Shown piece after piece: positions 1 through 48,686 of a stretch of DNA of 48,686 bases. The number at the start of each line of letters is the position of its first letter. The first letter of the stretch is position 1. The stretch covers positions 1 through 48,686 of the forward strand of contig JALHPI010000003.1 of NCBI GenBank assembly GCA_022842585.1, in the 5' to 3' direction. A model generated the notes under the pieces. It was not told where the DNA came from. It did no database searches and saw nothing but the letters and a program-made list of their open reading frames with translations. A program made the position numbers and the translations under genes. Source of the DNA: Minisyncoccota bacterium. GTDB taxonomy: Bacteria; Patescibacteriota; Minisyncoccia; Phycocordibacterales; Phycocordibacteraceae.

Positions 1-155
1 CACAACCGATGAGAAGTGCGAGTCATGCAACCGCGCACCTTTTCATAGGAGACCCGTTTGGTGCAAAGGCAGGGAAGTTCGTCCAAGGGCTCTTTGCGAC
101 GCATCCGCCTGTAGCGGACCGTGTGAAGCGTCTCTTAGGTAGCGCACCCGAATAG
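1..155 (+). CDS. htpX: C-terminal fragment of M48 family metalloprotease (HtpX-like), truncated by window edge
   Basis: Frame ending TAG at 153-155 reads ...[47 protein letters not shown], typical of an HtpX C-terminus (STHPPxxxRI). Confidence 0.6.
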
Positions 156-189
156 TCTTCCTTTTTTTGGAGGGCGGGTGTATTTTCAT

Positions 190-510
190 ACGCAATGCGG
201 CGTAATAGGGCGTCGCAGTGTAAGGGGCTAATCCTAATGCTTGAAAGAAAAGAACTGGTTTACGGACCTCGCCGCGGTCTCTTCAAGTTCATTGAAGGGC
301 CAAGGCATCTGGCGTCTGCGAAAGCAGATGGAGGTACCTCGAATGATTCGGCACCCTATGCCGTCTCGCGCGCGACACCTCAAGCCGCCAAAGTTCGCTG
401 GGCACCACGCCCGGCCAAGCACCCACCCTTTTTCGGAGGAGTACGCCTGACCTAACGGTCTTCGGGGCGGCGCAGAGATGCGTCGCCCCGTGCTGATTTC
501 TCTAAATAGA
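190..510 (+). ncRNA. candidate structured non-coding RNA of unknown class
   Basis: No convincing ORF; several local hairpins (GCGGCG..CGTCGC, CTTCAA..TTGAAG, TCTGC-GAAA-GCAGA) and a terminal GC-rich hairpin CGGGGCGGCGCA-gaga-TGCGTCGCCCCG. Confidence 0.3.
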
Positions 511-528
511 TAAACTTGTGTGTTTTGA

Positions 529-1278
529 GTGCAAAAGCAGCGTTTATGTCAAAGGGTCACCTCTATGATTATTGATATGAGTTCTTTAGCTGCCCTCACG
601 TATCCAAAAAAGAGCCACCGGAAAACGGTTATCCTGCCAAGGTATTCTGAGAGTCTTGCCGAATTCTTCGGAATAATGATGGGAGATGGCGGAATAAACA
701 ATCCTTGGCAAGCGAACATCACTCTGAACTCAATAAAAGATGCGTCATACGCCAGATACGTTCAAGAATTAATTAGTAAGCTTTTCTCCATTACTCCAGC
801 ATTGATTGTTAGTAAAACAAAAGATGCGTTGCGGATACATATCAACAGTATCTCAATTGTAGAGTTCCTTGTTCAAAACGGATTAGTGCGAGGCGACAAG
901 TTGAAAGGTGGCTTACGGATTCCAGAGTGGATATTACATAACAAAGACTACAAAATTTTCTGCGTTCGTGGACTCGTTGATACTGATGGATGTGTATTTA
1001 TCCATACCCATACCGTTGCAAAGAAAAAATACCGCAACATAGGCCTCACATTTTCGAGCCGATCGCTAGAGCTTATTTCGCAGGTGGCGGGGGTATTTGA
1101 AGAATTTGGCATTATCCCGCATATTAGTAAGCGAGGTTGGGATATTTATCTGTATAAACAGGCTGCGGTAGAGCAGTATCTACGGATATTTGGCACCTCT
1201 AATGAACGGATTATATCCGTCTATGAAGACTGGAAACGTGGCCGAGCGGTCGAAGGCGCACGCTTGGAAAGCGTGTAA
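529..1278 (+). CDS. LAGLIDADG-family homing endonuclease-like protein; probable start at 565
   Basis: Two degenerate LAGLIDADG motifs (LAEFFGIMMGDGGI and FCVRGLVDTDGCVFI); C-terminus is read from the tRNA-Ser gene. Confidence 0.8.
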   Translation: MQKQRLCQRVTSMIIDMSSLAALTYPKKSHRKTVILPRYSESLAEFFGIMMGDGGINNPWQANITLNSIKDASYARYVQELISKLFSITPALIVSKTKDALRIHINSISIVEFLVQNGLVRGDKLKGGLRIPEWILHNKDYKIFCVRGLVDTDGCVFIHTHTVAKKKYRNIGLTFSSRSLELISQVAGVFEEFGIIPHISKRGWDIYLYKQAAVEQYLRIFGTSNERIISVYEDWKRGRAVEGARLESV

Positions 1279-1316
1279 ACCGAAAGGTTTCGAGGGTTCG
1301 AATCCCTCCGTTTCCG
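1232..1316 (+). tRNA. tRNA-Ser(GGA)
   Basis: Acceptor GGAAACG/CGTTTCC, anticodon loop TTGGAAA, long variable arm, T-arm GGGTTCGAATCCC. Confidence 0.95.
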
Positions 1317-1355
1317 CACAATCTGCAGTGTAGTGTTATCTGCTACTATTTACAC

Positions 1356-2402
1356 ATGACCGAATCACCTAAAGAGAGCGCACCTATAGAACGAACTGCC
1401 GGAATAACGTTTACAAATCAACCGCGCGTTTCAAGCGACCCGAAAGTCGCGGAAAACCACGAAGAGCGCATGGCGCTTGCGGGAAAAATCGAGGCATTCC
1501 TCGCCAAGCATTCGTTATTCAAAGACAAGAAAATTAACGTCACGTTTGCCCAGGATGGAGTCGCCTCATTGATTGCAATACTCGAGATGCCGGACGAGGA
1601 AACGTCGAACGAGCGCATGGTACTGAAGATTCCGTTTGGCGGTAGGCCGACGAGTGGAGAAGCGTTCGCGTTTCGCGCGTGGGAAGCTGAAGGGGTTTCC
1701 GTACCGCGCGTCGTAGAGCAGGGAATTTTCGATGAGAAACACGAGTATTTGCTTATGAGTTGTATCGACGCTCCGGCGCTCGACAAAGCGTATTCCTCCA
1801 ATGAAGAAATGGTAGCGAATGGTATATACGCGGAACTGGGCGAAGCGTTCGCGGGAATGCATGCGTCCACGGTTGAAGGATTCGGCGCTATTGGAACGGA
1901 TGGGAAAGGGGAATTCGCTACGTTTGAAGAGTGGATTGACTCGCCAAAGATGACCAAGGATATTCCGTACGTGACGGACAAGGAGAACAATCTCATGGAT
2001 GCCGACCTGATTGTCAGGGCGCGTATGGTACTTATCGAGTACGCCAAAGCGCATCCGCGAAGCACGGTGTGTCATCTTGATTTCGCTACGAACAATGCGT
2101 TTGCGACCAAGCCGGTGACGATATTCGACCCAGCTCCGGAATTCAATCTTCCGTATATAGACACTGGAAAGACATTTGTGAACATGACTGCAAACGGCGA
2201 GCCTGCTCGTGCGCAACTTTTTGACGCGTACGAGAAGAAAACCAGTGCGCCGCTTGATAAAAAAGTCGCGTATGCGGCAACGGTCATCATGATGATACGG
2301 AAGCTCGCTAAGTCGCACAAAACCGGCGGACCAAAGATGGAGGAACGTATAGCGCGCAACAAGGCCTATCTTGCCGATAACGCGCATTTCCTGGACTCGT
2401 AG
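1356..2402 (+). CDS. aminoglycoside phosphotransferase/APH-like kinase family protein
   Basis: Kinase-like features VLKIPFGGRP, CHLDFATNNAF, TIFDPAPE. Confidence 0.65.
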   Translation: MTESPKESAPIERTAGITFTNQPRVSSDPKVAENHEERMALAGKIEAFLAKHSLFKDKKINVTFAQDGVASLIAILEMPDEETSNERMVLKIPFGGRPTSGEAFAFRAWEAEGVSVPRVVEQGIFDEKHEYLLMSCIDAPALDKAYSSNEEMVANGIYAELGEAFAGMHASTVEGFGAIGTDGKGEFATFEEWIDSPKMTKDIPYVTDKENNLMDADLIVRARMVLIEYAKAHPRSTVCHLDFATNNAFATKPVTIFDPAPEFNLPYIDTGKTFVNMTANGEPARAQLFDAYEKKTSAPLDKKVAYAATVIMMIRKLAKSHKTGGPKMEERIARNKAYLADNAHFLDS

Positions 2403-2430
2403 CTTCTTCTCCCCGCGATATACTTTCCCC

Positions 2431-3279
2431 ATGACCGAGCCCATCATAAACGAACGGGAACAAAAGCACGCCGCGGAACTCATGAAGGCAAAAGTACCCA
2501 TACGTGAGTGGTGGTTTAAGGACAATGCACTCCTAACGTTCGCGTTCAACACGAGCTCGGCGACAGTGCCTGAGGGCGAGCGGTTTATTGTACGTGCAGT
2601 GGGGGAGGCAGCGAAGCGAGTGAAGGACGAACACCTCAAGAAAGAAGCGGAGACACTTATGCATGAGGAGCTTGCGCACGCACGCATGCATGACGCGTAC
2701 AACAACTACCTGGACTCCATCGGACTTCCGGCAAATAAGCACTGTGCGGAAACGAAGAAACTGCTTGATTTTTTCGAGCGACGAATGACCTTAAAAATGC
2801 GCCTGGTTACCTGCACCATTATTGAGCATTTCACCGCTACCTACTCAAAGCAGATTCTCGATATCGGTATTCTAGAAGGCGAGGATACCGACGAGCGTAT
2901 GGACCGGGTATGGAGCTGGCACTGCATCGAGGAAGTGGAGCACCGCGCAACCGCGATAGACCTCTACCGAGCTATAGGTGGCGGCTACTTCACCCGCCTT
3001 ACGGTAGGCGCATGGGTAAGCATCGCATTCGCTATCGCGCATGCGCGTTGCCTTATTGATTTCCTCGCGGCGAAAAAATTGCTCTGGAATTTCAACATCT
3101 GGAGCAAGGGCATCGGGTACCTGCTCGGACGCCGCGGCGTGTATGCGCTCGTGCTGAAGTACTGGTTTTCCTACTTTAAGCCCGGCTTCCATCCAAACGA
3201 CATCCCGATAGAAAATCGTCTTAAAAAACAACTCCACCACTACCACATCGAGGACGAGCTTGTCGGGTACTTCCGCTAG
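2431..3279 (+). CDS. metal-dependent hydrolase family protein (PF10118-like)
   Basis: HEELAHARMHDAYN and HCIEEVEHRATAIDLY motifs. Confidence 0.7.
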   Translation: MTEPIINEREQKHAAELMKAKVPIREWWFKDNALLTFAFNTSSATVPEGERFIVRAVGEAAKRVKDEHLKKEAETLMHEELAHARMHDAYNNYLDSIGLPANKHCAETKKLLDFFERRMTLKMRLVTCTIIEHFTATYSKQILDIGILEGEDTDERMDRVWSWHCIEEVEHRATAIDLYRAIGGGYFTRLTVGAWVSIAFAIAHARCLIDFLAAKKLLWNFNIWSKGIGYLLGRRGVYALVLKYWFSYFKPGFHPNDIPIENRLKKQLHHYHIEDELVGYFR

Positions 3280-3297
3280 GAGTACCGTAGGGAATAC

Positions 3298-3636
3298 ATG
3301 GACTATTCTGGCATCGTGACGGGCGGCAGCCGAAAGGCGGCAGAGCTTGGGTACCCAACCGCAAATATCCTACTCGCCGATACGGACGTGTCGGGTATCT
3401 ATGCCGCACGGGTCATAAGCGAAGGACAAGAATACCCAGCGGTCGCGTACGCTGACCAAGGGCGGCATATCCTTGAGGCGCACCTCTTCCGCTTTTCAGG
3501 CGATTTATACGGAAAGGAAATCACCGTAACCCTTGAAATGAAGCTCCGCGATTCGGAACACTTTGATACGGACGAGGCGCTCAAGGAGGCTGTTGAAAAC
3601 GACGTTGCCGCCGCTCGTGCGCACTTCAAACTTTAA
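3298..3636 (+). CDS. stand-alone riboflavin kinase domain protein
   Basis: GIVTGGSRKAAELGYPTANI...GIYAARV matches RFK domain of RibF. Confidence 0.75.
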   Translation: MDYSGIVTGGSRKAAELGYPTANILLADTDVSGIYAARVISEGQEYPAVAYADQGRHILEAHLFRFSGDLYGKEITVTLEMKLRDSEHFDTDEALKEAVENDVAAARAHFKL

Positions 3637-3640
3637 CTCC

Positions 3641-4291
3641 ATGTTTACCGGCATCGTACAGAAAACCGCACTCGTCAAAAGCGCCGCCATGCGCGAGAAG
3701 AACCGCGTCATATCCGTGGAAAAGCCCGCAGGTTGGAAGCTTTCCAAAGGACAGAGCGTCGCCGTTGACGGCGTGTGCCTCACGGTCACAAGCACGACCG
3801 CAAAAACGTTCGAAGCAGAACTGATGCCCGAAACCTTGAAGAAAACGACCGGAAGCTTGTTTGTGGTAGGGAAGCTCGTGAATCTCGAGCGGGCACTGAA
3901 GCTCTCCGACCTCCTCGACGGCCACCTTATTCAAGGGCACGTGGACTCGCGGGCGAAAGTGACTGCCGTACGCGCACAGGGCGCCTCAACCTTGATTACC
4001 ATTTCAATCCCGAAAGCGCTCAAGAAGCAAGTTGCACTCCACGGCTCAGTCGCCGTAAACGGCGCCTCCTTGACCATTGCAAAACAGAACGCGGACACGC
4101 TCACGCTTGCCCTCATCCCGTATACGCTCGCCCATACGAACCTCGGACTCCTCAAAAAAGGGGACGAGGTGAACCTTGAAACGGACTTCTGGGCCCGCCA
4201 TCACAAGGTGAAGAATTATGCTACAGTTTCCCCTAATGCAACGCGGAGAATATCAAAAGGCACGGGAAGCAAAAGACGGCGGAAAGCTTAA
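3641..4291 (+). CDS. ribE: riboflavin synthase alpha chain
   Basis: MFTGIVQ start, two lumazine-binding repeats, AVDGVCLTV and AVNGASLTI. Confidence 0.88.
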   Translation: MFTGIVQKTALVKSAAMREKNRVISVEKPAGWKLSKGQSVAVDGVCLTVTSTTAKTFEAELMPETLKKTTGSLFVVGKLVNLERALKLSDLLDGHLIQGHVDSRAKVTAVRAQGASTLITISIPKALKKQVALHGSVAVNGASLTIAKQNADTLTLALIPYTLAHTNLGLLKKGDEVNLETDFWARHHKVKNYATVSPNATRRISKGTGSKRRRKA

Positions 4292-4694
4292 GATAGGTAT
4301 CGTCGTTTCCTCCTTTAATTCCGACATCACCGAGTCTATGCTCGAAGGAGTACTCGCGACCCTCAAAGAATGGAGTGTAGCGGACGAGAACATTACGGTG
4401 TTCCGTGTACCCGGTTCTTTTGAGATACCGTACGGGTGCCTCAAGCTCATTAAGGAGAAAAAGCCCGACGGTATCATTGCCATCGGTTGCGTGATAAAAG
4501 GCGATACCGAGCACGACCGCTATATCGCAACCGCGACCGCCGACGGTATCATGCGTCTCACACTTCTGTATGAGTTACCAATTTCTTTTGGGGTTATCAC
4601 CACGAACACGCTTGAGCAGGCGAAAATTCGCTCGACCGGAGAGACAAATAAAGGAAAGGAAGCGGCGCTCGCCGTGCTTGAACTTCTCGCCTGA
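4218..4694 (+). CDS. ribH: 6,7-dimethyl-8-ribityllumazine synthase
   Basis: VVSSFNSDITESMLEG, VPGSFEIPYG, GCVIKGDTEHD, FGVITTNTLEQA; overlaps ribE. Confidence 0.92.
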   Translation: MLQFPLMQRGEYQKAREAKDGGKLKIGIVVSSFNSDITESMLEGVLATLKEWSVADENITVFRVPGSFEIPYGCLKLIKEKKPDGIIAIGCVIKGDTEHDRYIATATADGIMRLTLLYELPISFGVITTNTLEQAKIRSTGETNKGKEAALAVLELLA

Positions 4695-5110
4695 TGCGAA
4701 AAGTATTTCTTGCCGGAGGCGTACTTGTGCTCGCAGGGATACTCGGACTTTTCGCACTCAATCACCCGTCGTACTCGCTTGCGCATATTGAAATCGCCGA
4801 TACGCCCTTCGCGCGTGAACAAGGACTTTCCGGCAGAACTGAGATATCGGAAGACTACGGCATGCTGTTCATTTTTCCCGAAAAGGGCGACTACGGGTTT
4901 TGGATGAAAGACATGAAGGTACCTATCGACGTATTCTGGATTGCCGATGATGGAACAATCGTGGGCATCGAGCACGAGCTCAGCCCCGACACCTACCCGG
5001 AAGCGGTGCATCCACCTCTGCCGGTACGCTACGTGCTTGAGACGAAGGCGGGGACTGGAGCGGCGCGCGGATGGGTGGTAGGTACGACCCTTGCACTTCC
5101 TCTTCGTTAA
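4694..5110 (+). CDS. DUF192 family protein
   Basis: ADTPFAREQGLSGR..MLFIFPEKGDYGFWMKDMKVPIDVFWI. Confidence 0.85.
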   Translation: MRKVFLAGGVLVLAGILGLFALNHPSYSLAHIEIADTPFAREQGLSGRTEISEDYGMLFIFPEKGDYGFWMKDMKVPIDVFWIADDGTIVGIEHELSPDTYPEAVHPPLPVRYVLETKAGTGAARGWVVGTTLALPLR

Positions 5111-5118
5111 ACCTGTGG

Positions 5119-5124
5119 TATAAT
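5119..5124 (+). promoter_or_regulatory. -10 box TATAAT of rnpB
   Basis: TGTGGTATAAT 6 nt upstream of the RNase P P1 helix. Confidence 0.65.
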
Positions 5125-5151
5125 TAAGTCGTGCTGGTACAGGCAGTCGCC

Positions 5152-5273
5152 CAGCCCCACTTTTACAGCGCGAAAATTTATTTATCGCCATAGTTGCGAT
5201 AGAAAAATTTCGAACGGGAAAAATTGTCTTGCAGACAATTTTTCCAAAGGATCGTTCTGTAAAAGTGGGGCTG
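5152..5273 (+). mobile_element. CAGCCCC palindromic element copy G1, inside rnpB (P3 position)
   Basis: Perfect terminal IR CAGCCCCACTTTTACAG/CTGTAAAAGTGGGGCTG; two inner hairpins. Confidence 0.8.
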
Positions 5274-5293
5274 GGAGGAAAGTCCGAACACAG

Positions 5294-5420
5294 CCCAGCC
5301 CCACTTTTACGGTGCGAAATTCTACCCATCAACAACTTGATAGTAGAAGAAATTTCGAACGTGAAATGTAGTCTGAAAGACTACATTTCCGAATAATCGT
5401 TCTGTAAAAGTGGGGCTGGG
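5294..5420 (+). mobile_element. CAGCCCC palindromic element copy G2, inside rnpB
   Basis: Perfect terminal IR CCCAGCCCCACTTTTAC/GTAAAAGTGGGGCTGGG; same inner two-hairpin layout as G1. Confidence 0.8.
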
Positions 5421-5591
5421 AGCAGGGTAGCGGGTAACTCCCGTCCGCCGTAAGGCGCGAGGTGCGAACAGAGACGTTCCTAAGCGAAAGCGCGGGAACA
5501 CCCTCCGAATCCGCAAGGAATACGGGGGTGAGCCTGAAGGGTAACCTACAGGCTGAAACGGCAAAATCCTTACCTCTGTGCAAGGCCGTGT

Positions 5592-5896
5592 CCAGCCCCA
5601 GTTTTAGGTACAATGAGCCTATGTTCTCAGTTTATGTAATCCAGCACGACTCTACTAAAGAGATTTATATTGGATTTACAAGCAATCTGCGAAGACGGCT
5701 CATTGAACACCAATCCCGTGGCAATACGTCGACGAAGCGGAAAGTGGGCAAATGGCATCTGATATACGCCGAAGCGTATCGCGCAGAAGCTGATGCTAGG
5801 CTCCGTGAACGTCGACTGAAAAGCCACGGGAGCGGGAAACAAGGGTTAATCAAGCGTATAAAGGCTAGTTTGCTTGATACCTAAAACTGGGGCTGG
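5592..5896 (+). mobile_element. CCAGCCCC element copy G3 with GIY-YIG ORF, inside rnpB (P15-P17 region)
   Basis: Perfect 19 bp terminal IR CCAGCCCCAGTTTTAGGTA/TACCTAAAACTGGGGCTGG flanking an ORF. Confidence 0.85.
5621..5884 (+). CDS. GIY-YIG nuclease family protein
   Basis: MFSVYVIQHDSTKEIYIGFTSNLRRRLIEHQ...; stop codon TAA lies in the right terminal repeat. Confidence 0.9.
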   Translation: MFSVYVIQHDSTKEIYIGFTSNLRRRLIEHQSRGNTSTKRKVGKWHLIYAEAYRAEADARLRERRLKSHGSGKQGLIKRIKASLLDT

Positions 5897-5990
5897 AAGT
5901 GCCGCTTGAGGCCGTCGGCAACGGCGGTCCTAGATAAATGACTGTCCAACGACAGAATTCGGCTTATCGGACCAGCACGTCAAATGCGAT

Positions 5991-6020
5991 ACACCCGCCT
6001 CACGGCGGGTGTTCGCTTTT
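5991..6020 (+). terminator. rnpB intrinsic terminator
   Basis: ACACCCGCC-tcac-GGCGGGTGT followed by TCGCTTTT. Confidence 0.75.
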
Positions 6021-6114
6021 CTATATCCACTGTATTTCCTGGCACAGCTCCTATTGACGGATATCTCATGGGGTATACTTGACCCATTACCAACGGGCAC
6101 TTTCAAGGACATAT

Positions 6115-8529
6115 ATGCAGGACACACCTTCGATGAAGCGTTTTTCGTTCGACTCCGCCACTGTGTGGATACTCGCGGCCGTCGCGTTCCTATCCACCGT
6201 AGCGCTTATTCCGGGCAATACCGTCTCATTATTCGGGACTAAGGTATCGATTCTTGCGACCGGCGCGCTCATTGCGCTCATCGCATACATTATTGCGCGT
6301 TTGGTTCGGGGCAATATCGTATTCCCGCCGCTCGCACTTCTTGGGACCGTATGGCTTATACCGATTGCGTACGGCATCTCGACTTTGTTCTCTGGCGTAA
6401 ACCAGACGCAGGCATTGTTCGGCGTTGAGTTCGAAACCGACACACTCGGCTTCGTGCTCATCATGGCAGTGCTCGCAACGCTTGCGGCACTCGCGCTTCG
6501 CCAAGCTTCACACTACGCGCTCTTCTATAAAGCGCTCGGTGCGACCTACGCCGTTGTGGTGCTTGCACAGATAGGATTTATCATCGCGGCTAATAGTGGC
6601 GCACCAGTGAGCGCGGTAACGAATCTCGTCGGTTCATTCTCCGACCTCGGATTTGTCGCAGGACTCGGCATCGTCATGTCGCTTCTCGCGATGCGTTTCC
6701 TCACGCTCTCTCAGAAGGTGAAGATTGCGCTCTGGGTCGCGATTGCCGCAGGTCTCGCACTTGTCGTACTCGCAAACGCGGTACTCGTATGGGTGCTTGT
6801 CGGTCTTGTGTCGCTCGGCCTCTTCATCGAAGCCATTATGCGTCGCCGTGGAAGCGGAAATGACGCGGACCTTGAAGGCGTATCCACGATGTCAGCGGAT
6901 GAGGAATCCGAGGACGCGGGCGGGGAAGCTCGTTCACTCGGTGCACCACTCGTCACGCTTCTCGTATCCCTCTTCTTCCTTATCGGAGGTGCAACCATTG
7001 GAAACTCGATTGCCGCCTCGCTTGGTATCAACGTCATCGACGTCCGCCCATCCTGGCAGTCAACCTTTGACGTCGGTAGCCATACCTATGCTTCTTCACC
7101 GCTCTTTGGCTCCGGCCCAAGCACCTTTGGGGAGCAGTGGCTAAAATATAAGGACCGTGCCCTAAATGACACCGTATTCTGGAACGTTGATTTCGCTTCA
7201 GGCATCGGCTCTATCCCAACTTCGTTCATCACGACCGGTATCGTCGGCGTCCTTGCATGGCTCGTATTCATCGGATTCTTCCTCTACTCGGGAGTCCGTG
7301 CACTCTTGTTCCGTCTCCCTCAGGACCCGTTCATGCGCTTCGTATCGCTCGCATCCTTTACCGGTGCCGCATACGTCCTCGTCGCATCGTTCTTCGCGGC
7401 TCCAGGGGTCGTCGTCGTCGCGCTCGGATTTTTGTTTACCGGTCTCTTCATCTCGTCGCTCCGCTATGGCAAAGGACGTCTTGATTGGGGAATCGTGTTC
7501 TCGAAGAATCCACGCGTCGGCTTCGCCATTGTATTCCTTATGACGCTCATGCTGCTTGCGTCGGTGGCAGCCATCTACGTCGTGCTCGGCCGCTATATGG
7601 CAAGCTCGGCGTACGGAGAAGCTGCTCAGGCGCTTTCTACCGGCAATGTTGATGCCGCGGACGCTGCCGTCGCCCGCTCCGTCACCTTTGCTCCAAGCGA
7701 GCGTGCGTACCAGCTCTCTGCCGCTACCGGTATTGAGCGCATGCGCCGTATCGCGAACGACACCACGCTTTCAGCAAGTGTCGCGCAGCAGCAGTTCCAA
7801 GCAGCACTCTCGGGTGCCGTAAACGCAGGTCTTGCCGCTACACAGGTAGGACCGAACGATTATCAGAACTGGGTCGTGCTCGGTACGGTGTATCAAAGCG
7901 TCGCCTCGCTTGGTATCGCTGGCTCGTATGAGAGCGCGAAGAGCGCGTTCGAGCGCGCGATTGCCCTGAATCCTACAAGCCCGGTCCTTCCGTATGTGAT
8001 TTCCCAGCTTGAAATAGGGAAGAATAACGGAGAAGCGGCAGAAGCAAGCTTGCTCACTTCGGTCAACTTAAAACGAGACTACATTCCAGCAATCCTCTTG
8101 CTTTCACAGCTCAAGATTCAGCTTGGAAAGGCAAGTGAGGCGCTTCAGGCTGCGGAGGCGGCAGCGTACTTCGCTCCAAACGAGCCGGCCGTACTCTTCC
8201 AGGTAGGCATACTCCGCTCAGGAACAGGAGACGTGAGTGGTGCGGTCTCAGCGCTTGCGCGCGCAGTGGAGATAAACCCTCAGTACGCAAATGCCCGCTT
8301 CTTCCTCGGTGCCATGTACTCGATGCAGGGTAAGTATCCTGAAGCACTCGAACAGTTCCGCGCTATCGCAACATTCTCTCCGGAGAACGCGACGGCAGTT
8401 GCTCCGGACATCGCGTCGCTTGAAGGTGGTAAGAATCCGTTCCCTCCGGCCCGTATGAAGTCGCTCGGTATTCCGACACCTCCGGTAACGGAACCAGTAG
8501 CGCCTCAGGCCGCAGCTCCAGCGCCGTAG
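6115..8529 (+). CDS. polytopic membrane protein with C-terminal TPR region (O-antigen ligase-like)
   Basis: Multiple TM segments then TPR-like repeats. Confidence 0.6.
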   Translation: MQDTPSMKRFSFDSATVWILAAVAFLSTVALIPGNTVSLFGTKVSILATGALIALIAYIIARLVRGNIVFPPLALLGTVWLIPIAYGISTLFSGVNQTQALFGVEFETDTLGFVLIMAVLATLAALALRQASHYALFYKALGATYAVVVLAQIGFIIAANSGAPVSAVTNLVGSFSDLGFVAGLGIVMSLLAMRFLTLSQKVKIALWVAIAAGLALVVLANAVLVWVLVGLVSLGLFIEAIMRRRGSGNDADLEGVSTMSADEESEDAGGEARSLGAPLVTLLVSLFFLIGGATIGNSIAASLGINVIDVRPSWQSTFDVGSHTYASSPLFGSGPSTFGEQWLKYKDRALNDTVFWNVDFASGIGSIPTSFITTGIVGVLAWLVFIGFFLYSGVRALLFRLPQDPFMRFVSLASFTGAAYVLVASFFAAPGVVVVALGFLFTGLFISSLRYGKGRLDWGIVFSKNPRVGFAIVFLMTLMLLASVAAIYVVLGRYMASSAYGEAAQALSTGNVDAADAAVARSVTFAPSERAYQLSAATGIERMRRIANDTTLSASVAQQQFQAALSGAVNAGLAATQVGPNDYQNWVVLGTVYQSVASLGIAGSYESAKSAFERAIALNPTSPVLPYVISQLEIGKNNGEAAEASLLTSVNLKRDYIPAILLLSQLKIQLGKASEALQAAEAAAYFAPNEPAVLFQVGILRSGTGDVSGAVSALARAVEINPQYANARFFLGAMYSMQGKYPEALEQFRAIATFSPENATAVAPDIASLEGGKNPFPPARMKSLGIPTPPVTEPVAPQAAAPAP

Positions 8530-8550
8530 TAGCAGTATCATTCTTCGAAA

Positions 8551-8585
8551 CACTCCACCCGCCGAAAGGCGGGTGGAGTGTTTTA
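8551..8585 (+). terminator. intrinsic terminator
   Basis: CACTCCACCCGCC-gaaa-GGCGGGTGGAGTG TTTTA. Confidence 0.75.
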
Positions 8586-8656
8586 GTGCCTTCAAATCAC
8601 CCTCTCTGGTACGTGTATGCATCGCGCTCAACAGATTTTCGGCTTACAATAGGCGC

Positions 8657-10360
8657 ATGGTGCACGGCATATTGAAGTCCCTCTCGTCTTCCGTGCGTGG
8701 CGTATCTAAGCCAATAAGCAGCCTTCACCAGGCTGCATATCTTTTGGCGGGACTGACGCTCGTATCTCAAATCCTCGCGCTTTTCCGCGACCGCATATTC
8801 GCACACGCGTTTGGTGCAACAGAGACGCTCGACCTCTACTACGCCGCATTTCGTATCCCTGACTTGGTGTTCGCACTCGTCGCGTCCTTGGTGTCCGCAT
8901 ACGTGCTTATCCCGCGCATCGCTGGCACTACCAAAGAGGACACGAAGCGCCTGCTTTCAAACGCCGTTTCTTTTCTCCTTATTGGTGGGGGAATCATCGC
9001 GCTTTTCCTTGCCGTACTTATGCCAAACATTATGTTTGCGCTCTTTCCAGACTTTGCTTCTTCGCCCGACCGAGCAAGTTTCATACTTCTCTCTGAGCTC
9101 TTATTGCTTCAACCAATCCTCCTCGGACTCTCGGGCATTCTCACCAGTGTGACGCAGGTGCATCGGCGATTCGTACTGTTTGCGCTTTCTCCCGTCCTCT
9201 ATAACCTCGGCATCATTTTCGGTGCCGTTGCACTCTATCCGGTCTTTGGTCTTCCGGGCATTGGTATGGGCGTAGTAGGTGGCGCACTGCTGCACCTTCT
9301 TATTCATATTCCGGTCGTCCTGCATGCGGGGGTTTTTCCGAAGCTCATCATCCCCTCAAAAAAAATTGTCCTCTCCATCGTGCGTGACTCGGTACCGCGT
9401 TCACTTGCGCTTTCATTTGGTGCGCTCACCACACTTCTTTTGACTATCCTTGCTTCACAGACCGGTGAGGGCGCAGTGACGGTCTTCACGCTTGCGGGGA
9501 ACCTGCAAGCAGTGCCGCTTGCGCTTATTGGCGCCTCCTACGCAACCGCGGCGTTCCCCGTGCTCTCCGAAGAAGCGCGCGGAAAGCGCGATGAGGCTTT
9601 TAGGGACACCCTGACTGCCGCCGGACGCCACCTCATCTTTTGGTGTTCCGTCGTCGCTATACTGACCATAGTGCTTCGGGCACACTTGGTGCGCGTCATT
9701 TATGGCACGGGTGCATTTGACTGGGATGCCACCAGACTGACGGCAGCGCTTCTTGGCGTGCTGGTCATCGGACTTGCCGCACAAGGGTTTGTACTGCTTG
9801 CGTCGCGTGCGTTTTACGCTGCCCGTCGCTCATGGAACCCGCTTATCATTCAAATCGTCGGACTCTTGATGTCACTTCTGGGCGCGTATGGGTTCTTGGC
9901 TCTTGCTGAAGCGAATATCCATGTAAAATATTTCATTGAGGCACTGCTGCGCATTGAAGACATCAAGGGTTCTTCCGTGGTCTTTATTGCGCTTGGGGCT
10001 ACGCTTGGACAAATTGCCATGGGCGTCCTTGCGCTCATCACCCTTCGAGATGTGGCGCCCGGGGTTGCAAAGAACTTACTCCGCCCACTCTTTGAAGGAG
10101 TGGCGGCTGGCATCATGGGAGGGTTTGCAGCGTATGGCGTTCTCGCAGTGCTCGGAAATATTGCATCTTTGGCCACACTGTCGGCGGTCTTCACGCAAGG
10201 GCTCGTGGCTGGTATGGTGGGGCTAGCCGTATCCGCTTCGGTACTCATTCTCTTGGAGAATCGCGAGTTTAAGGACCTGTATGAATCGCTCCGAAAGATA
10301 ACGCTTTCGAAAGCACTTGCGCCGTCGGGTACTGCATTGAACGACCATCCTCACTCGTAG
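8657..10360 (+). CDS. murJ: lipid II flippase MurJ
   Basis: [40 protein letters not shown]/MviN family. Confidence 0.88.
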
Positions 10361-10370
10361 AACAACTTTC

Positions 10371-12167
10371 ATGAATATTAGAAATTTCAGCATCATTGCG
10401 CACATTGATCACGGCAAGTCGACCCTTGCCGATCGCATGCTTGAGCGCACGGGTACCATAGAAGCGCGCAAAATGCGCGACCAGGTGCTCGACTCCATGG
10501 ATCTCGAGCGCGAACGCGGCATCACCATCAAGATGCAACCGGCACGTATGAATTTCAAAGCAAACGACGGGACTGCCTAAGTACTGAATCTCATTGTCAC
10601 GCCGGGCCACATCGATTTCGCGTACGAAGTGTCGCGCGCGCTTACCGCAGTAGAGGGAGTGGTCTTGCTTGTGGACTCTACTCAGGGCGTACAGGCGCAG
10701 ACTCTTACCACACTCTCGATGGCGAGGGCCGCAGGCTGCGTCATCATTCCGGCTATATCAAAAATAGATGCGCCGGCGGCGCGTCCCGACGAAGTGAAAG
10801 ACGAGCTCGCACACCTACTCCAAGTTTCTGCCGATAGTGTGCTTGCGGTCTCAGGCCGTACCGGAGACGGTGTGGAGGAACTGCTCCAGGCAATCGTCGA
10901 GCGTGTGCCAGCCCCACGCGCGTCAGAGAGTAACGAGCCGCGCGCAAGCATCTTTGACTTTTCATACTCCACGCATCGTGGCATCGTCGTGTACGTACGC
11001 GTGTTCGACGGGGCCGTGAAGAAAGGCCAGCCTCTTAAATTCCATGCGGCTGGCGCGCATTTCACGTCGCTTGAAACGGGCATCTTCACACCAGGAGAAA
11101 CACCCGCTGAGACCCTTTCTGCAGGAGAAATCGGCTACATAGTCACCGGTATCAAGGAACCGGGCGTGGTGGCGGTCGGAGACACTATAGGCGCCGAAAA
11201 GGGCGTATTACCGCCTTTAGGCGGGTTTGCGCGCCCTCGCCCGGTCGTCTGGGCATCCGTATACCCTGAAAGTCAGGATAGCCTGAATGACCTCAAGCAG
11301 GCGCTTGAACGTCTCCGTCTATCCGACTCCTCACTTTCGTTTGAGGAGGAATCTTCGGGCGTTCTCGGGCGCGGATTCCGTTGTGGATTCCTCGGTATGC
11401 TCCATCTGGAAATCGTCACCGAGCGTCTGCGTCGTGAGTTTTCTCTCTCACTGGTCGTTACGATTCCGACCATCGAGTACGTCGTCACGGATTCAAAAGG
11501 GAAGCGGGAAACTATCTACACGCCGTCGAAGTTTCCCACGTTCGGCGAGACCGAGTCGGTGGAAGAGCCGTGGGCGAACGTCATACTGATTGCGCCGCCC
11601 GACGCGCTTTCGGGACTCATACAGTTGTTGCACGATCATGAGGCTATTGTAGGAAATACGCATGCGTACGCCGACGGGCGCATCGAGCTTACTGCCGAGA
11701 TGCCGCTTCGCGAACTCATGCGCGGATTCTTCGACCGCGTGAAAAACGTTTCTTCCGGATACGCTTCGCTTTCTTACGAGCTTCTGCCGGTGCGTCCCGC
11801 AGACGTGGTGAAGCTCGACATACTGATTGCGGAAGAAGAGGTGCCCGCATTTGCCCGCATCGTCTCTCGTCGTCGCGTACAGGAGGAAGGCGAGCGCATG
11901 GTGGAGAAGCTCTACCAGATACTCCCAAAACAACTTCAAGTCACGAAAATCCAGGCGTTCGCGCTCGGGCGCATCATCTCCTCGCGCACTATTTCCGCGG
12001 TCCGCAAGGACGTCACCGGCTACCTCTACGGAGGCGATATCACGCGAAAAATGAAACTGCGCGAGAAGCAGAAGAAAGGCAAGAAGCACCGTGCGCAATT
12101 CGATAAGAATCGCGTGGATATACCCGAAGATGTCTTCATGAAGATGGTACAGGAGTCGGACCGATAA
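10371..12167 (+). pseudogene. lepA: elongation factor 4 (LepA) with in-frame TAA at 10578-10580
   Basis: [20 protein letters not shown]...[28 protein letters not shown]; ORFs 10371-10580 and 10629-12167 are in one frame. Confidence 0.8.
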
Positions 12168-12178
12168 AGTTCGCTCAC

Positions 12179-12334
12179 CGTATTCGAAAATGAACGTAAC
12201 AACGCCTTTCAGGGCGCGCGGAGCTGCATAGTCGTCTCGTTCCAAAAATAGCTAAAGCGCTTAGCTAGTCGCTATTTTTGTCCTCGACTCCATGCGCTCC
12301 GGCTGCTTGCAGGAAGCGTTCATTTTTGAATACG
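12179..12334. repeat. structured element family A, copy A1
   Basis: Outer IR CGTATTCGAAAATGAACG/CGTTCATTTTTGAATACG; boxes GCCTTTCAGGGCGC, TAAAGCGCTTAGCTAGTC, GGCTGCTTGCAGGAAGC shared with 41274-41431. Confidence 0.8.
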
Positions 12335-12388
12335 CCTCGCTCGGAGGTGTCGGAAAAGATGCGTGTTGAGGTTGGTATACTGCGTAGC

Positions 12389-12742
12389 ATGATGCGCAGG
12401 AAAAAAACTACGATGCGCGAGTACTTGATAGCAGGCGGACTCATACTCCTTCTTTTGTGGCTCCTGTTCCTTTTCTGGGGGATTTTCCGCAAGGAAGAAG
12501 TGGCGCGGCGCGCGGCCGAAGACAGTAAGCGCCAACTTGCAGCTCTCACCGCGCGCGAGGAGACACTCCGAAAGAACATTGCGGACTTGAATACGGAACG
12601 CGGTCAGGAAGCCTCTATCCGCGAGACGTACGGAGTTGCACGAGAGGGCGAGGAGGTTATTATCGTGGTACCGGCGGAAGGGGGCGAAGTCGTCCCGAAG
12701 GGGAATTGGTGGGATGGTCTCTTTAGCTGGTTGAAGTTTTAG
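12389..12742 (+). CDS. septum formation initiator (FtsB/DivIC)-like protein
   Basis: Single N-terminal TM, coiled coil, RETYGVAREGEEVIIV. Confidence 0.7.
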   Translation: MMRRKKTTMREYLIAGGLILLLLWLLFLFWGIFRKEEVARRAAEDSKRQLAALTAREETLRKNIADLNTERGQEASIRETYGVAREGEEVIIVVPAEGGEVVPKGNWWDGLFSWLKF

Positions 12743-12745
12743 AAT

Positions 12746-12817
12746 TGCGAAATTGGTTTAGTGGCAGAACACGACCTTCCCAAGGTTGGGGCACGGGTTC
12801 GATTCCCGTATTTCGCA
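12746..12817 (+). tRNA. tRNA-Gly(CCC)
   Basis: GCGAAAT/ATTTCGC acceptor, CGACC-TTCCCAA-GGTTG anticodon arm, GGGTTCGATTCCC. Confidence 0.92.
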
Positions 12818-12824
12818 CATAGTT

Positions 12825-12904
12825 GTGGTAGAACGATGAAGTGACGCCCCGCGTCACTTCATTCCCTCGGTTCAGGTACGAGTTCGATTCTCGTATTCCG
12901 CACA
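12825..12904 (+). pseudogene. degenerate tRNA-Gly-like remnant with 25-nt hairpin insertion
   Basis: TGGTAGAACGA + TGAAGTGACGC-CCC-GCGTCACTTCA + TTCCCTCGGTTCAGGTACGAGTTCGATTCTCGTATTCCGCACA; no 5' acceptor strand. Confidence 0.5.
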
Positions 12905-13154
12905 TGAAGCACGCGTATGCGTGCGTAATGGCTGGAATAAGAGAATCGAAGCTGAGCACGGGTACCATTTTCAGCAGAAAATGGTCGTGCGAAGGGTGGT
13001 CAGGCGGAGTATCGAGTGACGACGAGATGCGAGCGCTTGACCGATGCGCGCTGAGATTTTGTTAGCATTCCGATGCTCTAGAAAATCCAAGTGTGGTCAT
13101 TCCTGTGAGCCACTGCCTGCGGTCTTCGCAGGACACTCCCCGTATTTCGCACCA
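12905..13154 (+). repeat. tRNA-3'-associated structured element family B, copy B1
   Basis: Core GAATCGAAGC..GAGCACGGG..ACCATT..AGCA..AATGGTCGTGCGA..GGCGGAGTATCGAGTGACGACGAGATGCGAGCGC shared with 28724-28923; ends with CCCGTATTTCGCACCA, a copy of the tRNA-Gly 3' end. Confidence 0.75.
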
Positions 13155-13219
13155 ATAGAGGGGCTGATACCTGTGGATAAGTACAGATGATATACTGACG
13201 GGACCTAAACGAAATAACC

Positions 13220-13477
13220 ATGGATAAAACAGTCACCATCTACTCGACCCCTACGTGTCACTTCTGCCAGATGAGCAAAGAGTTCTTTACGGCGAACAAT
13301 GTCGCATACACGGAATTCAACGTCGCGGCGGATCCTGCGAAGCGTCAGGAAATGATTGATAAGAGCGGACAGATGGGAGTACCCGTCATCTACGTCGGAG
13401 ACGAGATGATCATCGGATTCGATAAGGGACGTCTTTCGGAGCTCTTGGGAATTGGACAGGGAACAACAGAGGTTTAG
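13220..13477 (+). CDS. glutaredoxin-like protein
   Basis: YSTPTCHFCQMSKEFF, GVPVIYVGDEMIIGFDKGRL. Confidence 0.88.
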   Translation: MDKTVTIYSTPTCHFCQMSKEFFTANNVAYTEFNVAADPAKRQEMIDKSGQMGVPVIYVGDEMIIGFDKGRLSELLGIGQGTTEV

Positions 13478-13489
13478 TCGTAGAAACCA

Positions 13490-13518
13490 AAACCGGCCGC
13501 GTAGAGCGGCCGGTTTTG
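13490..13518 (+). terminator. intrinsic terminator
   Basis: AAACCGGCCGC-gtaga-GCGGCCGGTTTT. Confidence 0.8.
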
Positions 13519-13548
13519 TGCTATCCTCCGCCTGGTACGTGCAATTTT

Positions 13549-13631
13549 CCGCTATATGGGTTATTTGCACCCATATAGCGGCTCGTTCGGAGAATATAAG
13601 AATAAAGGGTATTCTTATATTTCCTCACTTC
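13549..13631 (+). repeat. tRNA-5'-associated element family H, copy H1 (tRNA-Arg leader)
   Basis: Starts with CCGCTATA (tRNA-Arg 5' end), complement TATAGCGG, then CGTTCGGAGAATAT-hairpin-TTCCTCACTT. Confidence 0.7.
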
Positions 13632-13706
13632 GCCGCTATAGCTCAATGGATAGAGCATCTCACTCCTAACGAGACGATGTAGGTTCGATTCCTGCTGGCG
13701 GCACCA
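13632..13706 (+). tRNA. tRNA-Arg(CCT), CCA encoded
   Basis: GCCGCTA/TGGCGGC, anticodon loop CTCCTAA, T-arm AGGTTCGATTCCT. Confidence 0.92.
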
Positions 13707-13721
13707 AGGTATACTGAAGGT

Positions 13722-14012
13722 ATGGAAATTGATACTACCGATAACGGCAGCATGAGCGATCAGATAGAGGAGATGCTCATCCTTACCCGCGAAAACAACA
13801 AACTCCTAAAACGGATACGTCGGGACGCCATCATCGGTGGAATACTGAAAATCGCCCTTTGGGTCGTCGTTATCCTCGCATCGTTCTACTTCTCGGCAAA
13901 ATTCCTAGAACCGTATCTGGGTATGCTTCAGACTGCCGGGCAGCAAGGAGGACAGAGTATAGGGGACGTACAAGGGCTTATAGAGCAATATAAAGGCCTT
14001 TTAGGGCAGTAG
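13722..14012 (+). CDS. hypothetical single-TM protein
   Basis: ORF with one hydrophobic segment IGGILKIALWVVVILASFYF. Confidence 0.6.
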   Translation: MEIDTTDNGSMSDQIEEMLILTRENNKLLKRIRRDAIIGGILKIALWVVVILASFYFSAKFLEPYLGMLQTAGQQGGQSIGDVQGLIEQYKGLLGQ

Positions 14013-14060
14013 TGAAAGCGGAGGCGCGATATGCTAGGATAAGCCCAAGTCGGGGGATTA

Positions 14061-14154
14061 GCTTGGATAAACCGTCGCTACGCTTCGGTTTTTCCTACGC
14101 TCGCTCGACGAATATCAGAATATGCCTTCGGCGCATTCTGATATTGTCTCGCTC
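14061..14154 (+). repeat. second insertion in tRNA-Phe leader (H3)
   Basis: Starts GCTTGGATA (tRNA-Phe 5' end); hairpins AACCG..CGGTT and AATATCAGAAT..ATTCTGATATT flanked by CGCTCGCTC/TCGCTC. Confidence 0.55.
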
Positions 14155-14223
14155 GCTTGGATAAGTAGGCTTGTCCAAGCGGCGTTCGGAAAATATGATT
14201 AGGAATCATCTTGTTCCTCACTT
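14155..14223 (+). repeat. tRNA-5'-associated element family H, copy H2 (tRNA-Phe leader)
   Basis: GCTTGGATA..TGTCCAAGC hairpin, then GCGTTCGGAAAATAT-hairpin-TTCCTCACTT as in H1. Confidence 0.7.
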
Positions 14224-14296
14224 GCTTGGATAGCTCAGTTGGTAGAGCACTTCCCTGAAGAGGAAGGGGTCCCCGGTTCGAGCCCGGGTCCAAGCA
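14224..14296 (+). tRNA. tRNA-Phe(GAA)
   Basis: GCTTGGA/TCCAAGC, CTTCC-CTGAAGA-GGAAG, CCGGTTCGAGCCCGG. Confidence 0.95.
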
Positions 14297-14300
14297 CACG

Positions 14301-15395
14301 ATGCCTCTCTCCGGCATATTTCAAAATCTCCTCACGTGGGCCGCTAAAAACGAGCGTCCGCTCGGTGCGGCGCTGTTCGCGTTTGGGTTCTGTATTGACT
14401 TCTTCACGTTCGGAGTACTTCCGATAGGGCTCGTAAACTACTTCTTTATCGGCTACCTCACACTCGCGGCTGTGTCATGCCTCGGTTCCCATATCTTCAT
14501 TCACCACCATGACAGTACGTCCTGGTGGAAGAAGACGCTCTCGGTCGTATTTCCGCTTGGTGCGCAGTATGCGTTTGGCGGGCTCTTGTCGGGCTTTCTT
14601 GTCTTTTATACTGCGCATTCGGTCGTTGCTGTTTCCTGGCCGTTTCTTATCGTGCTTGCGCTCGTGTTCATCGGGAACGAATACTTCCGCATGTACAAGC
14701 AGTTCCTCGTCTTCCAGACCACGCTCTTTTTCTTTTCGCTCTACGCATACACTATTTTCGGAGTGCCGCTCATCCTCGGCTCGCTTGGCCCGCTCGTATT
14801 TGTATGGAGCACACTTGCTGCGATCGTCCTCTTCACGCTCTTCCTGCTTGCGCTTCGGTATTTGAATACTGCCCGCTACAAGGAAAACCGTACCCGTATC
14901 CTCCAAGCCTGTGCTGCCGTACTTATCGCGGTTTCCGGCTCTTATGCGTTCGGGGTTATACCTCCCATACCGCTCGTGATGAAGGATTCAGGCATGTACC
15001 AAAGTCTTGCCAAAATTCAGGGCGGATATCGGGTAGAGGGCGAGGTACCGCGTGAGTGGTGGGATTTACGTACGCCGGTCGTGCATCACGTCCCGAATAC
15101 GTATGTATACGCGTATAGCGCGATAGCGGCGCCGGTGAAGTTCGGAAGCACGGTGGTGCACCGCTGGGAGCGATATGATGCGGAAGAGAACGATTGGATT
15201 ACGGTAAGCAAAGTCGCGTTCCCCATAACAGGCGGCCGTGCCGAAGGGTATCGCGGATATTCGGAACGAAATACGCTACCTGAAGGGAAGTGGCGTGTCT
15301 CGGTAGAGACGGCGAACGGCCAAGTGATTGGCCGCATACGCTTTGATATAGAGACTGTGAGTGTAAAGCCCCCGCTAATTGAAAAAACCTTATAG
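14301..15395 (+). CDS. membrane protein with C-terminal DUF2914-like domain
   Basis: Multiple TMs then VHRWERYDAEENDWITVSKVAFPITGGRAEGYRGYS. Confidence 0.65.
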   Translation: MPLSGIFQNLLTWAAKNERPLGAALFAFGFCIDFFTFGVLPIGLVNYFFIGYLTLAAVSCLGSHIFIHHHDSTSWWKKTLSVVFPLGAQYAFGGLLSGFLVFYTAHSVVAVSWPFLIVLALVFIGNEYFRMYKQFLVFQTTLFFFSLYAYTIFGVPLILGSLGPLVFVWSTLAAIVLFTLFLLALRYLNTARYKENRTRILQACAAVLIAVSGSYAFGVIPPIPLVMKDSGMYQSLAKIQGGYRVEGEVPREWWDLRTPVVHHVPNTYVYAYSAIAAPVKFGSTVVHRWERYDAEENDWITVSKVAFPITGGRAEGYRGYSERNTLPEGKWRVSVETANGQVIGRIRFDIETVSVKPPLIEKTL

Positions 15396-15401
15396 CAAGC
15401 T

Positions 15402-15893
15402 CTACGAAGAACGGACCTTAAGTTTGGTCTGGCGAGTCTTATCTAGTTTCGGAAGGATGATAGTGAGGAGGCCGTCCTTCGAAGACGCTTGTGCGCCATC
15501 CACATCCACTTCCTGGGGAAGCATGATGGTGCGGGTAAAGGTGCCCCAGAACAATTCCTGGTTGAAATAGTCGGTGCCGGAAATTTCAGTACGCTCCTCA
15601 CGCGAACCTTCAATAACCACCATATCGCGGCTTATGGAGACGTTCATCTCGTCCGGACGAACTCCTGCGACGAAGGTACGGATGACGAGCTCGGTCGGGG
15701 TTTGGTAGAGGTCTACCGGGAGGTGTCCCTCAGTACGTTCTTCAGAGGCGAGCGGGTGGATGCTTACTCCGCCGCTAGATACAGGAGTACGTCGCATATT
15801 GGACTCCATAGGCATGACATCATCATCAAAATCGTATTCTTCTTCGCGGTGGGAGGAACCGGAGAGACGCTCGAACAGGGAAGGTTTTTTCAT
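15402..15893 (-). CDS. small heat shock protein (Hsp20 family)
   Basis: LPVDLYQTPTELVIRTFVAGVRPDEMNVSISRDMVVIEGSR. Confidence 0.9.
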   Translation of the reverse strand: MKKPSLFERLSGSSHREEEYDFDDDVMPMESNMRRTPVSSGGVSIHPLASEERTEGHLPVDLYQTPTELVIRTFVAGVRPDEMNVSISRDMVVIEGSREERTEISGTDYFNQELFWGTFTRTIMLPQEVDVDGAQASSKDGLLTIILPKLDKTRQTKLKVRSS

Positions 15894-15897
15894 ACGA

Positions 15898-16650
15898 TTA
15901 GCAGGTGTTCTTTGGTAAATTTCGGTAGAGGAAGTATTTCAATATCTCGAATGCGGCGAAAATCGCCACCGCGCCGGTCCACACTGTGAAAAGCGCGAGA
16001 ATGACATACGAGCCATCTCCTTCGATTATAAAAAAATTAAACAATGCATGCAATGCAATCGCAAGGATAAGTCCGATGGATGCGGCAATGGTACGTACGA
16101 CTGGCGCGGCTTTGTATGAGAATGCAAGCGCAAACCCGAGCACTGAAGAAGCGACAATATGAAGTAAGGTTGAGCCGATGAAGCGGAGGTTCCCAAGGCC
16201 GATAGCTTCCATGAGATATCCTTGGGAGAACGGCTGTATGAGGAAGAGCATGTTCTCAAGAGCGGCAAACCCGAGCGCGACCGTAAGCATGGTTGCGACG
16301 ATATCAAGAGAATTACGAACCGCGTTACGCATCCAGAGTACGAGAACCGCAGCAAGCGCGTACTTGGCCGTCTCCTCTATGGCTGACCAAGCAATGAGGA
16401 CTTTTGTGCCAAGCAGGCTCGTCTCGCCATGGGTACAGGCAAGATACGCCTGTATGGCCCATTCATTGCACGAGAGAGCCTGGAGAGGCATCACCAGCGG
16501 CACCGCAATCATGCCTGCCACAAACGCAAGTATGACCGCCCAGCGCGGTTGCGGGCAGCGGTCCTCTTCGCGAAGCATGAAAACGAGCCAGGCAAGCGCA
16601 GGCAAGACTCCGCCTAAAAATGCGTATCCAAGAGTCTCAAGGCTCGGCAT
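15898..16650 (-). CDS. PrsW-like intramembrane metalloprotease
   Basis: EETAKY motif in polytopic protein, FAALENMLFL, HALFNF. Confidence 0.75.
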   Translation of the reverse strand: MPSLETLGYAFLGGVLPALAWLVFMLREEDRCPQPRWAVILAFVAGMIAVPLVMPLQALSCNEWAIQAYLACTHGETSLLGTKVLIAWSAIEETAKYALAAVLVLWMRNAVRNSLDIVATMLTVALGFAALENMLFLIQPFSQGYLMEAIGLGNLRFIGSTLLHIVASSVLGFALAFSYKAAPVVRTIAASIGLILAIALHALFNFFIIEGDGSYVILALFTVWTGAVAIFAAFEILKYFLYRNLPKNTC

Positions 16651-16669
16651 CCTTCTATTCTAACAGGCC

Positions 16670-18796
16670 TTAGGTCGGCCACTTCTCTATGATGAGCGGA
16701 TTCTTCGAGGAAGAAAGCGATGCCCAGATTTCCTCAGTTACAAATGGCATGAATGGATGTAGAAGCTTGAGGCAGGTCGTGAGATTCCGCATCAGGAGCG
16801 ACTTGCGAGAGGCGACAACGTCCGCGGGGAACGAGCTTGGTGCGTCGTGGGTACCAAGTATTGGCTTCGATTCTTCAAGTATTTCTGCCGCGAAACGGTC
16901 CCAGACGTAGTGGTAGATACTCTCTGCGGCAAGATATACACGATATCCTTCGATGTTTGCCGTTGCCGAGGCAACGACATCCGCAAGTTCTTTTTCAAGC
17001 TTTGCATCAGCTTCGGTCAAGGTTCCGTTTACGTCCGCGTCTCCCACGTTTTCAAGTACGAAGCGCGCGATGTTCCAGAGCTTGTTCGCGAAGTGCTTAT
17101 AGCCTTTCACTTTATCTTCACGAAGCGCAAGGTCGGTGCCGGGCGTGTTACCGACGACGAGCGCCATGCGAAGCGCGTCAGTCCCATACATATCCGTGAG
17201 GGTAAGCGGATTGATGACGTTGCCTTTTGATTTCGACATCTTCTTACCGTTTGCGTCGTTTACGAGACCGTGGAGATAGACGGTAGGGAACGGCACGGAG
17301 TCGGCAAGATAGAGCCCGAAGATAATCATGCGTGCCACCCAGAAGAACAGGATATCGCGTCCTGTTTCCATAAGGTCAGTAGGATAGTATCCAGCATCTT
17401 TTCCGTTTGGATATCCGGTTACCAAGAGTGGCCATTGTCCGGAAGAGAACCACGTATCGAATGTGTCGCCGTCTTGGGTCCATCCCTCTCCGGGTCGTTC
17501 TACACTTGCTTTCCACTCACCATCCTTGTGCCAGGCGGGTATCGGGATGCCCCAGACGATTTGACGGCTGATGTTCCAGTCATGCGTATCTTCCATCCAG
17601 TGGCGGAATATCTTTTCCTCGTATTCCGGGATGAAACGCACGTCGCCTTTGTTTACGGCGGTCACTGCCATACTTGCAAGCGGAGCCATCTTCACGAACC
17701 ATTGGTCCTTTACCTGCGGCTCAATCATCGCGGAGCACTTGTAGCACTTCTTCACGACGTTCTTGTACGTCTCGTCGGTTTTTACGAGAAGTCCTTTCGC
17801 CGCGAGCTTCTCCACGATTTTCGCACGTGCGTCTTTAATGCTTACGCCGGCGAATTCTTGCGCGATAGGAAGAAGCTTCCCGCGCCAGTCGATAATCTGT
17901 TCCATAGGGAGGCTATGACGCTTTGCGATTTCGAAGTCGATTTGCGAGTGCCATGGCGTAATGGTCATGACACCCGTGCCAAACTCCATATCGGCCGCGT
18001 TGTCCTTGATGACGGTTGCTGTGATAGGGCCGTTTATCCACTCCACCTCAAGCGTGTCGCCGTGCTTCCATTTGCTATATCTCTTATCGTCCGGATGCAT
18101 GACGACGTATTTGTCGCCAAACTTCGTTTCGGGGCGCACGGTACCAATCTCGAACGGACCGTACTTGAACGTATAGAAAGGAGTGGATTCTTCCACACTC
18201 TCGGTCTCCACGTCCGAAAGGGAGGTCTGATGCTTCGGGCACCAGTTTACGGTGCGCGCACCGCGATACACGAGTCCGTCCCCAAACATTTTCACGAACG
18301 TCTCCTGTGTTTTCTTCACGAGGTCTGGGTCGAGCGTGAACTTCTCGCGCGACCAGTCGCAGGAAGCACCCAAGGCGCGGATTTGTCCCACCATATTCGC
18401 TTTGTTTGCGAGCGTGAACGCGAGTATTTCCTCGTAGAGGGCCTTAGGATCCATGCCAAAGCGCGAGCGACCTTCTTTTTCGAGTTGCTTTTCATATACC
18501 ACCTGCGTCTCGAATCCTGCATGGTCGGCGCCCGGTATCCAGAGCGCACGATACCCACGCATGCGCTTGAAGCGGGTGATGATGTCCTGAAGGGTGACGA
18601 AAAGGGCGTGGCCTGCATGGAGATTGCCGTTTGCGTTAGGCGGTGGCATGACGATAGTAAAGGTCTTGCCTTCGGTCTGTGCGAGCAAATCGGCAGGGAG
18701 ATTGTCCGGGTTAAAATACCCGCTTTTCTCCCACGCCTCGTAGATACGGCCCTCGGTAGAGGCCGGATCGTACGGCTTTAGAAACTTACTGTCCAT
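16670..18796 (-). CDS. valS: valyl-tRNA synthetase
   Basis: MPPPNANGNLHAGHAL (HIGH), KMSKSKGNVINP (KMSKS). Confidence 0.95.
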   Translation of the reverse strand: MDSKFLKPYDPASTEGRIYEAWEKSGYFNPDNLPADLLAQTEGKTFTIVMPPPNANGNLHAGHALFVTLQDIITRFKRMRGYRALWIPGADHAGFETQVVYEKQLEKEGRSRFGMDPKALYEEILAFTLANKANMVGQIRALGASCDWSREKFTLDPDLVKKTQETFVKMFGDGLVYRGARTVNWCPKHQTSLSDVETESVEESTPFYTFKYGPFEIGTVRPETKFGDKYVVMHPDDKRYSKWKHGDTLEVEWINGPITATVIKDNAADMEFGTGVMTITPWHSQIDFEIAKRHSLPMEQIIDWRGKLLPIAQEFAGVSIKDARAKIVEKLAAKGLLVKTDETYKNVVKKCYKCSAMIEPQVKDQWFVKMAPLASMAVTAVNKGDVRFIPEYEEKIFRHWMEDTHDWNISRQIVWGIPIPAWHKDGEWKASVERPGEGWTQDGDTFDTWFSSGQWPLLVTGYPNGKDAGYYPTDLMETGRDILFFWVARMIIFGLYLADSVPFPTVYLHGLVNDANGKKMSKSKGNVINPLTLTDMYGTDALRMALVVGNTPGTDLALREDKVKGYKHFANKLWNIARFVLENVGDADVNGTLTEADAKLEKELADVVASATANIEGYRVYLAAESIYHYVWDRFAAEILEESKPILGTHDAPSSFPADVVASRKSLLMRNLTTCLKLLHPFMPFVTEEIWASLSSSKNPLIIEKWPT

Positions 18797-18976
18797 TATT
18801 CAAGCAATATAGCAAAAACCGCGCTTTTTGGCGCGGTTATAGAGGTGACGGCGAGCGGAGGTTCAGCTATTTGAAAAGCCGGGTATCGTGTTCCGGGTTA
18901 CGTAGTTTCCATGATGGACTTACGTCGCTCCCTAGGCAGACACTCCCTCCCAGCTCGCTGTCGAGCACATACTATA
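18797..18976 (-). promoter_or_regulatory. structured valS leader with promoter and intrinsic terminator
   Basis: -10 TATAGT (minus strand, 18971-18976); hairpin AACCGCGC-caaaaa-GCGCGGTTTTTG just before the valS start. Confidence 0.5.
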
Positions 18977-18981
18977 TTTTC

Positions 18982-20151
18982 TTAGGCAAGATGCAAATTC
19001 CCGTTTGCGGTAACATCCTTCTTGAATTCCTTCCTCCGCGCGCGGTAAAAGCCTGCAAGTCCTATCATGAGCGCGTTGTCGGTCGTGAGGTCGCGCGACG
19101 GGATGTGGAGCGTTACTTCAGGATGGTCCCTAGCAATCATGTCGGTGAAGAGTCGCTGTATGTGCTTATTTGCAGCAACGCCTCCACCGATGATAAGCAT
19201 CTTTGCACCCGATTCGTCGAGTGCGCGTGACGCTTTCTTCCATAGCACTTCGGATACCGCGTCCTCAAATTCTCTCGCCATTTGCTCTTTCTCTATGTCA
19301 GTAAGTGTACCTTTCTCCTTTATCTTGTAGAGCACTGAAGTCTTTATGCCGGAGAAAGAAAAGTCGTAATCGTTGCTCTCAAGCATGGGGCGGGGCAGGA
19401 TAAACGGGTTTTCTCGCTGCGTTTCTCGGTCGCGTTCGGCAAGCTTTGAAATTTGCGGGCCGCCGGGATAGGGAAGGTCCATCATGCGCGCGACTTTATC
19501 AAACGCCTCTCCCACTGCATCATCCCGCGTGGCACCCAGGAGTTCATACGAGAGCCAGTCCTTCATCAAATCAAGCTCGGTGTGCCCGCCTGAAATAAGC
19601 AACCCAAGCACCGGCAGCTTCACACTCTCCACTGTCAAGGTGTCACCTTGACATGAGGCGAGGGATGCGAGGAAGTGGCCCTCCATGTGGTTTATCGGAA
19701 CGATAGGGATGTCCCAGGCGACCGAGAGCGCACGCGCAAAATTCACCCCGACCCAGAGCGCAGGTTCAAGTCCCGGTCCATGTGTAACGGCGATAGCGTC
19801 TATGTCGGCGTGCTTAGTAGTACTAAGGAATAAGAGAAAGGCATCAGTAAGGCCGGGCTCGCGCGCGAGTATTTCGGACACCTTTGCACGTGTTTCTTCG
19901 GAAATGTCTTGTGGCGCTTCTGTAAGCATGCCGGCTTCTTTGAGTGCCGCATGCAAAAGCGGGGTGAGGTTTTCAGCATGCGCGCGCTTCGCGAGCGCCG
20001 GGAACACCCCGCCGTACTGCTTGTGTATCTCTATCTGGGAGAGGAGTGCGTTCCCGAGTATCTTGAACGTCGCCGACTCGTCCGTGCCCGACGCTTCAAG
20101 CAATGCTACCGCCGTCTCATCACAACTCGTCTCTATCGCAAGAATGTTCAT
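18982..20151 (-). CDS. tsaD: tRNA N6-adenosine threonylcarbamoyltransferase
   Basis: LAIETSCDETAVALLE, HMEGHFLASL, LLISGGHTEL, GGGVAAN. Confidence 0.93.
   Translation of the reverse strand: MNILAIETSCDETAVALLEASGTDESATFKILGNALLSQIEIHKQYGGVFPALAKRAHAENLTPLLHAALKEAGMLTEAPQDISEETRAKVSEILAREPGLTDAFLLFLSTTKHADIDAIAVTHGPGLEPALWVGVNFARALSVAWDIPIVPINHMEGHFLASLASCQGDTLTVESVKLPVLGLLISGGHTELDLMKDWLSYELLGATRDDAVGEAFDKVARMMDLPYPGGPQISKLAERDRETQRENPFILPRPMLESNDYDFSFSGIKTSVLYKIKEKGTLTDIEKEQMAREFEDAVSEVLWKKASRALDESGAKMLIIGGGVAANKHIQRLFTDMIARDHPEVTLHIPSRDLTTDNALMIGLAGFYRARRKEFKKDVTANGNLHLA
19633..19653. repeat. palindrome TGTCAAGGTGTCACCTTGACA inside tsaD
   Basis: Perfect palindrome, near-identical to 45001-45021. 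Confidence 0.75.
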
Positions 20152-20167
20152 AGGAGAGATACCGATA

Positions 20168-20193
20168 AACTGATATGATATATCATATCAGTT
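20168..20193. promoter_or_regulatory. 26-bp perfect palindrome upstream of tsaD
   Basis: AACTGATATGATATATCATATCAGTT; second copy upstream of trxB. Confidence 0.7.
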
Positions 20194-20250
20194 AGTGCAA
20201 GAGACCAGAGAAGAGACAAGAAGAGAGGGTGTACGGCATGACTATGAGTA

Positions 20251-21129
20251 CTATTCGGGAGTAGAGGCATCATCTGATTCGATTTTTTCCCACGGAAGCG
20301 GAGCACCCCACGGGAGGGAGAATGCCGCAGAGCTCGGGTGACCATTGCCGCCGTACTTTTGTGCGAGCTCGGCGACGTTTACCGACCCATCACCACGCAG
20401 TGATACGCGCATACCGTCAGGACGCGCTTGCGCGACAAGTGCGAGCGGAGCCTTGGTGCGCGCAAGCAGGTTTCCAAGGTCTGAGGTAAGCGCGCTGATG
20501 CTCGCGGTGAAGTACACTTCATATCCCTCGAAGCGTACGAGCTTTGCGCGCTCGGCAAGCTCTCGGATAAGCGAGTCGGCGTGTTCCTTGAATATTTCCC
20601 CACGACGCACCATCTCGAGTCGCTTTGCATCATCCGCCACCTCTTCCACAAGCGTGTCCCACATCCCGAAGTCAAATGGGTTGCTGTAGAGATAAGTGAG
20701 CAAGGGACGAGAGTCGGGAAGCATAAACTTGTAGAGGTCACCGTCTTCCACATAGCGGAGCATGAGCGGGACTTCGGTATCGGGATGGAAGTAGCTCCAC
20801 GCAATTGTTGCGCCCGAGCGTGATGCGTCATAGACGAACTCTGGCATACTCTCCACGATTTCGCGCACACCTTCATGGTGGTCGAGTACGGTCACGGATG
20901 CGGCGATGGCAATCAGCTCATCCATCTGCTCCTTCGGGAAGCAGAAGTCTATGAAGTAGAGATGCGCTCCCTCGAGCCCTTCGGGCGCGGGTTTCTGGTG
21001 GCGAAGTGCCACGTATTCCGCCGTATCACCGAATTTCTTCCACGCCGCATACGCTCCGCCAAAGCCGTCTGGGCATCCGCCATGATAGAGAATTACGGTT
21101 CGTTCCATATTAGGAAAAGGGTTCGTCAT
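20251..21129 (-). CDS. DHH family phosphoesterase
   Basis: YHGGCPDGFGGAYAAWK, VLDHHEG, GGNGHPSSAAF. Confidence 0.8.
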   Translation of the reverse strand: MTNPFPNMERTVILYHGGCPDGFGGAYAAWKKFGDTAEYVALRHQKPAPEGLEGAHLYFIDFCFPKEQMDELIAIAASVTVLDHHEGVREIVESMPEFVYDASRSGATIAWSYFHPDTEVPLMLRYVEDGDLYKFMLPDSRPLLTYLYSNPFDFGMWDTLVEEVADDAKRLEMVRRGEIFKEHADSLIRELAERAKLVRFEGYEVYFTASISALTSDLGNLLARTKAPLALVAQARPDGMRVSLRGDGSVNVAELAQKYGGNGHPSSAAFSLPWGAPLPWEKIESDDASTPE

Positions 21130-22129
21130 GCACGTGTCCTGCGTTCTTTAGTTTACGTGACGAGTAGTACGCGGCGACTACGAACACGATACCTATGAGT
21201 CCGGTAATAAGTTCAGGGATAGGGTAGAAGATGCTGGTGAGCATGGCGCCAGCAAGTCCAAGAATTGCCCAGTGTGCACCATGCTCAAGATAGATAAGCG
21301 TGTCGAGCGTCTTTTCTCGTACAAAGTATATGGTTATCGAACGAACGAAGAAGGCACCAACGCCTAGACCAGCGACAATCACCGGCAAGTCGGTCGTAAT
21401 CGCAAATGCACCTATGACGCCATCGAGCGAGAACGCGGCATCCAAGACTTCAAGATACATAAAGAGTGCAAATCCTGACGCGGCAGCAGCTTTCCCCGCG
21501 ATACTGGCGAATGATTTTGAAATACCCTGCATGATAATAAACAGAAGAATGCCGATGATTCCCGAGAAAAGCACTCCTTCTGCGTGATGAGGTACGAGAA
21601 ACGCAATGACGGCAAGCACGAAAAGTGCAAAGCCTATCTCTATAGCCTCTATACGCCCAAAGCGTGCGAGCTGTTTTTCTATAACGGCTATCCAGTGAAC
21701 TTCTTTAGCGGAGTCAAAAAAGTACTTCAGCGCGACCATCAAGAGGAACATACCGCCGAAGGCTGCAATAAGCTCGTGCACCCCGTGCAATAGTTCACCG
21801 TACGTATGCGGGTCAAAAAGAGCGAGCTGTGCGACCTCGAACGGGGGTAGTGCGACCGCAATTGCCACGATAAGAATAGGGAGAATAAAACGGGTCCCGA
21901 ATACTGCAATGATGATGCCCCATGTCAGAAACCGCCTCTGCCACACTGGGCTCATACGTTCAAGCACACGCGCATTTACTACTGCATTATCAAACGAAAG
22001 AGTGACTTCAAGTATGGTAAGGATTATGGCGATAGCAAGCGCTTGCCACCCTCCCCACATAAACACTGCCACGAGCGCGATAGCCCATATACTGAACGAA
22101 ACCCCAAAGAATTTTAGAATAGTTTGCAT
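21110..22129 (-). CDS. DUF475/TerC-like integral membrane protein
   Basis: ILEVTLSFDNAVVNARVL, LEVLDAAFSLDGVIGAFAI. Confidence 0.8.
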   Translation of the reverse strand: MQTILKFFGVSFSIWAIALVAVFMWGGWQALAIAIILTILEVTLSFDNAVVNARVLERMSPVWQRRFLTWGIIIAVFGTRFILPILIVAIAVALPPFEVAQLALFDPHTYGELLHGVHELIAAFGGMFLLMVALKYFFDSAKEVHWIAVIEKQLARFGRIEAIEIGFALFVLAVIAFLVPHHAEGVLFSGIIGILLFIIMQGISKSFASIAGKAAAASGFALFMYLEVLDAAFSLDGVIGAFAITTDLPVIVAGLGVGAFFVRSITIYFVREKTLDTLIYLEHGAHWAILGLAGAMLTSIFYPIPELITGLIGIVFVVAAYYSSRKLKNAGHVHDEPFS

Positions 22130-22139
22130 GATGCTTCGG

Positions 22140-22212
22140 TGCGCGATACAGGATTCGAACCTGTGACCCTCTCAACGTCAATGAGATGCTCTACCAACTG
22201 AGCTAACCGCGC
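22140..22212 (-). tRNA. tRNA-Val(GAC)
   Basis: GCGCGGT/ATCGCGC acceptor, loop TTGACGT, CAGGTTCGAATCCTG. Confidence 0.93.
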
Positions 22213-22260
22213 ATTACAGGTCGCAGAATAACCCGAAAAGGAGTACTATTCAAGCCATAT

Positions 22261-22881
22261 ATGGAGTTGATTCGGCTCGATGAACACAACCTAGAGAAGG
22301 CCGCTAAGAAGGCCGCAAACGTCCTTAAAAAGGGCGGGATTATCCTCTATCCGACCGATACGGTGTACGGGCTTGGGGTAGCGGCGCACAATCTCGTCGC
22401 CATTGAGCGACTGCGAAATCTGAAGGGTAGGGAGCGCAAGCGCCCCATTTCAGTCATAGTGCCGGACGCGAAGAGTATAGAAAAATATGCGACCTTGACT
22501 CCGCTTGCGGAAAAATTCGCACTTGAACACCTCCCAGGACCACTTACTCTTGTAGTGCCTGCAAACGCCACGATGCCGGACGCGCTCACGCTAAACGGCG
22601 CGATAGGTATGCGCGTACCGAATGAGCCGTTCTGTCTCGCACTTGCGAAAGAATTCGGCAAGCCGTACACAACGACGAGCGCGAATATGGCCGGACTTGC
22701 AACGCCGAACAATATCGAAGACATACTTCAGCACTTCCGCATGAACATACATGAAATAGACTTGGTCATCGACGGAGGTGCTCGTATGAATCCAAACCCC
22801 TCCACGGTCGTCTCCTGCGTGGGCGACACTCCCTACGTCCTCCGTGAAGGCATGCTCTCTCGGGCACAACTCGGTCTTTAG
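22261..22881 (+). CDS. tsaC: L-threonylcarbamoyladenylate synthase (Sua5/YciO/YrdC)
   Basis: GGIILYPTDTVYGLG, KRPISVIV, TTSANMAG, STVV. Confidence 0.9.
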   Translation: MELIRLDEHNLEKAAKKAANVLKKGGIILYPTDTVYGLGVAAHNLVAIERLRNLKGRERKRPISVIVPDAKSIEKYATLTPLAEKFALEHLPGPLTLVVPANATMPDALTLNGAIGMRVPNEPFCLALAKEFGKPYTTTSANMAGLATPNNIEDILQHFRMNIHEIDLVIDGGARMNPNPSTVVSCVGDTPYVLREGMLSRAQLGL

Positions 22882-22922
22882 TGTTCGAATCCAAGACAGC
22901 CACAGAAGGTTATACTTCACCT

Positions 22923-23201
22923 ATGTCTCAAATAACGCTTCTTGCTGCATTCGCTATTTTCGGAGGCATACTCCTTCTCGGGTATATCTTTAGTCGATGG
23001 ATGACGTGGCGTGTTGCTAAGAATAAGCCAGCATTTACAGGTATAGGAGGTGCAATGGAGACGGGTGTACAAAAATATACTGCGGAAGGAAAAGACGGTC
23101 CAAGAATCATAACCGCTGTCATTGCCTATCTTGTTTTCCTGGCTTTCCTGGCTTACGTAGCCTTCAACAACTTGCCTAGTTTCCTACAATGGCTTGGCTA
23201 G
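22923..23201 (+). CDS. hypothetical two-TM protein
   Basis: Two hydrophobic segments; start at MSQITLLAAF. Confidence 0.6.
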   Translation: MSQITLLAAFAIFGGILLLGYIFSRWMTWRVAKNKPAFTGIGGAMETGVQKYTAEGKDGPRIITAVIAYLVFLAFLAYVAFNNLPSFLQWLG

Positions 23202-23235
23202 AAAAGTTCCATAATCGTCCCAGATAGCCAGCATA

Positions 23236-23269
23236 AAAGAAAAGCCCCGCGAGAGCGGGGCTTTTCTTT
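23236..23269. terminator. bidirectional intrinsic terminator
   Basis: AAAGAAAAGCCCCGC-gaga-GCGGGGCTTTTCTTT. Confidence 0.85.
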
Positions 23270-23294
23270 CGCCGAAGGCAGGTTTTGTATCTAC

Positions 23295-23397
23295 GGGGTC
23301 CCCATTCCGATGGGGATGTGAACGGCGAATGATGTATGTGAAGGCGCTTCGCCTGAGCTGGAATCATTCGGTAAGTGAACAAGGGTAAGCGAGCTTA
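23295..23397 (-). repeat. structured element family C, copy C1, at ahcY stop codon
   Basis: Minus strand TAAGCTCGCTTACCCTTGTTCACTTACC-GAATGAT-..-GGCGAAGCGCC-..-ATCATTC-GCCGTTCACATCCCCATCGGAATGGGGACCCC. Confidence 0.8.
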
Positions 23398-24651
23398 CGT
23401 TCCATGCTCCCAATCCGCCAAATACTTCTTCTGCTCCTCCGTCAATTCATCAATCGTAATACCCATCGAAGCAAGCTTCACGCTCGCAACACTATTCTCG
23501 ATTTCATCAGTCACGTCGTAGACAGCAGGAGCAAGCTTTTCTTTTTGGAGGGCCATCCACTCGCAGGCGAGTGCCTGAGTGGCAAAGCTCATATCCATCA
23601 CGGATGCTGGGTGGCCTTCGGCTGCGGCGAGGTTTACGAGGCGGCCGTCTGCAAGGAGGAATACGCGCTTGCCGTTCACCATGTATTCGTCGACGAACGG
23701 ACGGATATCCTTACGCACCGCAGACGCTTCTTTCTGAAGTCCTGCCACATCTATTTCCACGTCGAAGTGACCGGTATTGCAGACGATAGCACCGTCTTTC
23801 ATAGCTTTCATGTGCTCGACGCGGATGACATGGATGTCGCCGGTCGCCGTGCAGAAGACGTCGCCCACCGGTGCGGCTTCTGCCATCGTCATGACGCGGA
23901 AGCCGTCCATGGTCGCTTCAATGGCCTTCACTGGGTCTATCTCGGTCACGATGACCTGTGCGCCCATACCACGTGCGCGAAGTGCGAGTCCGCGACCGCA
24001 CCAGCCGTAGCCTGCGGCTACGAAGACTTTCCCTGCAAGGAGGATATCGGTTGCGCGTACAATACCGTCCAACGTTGATTGGCCTGTGCCGTAGCGGTTG
24101 TCGAAAAGATTTTTTGTCTTCGCATCGTTCACGGCGACGATAGGGAACTTCAAGGCGCCCGCCTTACTCATAGCACGGAGGCGAATGACGCCGGTCGTGG
24201 TTTCTTCCGTTCCGCCAATCACGGAGTCGATGAGTTGCGGATAGTCCTTATGAATAGTGGAGACGAGGTCCGCCCCGTCGTCCATGGTGAGATGCGGGTT
24301 TGCTCCGATGACTGCGTTTAGGTGCGCGAAGAAGGTATCGCGGTCCTCGCCCTTCTTTGCGAATACCGGAATGCCTTCGTCTTTTACGAGAGACGCGGCG
24401 ACGTCGTCTTGGGTGGAGAGGGGATTGGACGCGCAGAGTACGACGTTTGCGCCACCAGCCTTCAAGGTACGCATCAGTGTTCCTGTTTCAGCGGTGACGT
24501 GAAGGCACGCACCGATAGTCTTTCCTTTAAACGGAAGTTCTTTCGCAAAGCGTTCACGCACCGCCTGTAAGACCGGCATATCGTTGTCTGCCCACGCAAG
24601 GCGCTTCTTTCCAAGTTCTGCGAGTGATTCGTCAGCGATGTCGTACTTCAT
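23395..24651 (-). CDS. ahcY: adenosylhomocysteinase
   Basis: MKYDIADESLAELGKKRLAWADNDMPVL, GKVFVAAGYGWCGRGLALRARGMGAQVIVTEIDP. Confidence 0.93.
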   Translation of the reverse strand: MKYDIADESLAELGKKRLAWADNDMPVLQAVRERFAKELPFKGKTIGACLHVTAETGTLMRTLKAGGANVVLCASNPLSTQDDVAASLVKDEGIPVFAKKGEDRDTFFAHLNAVIGANPHLTMDDGADLVSTIHKDYPQLIDSVIGGTEETTTGVIRLRAMSKAGALKFPIVAVNDAKTKNLFDNRYGTGQSTLDGIVRATDILLAGKVFVAAGYGWCGRGLALRARGMGAQVIVTEIDPVKAIEATMDGFRVMTMAEAAPVGDVFCTATGDIHVIRVEHMKAMKDGAIVCNTGHFDVEIDVAGLQKEASAVRKDIRPFVDEYMVNGKRVFLLADGRLVNLAAAEGHPASVMDMSFATQALACEWMALQKEKLAPAVYDVTDEIENSVASVKLASMGITIDELTEEQKKYLADWEHGT

Positions 24652-24652
24652 A

Positions 24653-25591
24653 TTACAGAGTGATTGATTCCTTATAAGCGTTTTCGTACCTTGCTTTGAC
24701 CTCATCCAGAGTGAACCGGTGATTCTGTGTACCATAGCATTCCACTGCATAGGCTGCCACGACGCTTCCGAGCTTTGCGCAGGTAGGGAGCGGAAGTTCC
24801 GCCGTATAGGCGCGCAAAAAGCCCGCGCGGTACGCGTCTCCCGCTCCGGTAGGGTCTACGACTTTTTCCACAGCTACCGCAGGAATGCGTTCATCACTAT
24901 CCTTTGTCACGATACGGGTGCCTTCGGCGCCAAGCGTAATGACGAGGAATTCGACGCGTGAAGCGATGTCTGCTTCCTTCCATCCGGTCTTTTCTGAGAC
25001 GAGTGAGAATTCGTAATCGTTTAAGAATACGCCGGCAGCGCCGTCTATTGCTTCTTTTAGTTCTTCACCCGATAGCATGGGAATCTGTTGGCCGGGGTCG
25101 AAAAAGAGGGGAATGCCTGCAGCCTTAGCTTCGCGCGGTACGTGTATCATGTCGTCTTTGTTCGTAGGCGATACGATGGCGGCTGCATAATTTTTATACG
25201 CGATGTCTTGCTCGTACGGATACACGGCGGCGCTTCCGGAGAACGCGGTGATTTGGTTGTCCTTCATATCCGTCATGATGTAGCCGGAAGCGGTAGGCAC
25301 GTCCTCGCGCACCATGACGCTTGCGGGAGAGATGCCGTGCTCGGTGAGCCAGTGCGCGTAGCGTCCGAAGTCGTTTCCCGCGGTCGCGGCGATATCCGCG
25401 CGCGCACCTAGAAGTGAGAGGGAGTAGGCGATGTTTCCTCCCGTGCCTCCGAATTCTTCTTTCGGGGGACTCACAAAAAAACTTACGTTTATGGAATGCA
25501 ATTTGTCCGGCATGAAGTGCTCGGAGAAATTGCCCGCGAAATTCATAATCCGGTCATAGGCTATGGAGCCGCACGCGAGTATTGGTTTCAT
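24653..25591 (-). CDS. PfkB-family carbohydrate kinase (possible adenosine kinase)
   Basis: GGTGGNIAYSLSLLGA, VDPTGAGDAYRAGF; directly upstream of ahcY. Confidence 0.85.
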   Translation of the reverse strand: MKPILACGSIAYDRIMNFAGNFSEHFMPDKLHSINVSFFVSPPKEEFGGTGGNIAYSLSLLGARADIAATAGNDFGRYAHWLTEHGISPASVMVREDVPTASGYIMTDMKDNQITAFSGSAAVYPYEQDIAYKNYAAAIVSPTNKDDMIHVPREAKAAGIPLFFDPGQQIPMLSGEELKEAIDGAAGVFLNDYEFSLVSEKTGWKEADIASRVEFLVITLGAEGTRIVTKDSDERIPAVAVEKVVDPTGAGDAYRAGFLRAYTAELPLPTCAKLGSVVAAYAVECYGTQNHRFTLDEVKARYENAYKESITL

Positions 25592-25684
25592 CGCGTAGCA
25601 GTGTACCCCATGAAAGAGTAGAAGATAAATACCAAACGGGCACCTACCCACAGGTCTCACGAGGCATGCCTCATATATACTCGT

Positions 25685-26485
25685 ATGATGAAACGTTTCG
25701 TCGTACTCGAGAAAAAGGTAGGCGAAACCCCGCTTTCGTGCCTGCTTAGTTATAAGAAAGCGCACCCTGAGCTTGCGGGCATTCCCGCAAGCTATGCCGG
25801 AAGGCTCGACCCGATGGCCTCCGGGAAGCTCCTCATACTGCTTGGCGAAGAGTGCAAAAATCAGGCGAAATACACGGGACTCGATAAGGAGTACGAGATA
25901 GAAGTATTGCTTGATGTCGGGAGCGATACGGGAGATGCGCTCGGACTCCTGGAGTTTGAAAGTGTCGAGACGGCGCTCTCGCTTAAAAAACTCCGCAAAG
26001 CGCTTCGAAAAGAACGCGGACGGCATGCGCGCGCGTATCCTCAGTTCTCCTCGAAACCGGTGAAAGGCAAACCGCTCTTTATGCACTCGCTTGAAGGTAC
26101 GATAGATGCGATAGACATACCCATGCACGAGGAACGCATCTACAAGACGAAAATCCTTGGCTCGACACTCATAGAGTCGAAGGCACTTGAGCACCGTATC
26201 AAAGACTTTCTCTCAAAAGTTCCAGTGTCCGACGAACCATCAAAAGCGCTCGGCGCAGATTTCCGCATCGCGCGCGTACGAAAATGTTGGGAGGACGTGT
26301 TCGAACAGACGAGTGAACGCACATTTACGATTTTAAAACTACGCGTTGCGTGCGGCACCGGCGCCTACATGCGCTCGCTTGCAGGACGCATCGGCGAAGC
26401 GCTCGGTACAAAAGCGCTCGCACTCTCCATCCACCGCACAAAGGTAGGGAAGTACTGGAACGGACTTTGGCTCAAAAAGTTTTAA
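25685..26485 (+). CDS. truB: tRNA pseudouridine(55) synthase
   Basis: YAGRLDPMASGKLLILLGEECK, CGTGAYMRSLAGRIGEALG. Confidence 0.85.
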   Translation: MMKRFVVLEKKVGETPLSCLLSYKKAHPELAGIPASYAGRLDPMASGKLLILLGEECKNQAKYTGLDKEYEIEVLLDVGSDTGDALGLLEFESVETALSLKKLRKALRKERGRHARAYPQFSSKPVKGKPLFMHSLEGTIDAIDIPMHEERIYKTKILGSTLIESKALEHRIKDFLSKVPVSDEPSKALGADFRIARVRKCWEDVFEQTSERTFTILKLRVACGTGAYMRSLAGRIGEALGTKALALSIHRTKVGKYWNGLWLKKF

Positions 26486-27345
26486 CGGGTGAAGCGGACG
26501 TAGATACCCTCGGGAATGGAACGGTCGGAATCTTTTTCGGAAAGGCGGAGTTCACCGAATTCTGGGTGTGAATCAGGGAAGACGCTCTCGATAAGCTGTT
26601 TGAACGAGAGCGGGGAATAGCCCGCGGCGTAGCCGTTTAGGAGGAAGAACGAGCCTTTTTCTTCGCTTAGAAGTTCTTTTAGGGTTTCAAGGAGCGGAAT
26701 TAAATCTTCCTCGATTTTCCATACTTCGTCTTTTGCTCCACGACCAAATGCCGGTGGGTCGAGGATAATGCCTTGGTACTTTGCTCCGCGGCGCGCTTCG
26801 CGCTTACAGAACCCGCGCGCGTCTTCGAGGATGAACCGTGCGGAGTCCTCGGTGAGACCGGAACGCACCAGATTTTCCTTGCACCAGCCGATTGAGGATT
26901 TTGAGGAGTCCACATGAGTGACTAGTGCCCCTGCGGATGCGGCGACTACGGTCGCGGCTCCGGTGTAGCCGAAAAGGTTCAATACTTCTGGTTTTCCAAG
27001 TGCTGAAATTTTGTCCGCGCTCCATGCCCAGTTGGGTTCCTGTTCGGGGAAGATGCCGGTGTGTTTGAAGTTGCCGAGCTTTGAAACGAATGAAAGTTTT
27101 CCGTACTGCACGTCCCATGTTTCATCAATCTTCGTTCGGAGCGTCCATGCGCCTTTGCCGCCGTTGAATACGAATTCCGCATCTGCGTTGTCCCAGAGTT
27201 CGGGCTTTTGCTTTTTCCAAATTGCCTGCGTATCAGGACGCGAAAGGGTATACGCGCCGAAGCGCTCGAGCTTCATATGGTCGCCCGAGTCGAGGAGTTC
27301 ATATCCTTCGAAGTCGGCTGAGTTTTCAAGATGCTGCTCGGTCAT
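26482..27345 (-). CDS. SAM-dependent rRNA methyltransferase, RlmI-like
   Basis: LNLFGYTGAATVVAASAGA, ILDPPAFGRG. Confidence 0.8.
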   Translation of the reverse strand: MTEQHLENSADFEGYELLDSGDHMKLERFGAYTLSRPDTQAIWKKQKPELWDNADAEFVFNGGKGAWTLRTKIDETWDVQYGKLSFVSKLGNFKHTGIFPEQEPNWAWSADKISALGKPEVLNLFGYTGAATVVAASAGALVTHVDSSKSSIGWCKENLVRSGLTEDSARFILEDARGFCKREARRGAKYQGIILDPPAFGRGAKDEVWKIEEDLIPLLETLKELLSEEKGSFFLLNGYAAGYSPLSFKQLIESVFPDSHPEFGELRLSEKDSDRSIPEGIYVRFTR

Positions 27346-28112
27346 ACGGAAAGGGAATGTGGGTGTTGCTCACTCCATGCGTTAAAGACGACTCCGGCGG
27401 ACACGGCGACGTTTAGCGACTCGCAGCGCGGGTGCATAGGGATGGAGAGGGTGATGTCGCACGCCTCGAGCGTCTTTGCGCGTATGCCTTCTCCTTCGTT
27501 TCCGAGGACGAATGCGGACGGAGCGTCAAACGTCTCGCTCTTCAAAACCTTTCCTTCCATCGCAAGCCCGTAAATCCAGAATCCTTTTTCCTTTAGTTTC
27601 CGAAGTGCGTCGTTTACGTTGCCGATGGTGATGAGCGGGATACGGAACGCCATGCCTGCGGACGTCTTCACGACGGTGCCCGTTACCTGCGCCTGATTGT
27701 GCTCAGGGATGAGTACGGCTGAAAATCCGAATGCGGCCGCGGAACGGATGATGGCGCCTACGTTGTGCGGGTCCTGCACTTCGCCAAGCACAGCAATAGC
27801 TGTTTCCTTTGTAGGCTCGATATTCTTTATAAACGTCTCAAACGGTGTCATGAGGCGGCCCGTATCAATGACGGCGATGACTCCCTGGTGCGTCTTGTCT
27901 TCGCCTACGGTACGGTCCGCCTCATGTGCTTCCATAATTTGAACCGGGATATCGGCGGCTTTGAGTGCGGCGCGGAGCCGGGCATCTTCCATTTCCGGAG
28001 AGAGGTGTACGCGCTTTATGACCTGGGGAGCATTCTCCAAGGCCTCGATGAGCGCGTTTTTACCATACATGTAGACCTTGTCAGGCGGTCCTTTTTTCCC
28101 TGGTCGAGGCAT
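27342..28112 (-). CDS. rlmB: SpoU/TrmH family 23S rRNA 2'-O-ribose methyltransferase
   Basis: DPHNVGAIIRSAAAFG, VLGNEGEGI, SIPMHPRCESLNVAVSAGV. Confidence 0.88.
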   Translation of the reverse strand: MPRPGKKGPPDKVYMYGKNALIEALENAPQVIKRVHLSPEMEDARLRAALKAADIPVQIMEAHEADRTVGEDKTHQGVIAVIDTGRLMTPFETFIKNIEPTKETAIAVLGEVQDPHNVGAIIRSAAAFGFSAVLIPEHNQAQVTGTVVKTSAGMAFRIPLITIGNVNDALRKLKEKGFWIYGLAMEGKVLKSETFDAPSAFVLGNEGEGIRAKTLEACDITLSIPMHPRCESLNVAVSAGVVFNAWSEQHPHSLSV

Positions 28113-28202
28113 TATGGACTAAGGATAGGGGAAAGAGAGAGGGTAGTCCAGTATAGTTCTCCGCGCGGTTTTGGAGATGCGTAGGATATAATTCGTTTTT
28201 GC

Positions 28203-28724
28203 ATGGAAGCTATCGCCTCTCTTCTAACTGAAATCCTTCACACACTCGAACATATAGGTGTGTGGGCGTACTGGATAATTTTCGTGATTGCATTTCTTGA
28301 TTCGCTCGTTGTCGTCGGCACGTTTACGAGCGGAACAGTATTCCTTTTATTTGCTGGCGTTCTGGTATCGCGCGGAGTATACGACCTGGCGGACATGTCA
28401 TTGTTTGCCGCTGCAGGCGCGATTCTCGGGAGCGTGACGAGCTACTGTATCGGTAGATTCGTTGCCAACTCATTCAATACCGAAAGCAAACTTTCACAAA
28501 GTAAACGTTTTGCGCATGGTTCTGAATTGCTCGAAACCTACGGAGGGGCAGGAGTTTTGTTTGGCCGTTTTCTTGGCCCGGCGAGCTCAGTCGTTTCTTT
28601 TATTGCAGGCTTGAGCAAATTACCTACCAGAACGTTCCTTCTCTGGAGCGTCTTTGGCGGGCTGGTATGGGCCGTGTCCTATGTGTTTATTGGAACTTTC
28701 TTCGGGCATTTGTTGCCGTTGTAA
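28203..28724 (+). CDS. DedA/SNARE-associated family membrane protein
   Basis: GRFLGPASSVVSFIAGLSKLPTRTFLLWSVFGGLVW. Confidence 0.8.
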   Translation: MEAIASLLTEILHTLEHIGVWAYWIIFVIAFLDSLVVVGTFTSGTVFLLFAGVLVSRGVYDLADMSLFAAAGAILGSVTSYCIGRFVANSFNTESKLSQSKRFAHGSELLETYGGAGVLFGRFLGPASSVVSFIAGLSKLPTRTFLLWSVFGGLVWAVSYVFIGTFFGHLLPL

Positions 28725-28923
28725 TCCCACGGAGAAGCGTACTGATAAGAATCAGTCGCGCATCGGCGAAGCGCTCGCATCTCGTCGTCACTCGATGCTC
28801 CGCCTCGCCACCTCGCACGACCATTGTCTGCTGACAATGGTTCCCGTGCTCGCTTCGATTCCCCGTAGGGTCTACAAACGGCAACAGCCGGAAATGCATA
28901 CGCATTTCCGGCTGACCGATTTG
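28724..28923 (-). repeat. tRNA-3'-associated structured element family B, copy B2 (downstream of tRNA-Glu)
   Basis: Contains inverted copy of tRNA-Glu 3' end (GACCCTACGGGGAATCGAA), shared B core, and a distal direct copy TTCTCCGTGGG. Confidence 0.8.
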
Positions 28924-28995
28924 TGACCCCACGGAGAATCGAACTCCGATTTCCTGCGTGAAAGGCGGGCGTCCTAACCGTTAGACGATGGGGCC
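28924..28995 (-). tRNA. tRNA-Glu(TTC)
   Basis: GGCCCCA/TGGGGTC, loop CTTTCAC, CGGAGTTCGATTCTCCG. Confidence 0.93.
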
Positions 28996-29048
28996 TTGGC
29001 CGAAACTATAGCATTTAGTGGCTAAAATGCTAGGATTCCTTCTAACCT

Positions 29049-29135
29049 GGAGAGGTGGCAGAGTGGTCGAATGCACCGGTTTCGAAAACCGGCAGGGATG
29101 AAAGTTCCTCGGGAGTTCGAATCTCCCCCTCTCCG
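29049..29135 (+). tRNA. tRNA-Ser(CGA)
   Basis: GGAGAGG/CCTCTCC, CCGGT-TTCGAAA-ACCGG, long variable arm, GGGAGTTCGAATCTCCC. Confidence 0.93.
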
Positions 29136-29139
29136 CATT

Positions 29140-29415
29140 ATGAACAGAAAAGCTGAAAAGGGTTTGGAAAGCATTCCCGGAGTAGGAAAGGCGGTTGCTG
29201 AGAATCTGCGCCTGATTGGTATAGACCGCCCGAGCTGTCTCAAAGGTAAGGACCCGCAAAAGCTCTACGATAAGCACAATAAGCGTGTAGGGCGCACGGA
29301 GGACCGCTGTCTCCTCTATGTATTCCGCTGTGCGGTCTACTACGCGCAGGGCGGCAAGCTTCCCGAGAAGCTCAAATGGTGGAACTGGTCGGATAAAAAT
29401 TTGAATATGAGATAA
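29140..29415 (+). CDS. helix-hairpin-helix protein (Cdd1/pathogenicity-locus-like)
   Basis: LESIPGVGKAVAENLRLIGIDRPSCLKGKDPQKLYDKHN. Confidence 0.75.
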   Translation: MNRKAEKGLESIPGVGKAVAENLRLIGIDRPSCLKGKDPQKLYDKHNKRVGRTEDRCLLYVFRCAVYYAQGGKLPEKLKWWNWSDKNLNMR

Positions 29416-29420
29416 AAATT

Positions 29421-29443
29421 GGGCCGGATGTTTCCATCCGGCC
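29421..29443 (+). terminator. hairpin terminator
   Basis: GGGCCGGATG-ttt-CCATCCGGCCC. Confidence 0.6.
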
Positions 29444-29460
29444 CCCGCGAGAATCGCGGA

Positions 29461-29793
29461 TTACGTGCGTTCGTGGCTTGTGTCGCCGTACGCATCGATA
29501 ACGACGAGCGTGGTTGAAAGCCGCTCCCAAGGATATTTGGAGTCCTTGGTTTCTTCCGCTTGAGCGTCGCCGTATGCGTCGCTGAAGTCTTCAGCCATGC
29601 CATCGCCGGTCCCCCACGTTGCAATGAACAAGCCCTCTACTGTTCTGGTGAGATAGTCGCTTTCGCGGATAGTGATGCGTGTATCGGACGGAAGTCCGTC
29701 CGCAAGTGCCGTGAGCATCGCGATGAAATCGCTCAGCAGCATTGAATCGTTAAACGCTTCATCCGCCGTTTCGAGCTTTCGTTGCTCAGTCAT
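29461..29793 (-). CDS. hypothetical acidic protein
   Basis: 110-aa ORF preceded by AGGAGAGTGAGAAA. Confidence 0.6.
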   Translation of the reverse strand: MTEQRKLETADEAFNDSMLLSDFIAMLTALADGLPSDTRITIRESDYLTRTVEGLFIATWGTGDGMAEDFSDAYGDAQAEETKDSKYPWERLSTTLVVIDAYGDTSHERT

Positions 29794-29905
29794 TTTCTCA
29801 CTCTCCTCTACCTAGTAGAACGGAGAAGGAATATACCTATATTCGTATGTTCTGTCAAAAAATTATAAGAATCGTCTTTTTAGCACATGGTACGATACGA
29901 ATATT

Positions 29906-31339
29906 ATGGAGAACCTGAACGAGAAATGCGCAATCTTCGGGGTCTATGGAAAGGGAATCGATGTCGCGCGCCTGACGTTCTTCGGACTCTTCGCGCTCCA
30001 GCATCGCGGTCAGGAAAGCTCCGGCATTGCGGTAGCGGACGGTAGTGACATAAAACGCCACAAGGACCACGGCCTTGTGGCGCAAGTGTTTACGGAGGAA
30101 GCGATTGATTCCTTGAAAGGTCATATCGCGATAGGACATAACCGCTACTCGACTTCAAAGGGGTCGGGCACCGAGCATATCCAGCCGATGGTGGTGGGGA
30201 ACGGCGCATTGGCGTTCGCCCATAACGGAAACCTTCCGTCGACGAGGGCGCTTGAGGAATTTCTCCAAGGCAAGGTAGAAAACACTGCAGGCCTCTCCGA
30301 CTCCTGCCTTATGGCGCACGCAATCCACTGGTACATGGAACAAGGTAAGGCGCTTCCGGATGCGGTTACGGCCGCGTACCCGCTTTTCACCGGCGCGTTC
30401 TCAATCGTCGCAATGACCAAGGACACGCTCGTCGCGGCGCGCGACCCAAAGGGCATCCGCCCGCTATCTTTAGCCCGCCTTAACGGCGGTTTCGTCGTTT
30501 CAAGTGAGACGTGCGCGTTCAGTACGATAGATGCAAAGTTTGTTCGTGAAATTCTCCCTGGGGAAATGGTGACCATAGACGAGAGCGGACTTTCTGAAAA
30601 GCAGATTGCCGAAGGGGAACAGAAGCTCGATATTTTTGAATTCATTTATTTCGCCCGCCACGACAGCGAGCTTATGGGGAAGTCGGTATACGAAGTACGT
30701 AAGAACTTCGGCAAAACGCTCGCACGCGAGTATCCGATAGATGCGGACGTGGTAGTCGGCGTACCGGAGACGAGTCTTCCATGCGCCTTAGGCTATGCGG
30801 AGCAGTCCGGCATCCCGTACGAGATGGGGCTCAATAAGAACCGCTATATTCAGCGCACGTTCATACAACCCGACCAGAAGCTTCGAGATAAAAGCGTAAA
30901 GATGAAGCTCACACCCATACCCGGAGTATTGAAAGGGAAACGCGTCGTCGTCATAGATGACTCCATCGTGCGCGGCACGACCAGTAAGCCCATTATCGAC
31001 TTGCTGTTTGAAGCAGGTGCGACCGAAGTGCACTTCCTCGTGTCGTCTCCGCCGATACGCTTTCCTGATTTTTACGGCATTGATACGCCCGCGCAGGACA
31101 GCCTGATTGCCTACGGGAAGACGGTAGAAGAGATGCGTGCCGCGATAGGTGCAACCTCGCTCCACTTCCTCTCGCTTGAAGGCATGCTCCGCTCCACCGG
31201 ACTTCCGAAGGAATCGTTCAGCACGTCCTGCTTTACCGGTGAGTACCCGGTTGATTTGAAAGAACGCTACGACGAAATCAATTACCCGTCGGACGTTAGT
31301 ATTTCTTCCACAAGTCCCAAACAGATGGAGCCAGGTTGA
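29906..31339 (+). CDS. purF: amidophosphoribosyltransferase
   Basis: CAIFGVYGKG, LQHRGQESSGIAV, VVVIDDSIVRGTTSKPII. Confidence 0.95.
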   Translation: MENLNEKCAIFGVYGKGIDVARLTFFGLFALQHRGQESSGIAVADGSDIKRHKDHGLVAQVFTEEAIDSLKGHIAIGHNRYSTSKGSGTEHIQPMVVGNGALAFAHNGNLPSTRALEEFLQGKVENTAGLSDSCLMAHAIHWYMEQGKALPDAVTAAYPLFTGAFSIVAMTKDTLVAARDPKGIRPLSLARLNGGFVVSSETCAFSTIDAKFVREILPGEMVTIDESGLSEKQIAEGEQKLDIFEFIYFARHDSELMGKSVYEVRKNFGKTLAREYPIDADVVVGVPETSLPCALGYAEQSGIPYEMGLNKNRYIQRTFIQPDQKLRDKSVKMKLTPIPGVLKGKRVVVIDDSIVRGTTSKPIIDLLFEAGATEVHFLVSSPPIRFPDFYGIDTPAQDSLIAYGKTVEEMRAAIGATSLHFLSLEGMLRSTGLPKESFSTSCFTGEYPVDLKERYDEINYPSDVSISSTSPKQMEPG

Positions 31340-32483
31340 TTGGTTCGCCGTAGAGCGGTGTTTGATGCAGATCTATCCATGGGAGGGAATTCGCTTCGAT
31401 GAAACCCCAGCGCTGTTCGTCAGCAGATAGTTGTGGATCTGGAATGATGAGGTCGAAACCTACGACCGCAAGATGCACATTCTTCGCGGCTTTCTCTATA
31501 AGCGGAATAAAGGAAGGATGTATGGAGCGTCCGTGCTCGCGGTTTCTCCCGCCGCTACTGGCTCCTGCGCGGTAGGTGAGGGGAAGGGAAACGCCTTCGG
31601 GCAGAACGTCCGTGAGCGCGTATCCGCGGCGGCGAACATATGCCTCATGCGAACTGGTAAGGGTAATATCCGCCACACCTGCCGGCTTTTCCGCGTTCGC
31701 CTTTTGAACAAGCTCGCTAATCGTCGAAACGCCGTCTCCGGTGACGGTAGGGTAGAGGGATTCTAGGAAGCCGACGAGCACACCGTCTACGCACGTCGCC
31801 CGGCAGAGATTTCCCTCCATATGTTCCTCAATGCTCGCAAGCACGCAAACTTCCGTTGCACTTTTGAGCGCTACCTCCAAGTCTTCGTCGGTTTTTACGA
31901 ACGGATAGGTATGACGGCCATTTGAGCCCGACTGCGGTTTTACGCACACGGTCCCCAGTTCGGACAGTACCTGCTTCGCACGGCGGTAGGTGCGTACGCT
32001 ATAACTCTTCGGGACGGGAAGACCGAGCGTGCGAAGCGTACGCTTGAATGCCACTTTATCGTCCATATCAAGCGACTCGGTTTTCTCAAGTGCAGGCGGT
32101 ATCGGGATACTCTGAAAAAAATGCCGTTTTCCGTTTATAAAAATTTCAAACATATCGCTTGGTTGTCCGAACAGGAAGAGCTGGCGCATGGGTATGTTTC
32201 GTGCGTTCGCTTCGCGCCATATGAGACGCGAGCGGTCCGAATGCGCTTTCCCGAGGTCTTCGCTAAGCGTAAGAAATCCAAACGTTTTTCCGAAGAAAAA
32301 TGCAGCGCGCCCAAGTGTGCTTACGAGATATTCGCCGAACGTTGCAAAAAAACGAAGCACAGGAGCGTTTCGTATACTTCCAAGTTTTAGTGCGAGCACA
32401 TCTGAGGAATTAGTAAGCCAGAGGGCGCTATGGCTCGCCTTGGCAAAGCCACATTCGATGCAATCTTTAGCAGAGGTGCTCAT
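31296..32483 (-). CDS. ATP-grasp protein, cyanophycin synthetase-like
   Basis: VCVKPQSGSNGRHTYPFV, GDGVSTISELVQKAN, GFDLIIPDP..WGFIEANSLPWIDLHQ. Confidence 0.7.
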   Translation of the reverse strand: MSTSAKDCIECGFAKASHSALWLTNSSDVLALKLGSIRNAPVLRFFATFGEYLVSTLGRAAFFFGKTFGFLTLSEDLGKAHSDRSRLIWREANARNIPMRQLFLFGQPSDMFEIFINGKRHFFQSIPIPPALEKTESLDMDDKVAFKRTLRTLGLPVPKSYSVRTYRRAKQVLSELGTVCVKPQSGSNGRHTYPFVKTDEDLEVALKSATEVCVLASIEEHMEGNLCRATCVDGVLVGFLESLYPTVTGDGVSTISELVQKANAEKPAGVADITLTSSHEAYVRRRGYALTDVLPEGVSLPLTYRAGASSGGRNREHGRSIHPSFIPLIEKAAKNVHLAVVGFDLIIPDPQLSADEQRWGFIEANSLPWIDLHQTPLYGEPINLAPSVWDLWKKY

Positions 32484-32509
32484 GGCGTTTCGTGGAGTAT
32501 ATCAAAAAA

Positions 32510-32537
32510 GCACGAAGCCCCTTTCGGGGCTTCGTGC
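32510..32537. terminator. bidirectional hairpin terminator
   Basis: GCACGAAGCCCC-tttc-GGGGCTTCGTGC preceded by AAAAAA. Confidence 0.65.
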
Positions 32538-32794
32538 AGGGATTCGTTCGAATCTAGTGTCCTCCTCCGATCATAGGCGTCGTGCTAATGAGTAACCTCT
32601 ATAGTGTACTCCTAGTCGTCTGTATGTTTTCGTGTTCCTAGTGGATAACTGGAGGTATGGGTGCTCACAGGTTGTGCCACAGGATATTAGGAGTATCATT
32701 GTCTTGAGGTCGCATTGCCAGCCGAAACGGGCGGCTTTCTTTTTTGCCGATTTTGGCAGGGAAGTGAAGTTTGCTCGAAACTAATCAAACAACC

Positions 32795-32890
32795 ATGGAC
32801 GATACCCAGATGGACCCTATGGCACCAGCAATGGAGCCTGAAGTTACCGAAGAGGCTCCGGCAATGCCGGAAGAAGAAGCGGCTGCGTAA
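32795..32890 (+). CDS. short acidic Pro/Ala-rich peptide (31 aa)
   Basis: MDDTQMDPMAPAMEPEVTEEAPAMPEEEAAA*, followed by hairpin 32906-32937. Confidence 0.45.
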   Translation: MDDTQMDPMAPAMEPEVTEEAPAMPEEEAAA

Positions 32891-32905
32891 GCAGTTCTTC
32901 GTTAC

Positions 32906-32937
32906 AACGCCCAGTCCCACGCGTGGGGCTGGGCGTT
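32906..32937 (+). terminator. GC-rich hairpin
   Basis: AACGCCCAGTCCCACG/CGTGGGGCTGGGCGTT. Confidence 0.55.
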
Positions 32938-32988
32938 GTCCGTTGCAAAGTGGGGGAGTCGGCGCTTTAATACAGGTACTACTCTCAT

Positions 32989-33951
32989 ATGAGCGCCAAC
33001 GGATTCGGGACTATTCAGGTTTTTGCGACCAACGTTGGAAAAGAACTTGCGGAGAAGATATGTCAAGACCTGGGGATAACTCTCGGCCAGGCGAGATTGG
33101 CGCGTTTTAAGGATGGGGAAGTAGACGTACAGATACTGGAGAACGTGCGCGGCAACGATATCTTCATCGTAGCTCCCACCCAGCCACCGGCGGATAACCT
33201 GCTTGAAGCAATTTTCCTCGCAGAAGCTGCACGTCTCTCCTCTGCCGGAAGAATTACGCTCGTAATCCCCTACTTCGGCTATGCACGCGCGGACCGGAAA
33301 GACGCCCCCCGCAAAGCCATTGCCGCTCGCCTTGCCTTTAAGATGCTCGAAGTCGCCCATCCGAACCGCTTCCTCATGCTTGATATCCATGCCGAGCAGA
33401 CCCTGGCCACGGTCGAGTATGCGGTCACGGACCACCTCTACGGCTCAGCGGTCGGAGTCCCCCATTTGAAGAAACTTTTGGACGGAAAGGACTTCGTCAT
33501 TGCCTCTCCTGACCGCGGCGGAGGCGCGCGCGCCATCAAGTACGCAACTCTGCTTGGTCACGATGATTTCGTATTCTTCTCCAAACAGCGCGCAAGCGCC
33601 GGTGAGGTAAAACAGGACTCCATTAAAATAATCGGTGATGTGAAAGGAAAGCTCGTGGTGCTCGTGGACGACATGATAGACAGCGGTGGCACGATGATTG
33701 CGGACGCGGCCGCCGCAAAGGCGGAAGGTGCGACCGAAGTGTGGGCGTTTGCCACCCACGGGCTCTTTTCCGCAGGAGCACTTGAGAGATTCAAAACAAG
33801 CGCGATAGACCGAGTATTCACCACCGACTCCGTGTACCACGACCCGAAAGAGCTTGCCGACGCGAAAGTAGAAGTCATTTCCGTATCCACGCTTCTTGCG
33901 AGCGCCATCAAGCGGACGCATGACGGGGAATCACTTTCTTCATTGATATAA
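32989..33951 (+). CDS. prs: ribose-phosphate pyrophosphokinase
   Basis: FKDGEVDVQILENVRGNDIFIV, DLHAEQ-like LDIHAEQ, VLVDDMIDSGGTM. Confidence 0.93.
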   Translation: MSANGFGTIQVFATNVGKELAEKICQDLGITLGQARLARFKDGEVDVQILENVRGNDIFIVAPTQPPADNLLEAIFLAEAARLSSAGRITLVIPYFGYARADRKDAPRKAIAARLAFKMLEVAHPNRFLMLDIHAEQTLATVEYAVTDHLYGSAVGVPHLKKLLDGKDFVIASPDRGGGARAIKYATLLGHDDFVFFSKQRASAGEVKQDSIKIIGDVKGKLVVLVDDMIDSGGTMIADAAAAKAEGATEVWAFATHGLFSAGALERFKTSAIDRVFTTDSVYHDPKELADAKVEVISVSTLLASAIKRTHDGESLSSLI

Positions 33952-34041
33952 AAAGAAATTTGACTTCCCTACTTTTCTAAACTAAAAATAACCTGCTGAG
34001 TCGGACAGCGGAATCCGATGTATCACGCCGAGGAGGCGGAT

Positions 34042-34251
34042 ATGATAACCACCCTGTACTATCCTAAGAGTTTCGTACTACGAGTGAAAGCGACCTTTCC
34101 GGACGACCTGACACTGCACGCGCTGCTTGATAGCGGTTCCAAAGAAGTCGGTAAGCATCTCGAAGACCTCGAGAAGCAGTTGACCGTCAAGACCACTTTT
34201 CACGCGGAATGGAGTCAGTGGGTCGAACTGAAGGAGGCTAACGCCCGGTAA
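34042..34251 (+). CDS. hypothetical small protein
   Basis: Shine-Dalgarno GAGGAGGCGGAT upstream of ATG; MITTLYYPKSFVLRVKATF. Confidence 0.6.
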   Translation: MITTLYYPKSFVLRVKATFPDDLTLHALLDSGSKEVGKHLEDLEKQLTVKTTFHAEWSQWVELKEANAR

Positions 34252-34268
34252 CACGAAACGAAGGGTGA

Positions 34269-34296
34269 AGCCCCCCATCTTCGATGACGGGGGGCT
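34269..34296 (+). terminator. intrinsic terminator
   Basis: AGCCCCCCATC-ttcga-TGACGGGGGGCTTT. Confidence 0.75.
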
Positions 34297-34322
34297 TTGC
34301 TTTGTATATCTCCGGTGCGAAT

Positions 34323-34425
34323 AAAAATACTTCAGATACGAGGCGCGAGCGAGTAGCGAACGAGGCGTACAAGAGTACGACGAGTGAGAAACGGAGCGAG
34401 CAACAAAGTAGCTGAAGCTATTTTT
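34323..34425 (-). repeat. palindromic 3'UTR element D at trxB
   Basis: Outer IR AAAAATACTTCAG/CTGAAGCTATTTTT; inner CGTAC-aaga-GTACG, repeated GCGAGCGAG words. Confidence 0.5.
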
Positions 34426-34434
34426 AAAGCACTA

Positions 34435-35358
34435 CTAACGAGTTTTAATCCACTGGTAAATATCTTCGAGCGCCTTCACCGCATCTCCCGCAGCGATGTT
34501 GTTCTGGTGGTAGAGCTCGTCCGTACAGTCTCCCGCAGCCCACACGCCCTCCACGCTCGTATGCTGATTCTTCGGGTCGGTGACGACGCGTCCTACTTCA
34601 TCAAGTTTCACTAACTCTTTTGCGAAGTCGGTGTTCGGCATGACGCCTACTTCGACAAAGATGCCGGTCGTCGCAAGCTCGCGCTGTTCCTTGGTATCCA
34701 AGTCCTCTATAACGAGCGCGTTTACAAATTTCTCACCTTTTACTTCCACGGGAGCCGTATGGAGAAGCGCGGTCATCTTAGGGTTTGCGAGTACTTTTTC
34801 TACGGTAATGGCATCGGCCTTGAAAGAATGACGGCGGTGGAGGAGTGTGACGGACTTCGCGTAGGCGAGGAGCTGAGCGGCCGTTTCAAAGCCAGCATTC
34901 CCGCCGCCGATAACCACGACGTCTTGGTCGGCGAATAGAGGGCCATCGCATGAGGCACAGTAGGTGACGCCCTTATGCTCAAAGGCGTCTGCACCCGGTA
35001 CTTCAAGGCGTCTGCGGGCCGCGCCCGAAGCGATAAGCACTGCAGTCGCTTCAAAGGACTTTCCTCCCGTTGTGGTCGCCTTGAATCCCCCATCCACTTT
35101 CTCAAGCTTTGCGACACGCTCCCCGATGACGCTTTCAAGCTTGTCTGCTTTATATGCTTCCAGATGCTCCTTCAGGGATTTTGCAAGGTCTGCGCCAGAA
35201 ATATTTACCGTACCTATCCAGTTCTGTATACCTTCAGAAACGGTGGACTGTCCACCGATTTCTTCCGCGATGAGCACGCTTTTAAGATGCTTGCGAGCGG
35301 CATATACGCCCGCCGCTATACCTGCTGGTCCGCCCCCGATGATGATTAGATCGTTCAT
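34435..35358 (-). CDS. trxB: thioredoxin reductase (NAD(P)/FAD-dependent)
   Basis: IIGGGPAGIAAGVYAARK, CASCDGPLF (CxxC), GVWAAGDCTD. Confidence 0.93.
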   Translation of the reverse strand: MNDLIIIGGGPAGIAAGVYAARKHLKSVLIAEEIGGQSTVSEGIQNWIGTVNISGADLAKSLKEHLEAYKADKLESVIGERVAKLEKVDGGFKATTTGGKSFEATAVLIASGAARRRLEVPGADAFEHKGVTYCASCDGPLFADQDVVVIGGGNAGFETAAQLLAYAKSVTLLHRRHSFKADAITVEKVLANPKMTALLHTAPVEVKGEKFVNALVIEDLDTKEQRELATTGIFVEVGVMPNTDFAKELVKLDEVGRVVTDPKNQHTSVEGVWAAGDCTDELYHQNNIAAGDAVKALEDIYQWIKTR

Positions 35359-35419
35359 AGTCCGTGCAGTATATCAAAAAATTTATCTACCTGCTTCAGA
35401 ACCTCCTACACCACCTTCT

Positions 35420-35445
35420 AAATGATATGATATATCATATCATTT
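35420..35445. promoter_or_regulatory. 26-bp perfect palindrome upstream of trxB
   Basis: AAATGATATGATATATCATATCATTT; shares 20-bp core with 20168-20193. Confidence 0.7.
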
Positions 35446-35474
35446 TAATACAGGGGTATGTACCACAAGGTAAA

Positions 35475-35514
35475 GGAAAAGGCGGTCAACGAGCGTGAGA
35501 TCTCGTTAACCGCC
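35475..35514 (-). terminator. intrinsic terminator of small ORF
   Basis: Minus strand GGCGGTTAACGAG..CTCGTTGACCGCCTTTTCCTTT. Confidence 0.7.
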
Positions 35515-35555
35515 TCCTGCGCCCCTAGGCGACTTTTTTCGGACCCTACCAGTCC

Positions 35556-35657
35556 TTAGCTAGCTGAACCGCCATCGCCATTTTGGCGAATGAGAACGGT
35601 GCCGCCGTCGATGCCGTCGCCGTCGGGCTCCGGGTTGTATGTGTGTTGCGTGCGCAT
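35556..35657 (-). CDS. short Gly/Asp-rich peptide (33 aa)
   Basis: GAAGGAGAAAGATT-ATG; MRTQHTYNPEPDGDGIDGGTVLIRQNGDGGSAS*. Confidence 0.55.
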   Translation of the reverse strand: MRTQHTYNPEPDGDGIDGGTVLIRQNGDGGSAS

Positions 35658-35769
35658 AATCTTTCTCCTTCTGCGCGTTGCACCAATTGTTTCAGCCGGA
35701 AATGCACCGGCCTCCACATATAAAAGACTACACCTCAGTAAGTAAAAAACAACGCAGGTTTCCTTTTCC

Positions 35770-35941
35770 CACGGAGCGAGGAGTGCGGTTCGGAAGATTC
35801 GGAAGAGTAGAGAAGCTGGTCAGGCATGGTGTTTTGGTATCCCTATGCGCGAAGCGCTATACCAAAACCTGACCGCGGAACTTAGAAAACCACCCGCTGG
35901 GGTGGTTTTCGCTCTTCCGAACTGCGCTCCGAGTGGAGCTA
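35770..35941 (-). repeat. nested palindromic 3'UTR element F at ftsZ stop codon
   Basis: Outer GTTCGGAAGAG-like/CTCTTCCGAAC; inner GGTCAGG..CCTGACC and GTTTTGGTAT/ATACCAAAAC; hairpin GAAAACCACCC..GGGTGGTTTTC. Confidence 0.5.
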
Positions 35942-37174
35942 TTTTTTGTTGCGACGGAGGAAGCTCGGAATCGCTCCACCCCATGAGTCATCATCTTCCA
36001 CAATCGGTTTTATGACCTCTACCGGCTTCTCGCTTCTGGCAGTCACGATAGGCTCCGGACGCTCTTTCTTCGGCTCATCATCAAGAGTAGCGGCCTTCTC
36101 GGGCTTTGGCATTTCGTTATAAATCTTGCCACGGACCTGTTCCTGCTCCTGCTTTGGCATGGAGAAAAGGGAACGCTCCGCAGGCGCGAGGTGCGACACA
36201 GCGCCTTCCATCGCGTGTTCTGGGAAACCGGTCGCGATGACGATGATGCGGATTTGACCTTTCTTAAGCTTCTCGTCGCGCATGATACCGAAGATAATCT
36301 TCGCGTTCTTATCAACCGACTCGCCGATGACTTTTGCCGCTTCCTGGACTTCCAAGATACCGAGGTCTTCGGCACCGGCGACGACGAAGAGGATACCTCG
36401 TGCGCCATTGATGGAAACATCGAGCAATGGGGAATTGACGGCGGCTGCGGCGGCGTCGCGTGCGCGGTTGTCACCCTCGGCGACACCAATACCCATGAGG
36501 GCCGGACCTGCGCCTTCCATAATCGCCTTGATGTCGTTGAAGTCGGTGTTGATTTCTCCCGGAGTAGTGATGACATCAGAGACGCCTTCCACCGCCTGAC
36601 GGAGGATTTCGTCACAGAGCGCAAACGCGCTCTTTGCGGTCGTGTTCGCTTCGACGATAGAGAGGAGCTTGTCGTTCGGAATGACGAGGAACGCATCCAC
36701 TTCTTTTTTCAGTTCGGAGAGGCCGCGGTCGGCTATTTCCGAGCGCTGTGCGCCTTCAAAAGCAAACGGCTTAGTGACCACGGCGACGGTGAGTGCGCCG
36801 AGCTCTTTTGCGATTTTTGCGACGATAGCGGATGCGCCGGTGCCGGTGCCACCGCCCATACCGCAGGTGATGAATACCATGTCGGAACCCTGGAGCGATT
36901 CCTGGATTTCCTGGCGCGTTTCTTCTGCTGCACGACGTCCGAGTTCCGGATTCATACCAGCACCAAGTCCGCGAGTCAGGTTCTTTCCGATGTGGATTTT
37001 GCGCTTTGCGAGAGAACGGTGGAGGTCTTGGGCATCAGTGTTTATCGCGACGAACTCTACGCCTTTCACTTTGCAGTTGATCATGTGATTCACTGCATTT
37101 AGTCCGGAACCGCCCACTCCGACGACGCGGATGCGCGCAAAGGTCTCAATCTCTGGAATGACGCGTTTAGACAT
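35939..37174 (-). CDS. ftsZ: cell division protein FtsZ
   Basis: VGVGGSGLNAVNHMI, GMGGGTGTGASAIVAKIAKE. Confidence 0.96.
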   Translation of the reverse strand: MSKRVIPEIETFARIRVVGVGGSGLNAVNHMINCKVKGVEFVAINTDAQDLHRSLAKRKIHIGKNLTRGLGAGMNPELGRRAAEETRQEIQESLQGSDMVFITCGMGGGTGTGASAIVAKIAKELGALTVAVVTKPFAFEGAQRSEIADRGLSELKKEVDAFLVIPNDKLLSIVEANTTAKSAFALCDEILRQAVEGVSDVITTPGEINTDFNDIKAIMEGAGPALMGIGVAEGDNRARDAAAAAVNSPLLDVSINGARGILFVVAGAEDLGILEVQEAAKVIGESVDKNAKIIFGIMRDEKLKKGQIRIIVIATGFPEHAMEGAVSHLAPAERSLFSMPKQEQEQVRGKIYNEMPKPEKAATLDDEPKKERPEPIVTARSEKPVEVIKPIVEDDDSWGGAIPSFLRRNKK

Positions 37175-37323
37175 AGGTAGGTTTTATAAAAATAAGGGCC
37201 CGTAAATAGTACTCCCGCAAAAGAGCTTTTCTTCGGAACGCTGTGCCCGCACAGTTGATTTATCATACTCCTCGGCGTAGCAGGTGCAAATGTTGCCACT
37301 ACCTATGTAAATGTGTTCTAAAA

Positions 37324-37412
37324 GTCCTCGCTTGCCGGACTACTATCGTTCAGGCGAAGACACCCTGCACTACCGTAGTCCGCCGCTCGTCTCCCCATAA
37401 GAATAGGGACCC
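37324..37412 (+). repeat. structured element family C, copy C4
   Basis: TCCTCGCTTGCC-GGACTAC-TATCGTTCA-GGCGAAGACACC-CTGCACTACC-GTAGTCC-GCCGCTCGTCTCCCCATAAGAATAGGGACCC. Confidence 0.75.
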
Positions 37413-37428
37413 ATATCCTAAGAATTTT

Positions 37429-37521
37429 GGGGGTACCCCCATTCCTATGGGGGAAGCGAGCGGCCGATTATGTAAGCGAAGTTGTCTTCAACTGAGCAAA
37501 AATAATCGGGTAAGCGAGCTA
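37429..37521 (-). repeat. structured element family C, copy C2, at ftsA stop codon
   Basis: Minus strand TAGCTCGCTTACC-CGATTAT-TTTTGCTCA-GTTGAAGACAAC-TTCGCTTAC-ATAATCG-GCCGCTCGCTTCCCCCATAGGAATGGGGGTACCCCC. Confidence 0.85.
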
Positions 37522-38691
37522 TGGAAGGAACTGACGGAAAAAGCGCTTCAGCATCTTACCTGCCTCCGTAACGGTCGCGTTCCCACGCCGCGGAGCGTCT
37601 GTGTCTCCAGTAAGGCCCCAGAGTGCGATGCCGTAGGCGACCGCCCAGGTGGCGTCGCGCACCTTCGACTCCCCCGCTACCTGCATTTCCGCGATGCGTG
37701 AAGGGAGTGCGAGCGTGCCTTTCGCTATGTCCGTGATGGAGCCTTGGCCCGAGCCTCCGCCTGAAAGGATGATGCCGGCAGGGAGGTTGCCACGCTTACC
37801 GAGCGCTTTCAGATGCTGGTCGATGAGATTGAACATGGCGCGGAATTTCGAAGCGATGATATCGTCCACTTTTTTCTTCGGATACATCGCACCCGAAAGA
37901 CGACCCATCTTTATGCGCTCCGCGTCTTCAAGCGATACTCGGAATCCGAGTGCGAGTTCATCCGTGATGGATGCGCCACCCGACGGAAATACTTTTACGG
38001 ATACGGGTACGTTTTCGTCGTACACGACGATGGAGAGCGTTTCGGCGCCGATGTTCGCCAACACGCAGCCTTTCATCTTCTGGTCTTTCGAGAGAGTGAC
38101 GTATGAGCCTGCGAGAGGAGATGCCATGCAATCGAGCACTTCCACATCCGCAGCTTCCACCGCGTTCGTGAGCGTGTCGGCGTGGCTTTCAAGGCAGGTG
38201 ATAAAAAGATAGTCGCCTTCAAGGCGCGTACCGCGTAGTCCAATCGGGTCACCAAGCACCTTGTTCCCATCGACGCGGAATTCAATGGGGATTTCGTGGA
38301 GGATACGGCGGTTTAAAAATTGCGGCTGCGCGACGTGTCGGGCGCTCTCAAGCGCCTTTTCCAAATCAAGGTCGGTGACTTCCTGATCGGCCCGCGAGAT
38401 GACTGACGTACCGGTAGCGCGCGCCTCATCAAGGGAAATACCGCCGATAGCGAGGAACGCGTTCTTTATGGGGATGCGCGCGATGTTTTCCGCTTGGCGG
38501 CGCGCATTTTTCACGGTCGCTGCGACGTCCTCCGCGTCGACCACGTAGCCGTGGCGCATACCCGCAGACGAGGCAAGACCGGTACCGATGATTTTAAGCT
38601 CTGACGACTTACCGGTTACGACCTCTTCAACGACCACGACTTTCGTCTGGTGCGTTCCGATGTCTATTCCGGTTGCTATTCGTCGAGGCAT
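37519..38691 (-). CDS. ftsA: cell division protein FtsA
   Basis: ATGIDIGTHQTKVVVVEE, LANIGAETLSIVVYDE, GIILSGGGSG. Confidence 0.9.
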   Translation of the reverse strand: MPRRIATGIDIGTHQTKVVVVEEVVTGKSSELKIIGTGLASSAGMRHGYVVDAEDVAATVKNARRQAENIARIPIKNAFLAIGGISLDEARATGTSVISRADQEVTDLDLEKALESARHVAQPQFLNRRILHEIPIEFRVDGNKVLGDPIGLRGTRLEGDYLFITCLESHADTLTNAVEAADVEVLDCMASPLAGSYVTLSKDQKMKGCVLANIGAETLSIVVYDENVPVSVKVFPSGGASITDELALGFRVSLEDAERIKMGRLSGAMYPKKKVDDIIASKFRAMFNLIDQHLKALGKRGNLPAGIILSGGGSGQGSITDIAKGTLALPSRIAEMQVAGESKVRDATWAVAYGIALWGLTGDTDAPRRGNATVTEAGKMLKRFFRQFLP

Positions 38692-39085
38692 GTGGAGCAT
38701 TTCGCGAACTACTAATAATGCGAGCAAGCAGTGCTCGTTCCTTCTTCTCCATTGTAGGCCCGTGTGGGTATCCTTTCAAATGCATGAGTGCGTGGATAAA
38801 CAAAAAGCCGACGAATTGCGAGTACGGCATGTCGTAGGAAGGTGCTTGCTTTTCCGCTTCTTCAAGGCAAATAATGATTTCCCCACTTCTCTTTCCGGTT
38901 TCGTATGAGAGTACATTTGGTACGTATTTTTTTCGACGCAGATTCCAGTTCAAGGTCTTTGCGCGCGTCGCGCCCGCAAACACCAGAGAGATATCCCAAG
39001 CAGGCAGTACGGCTTTTACCGCTTCCTCGTACGCAAAACGAGGCGCAGGGCGCCTCGTCATGTTCCGTGTATCAAGAGTACTCAT
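38627..39085 (-). CDS. ybeY: endoribonuclease YbeY
   Basis: GFLFIHALMHLKGYPHG. Confidence 0.8.
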   Translation of the reverse strand: MSTLDTRNMTRRPAPRFAYEEAVKAVLPAWDISLVFAGATRAKTLNWNLRRKKYVPNVLSYETGKRSGEIIICLEEAEKQAPSYDMPYSQFVGFLFIHALMHLKGYPHGPTMEKKERALLARIISSSRNAPHASTNSNRNRHRNAPDESRGR

Positions 39086-39109
39086 CAGGGGATGAGCCGG
39101 GGAAGCGAA

Positions 39110-39373
39110 TTAACGCTTGCGACCCTTTCCGCGAGGAGCCGAAAGGTCAATCTTTCCGAGCTTTACGAGCTCATTGAACTTAGCGCGGCGCTCGCCGGAA
39201 ACCATGGCGCGCTTATGGTCGACGTTCTTCGACTTCTGGCGTTCAAAGTACCGCTTCTTGCGCATCATGCGCACGAGGTTAAGACCCTGCGCGCGGCGGG
39301 AAAAGCGTCGGATAAGAGAAGCGGCGGATTCGTTTTTACCGCGCTTAACCTCTACGCGTATAGCGTTCATCAT
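39110..39373 (-). CDS. rpsU: 30S ribosomal protein S21
   Basis: AIRVEVKRGKNESAASLIRRFSRRAQ..VRMMRKKRYFER. Confidence 0.88.
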   Translation of the reverse strand: MMNAIRVEVKRGKNESAASLIRRFSRRAQGLNLVRMMRKKRYFERQKSKNVDHKRAMVSGERRAKFNELVKLGKIDLSAPRGKGRKR

Positions 39374-39444
39374 AGTGAAACTAATCTACCACGCGCACTC
39401 TATGTGTGCAACAAAATAATCTTGTATCTTGACTCCTATCATCT

Positions 39445-39530
39445 GGGGTCCCCATTCCTATGGGGGAGCGAGCGACGAGGACGAAAATGAGGACGTCTCG
39501 TCCGAGTGGGAGTCTTCGGTAAGCGAGCTA
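39445..39530 (-). repeat. structured element family C, copy C3, at hisS stop codon
   Basis: Minus strand TAGCTCGCTTACC-GAAGAC-TCCCACTC-GGACGAGACGTCC-TCATTTTC-GTCCTC-GTCGCTCGCTCCCCCATAGGAATGGGGACCCC. Confidence 0.8.
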
Positions 39531-40691
39531 AGCTACTGCCCTTAAACGGTCTACCAGAGTGTCGAACGGAATAAACGTCTCGGTATGGGTCGCGCGCTCC
39601 CGGAGGATGACTGAGCGCTCGAGTGCCTCTTTTCGGCCCATGATGACAAGGTAGCGGGGGTTCAGCTCGTCGGCGACGCGCATCTGCTCAGTGAGGCTTT
39701 CAACACCGAGTACCTGGGTCATCGGGATGCGCGCCTTACGGAGGCTATCCGCCATTTTTATGCTTTCGCGCTTCGCTTCGTCGCCGATGTGGACGAAGAC
39801 GAACCGAGGCGTGCTTTTTTCCTTTACGGGAGTTATGGAAGGTCCTTTCTTTCCTCCTGTAAGCGCGTCGGCAGTGATGCGGATAACGGCACCCACTGAG
39901 GAAGGAATCGATTTGAAGAAGTGCTTCGCGAGGTCGTTGTAGCGGGAGCCCCATGCGTTGAAGCGTTCGCCTGCCGTGACTTCAAAACAGGTTTCATTCC
40001 AAGTACCGCCGCGCGAAAGAAGCTGAGGTGCAAGTTCGTACGGAGTCTCGGTCGATTCAAGGTACTCAAGCACGGATTCGAAATGCTTGCGGCTCGCTTC
40101 CGAGAGATGGTCGGTCGAGCTTGGAAGGCCGTCGCATTCAGGGGTTGCAATCAAGAGCTCGGCTGCGGCGAACACGTCTTTCTTTGCGCAGTCGGTGCAC
40201 TCTGCCGGAAGCGTATTACCGCGCTTGCGGAAGAATGACGCAAGCTCGCGCGCAAGACGGCCGCGCGTCTCGCGATCGCCCATGGAATTGAGACGGAGAC
40301 GGGAATCGAGTTTCGTGATGTCGGTTGCAAGCGAACGAATCGCGCGTATAAGTACGGCATCCGCAATCGCGCGGTCAGCGCCGAGCGCGTGGAATTGGAT
40401 AACGATTTGTTTCGGAGCCTGGCGTCCTGCCGTGATGTTCGTGTGCCAGAGAAAGAGCGGACGGCCAAGCGAAGGGGCAAGCCCCGCATCGCGCACCTGC
40501 TTCAGAAATGCGGCTACTTCGCGCGCGTGCGGGTCGAGTGTGTCGACGGCGAGACTTTCCGGGTATGCCGCCTTAGTGCCGTTTCCGCGGTTTTTATGCG
40601 CCGCGGAAGCAAGTGATTCAAATCCGTAGTAGGTTCCCACCGCATGTGCGCGGCGTAGTACGTCGGAAGGTTCTATCGTAAGCGTGCTCAT
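39528..40691 (-). CDS. hisS: divergent histidyl-tRNA synthetase-like protein
   Basis: Class II aaRS/HisRS-like body (PLFLWHTNIT..QFHALGADRAIADAVLI) and C-terminal anticodon-binding-like domain. Confidence 0.6.
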   Translation of the reverse strand: MSTLTIEPSDVLRRAHAVGTYYGFESLASAAHKNRGNGTKAAYPESLAVDTLDPHAREVAAFLKQVRDAGLAPSLGRPLFLWHTNITAGRQAPKQIVIQFHALGADRAIADAVLIRAIRSLATDITKLDSRLRLNSMGDRETRGRLARELASFFRKRGNTLPAECTDCAKKDVFAAAELLIATPECDGLPSSTDHLSEASRKHFESVLEYLESTETPYELAPQLLSRGGTWNETCFEVTAGERFNAWGSRYNDLAKHFFKSIPSSVGAVIRITADALTGGKKGPSITPVKEKSTPRFVFVHIGDEAKRESIKMADSLRKARIPMTQVLGVESLTEQMRVADELNPRYLVIMGRKEALERSVILRERATHTETFIPFDTLVDRLRAVA

Positions 40692-41227
40692 TGTGGAAGT
40701 ACGACGGCTCCAGGAAGCACGCCCGCCTGTGCTACCGGATATACGCGAAAGTATGCGCGACCAATGATGTCTTCTTTCGGAAGCGGGCCCCACACGCGCG
40801 AGTCCGAGCTTTTCGGGCGATTGTCGCCCATAACGAAGTACTGCTCATTGCCCAGCATGGCGTCGAGTGTGTAGGTAGCGTCCTCGTCGATAACGTACGG
40901 CTCAGCCAAGGTCGTTTTTTCCCCGTTTACGTGGGTGACCGTGACGATGCCGCGTTCTATGGACACCGTTTCTCCTGGGAGGCCGATGATGCGCTTGATA
41001 TAGAAAACGGACGGATTGCCTGGATAGCGGAACACGACGACATCGCCGCGAACGGGGTTGTTGAAGCGGTAGGAAATTTCATCGATGATGAGGTAATCCT
41101 TGTCTTTAAACGTAGGGTACATGGAGAGTCCCTCGACGACGAACGGTTGTGCGATGAAGACGCGCACCGGAACGACTATAAGCACCGCGAGAATCACTAG
41201 TGTGAAAATCTCCTTAAGTGCTCGCAT
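40688..41227 (-). CDS. lepB: signal peptidase I
   Basis: QPFVVEGLSMYPTF, RGDVVVFRYPG..YIKRIIGLPGE, VMGDNRPKSSDSR. Confidence 0.95.
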   Translation of the reverse strand: MRALKEIFTLVILAVLIVVPVRVFIAQPFVVEGLSMYPTFKDKDYLIIDEISYRFNNPVRGDVVVFRYPGNPSVFYIKRIIGLPGETVSIERGIVTVTHVNGEKTTLAEPYVIDEDATYTLDAMLGNEQYFVMGDNRPKSSDSRVWGPLPKEDIIGRAYFRVYPVAQAGVLPGAVVLPQ

Positions 41228-41273
41228 TGCAACGCATTGTACGCCTCACTTTTTTCCGTGCAAGTTTTCATTC

Positions 41274-41431
41274 GCTTGCTCAAAATAAAAGGCAGCATCG
41301 CCTTACAGGGCGCACGTTGCGTGTTGTCGCCGTATAGCAGAAAATCCTTAAAGCGCTTCGCTAGTCAGGATTTTCCGATACGGCTCTGCACGCAACGGCT
41401 GCTTTCAGGAAGCCTTTTATTTTGAGCAAGC
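41274..41431. repeat. structured element family A, copy A2
   Basis: Outer perfect 19-bp IR GCTTGCTCAAAATAAAAGG/CCTTTTATTTTGAGCAAGC; boxes GCCTTACAGGGCGC, TAAAGCGCTTCGCTAGTC, GGCTGCTTTCAGGAAGC. Confidence 0.85.
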
Positions 41432-41474
41432 TCATTCCATGTGTATATGATGCACGTGATAGAATCGAGCCATC

Positions 41475-42071
41475 ATGGGATTCGTCATCATGGGCCTTGG
41501 AAATACGGGTAAGGAGTATGAGAAGACGCGACACAATGCGGGTCGACTCGCGGTAGAGCTTTTTGCGAAGAAGAACGACTTCCCTGCTTTTGTATTGAAT
41601 AAGACGGCAAAGGCGCTCGTGTCGCAGGGAGTGCTCGACGGGGAAAAAGTCACGCTCGTACTTCCGGAAACGATGATGAATTTATCGGGGAAGTCGGCAC
41701 CCGCATTCGTGAAGAGTGTGAAAGCAGCGAAGCAGCTTTTGGTAGTGCAAGACGAGCTGGATTTGCCGCTTGGAACTTTGAAAATGGTATTCGGTAGGAA
41801 CTCAGGCGGACACAAGGGAGTGGAAAGCATCATGCGCGCACTGAAAACGAAGGATTTCGCCCGACTACGTATCGGGATTTCAGGAGCGGGGAAGAAGCAT
41901 CAGGCAAAGAAACCGTCGGGAGAGGAAAAGGTGGTGAAGCACGTCATCGGGAAATTCAAACCTGCCGAAGAAGCGGTACTGAAGAAGTCGCTTAAGCATT
42001 CTGTAGAGGCCATGACCTATTTCGTGACGGAAGGAATCGAAAAGGCTACAATGGAGGCTAATACACGGTAG
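41475..42071 (+). CDS. pth: peptidyl-tRNA hydrolase
   Basis: GLGNTGKEYEKTRHNAGRLAVE, GGHKGVESIMRAL, RLRIGI. Confidence 0.93.
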   Translation: MGFVIMGLGNTGKEYEKTRHNAGRLAVELFAKKNDFPAFVLNKTAKALVSQGVLDGEKVTLVLPETMMNLSGKSAPAFVKSVKAAKQLLVVQDELDLPLGTLKMVFGRNSGGHKGVESIMRALKTKDFARLRIGISGAGKKHQAKKPSGEEKVVKHVIGKFKPAEEAVLKKSLKHSVEAMTYFVTEGIEKATMEANTR

Positions 42072-42073
42072 GT

Positions 42074-42838
42074 ATGCAATTGGGATTTGAAATTTTCCGG
42101 ACACGTTTTGCCCGCGACATTGTCGCGGAGTTTCTTCCAGCAGTAGGCACCTCGAACAAGGTCGCCATACTTTCAAGTGGTGCGCCGGGGTATCCGGGCG
42201 GGAAGCGCGAGCTCATGGAGATGCTCTCGAAGCGCGGGTACTGGGCTATCGTGCCTCGCTATCGCGGTACGTGGGAGAGCGACGGCACATTCCTCGAGTT
42301 CCCGCCTTCCGAGGACATCAAACTCATTATGGACGAGGTGGGTACGGAATTCGTGGACGTATGGAGCGGCACCGAGCATCGAGTGCATGAGCCTGAGTTC
42401 TATCTTCTGGGCGGATCTTTCGGCGGACCGTCCGCAGTACTGAATTCCGCTGACCCGAGAGTAAAGAAAGCGGTCGCTATTTCTTCCGTTGTCGATTGGC
42501 GTGAGCAAGAGCATACGGTGGAACCGCTCGACTTGATGAATGAGTACGTTCCAAAGGCGTTCGGCGTCGCCTACCGAGCGGGCGATGGGGCATGGCAGAA
42601 ACTTGCTGAAGGAAATTTTTACAATCCGGTGACGGAACGCGAAAAAGTGGACGGCAAAAAACTCATGTTCATACATGCTGCGGACGACCGGGTCGTGCAT
42701 GCGGCACCCGCACGTGCGTTTGCGAAAGAAATCGGCGCGCAGTACATCGAGCTCTCGTCTGGCGGTCATATGGGCGTAGGGAAGGCGCATGAGCCACACC
42801 TGTGGAAGCACATAGAGAAGTTTTTGAAAGCAAAATAA
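42074..42838 (+). CDS. alpha/beta hydrolase, prolyl oligopeptidase-like
   Basis: GGSFGGPSAVLNSADPRVKKAV, AADDRVVHAAPARAF, GGHMG. Confidence 0.75.
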   Translation: MQLGFEIFRTRFARDIVAEFLPAVGTSNKVAILSSGAPGYPGGKRELMEMLSKRGYWAIVPRYRGTWESDGTFLEFPPSEDIKLIMDEVGTEFVDVWSGTEHRVHEPEFYLLGGSFGGPSAVLNSADPRVKKAVAISSVVDWREQEHTVEPLDLMNEYVPKAFGVAYRAGDGAWQKLAEGNFYNPVTEREKVDGKKLMFIHAADDRVVHAAPARAFAKEIGAQYIELSSGGHMGVGKAHEPHLWKHIEKFLKAK

Positions 42839-42842
42839 AAGG

Positions 42843-42985
42843 GAGCGCATGCATTCAGTATGAATGCATGCGCGAACACTTTCGCAAGACTTTAAGGGGA
42901 GTGAATGTGCGTAAAGCGCACATTCACGGACACTTACGCATAAAATTTGACGGTCTTTACCGCGTCAAATTTTAGGCGCTCGCGG
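42843..42985 (+). repeat. structured element family E, copy E1 (three hairpins)
   Basis: GCGCATGCATTCA/TGAATGCATGCGC, GTGAATGTGCG/CGCACATTCAC, TAAAATTTGACG/CGTCAAATTTTA; linkers GAACACTTTCGCA and GGACACTTACGCAT. Confidence 0.75.
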
Positions 42986-43086
42986 GCATTCTTCGAAAAA
43001 GTTAGGCGTCGTTAACATCCCGCTCGTACCTTTAAATTTCTCCACAATAGGTGCATACTCTGCGCCAGAGTGCGGAGGACTGTTCT

Positions 43087-43668
43087 ATGAAAAAGACACT
43101 GACCACTCTCGTAGCGTTCAGGGCATTCTTGGACGAGCACGGAATCGACTACTCGACGTGGGGTGAAGGCCCTACGAAGACGGTCGAACGACTTTTCTAT
43201 GAGTACTTGTCGGGCGAAACGACGTTCATCTTGCGAAAAAAACGCCTGCTACGCGTAGTAAAACGGGTGCAAATCCTCGTGTACTACAAGACCCGCAAGG
43301 GTACGCTTTTCAAGCTCATTGAGAAGCGTCAGGTATTTAGAAACGGAGGAGTGCGCATGCGCTCCCGCAGGCGAAGCCTGAGCGAGAAGATGCCTGTTGG
43401 GGAAAAGGGTATGGACGCAGCAATGCGCGCCTTAAAAGAAGAAATCGGCGTCGCCGGTCTCGACCCCACCGTCTTTAAACAGCTCAAATCAATCAGGCAG
43501 GGAAAGCCGAAGAGCTCGAGGTCCTACCCAGGACTTCCGAGTATCCACTTCGGTCCCCGTTTCAAAGTCATGATGCCTAGTGCGTTCTACGAGCGCGCAG
43601 GGTATGACGAAGTGCAGCAAGACAAGACGACCGAATTCCGTTGGCGTGTGATGCGCAAGCGGAAGTAA
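43087..43668 (+). CDS. hypothetical protein with Nudix-box-like segment
   Basis: GEKGMDAAMRALKEEIGV resembles a degenerate Nudix box. Confidence 0.5.
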   Translation: MKKTLTTLVAFRAFLDEHGIDYSTWGEGPTKTVERLFYEYLSGETTFILRKKRLLRVVKRVQILVYYKTRKGTLFKLIEKRQVFRNGGVRMRSRRRSLSEKMPVGEKGMDAAMRALKEEIGVAGLDPTVFKQLKSIRQGKPKSSRSYPGLPSIHFGPRFKVMMPSAFYERAGYDEVQQDKTTEFRWRVMRKRK

Positions 43669-43673
43669 CGGAA

Positions 43674-43701
43674 AACGCCGGCCCCCACTTGGGCCGGCGT
43701 T
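43674..43701 (+). terminator. hairpin terminator
   Basis: AACGCCGGCCC-ccactt-GGGCCGGCGTT. Confidence 0.65.
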
Positions 43702-43730
43702 CACCATGTATATCTTGTGTCAGTTTTTAC

Positions 43731-43810
43731 CGCGACGCCTGATTTTTACGAAGAGAGCCCGCGTAAAAATCATGCGAAAGTGTCCAGTAGAAATTCGTTC
43801 CGAATTTCTA
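43731..43810 (-). repeat. structured element family E, copy E2, at rpsA stop codon
   Basis: Minus strand TAGAAATTCG-gaa-CGAATTTCTA CT GGACACTTTCGCAT GATTTTTACG..CGTAAAAATC AGGCGTCGCGG. Confidence 0.75.
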
Positions 43811-44953
43811 CTTACCCTTTTTCTTCGGACCGGTAAACGCAAGCGTCATGCGCTGGTCTTTCGGTTCAAATACTTTAATGGAGAACGGATAGGTCTTGCC
43901 TAGTTCGAGGTTCTCACGAAGTTCCGCAGGGGATGCGAATTCCGAGATGTGCACGAGACCGGCCACGCCTTCCTCAACGGAGGCGAGTGCGCCGTGCTTG
44001 TTGTATTTGATGACGACGCCGTGTACCTCCATACCCTTCTTGTAGCGTTCCGTAGCTGCCTTCCAAGGATTTTCCTTGAGTGCTTTGACGGAGAGCGATA
44101 CCTTGCCGTCCTTGATTTCAATTACCTTCACACTCACTTTGTCGCCGACTTTGAAGAGAGCACGAGGGTCTTCGACGAGGCCCCAATCAAGCTCGCTGAT
44201 ATGCACGAGCCCTTCAAGACCTTGCTCGAGCTTCACGAAGATTCCGAAATCAACGGCGCCCGTGACTTCGCCCTCAACCGTGTCACCCACCTGGTACTTG
44301 TCGATGAGAGACGTCTTTTCTTCGTCCTCAGCGCCGGTGCGCTCAGAGAAGATAAGTTTACCTTCCTTTGCGTCCGCCGTGATAACGCGGACCGAGAGCG
44401 GCATACCCACAAGCTTGCCGAGTTCGCCGAGAATCTTTTCCTTATCTCCTTCAGGTACGCGCGGGTAGTGCTCCTTGCCGAGCTGGCTTGCAGGGAGGAA
44501 GCCCTGGATGCCCTGCCACGTGAGGATGAGGCCGCCCTTGTTCGCCTCTTCGACGATGAGCGTGTAGACCGAGCCTGAAAGGATAGCCTGTTCCGCTTCG
44601 CCCCAGATAGCCGCCTGACGAGCTTCCTTGAGGGAAAGCTCGATGTAGCCTTCGATGCCGGACGGGTCTACGACTTTTGCCGTAATCTGGTCGCCCGGGT
44701 TCGCCTTGCGGAGCACGTCTGCGGCGTTCAGGTATTCGCGACCGTAAATGATACCGGTACCAAACGGTGGGAGGTCTACGTAGAGGCGTCCGCGCACGAG
44801 CGCGATGATGGTGCCTTCGATGATGTCGCCCGCCTTTGGAGGAGTCGCGATGGAATCAATAAGACCGGCCATCGGGTGGCCTTCGGCAAGGATAATGGTA
44901 ACGGGTTCAATTTTCTGCACGTCCGCTTTTGGAGCGGTAGTTTCTTCTGACAT
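43808..44953 (-). CDS. rpsA: 30S ribosomal protein S1 (S1 RNA-binding repeats)
   Basis: Repeated S1 domains: VGDTVEGEVTGAVDFGIFVKLEQGLEGLVHISELDW. Confidence 0.9.
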   Translation of the reverse strand: MSEETTAPKADVQKIEPVTIILAEGHPMAGLIDSIATPPKAGDIIEGTIIALVRGRLYVDLPPFGTGIIYGREYLNAADVLRKANPGDQITAKVVDPSGIEGYIELSLKEARQAAIWGEAEQAILSGSVYTLIVEEANKGGLILTWQGIQGFLPASQLGKEHYPRVPEGDKEKILGELGKLVGMPLSVRVITADAKEGKLIFSERTGAEDEEKTSLIDKYQVGDTVEGEVTGAVDFGIFVKLEQGLEGLVHISELDWGLVEDPRALFKVGDKVSVKVIEIKDGKVSLSVKALKENPWKAATERYKKGMEVHGVVIKYNKHGALASVEEGVAGLVHISEFASPAELRENLELGKTYPFSIKVFEPKDQRMTLAFTGPKKKGK

Positions 44954-44998
44954 ATGTTTTTGTATAGAATCGAGAGGGTCTGCACCGCGGGTACTTTC

Positions 44999-45023
44999 CA
45001 TGTCAAGGTGACACCTTGACATG
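44999..45023. repeat. palindrome CATGTCAAGGTGACACCTTGACATG upstream of rpsA
   Basis: Perfect palindrome; copy within tsaD at 19633. Confidence 0.75.
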
Positions 45024-45091
45024 AGAAGAGGGTTAGCCCGCTTGCGCCTTACGCACGCCACTCTTGACCTTCGGACTATAGCATAGGTCGT

Positions 45092-45262
45092 ATAAAACAA
45101 AAGGCCCGAAAGCGCTTTGCTTTACGGGACCTTGCGGCTCCAGTGGGGAGGTCTTTGTCTGACCTCCCCACCTTCGCATAGACGACCAGCTGGGGTTGGG
45201 GCTGGGTGCTGGCCGCCTAAGAAGAACTTGTGTAAGCATCATATATCAAGTATGAAAATTGT
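45092..45262 (-). ncRNA. candidate small RNA transcription unit
   Basis: Minus strand TTGACA-16 nt-TATGAT promoter, hairpin GTGGGGAGGTC..GACCTCCCCAC, terminator GGTCCCG..CGGGCCTTTTGTTTT; no clear ORF. Confidence 0.4.
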
Positions 45263-45451
45263 CAAGTCTTGCTTGCCTATATACAAGAAAGGCTCGCCCG
45301 AAAGCGAGACCCTTGTTGGACGTGTGGGGAGCGATTGTGGTCGCTCCCACACAGCCCCTTTCCTAAAACTGGCTCTCTCGAGCTCTTCCTTCAGCCGAGG
45401 GCTTCAGGCATTCCGTTTCAGCTCTATGCTGGCATTGCCCGATGCGTGGGA

Positions 45452-45580
45452 CTAGCCGGCGCCGCTGAAGTCCTTCACGGCCATTGCGTTATCGATCTTG
45501 GCGCCTTGCTGCTGTTGCATCGCCGTCTGGGCGAGCTTGGCGGTTGTCGCAGGATCGTGGACTTTACGGATTGTGGCCAT
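45452..45580 (-). CDS. short peptide (42 aa)
   Basis: AGAGGAGACACTCC-ATG; MATIRKVHDPATTAKLAQTAMQQQQGAKIDNAMAVKDFSGAG*. Confidence 0.55.
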   Translation of the reverse strand: MATIRKVHDPATTAKLAQTAMQQQQGAKIDNAMAVKDFSGAG

Positions 45581-45711
45581 TGGAGTGTCTCCTCTAGACC
45601 GTTTCAGGGAACCCCTTTTCAGGGTTGCTTCAGTTCGGGATATGCACCCTCACCTCCACAAAAAAGAGCCTACTCCTCTATCTCAATTCTGCAATAGCGT
45701 AGGGGTGCGTA

Positions 45712-45748
45712 TAAAAAACGAAAGGCCCGCATGAAGCGGGGCCTTGTG
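45712..45748 (-). terminator. intrinsic terminator downstream of the 45924-45998 ORF
   Basis: Minus strand GGCCCCGC-ttca-TGCGGGCCTTTCGTTTTTT. Confidence 0.8.
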
Positions 45749-45923
45749 CGCGTGCGGGGCAGAAAGGAAGTAATGAACTGAGCCCGTTCATCCTTTTCCT
45801 CTCTGCACCGGCTTACCGTGTGTGTATGGTCGAGCCCACTAGCTTCCATCAACCTTTTGGGTATCAGGGCTCTTTTGGGTGCTCGGCGTTTCGTCTCCCT
45901 ATATCATGTCTGATCACGGATCA

Positions 45924-45998
45924 TCAGATGGCGGCCTGCGCGACGTCGACGGTTGCTTGCGTTTGCGCAAGACGGGTCGGATCATGCTGGTGCTTCAT
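45924..45998 (-). CDS. short peptide (24 aa)
   Basis: AAGGAGGTGAAAAAG-ATG; MKHQHDPTRLAQTQATVDVAQAAI*. Confidence 0.5.
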   Translation of the reverse strand: MKHQHDPTRLAQTQATVDVAQAAI

Positions 45999-46115
45999 CT
46001 TTTTCACCTCCTTCCTTTGTCGGGTGGACGAGCCGAACGGAATACCTTCCGAGCGGTAGTGGCGATACTACTCCTATGTATTACAAATGCAATAGGTCTT
46101 ATCTGGATAAAAAAT

Positions 46116-46470
46116 GCGCACGGCGTCGCCGTGCGGTTTTATATGCAAAAGGGAAACCGGACGGAGGCTGCGCGACTCTCGGAAGAGTTGCGGAGCGCCG
46201 CCCGGTCCAATCCCTACTTACGCGAGTACTACGTAGGGACTGTGTACCCCAGCCTTATCCGATACACGTCCGGCGTGTCCTGTCCGGAAGTGTGAGTCGG
46301 TAGACCGACTCGATGGGTGGACCCGTTGCTTGCTTTGTGTCGGCCATCAGTGATGACTCCAAACACGACCTAGTTTCTAGGTGAAGCGGAGTAGCTGCCA
46401 CGCGTACCCCTACCGGACACGTCCTGCTTACGCTCAGACGGCCGGTACCTCAATGGTCTATGTAAAAGCA
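46116..46470 (-). ncRNA. candidate structured ncRNA with intrinsic terminator
   Basis: No coding potential; hairpins GAGTCGG..CCGACTC, CACCTAG..CTAGGT, ACTCT..AGAGT; terminator CGCACGGC-gac-GCCGTGCGCATTTTTT on minus strand. Confidence 0.4.
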
Positions 46471-46533
46471 AGACATTGCAAGGGAAAAACCGTATGTACG
46501 CCGCACGGGAATCGCGGTATAATTTCCCGCATC

Positions 46534-47175
46534 ATGGTTATCACCCACCACGGCGGTCAGTGCTTCAAAGTGACGTTCGGCGACCTCACGCTCGTGTTCG
46601 ACCCAATTTCAAAAACGGGCACCCTACCGGGAGTTCGCTTCGGTGCAGACATTGCACTTGTTTCGCGCAATCATCCGGATATGAATGGTGTCGCGGAAGT
46701 CACCTATGGGGAAAAAGAACCGTTTGCGATTGCGGGCCCTGGAGAGTACGAGTACGGAGGAGTCACGGTGCAGGGCTTTCTCACGAAAAGCGAGTACGGA
46801 CTTGCAAAAGGCCAAGCCGATGCGGTCAATACCATATATAGCGTGAAGCTTGAAGGTATGACCATCGTCCACCTCGGTGCGCTCTCAGACACGACCCTTC
46901 CAGCTGACGCCAAAGAAGCCATCGATGAAATCGACGTACTATTCCTCCCGGTAGGAGGCGACGGAGTGCTTGATGCCGCACAGGCGGCGAAGCTTGCGAC
47001 CATGCTTGAGCCGAAGCTCATCGTGCCGATGCATTGGAGCGGTATGGGCGCCGCCAAATCACTTGAGGCGTATATTAAGGAAGAGGGCGGTAATTCCGAA
47101 AAAGTAGACAAACTCACCCTGAAGAAAAAAGATGTCCTTGACAAGGATGGTGATATAATGGTGATAACACCGTAA
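46534..47175 (+). CDS. MBL-fold (UPF0173-like) protein, metal motif apparently degenerate
   Basis: MVITHHGGQCFKVTFGDLTLVFDP, ALVSRNHPDMNGV, IAGPGEYEYGGV, LIVPMHWSG. Confidence 0.75.
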   Translation: MVITHHGGQCFKVTFGDLTLVFDPISKTGTLPGVRFGADIALVSRNHPDMNGVAEVTYGEKEPFAIAGPGEYEYGGVTVQGFLTKSEYGLAKGQADAVNTIYSVKLEGMTIVHLGALSDTTLPADAKEAIDEIDVLFLPVGGDGVLDAAQAAKLATMLEPKLIVPMHWSGMGAAKSLEAYIKEEGGNSEKVDKLTLKKKDVLDKDGDIMVITP

Positions 47176-47179
47176 CCGT

Positions 47180-47539
47180 ATGGATATACGCGACTACATC
47201 GAGGAACTGCGAAGGAAGCCGGAACATATCCGACAACGAATTGCCATCGGGAGCTCAATCGGTATCACCGGTCTCGTATTTGTCGGATGGCTCACCGCGC
47301 TCACGACTTCCGGAACACTCGCGAGCCAGCCGACGATAGCGGACGCGCATGAAGCGGAACAAATGAGTGCGGCGGTAGAGGCGACCAAGTCCAATTTTTC
47401 TGAACTACTCGGCGCCGTCGGTTCTATCCAGGCTCCGTCGCAAAATGAGGGCGGACTCCAGATAGTGGATGCGACTACGACCACGACGTTTGATACGCCT
47501 TCAGACCCGCTTGAAGGCAAGACGGTGATACCGTTTTAA
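47180..47539 (+). CDS. hypothetical single-TM protein
   Basis: One TM segment, low-complexity C-terminus. Confidence 0.6.
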   Translation: MDIRDYIEELRRKPEHIRQRIAIGSSIGITGLVFVGWLTALTTSGTLASQPTIADAHEAEQMSAAVEATKSNFSELLGAVGSIQAPSQNEGGLQIVDATTTTTFDTPSDPLEGKTVIPF

Positions 47540-47576
47540 TAAAATGTTATGAGTAGAACGAATTAGATTTTATTAA

Positions 47577-47682
47577 CCCAGCCCCACTTTCCAACATGAC
47601 AACTTTTTATGTCGTTTTAAGTTTAAAACTCGGAAACCGTTCTTTCGGTAGTAGAACGACGTATGTGGAAAGTGGAGCTGGG
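47577..47682 (+). mobile_element. CAGCCCC palindromic element copy G4, upstream of gyrA
   Basis: CCCAGCCCCACTTTCC..GGAAAGTGGAGCTGGG terminal IR, inner GTTTTAAGTTTAAAAC. Confidence 0.75.
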
Positions 47683-47723
47683 TCTAAGATTTCTTAACTC
47701 GCTTCGCTCTAACGAAATCTAAG

Positions 47724-48686
47724 ATGGCAAAAAAAGAGGTACAACCTGAAGAACCGATGACGGTTGCAAATGTCATAGACCAGTCGATTACGACCGAGAT
47801 GCGCTCGAGCTATCTCGACTACGCGATGTCGGTCATCACCTCACGTGCCTTGCCGGACGTGCGCGACGGCTTGAAGCCGGTGCATCGCCGCATCCTCTAC
47901 GCTATGCGTATGACCGGACTCACGCCTACGGCGAAGTTCCGCAAGTCGGCTACCGTAGTGGGAGAAGTGCTCGGAAGTTACCACCCGCACGGCGATGCGT
48001 CCGTGTATGACGCGATGGTGAAGCTCGCGCAGGATTTCTCCACCCGCTATCCGCTCGTCGCCGGCCAAGGTAACTTCGGTTCCATCGACGGAGACCCGCC
48101 TGCAGCCTACCGCTACACCGAAGCGAAGATGTCGCGCCTTGCGGACGAAATGCTCCGTGACCTTGAAAAGGAGACCGTCACCTGGTCCCCGAACTTCGAT
48201 GGAAGCAAGCAGGAACCGAACGTGTTGCCGGCTGCTGCCCCGAATCTTCTTTTGAACGGCACGCTCGGGATTGCGGTCGGTATGGCGACAAACATTCCGC
48301 CACACAATCTCCGCGAAGTCGTGGACGCCTCCATCCATCTCATAGACAACGACGATGCGACGACCGACGACCTGTTGGAATTCGTGAAGGGTCCGGACTT
48401 CCCGCTCGGCGGCATTGCCTTCAATCAGACCGACATCAAGCAGGCGTACACGAGCGGTCGCGGTGGCGTGGTGTGTCGCGGTGTTGCGGAAATCGTAGAG
48501 GACAAGAAAGGAAGCTCCATCATCATCACGTCCATTCCGTTTCGCGTAAACAAGGCGGACCTCATAACGCGCATCGCTGACCTTGTGCGCGACAAGAAGC
48601 TTGAAGGTATCAAGGACCTGCGAGACGAGTCCGCTGAAGACATCCGCGTCGTGGTGGAGCTTAAGGGTACCGCGCACCCCCAGGCC
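47724..48686 (+). CDS. gyrA: DNA gyrase subunit A, N-terminal part (truncated by window end)
   Basis: [56 protein letters not shown]. Confidence 0.95.

Follow-up and report, generated by a model that had tools for sequence, protein, structure and literature searches.

The only RNase P RNA gene (rnpB) found in the genome under study (G000) has probably been invaded by very small mobile elements of a single family, which sit as inserts at hairpin sites and include one full copy that encodes a nuclease. RNase P RNA is an essential ribozyme that trims tRNAs, and some of its parts here appear to come from mobile DNA. This reading builds on the anatomy of the gene, on the recurrence of such inserts across the order, on nuclease residency in rnpB that arose at least three times, on sites that are occupied in some genomes and hold short hairpins in others, and on ends that the inserts have in common with dispersed nuclease elements. 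The gene lies in a stretch of 48,686 nucleotides from a Minisyncoccota bacterium, which is called the window (Table 1). As an earlier note on this DNA had claimed, inspection of the sequence gives the full set of class A landmarks in the correct order, and the best boundaries of the three inserts (5151-5274, 5295-5419, and 5592-5896) lie within 1 nt of the figures given there. Against the Rfam model RF00010 the intact gene matches in pieces only, with 49.0 and 23.8 bits, below the cut-off of 100. The comparison with an RNase P model that the note had asked for was made with a profile of rnpB from 45 insert-poor relatives: the excised 298-nt core gives a single match of 205 bits, whereas the intact gene is matched piecewise, with 130, 67, and 18 bits. 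The gene thus belongs to the bacterial class A RNase P RNAs, and its core is recoverable as one RNA once the inserts are removed. A second intact rnpB, which the note had named as evidence against its interpretation, was searched for and not found in the 657-kb, 95.6%-complete assembly. Covariance models gave no match to a group I or group II intron family up to E 1 over positions 5000-6100, which agrees with the proposal that the inserts are independent of introns.

Table 1. Features of rnpB, its inserts, and a related palindrome in the window.
Feature	Position	Strand	Description
rnpB, class A RNase P RNA gene, P1 to P1	5130..5979	+	298-nt core and three inserts; RF00010 pieces, core profile match, landmarks
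Insert 1, P3 position	5151..5274	+	124-nt ORF-less palindromic element; ends CCAGCCCCACTTTTA / TAAAAGTGGGGCTGG; three-way-junction fold
Conserved core segment CRI (GAGGAAAGTCCGAACA)	5275..5290	+	between inserts 1 and 2
Insert 2, J5/7 between P5 and P7 5' strands	5295..5419	+	125-nt ORF-less copy
Insert 3, P15 position	5591..5897	+	GIY-YIG-coding element; 20-bp perfect terminal inverted repeats
ORF, 87 aa, GIY-YIG nuclease P0001	5621..5884	+	PF01541 E 1.2e-13; TAA stop inside 3' terminal repeat
Dispersed ORF-less intergenic palindrome	47577..47682	+	related ends CCCAGCCCCACTTTCC / GGAAAGTGGAGCTGGG

All three inserts start with CCAGCCCCA[C/G]TTTTA and finish with its reverse complement, and the 9-mer CCAGCCCCA occurs 10 times in the window, compared to 0.23 expected occurrences. 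The 305 nt of insert 3 are bounded by perfect 20-bp arms (5591-5610 and 5878-5897), and inserts 1 and 2 are identical at 94 of 124 aligned positions. The stems are near-perfect over about 18-20 bp, and the fold energies of inserts 1, 2, and 3 (-63.3, -61.3, and -132.8 kcal/mol) lie far below those of dinucleotide shuffles (z -11.2, -11.0, and -10.0). The repeats and the fold scores support the earlier description of palindromic inserts with common inverted-repeat ends that extend peripheral helices, and all three are indeed palindromes; however, insert 3 is more than that, as it is a coding GIY-YIG element. Further ORF-less palindrome copies are located on contigs C16 and C19 of this genome. 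Terminal inverted repeats are therefore common to coding and non-coding copies, as expected for a DNA transposon and its MITEs. Visual inspection of insert 3 and of the dispersed copies read revealed no target-site duplication. Similarly, no transposition event was observed between near-identical genomes, and the comparison made is one of occupied with short-hairpin sites between species.

The reading frame of P0001, which is absent from the earlier note, spans from one terminal repeat of insert 3 into the other. P0001 matches PF01541 with 51.6 bits (cut-off 22.6; domain over residues 2-69) and contains the invariant residues Y5, Y16, G18, R26, and E63, so that profile and signature residues place it in the GIY-YIG nuclease family. 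SLX1 proteins are cellular nucleases for branched DNA, and stand-alone bacterial genes encode the UPF0213 proteins. By profile, the solved chains nearest to P0001 are UPF0213 proteins and SLX1, with I-TevI far behind, and the predicted structure, which is of moderate confidence (mean pLDDT 76), gives the same order. P0001 does not qualify as an I-TevI-type homing endonuclease, since it consists of essentially the catalytic domain only and lies outside any intron; the NCBIfam intron endonuclease model gives 19.4 bits against a cut-off of 56.05. A -10-like TACAAT is present just upstream of the P0001 ATG, and a 5/6 match to TATAAT lies inside the terminal repeat in 11 of 26 elements, with 5.2 expected, which is suggestive of a promoter within the terminal repeat. 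This genome contains a second small GIY-YIG gene (G000:C5:36560-36778), which has no terminal repeats and is probably an ordinary UPF0213-type host gene. As this is the only other such gene and a Y1 transposase (PF01797, Y1_Tnp) is absent from the assembly, the gene in rnpB is the only inverted-repeat GIY-YIG element seen in the assembly.

The best homologs of P0001 are found in two genomes of the same genus, G022 (57% identical) and G002 (55%), and both are located inside rnpB at the same P15 site, in elements with the same terminal repeats as insert 3. At P3, where insert 1 sits, both genomes contain a CCAGC-type palindrome, and at the position of insert 2 (J5/7) they have ordinary hairpins. 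Repeats are easily misassembled, and it seems that the contig comes from a draft assembly, but that the assembly of a metagenomic contig pasted repeats into rnpB is hardly conceivable, because the arrangement at P3 and P15 is present in the separate assemblies of G002 and G022, and inserts 1 and 2 differ at 30 positions. Between the rnpB-resident ORFs of G002 and G022, dN is 0.087 and dS 1.23, and the nuclease gene in rnpB has therefore been under purifying selection. In the ORF of G022 (L054), an in-frame TGA stands at a position where the other ORFs invariably have tryptophan; a single in-frame TGA occurs in several inverted-repeat GIY-YIG ORFs (L054, L083, and L088) and probably represents decay.

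Altogether, a GIY-YIG ORF inside rnpB is present in six genomes, always in sense orientation. It is located at P15 in G000, G002, G022, G053, and G146, and at P3 in G048; the latter three genomes belong to other families of the same order. The terminal repeats of the P15 elements of G053 and G146 differ from those of insert 3, and the rnpB of G053 passes the RF00010 cut-off with 117 bits with its 281-nt coding insert in place. In the nuclease protein tree, residency in rnpB requires five changes, at least three of which are forced by supported branches, so that residency has originated at least three times; L098, a nuclease element outside rnpB, falls between G053 and G146. Two nuclease lineages are found at one and the same site, P15, in five genomes, as would be expected if a GIY-YIG homing endonuclease gene copied itself into empty P15 alleles and the ORF-less palindromes were unrelated to it. 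This kind of homing is nevertheless quite unlikely, as the G048 copy sits at P3, nuclease elements with the same ends are found outside rnpB (L098), the protein is nearly the catalytic domain alone and only marginally resembles I-TevI, being closest to UPF0213 and SLX1, and ends are common to the nuclease elements and ORF-less inserts far above chance, as the survey of the order shows.

For this survey 138 genomes were drawn evenly across the order; the CRI motif was found in 120 of them, and 112 rnpB genes could be segmented. Palindromic inserts of at least 62 nt at P3, J5/7, P15, or P19 are present in at least 36 of the 112 genes, two or more of them in at least 11 and three or more in at least 6; these counts are lower bounds, since some segments could not be parsed. 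The median segment lengths, with same-genus extras included, are 33 nt for P3, 36 for J5/7, 26 for P15, 25 for P18, and 27 for P19, and enlargement of P18 is very rare (1 of 79). One repeat family is also found at two sites of the same rnpB in G104, G113, and G054. The case described in the earlier note is thus no isolated oddity but one of many in an order across which rnpB is colonised in this way, with three more genomes carrying two copies of one family of terminal inverted repeats. Among 76 rnpB palindromes, same-genus extras included, 33 have an end that also occurs in a GIY-YIG element elsewhere, compared to 1.35 for shuffled ends. Other palindrome families in rnpB (GCCAATTTTG.., CTCTGGA..) match no GIY-YIG element ends in the set; such non-matching families occur in G017, G037, G043, G054, G062, G064, G071, G117, G124, and G151. 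One assembly, G131, contains two different rnpB genes (G131:C3:7361 and G131:C17:403), due either to contamination or to a real duplicate.

In relatives, P3, J5/7, and P15 are short hairpins that naturally vary in length, and the inserts might thus have arisen by lineage-specific growth of native RNase P helices with no mobile element involved. The location of the inserts at such helices fits this idea, but it is very improbable: one insert contains an ORF under purifying selection, copies exist elsewhere in the genome, the same site is occupied by different repeat families in different genomes, and the inserts have ends in common with nuclease elements. Native helices conserved in all relatives, which would have contradicted the earlier note, are not what is seen, as relatives show short hairpins only at these sites. 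Some short hairpins look like remnants of elements (G080, G260, G006, G077, and G031). P15 of G080 retains CAGTTTTAGGTA...ACCTAAAACTG without an ORF, and P3 of G260 retains the ends of the G048 element; the search for remnants gave 6 matches vs. 1.0 expected, one of which is AT-rich and unconvincing.

The element family is not restricted to rnpB. Most of 58 homologous nuclease loci screened have inverted repeats of 12-26 bp immediately flanking the ORF, which fall into several end families, and the inverted-repeat nuclease elements span about 276-328 bp. ORF-less palindromes with ends like those of nuclease elements are also present in some genomes. A scan of contigs with the single protein mainly retrieved relatives from Bacteroidota, most of which lack strong inverted repeats close by, and it retrieved no named CPR record from this order; a search of viral contigs gave two partial matches only. 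In a WOR-3 bacterium record (L159), 15-bp inverted repeats (TCACCCCGCACTTTT) accompany a GIY-YIG gene, and inverted-repeat GIY-YIG elements may therefore exist outside this order.

Stems that were preserved solely as DNA palindromes would be expected to show G-U and A-C mismatches at equal frequency on the RNA strand. Across 58 inserts in rnpB, however, 101 G-U compare with 55 A-C mismatches, and 29 inserts have more G-U but only 4 more A-C, counts in which related genomes are not independent. Dispersed nuclease elements have no such bias (6 vs. 6). The G-U excess supports folding of the inserts as part of the RNA, although strand-biased C-to-T mutation could contribute to it. That each insert folds on its own, as the earlier note had it, holds for their palindromic nature, but the inserts need not fold independently: in the minimum-energy fold of the full-length RNA, insert 1 pairs with insert 2, and the CRI segment is enclosed by them. 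This fold has -387 kcal/mol and the local folds, summed up as separate folds, about -379 kcal/mol, so that both are nearly isoenergetic. With a gap of about 8 of 387 kcal/mol, local folding during transcription is plausible, and co-transcriptional folding should favor the local hairpins.

A helix in the RNA can also be a target for cleavage. The 23S rRNA intervening sequences (IVS) are hairpin-closed inserts that are cut by RNase III and sometimes contain a small ORF. Since an RNase III gene is encoded in this genome, cutting of this type without ligation is the main rival explanation: RNase III would cut the stems, the inserts would leave, and RNase P would be a nicked four-piece RNA held together by its helices. 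The near-perfect insert stems of about 18-20 bp suit this enzyme's presence, and IVS-type inserts are suspected in CPR rRNA (PMC11270868), whereas the G-U preference indicates a helix and says nothing on cutting. We regard this outcome as unlikely. The inserts of G000 resemble IVS as hairpin-closed inserts in a structured RNA, but the protein of IVS is 23S_rRNA_IVP and the protein here is a GIY-YIG nuclease.

We therefore return to colonisation by a mobile element. The shared ends, the recurrence across the order, and the several origins argue that a small mobile element has repeatedly colonised an essential ribozyme, with no intron involved. Insert 3 would be the full element of about 305 bp, with two 20-bp terminal inverted repeats and a UPF0213/SLX1-type nuclease gene filling the space between them, and inserts 1 and 2 would be ORF-less relatives with its ends. 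As the inserts sit where relatives have short variable hairpins, the terminal repeats most likely pair up as long helices after transcription. These helices would prolong the native stems, so that the catalytic core could still form without splicing, and the inserts may stay in the mature, working RNase P RNA. The nuclease could act on a hairpin or cruciform formed by the ends of its own element, and might thereby move coding copies and, in trans, the ORF-less ones. Residence in an essential single-copy gene would protect the element against deletion, and once the ORF is lost its ends could persist as ordinary RNase P hairpins. More tentatively, and with somewhat less confidence than doubt, we propose a new class of minimal transposable elements (~300 bp) whose sole enzyme may be a structure-specific SLX1/UPF0213-like GIY-YIG nuclease working on its own end hairpins, which may land recurrently in ribozyme loops and turn into an RNase P helix upon ORF loss.

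The earlier note knew of no precedent for one element present three times in rnpB, but related cases exist. The rnpB and tmRNA genes of Rickettsia contain Rickettsia palindromic elements (RPE; Ogata et al., 2002, cited in PMC2229807). They likewise are palindromic repeats within the same essential ribozyme gene and are presumed to be tolerated (PMC2229807). That source describes no nuclease gene for RPE, whereas here one member encodes a GIY-YIG nuclease, three family members reside in one gene, and fixed sites are invaded recurrently across the order. The 16S and 23S rRNA genes of CPR carry non-intron GIY-YIG insertion sequences, which are reported from less conserved regions, most of them at the top or base of stem-loops (PMC11270868). 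They share with insert 3 a GIY-YIG ORF in a non-intron insert, but the text of that paper names no inverted repeats, palindromes, or RNase P, in contrast to the terminal repeats, ORF-less relatives, and rnpB location described here. As in REP/RAYT palindromes and MITEs (PMC3733652, PMC10969869), short palindromes are possibly moved by a separately encoded enzyme; unlike in REP/RAYT, where Y1_Tnp would be required in the assembly, the candidate enzyme is a GIY-YIG nuclease inside the terminal repeats. UPF0213 (YhbQ) and SLX1 are the closest solved relatives of the encoded protein, but the inverted-repeat element described here carries this domain as its sole cargo. The fungal mitochondrial double-hairpin elements are also small, potentially mobile hairpin elements, but they are mitochondrial and have no ORF, unlike the P0001-type element (PMC10085805). 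GIY-YIG elements with terminal repeats in rnpB are not described in the open-access literature searched, which leaves most subscription papers outside, and RNase P RNA was not mentioned in the open-access papers listed with CPR terms in a non-exhaustive check.

Mobile DNA other than introns can thus probably inhabit an essential structured RNA, with ends that would fold into helices at tolerant hairpins, which offers a possible origin for the variable peripheral helices of RNase P RNA. It also points to a compact family of GIY-YIG inverted-repeat elements that is biochemically testable. In 138 of 297 genomes rnpB passes the Rfam cut-off, and such inserts may partly explain the lower scores in many of the others.

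The tmRNA gene was considered as a second target and rejected: it passes the cut-off in 33 of 39 genomes, and the matches listed are of ordinary length (about 370-438 nt). In G007:C39, G017:C5, and G024:C1 the tmRNA gene is followed, about 145-190 bp downstream and on its strand, by a small GIY-YIG gene, which is perhaps a conserved host gene neighborhood. ValRS was discarded as a marker of species distance, as it is confounded by probable gene transfer. Finally, only one of the seven tRNA genes in the window (tRNA-Arg, 13632-13706) encodes the 3' CCA, and we conjecture that such scarce CCA encoding may relax the CCA-contact role of P15.
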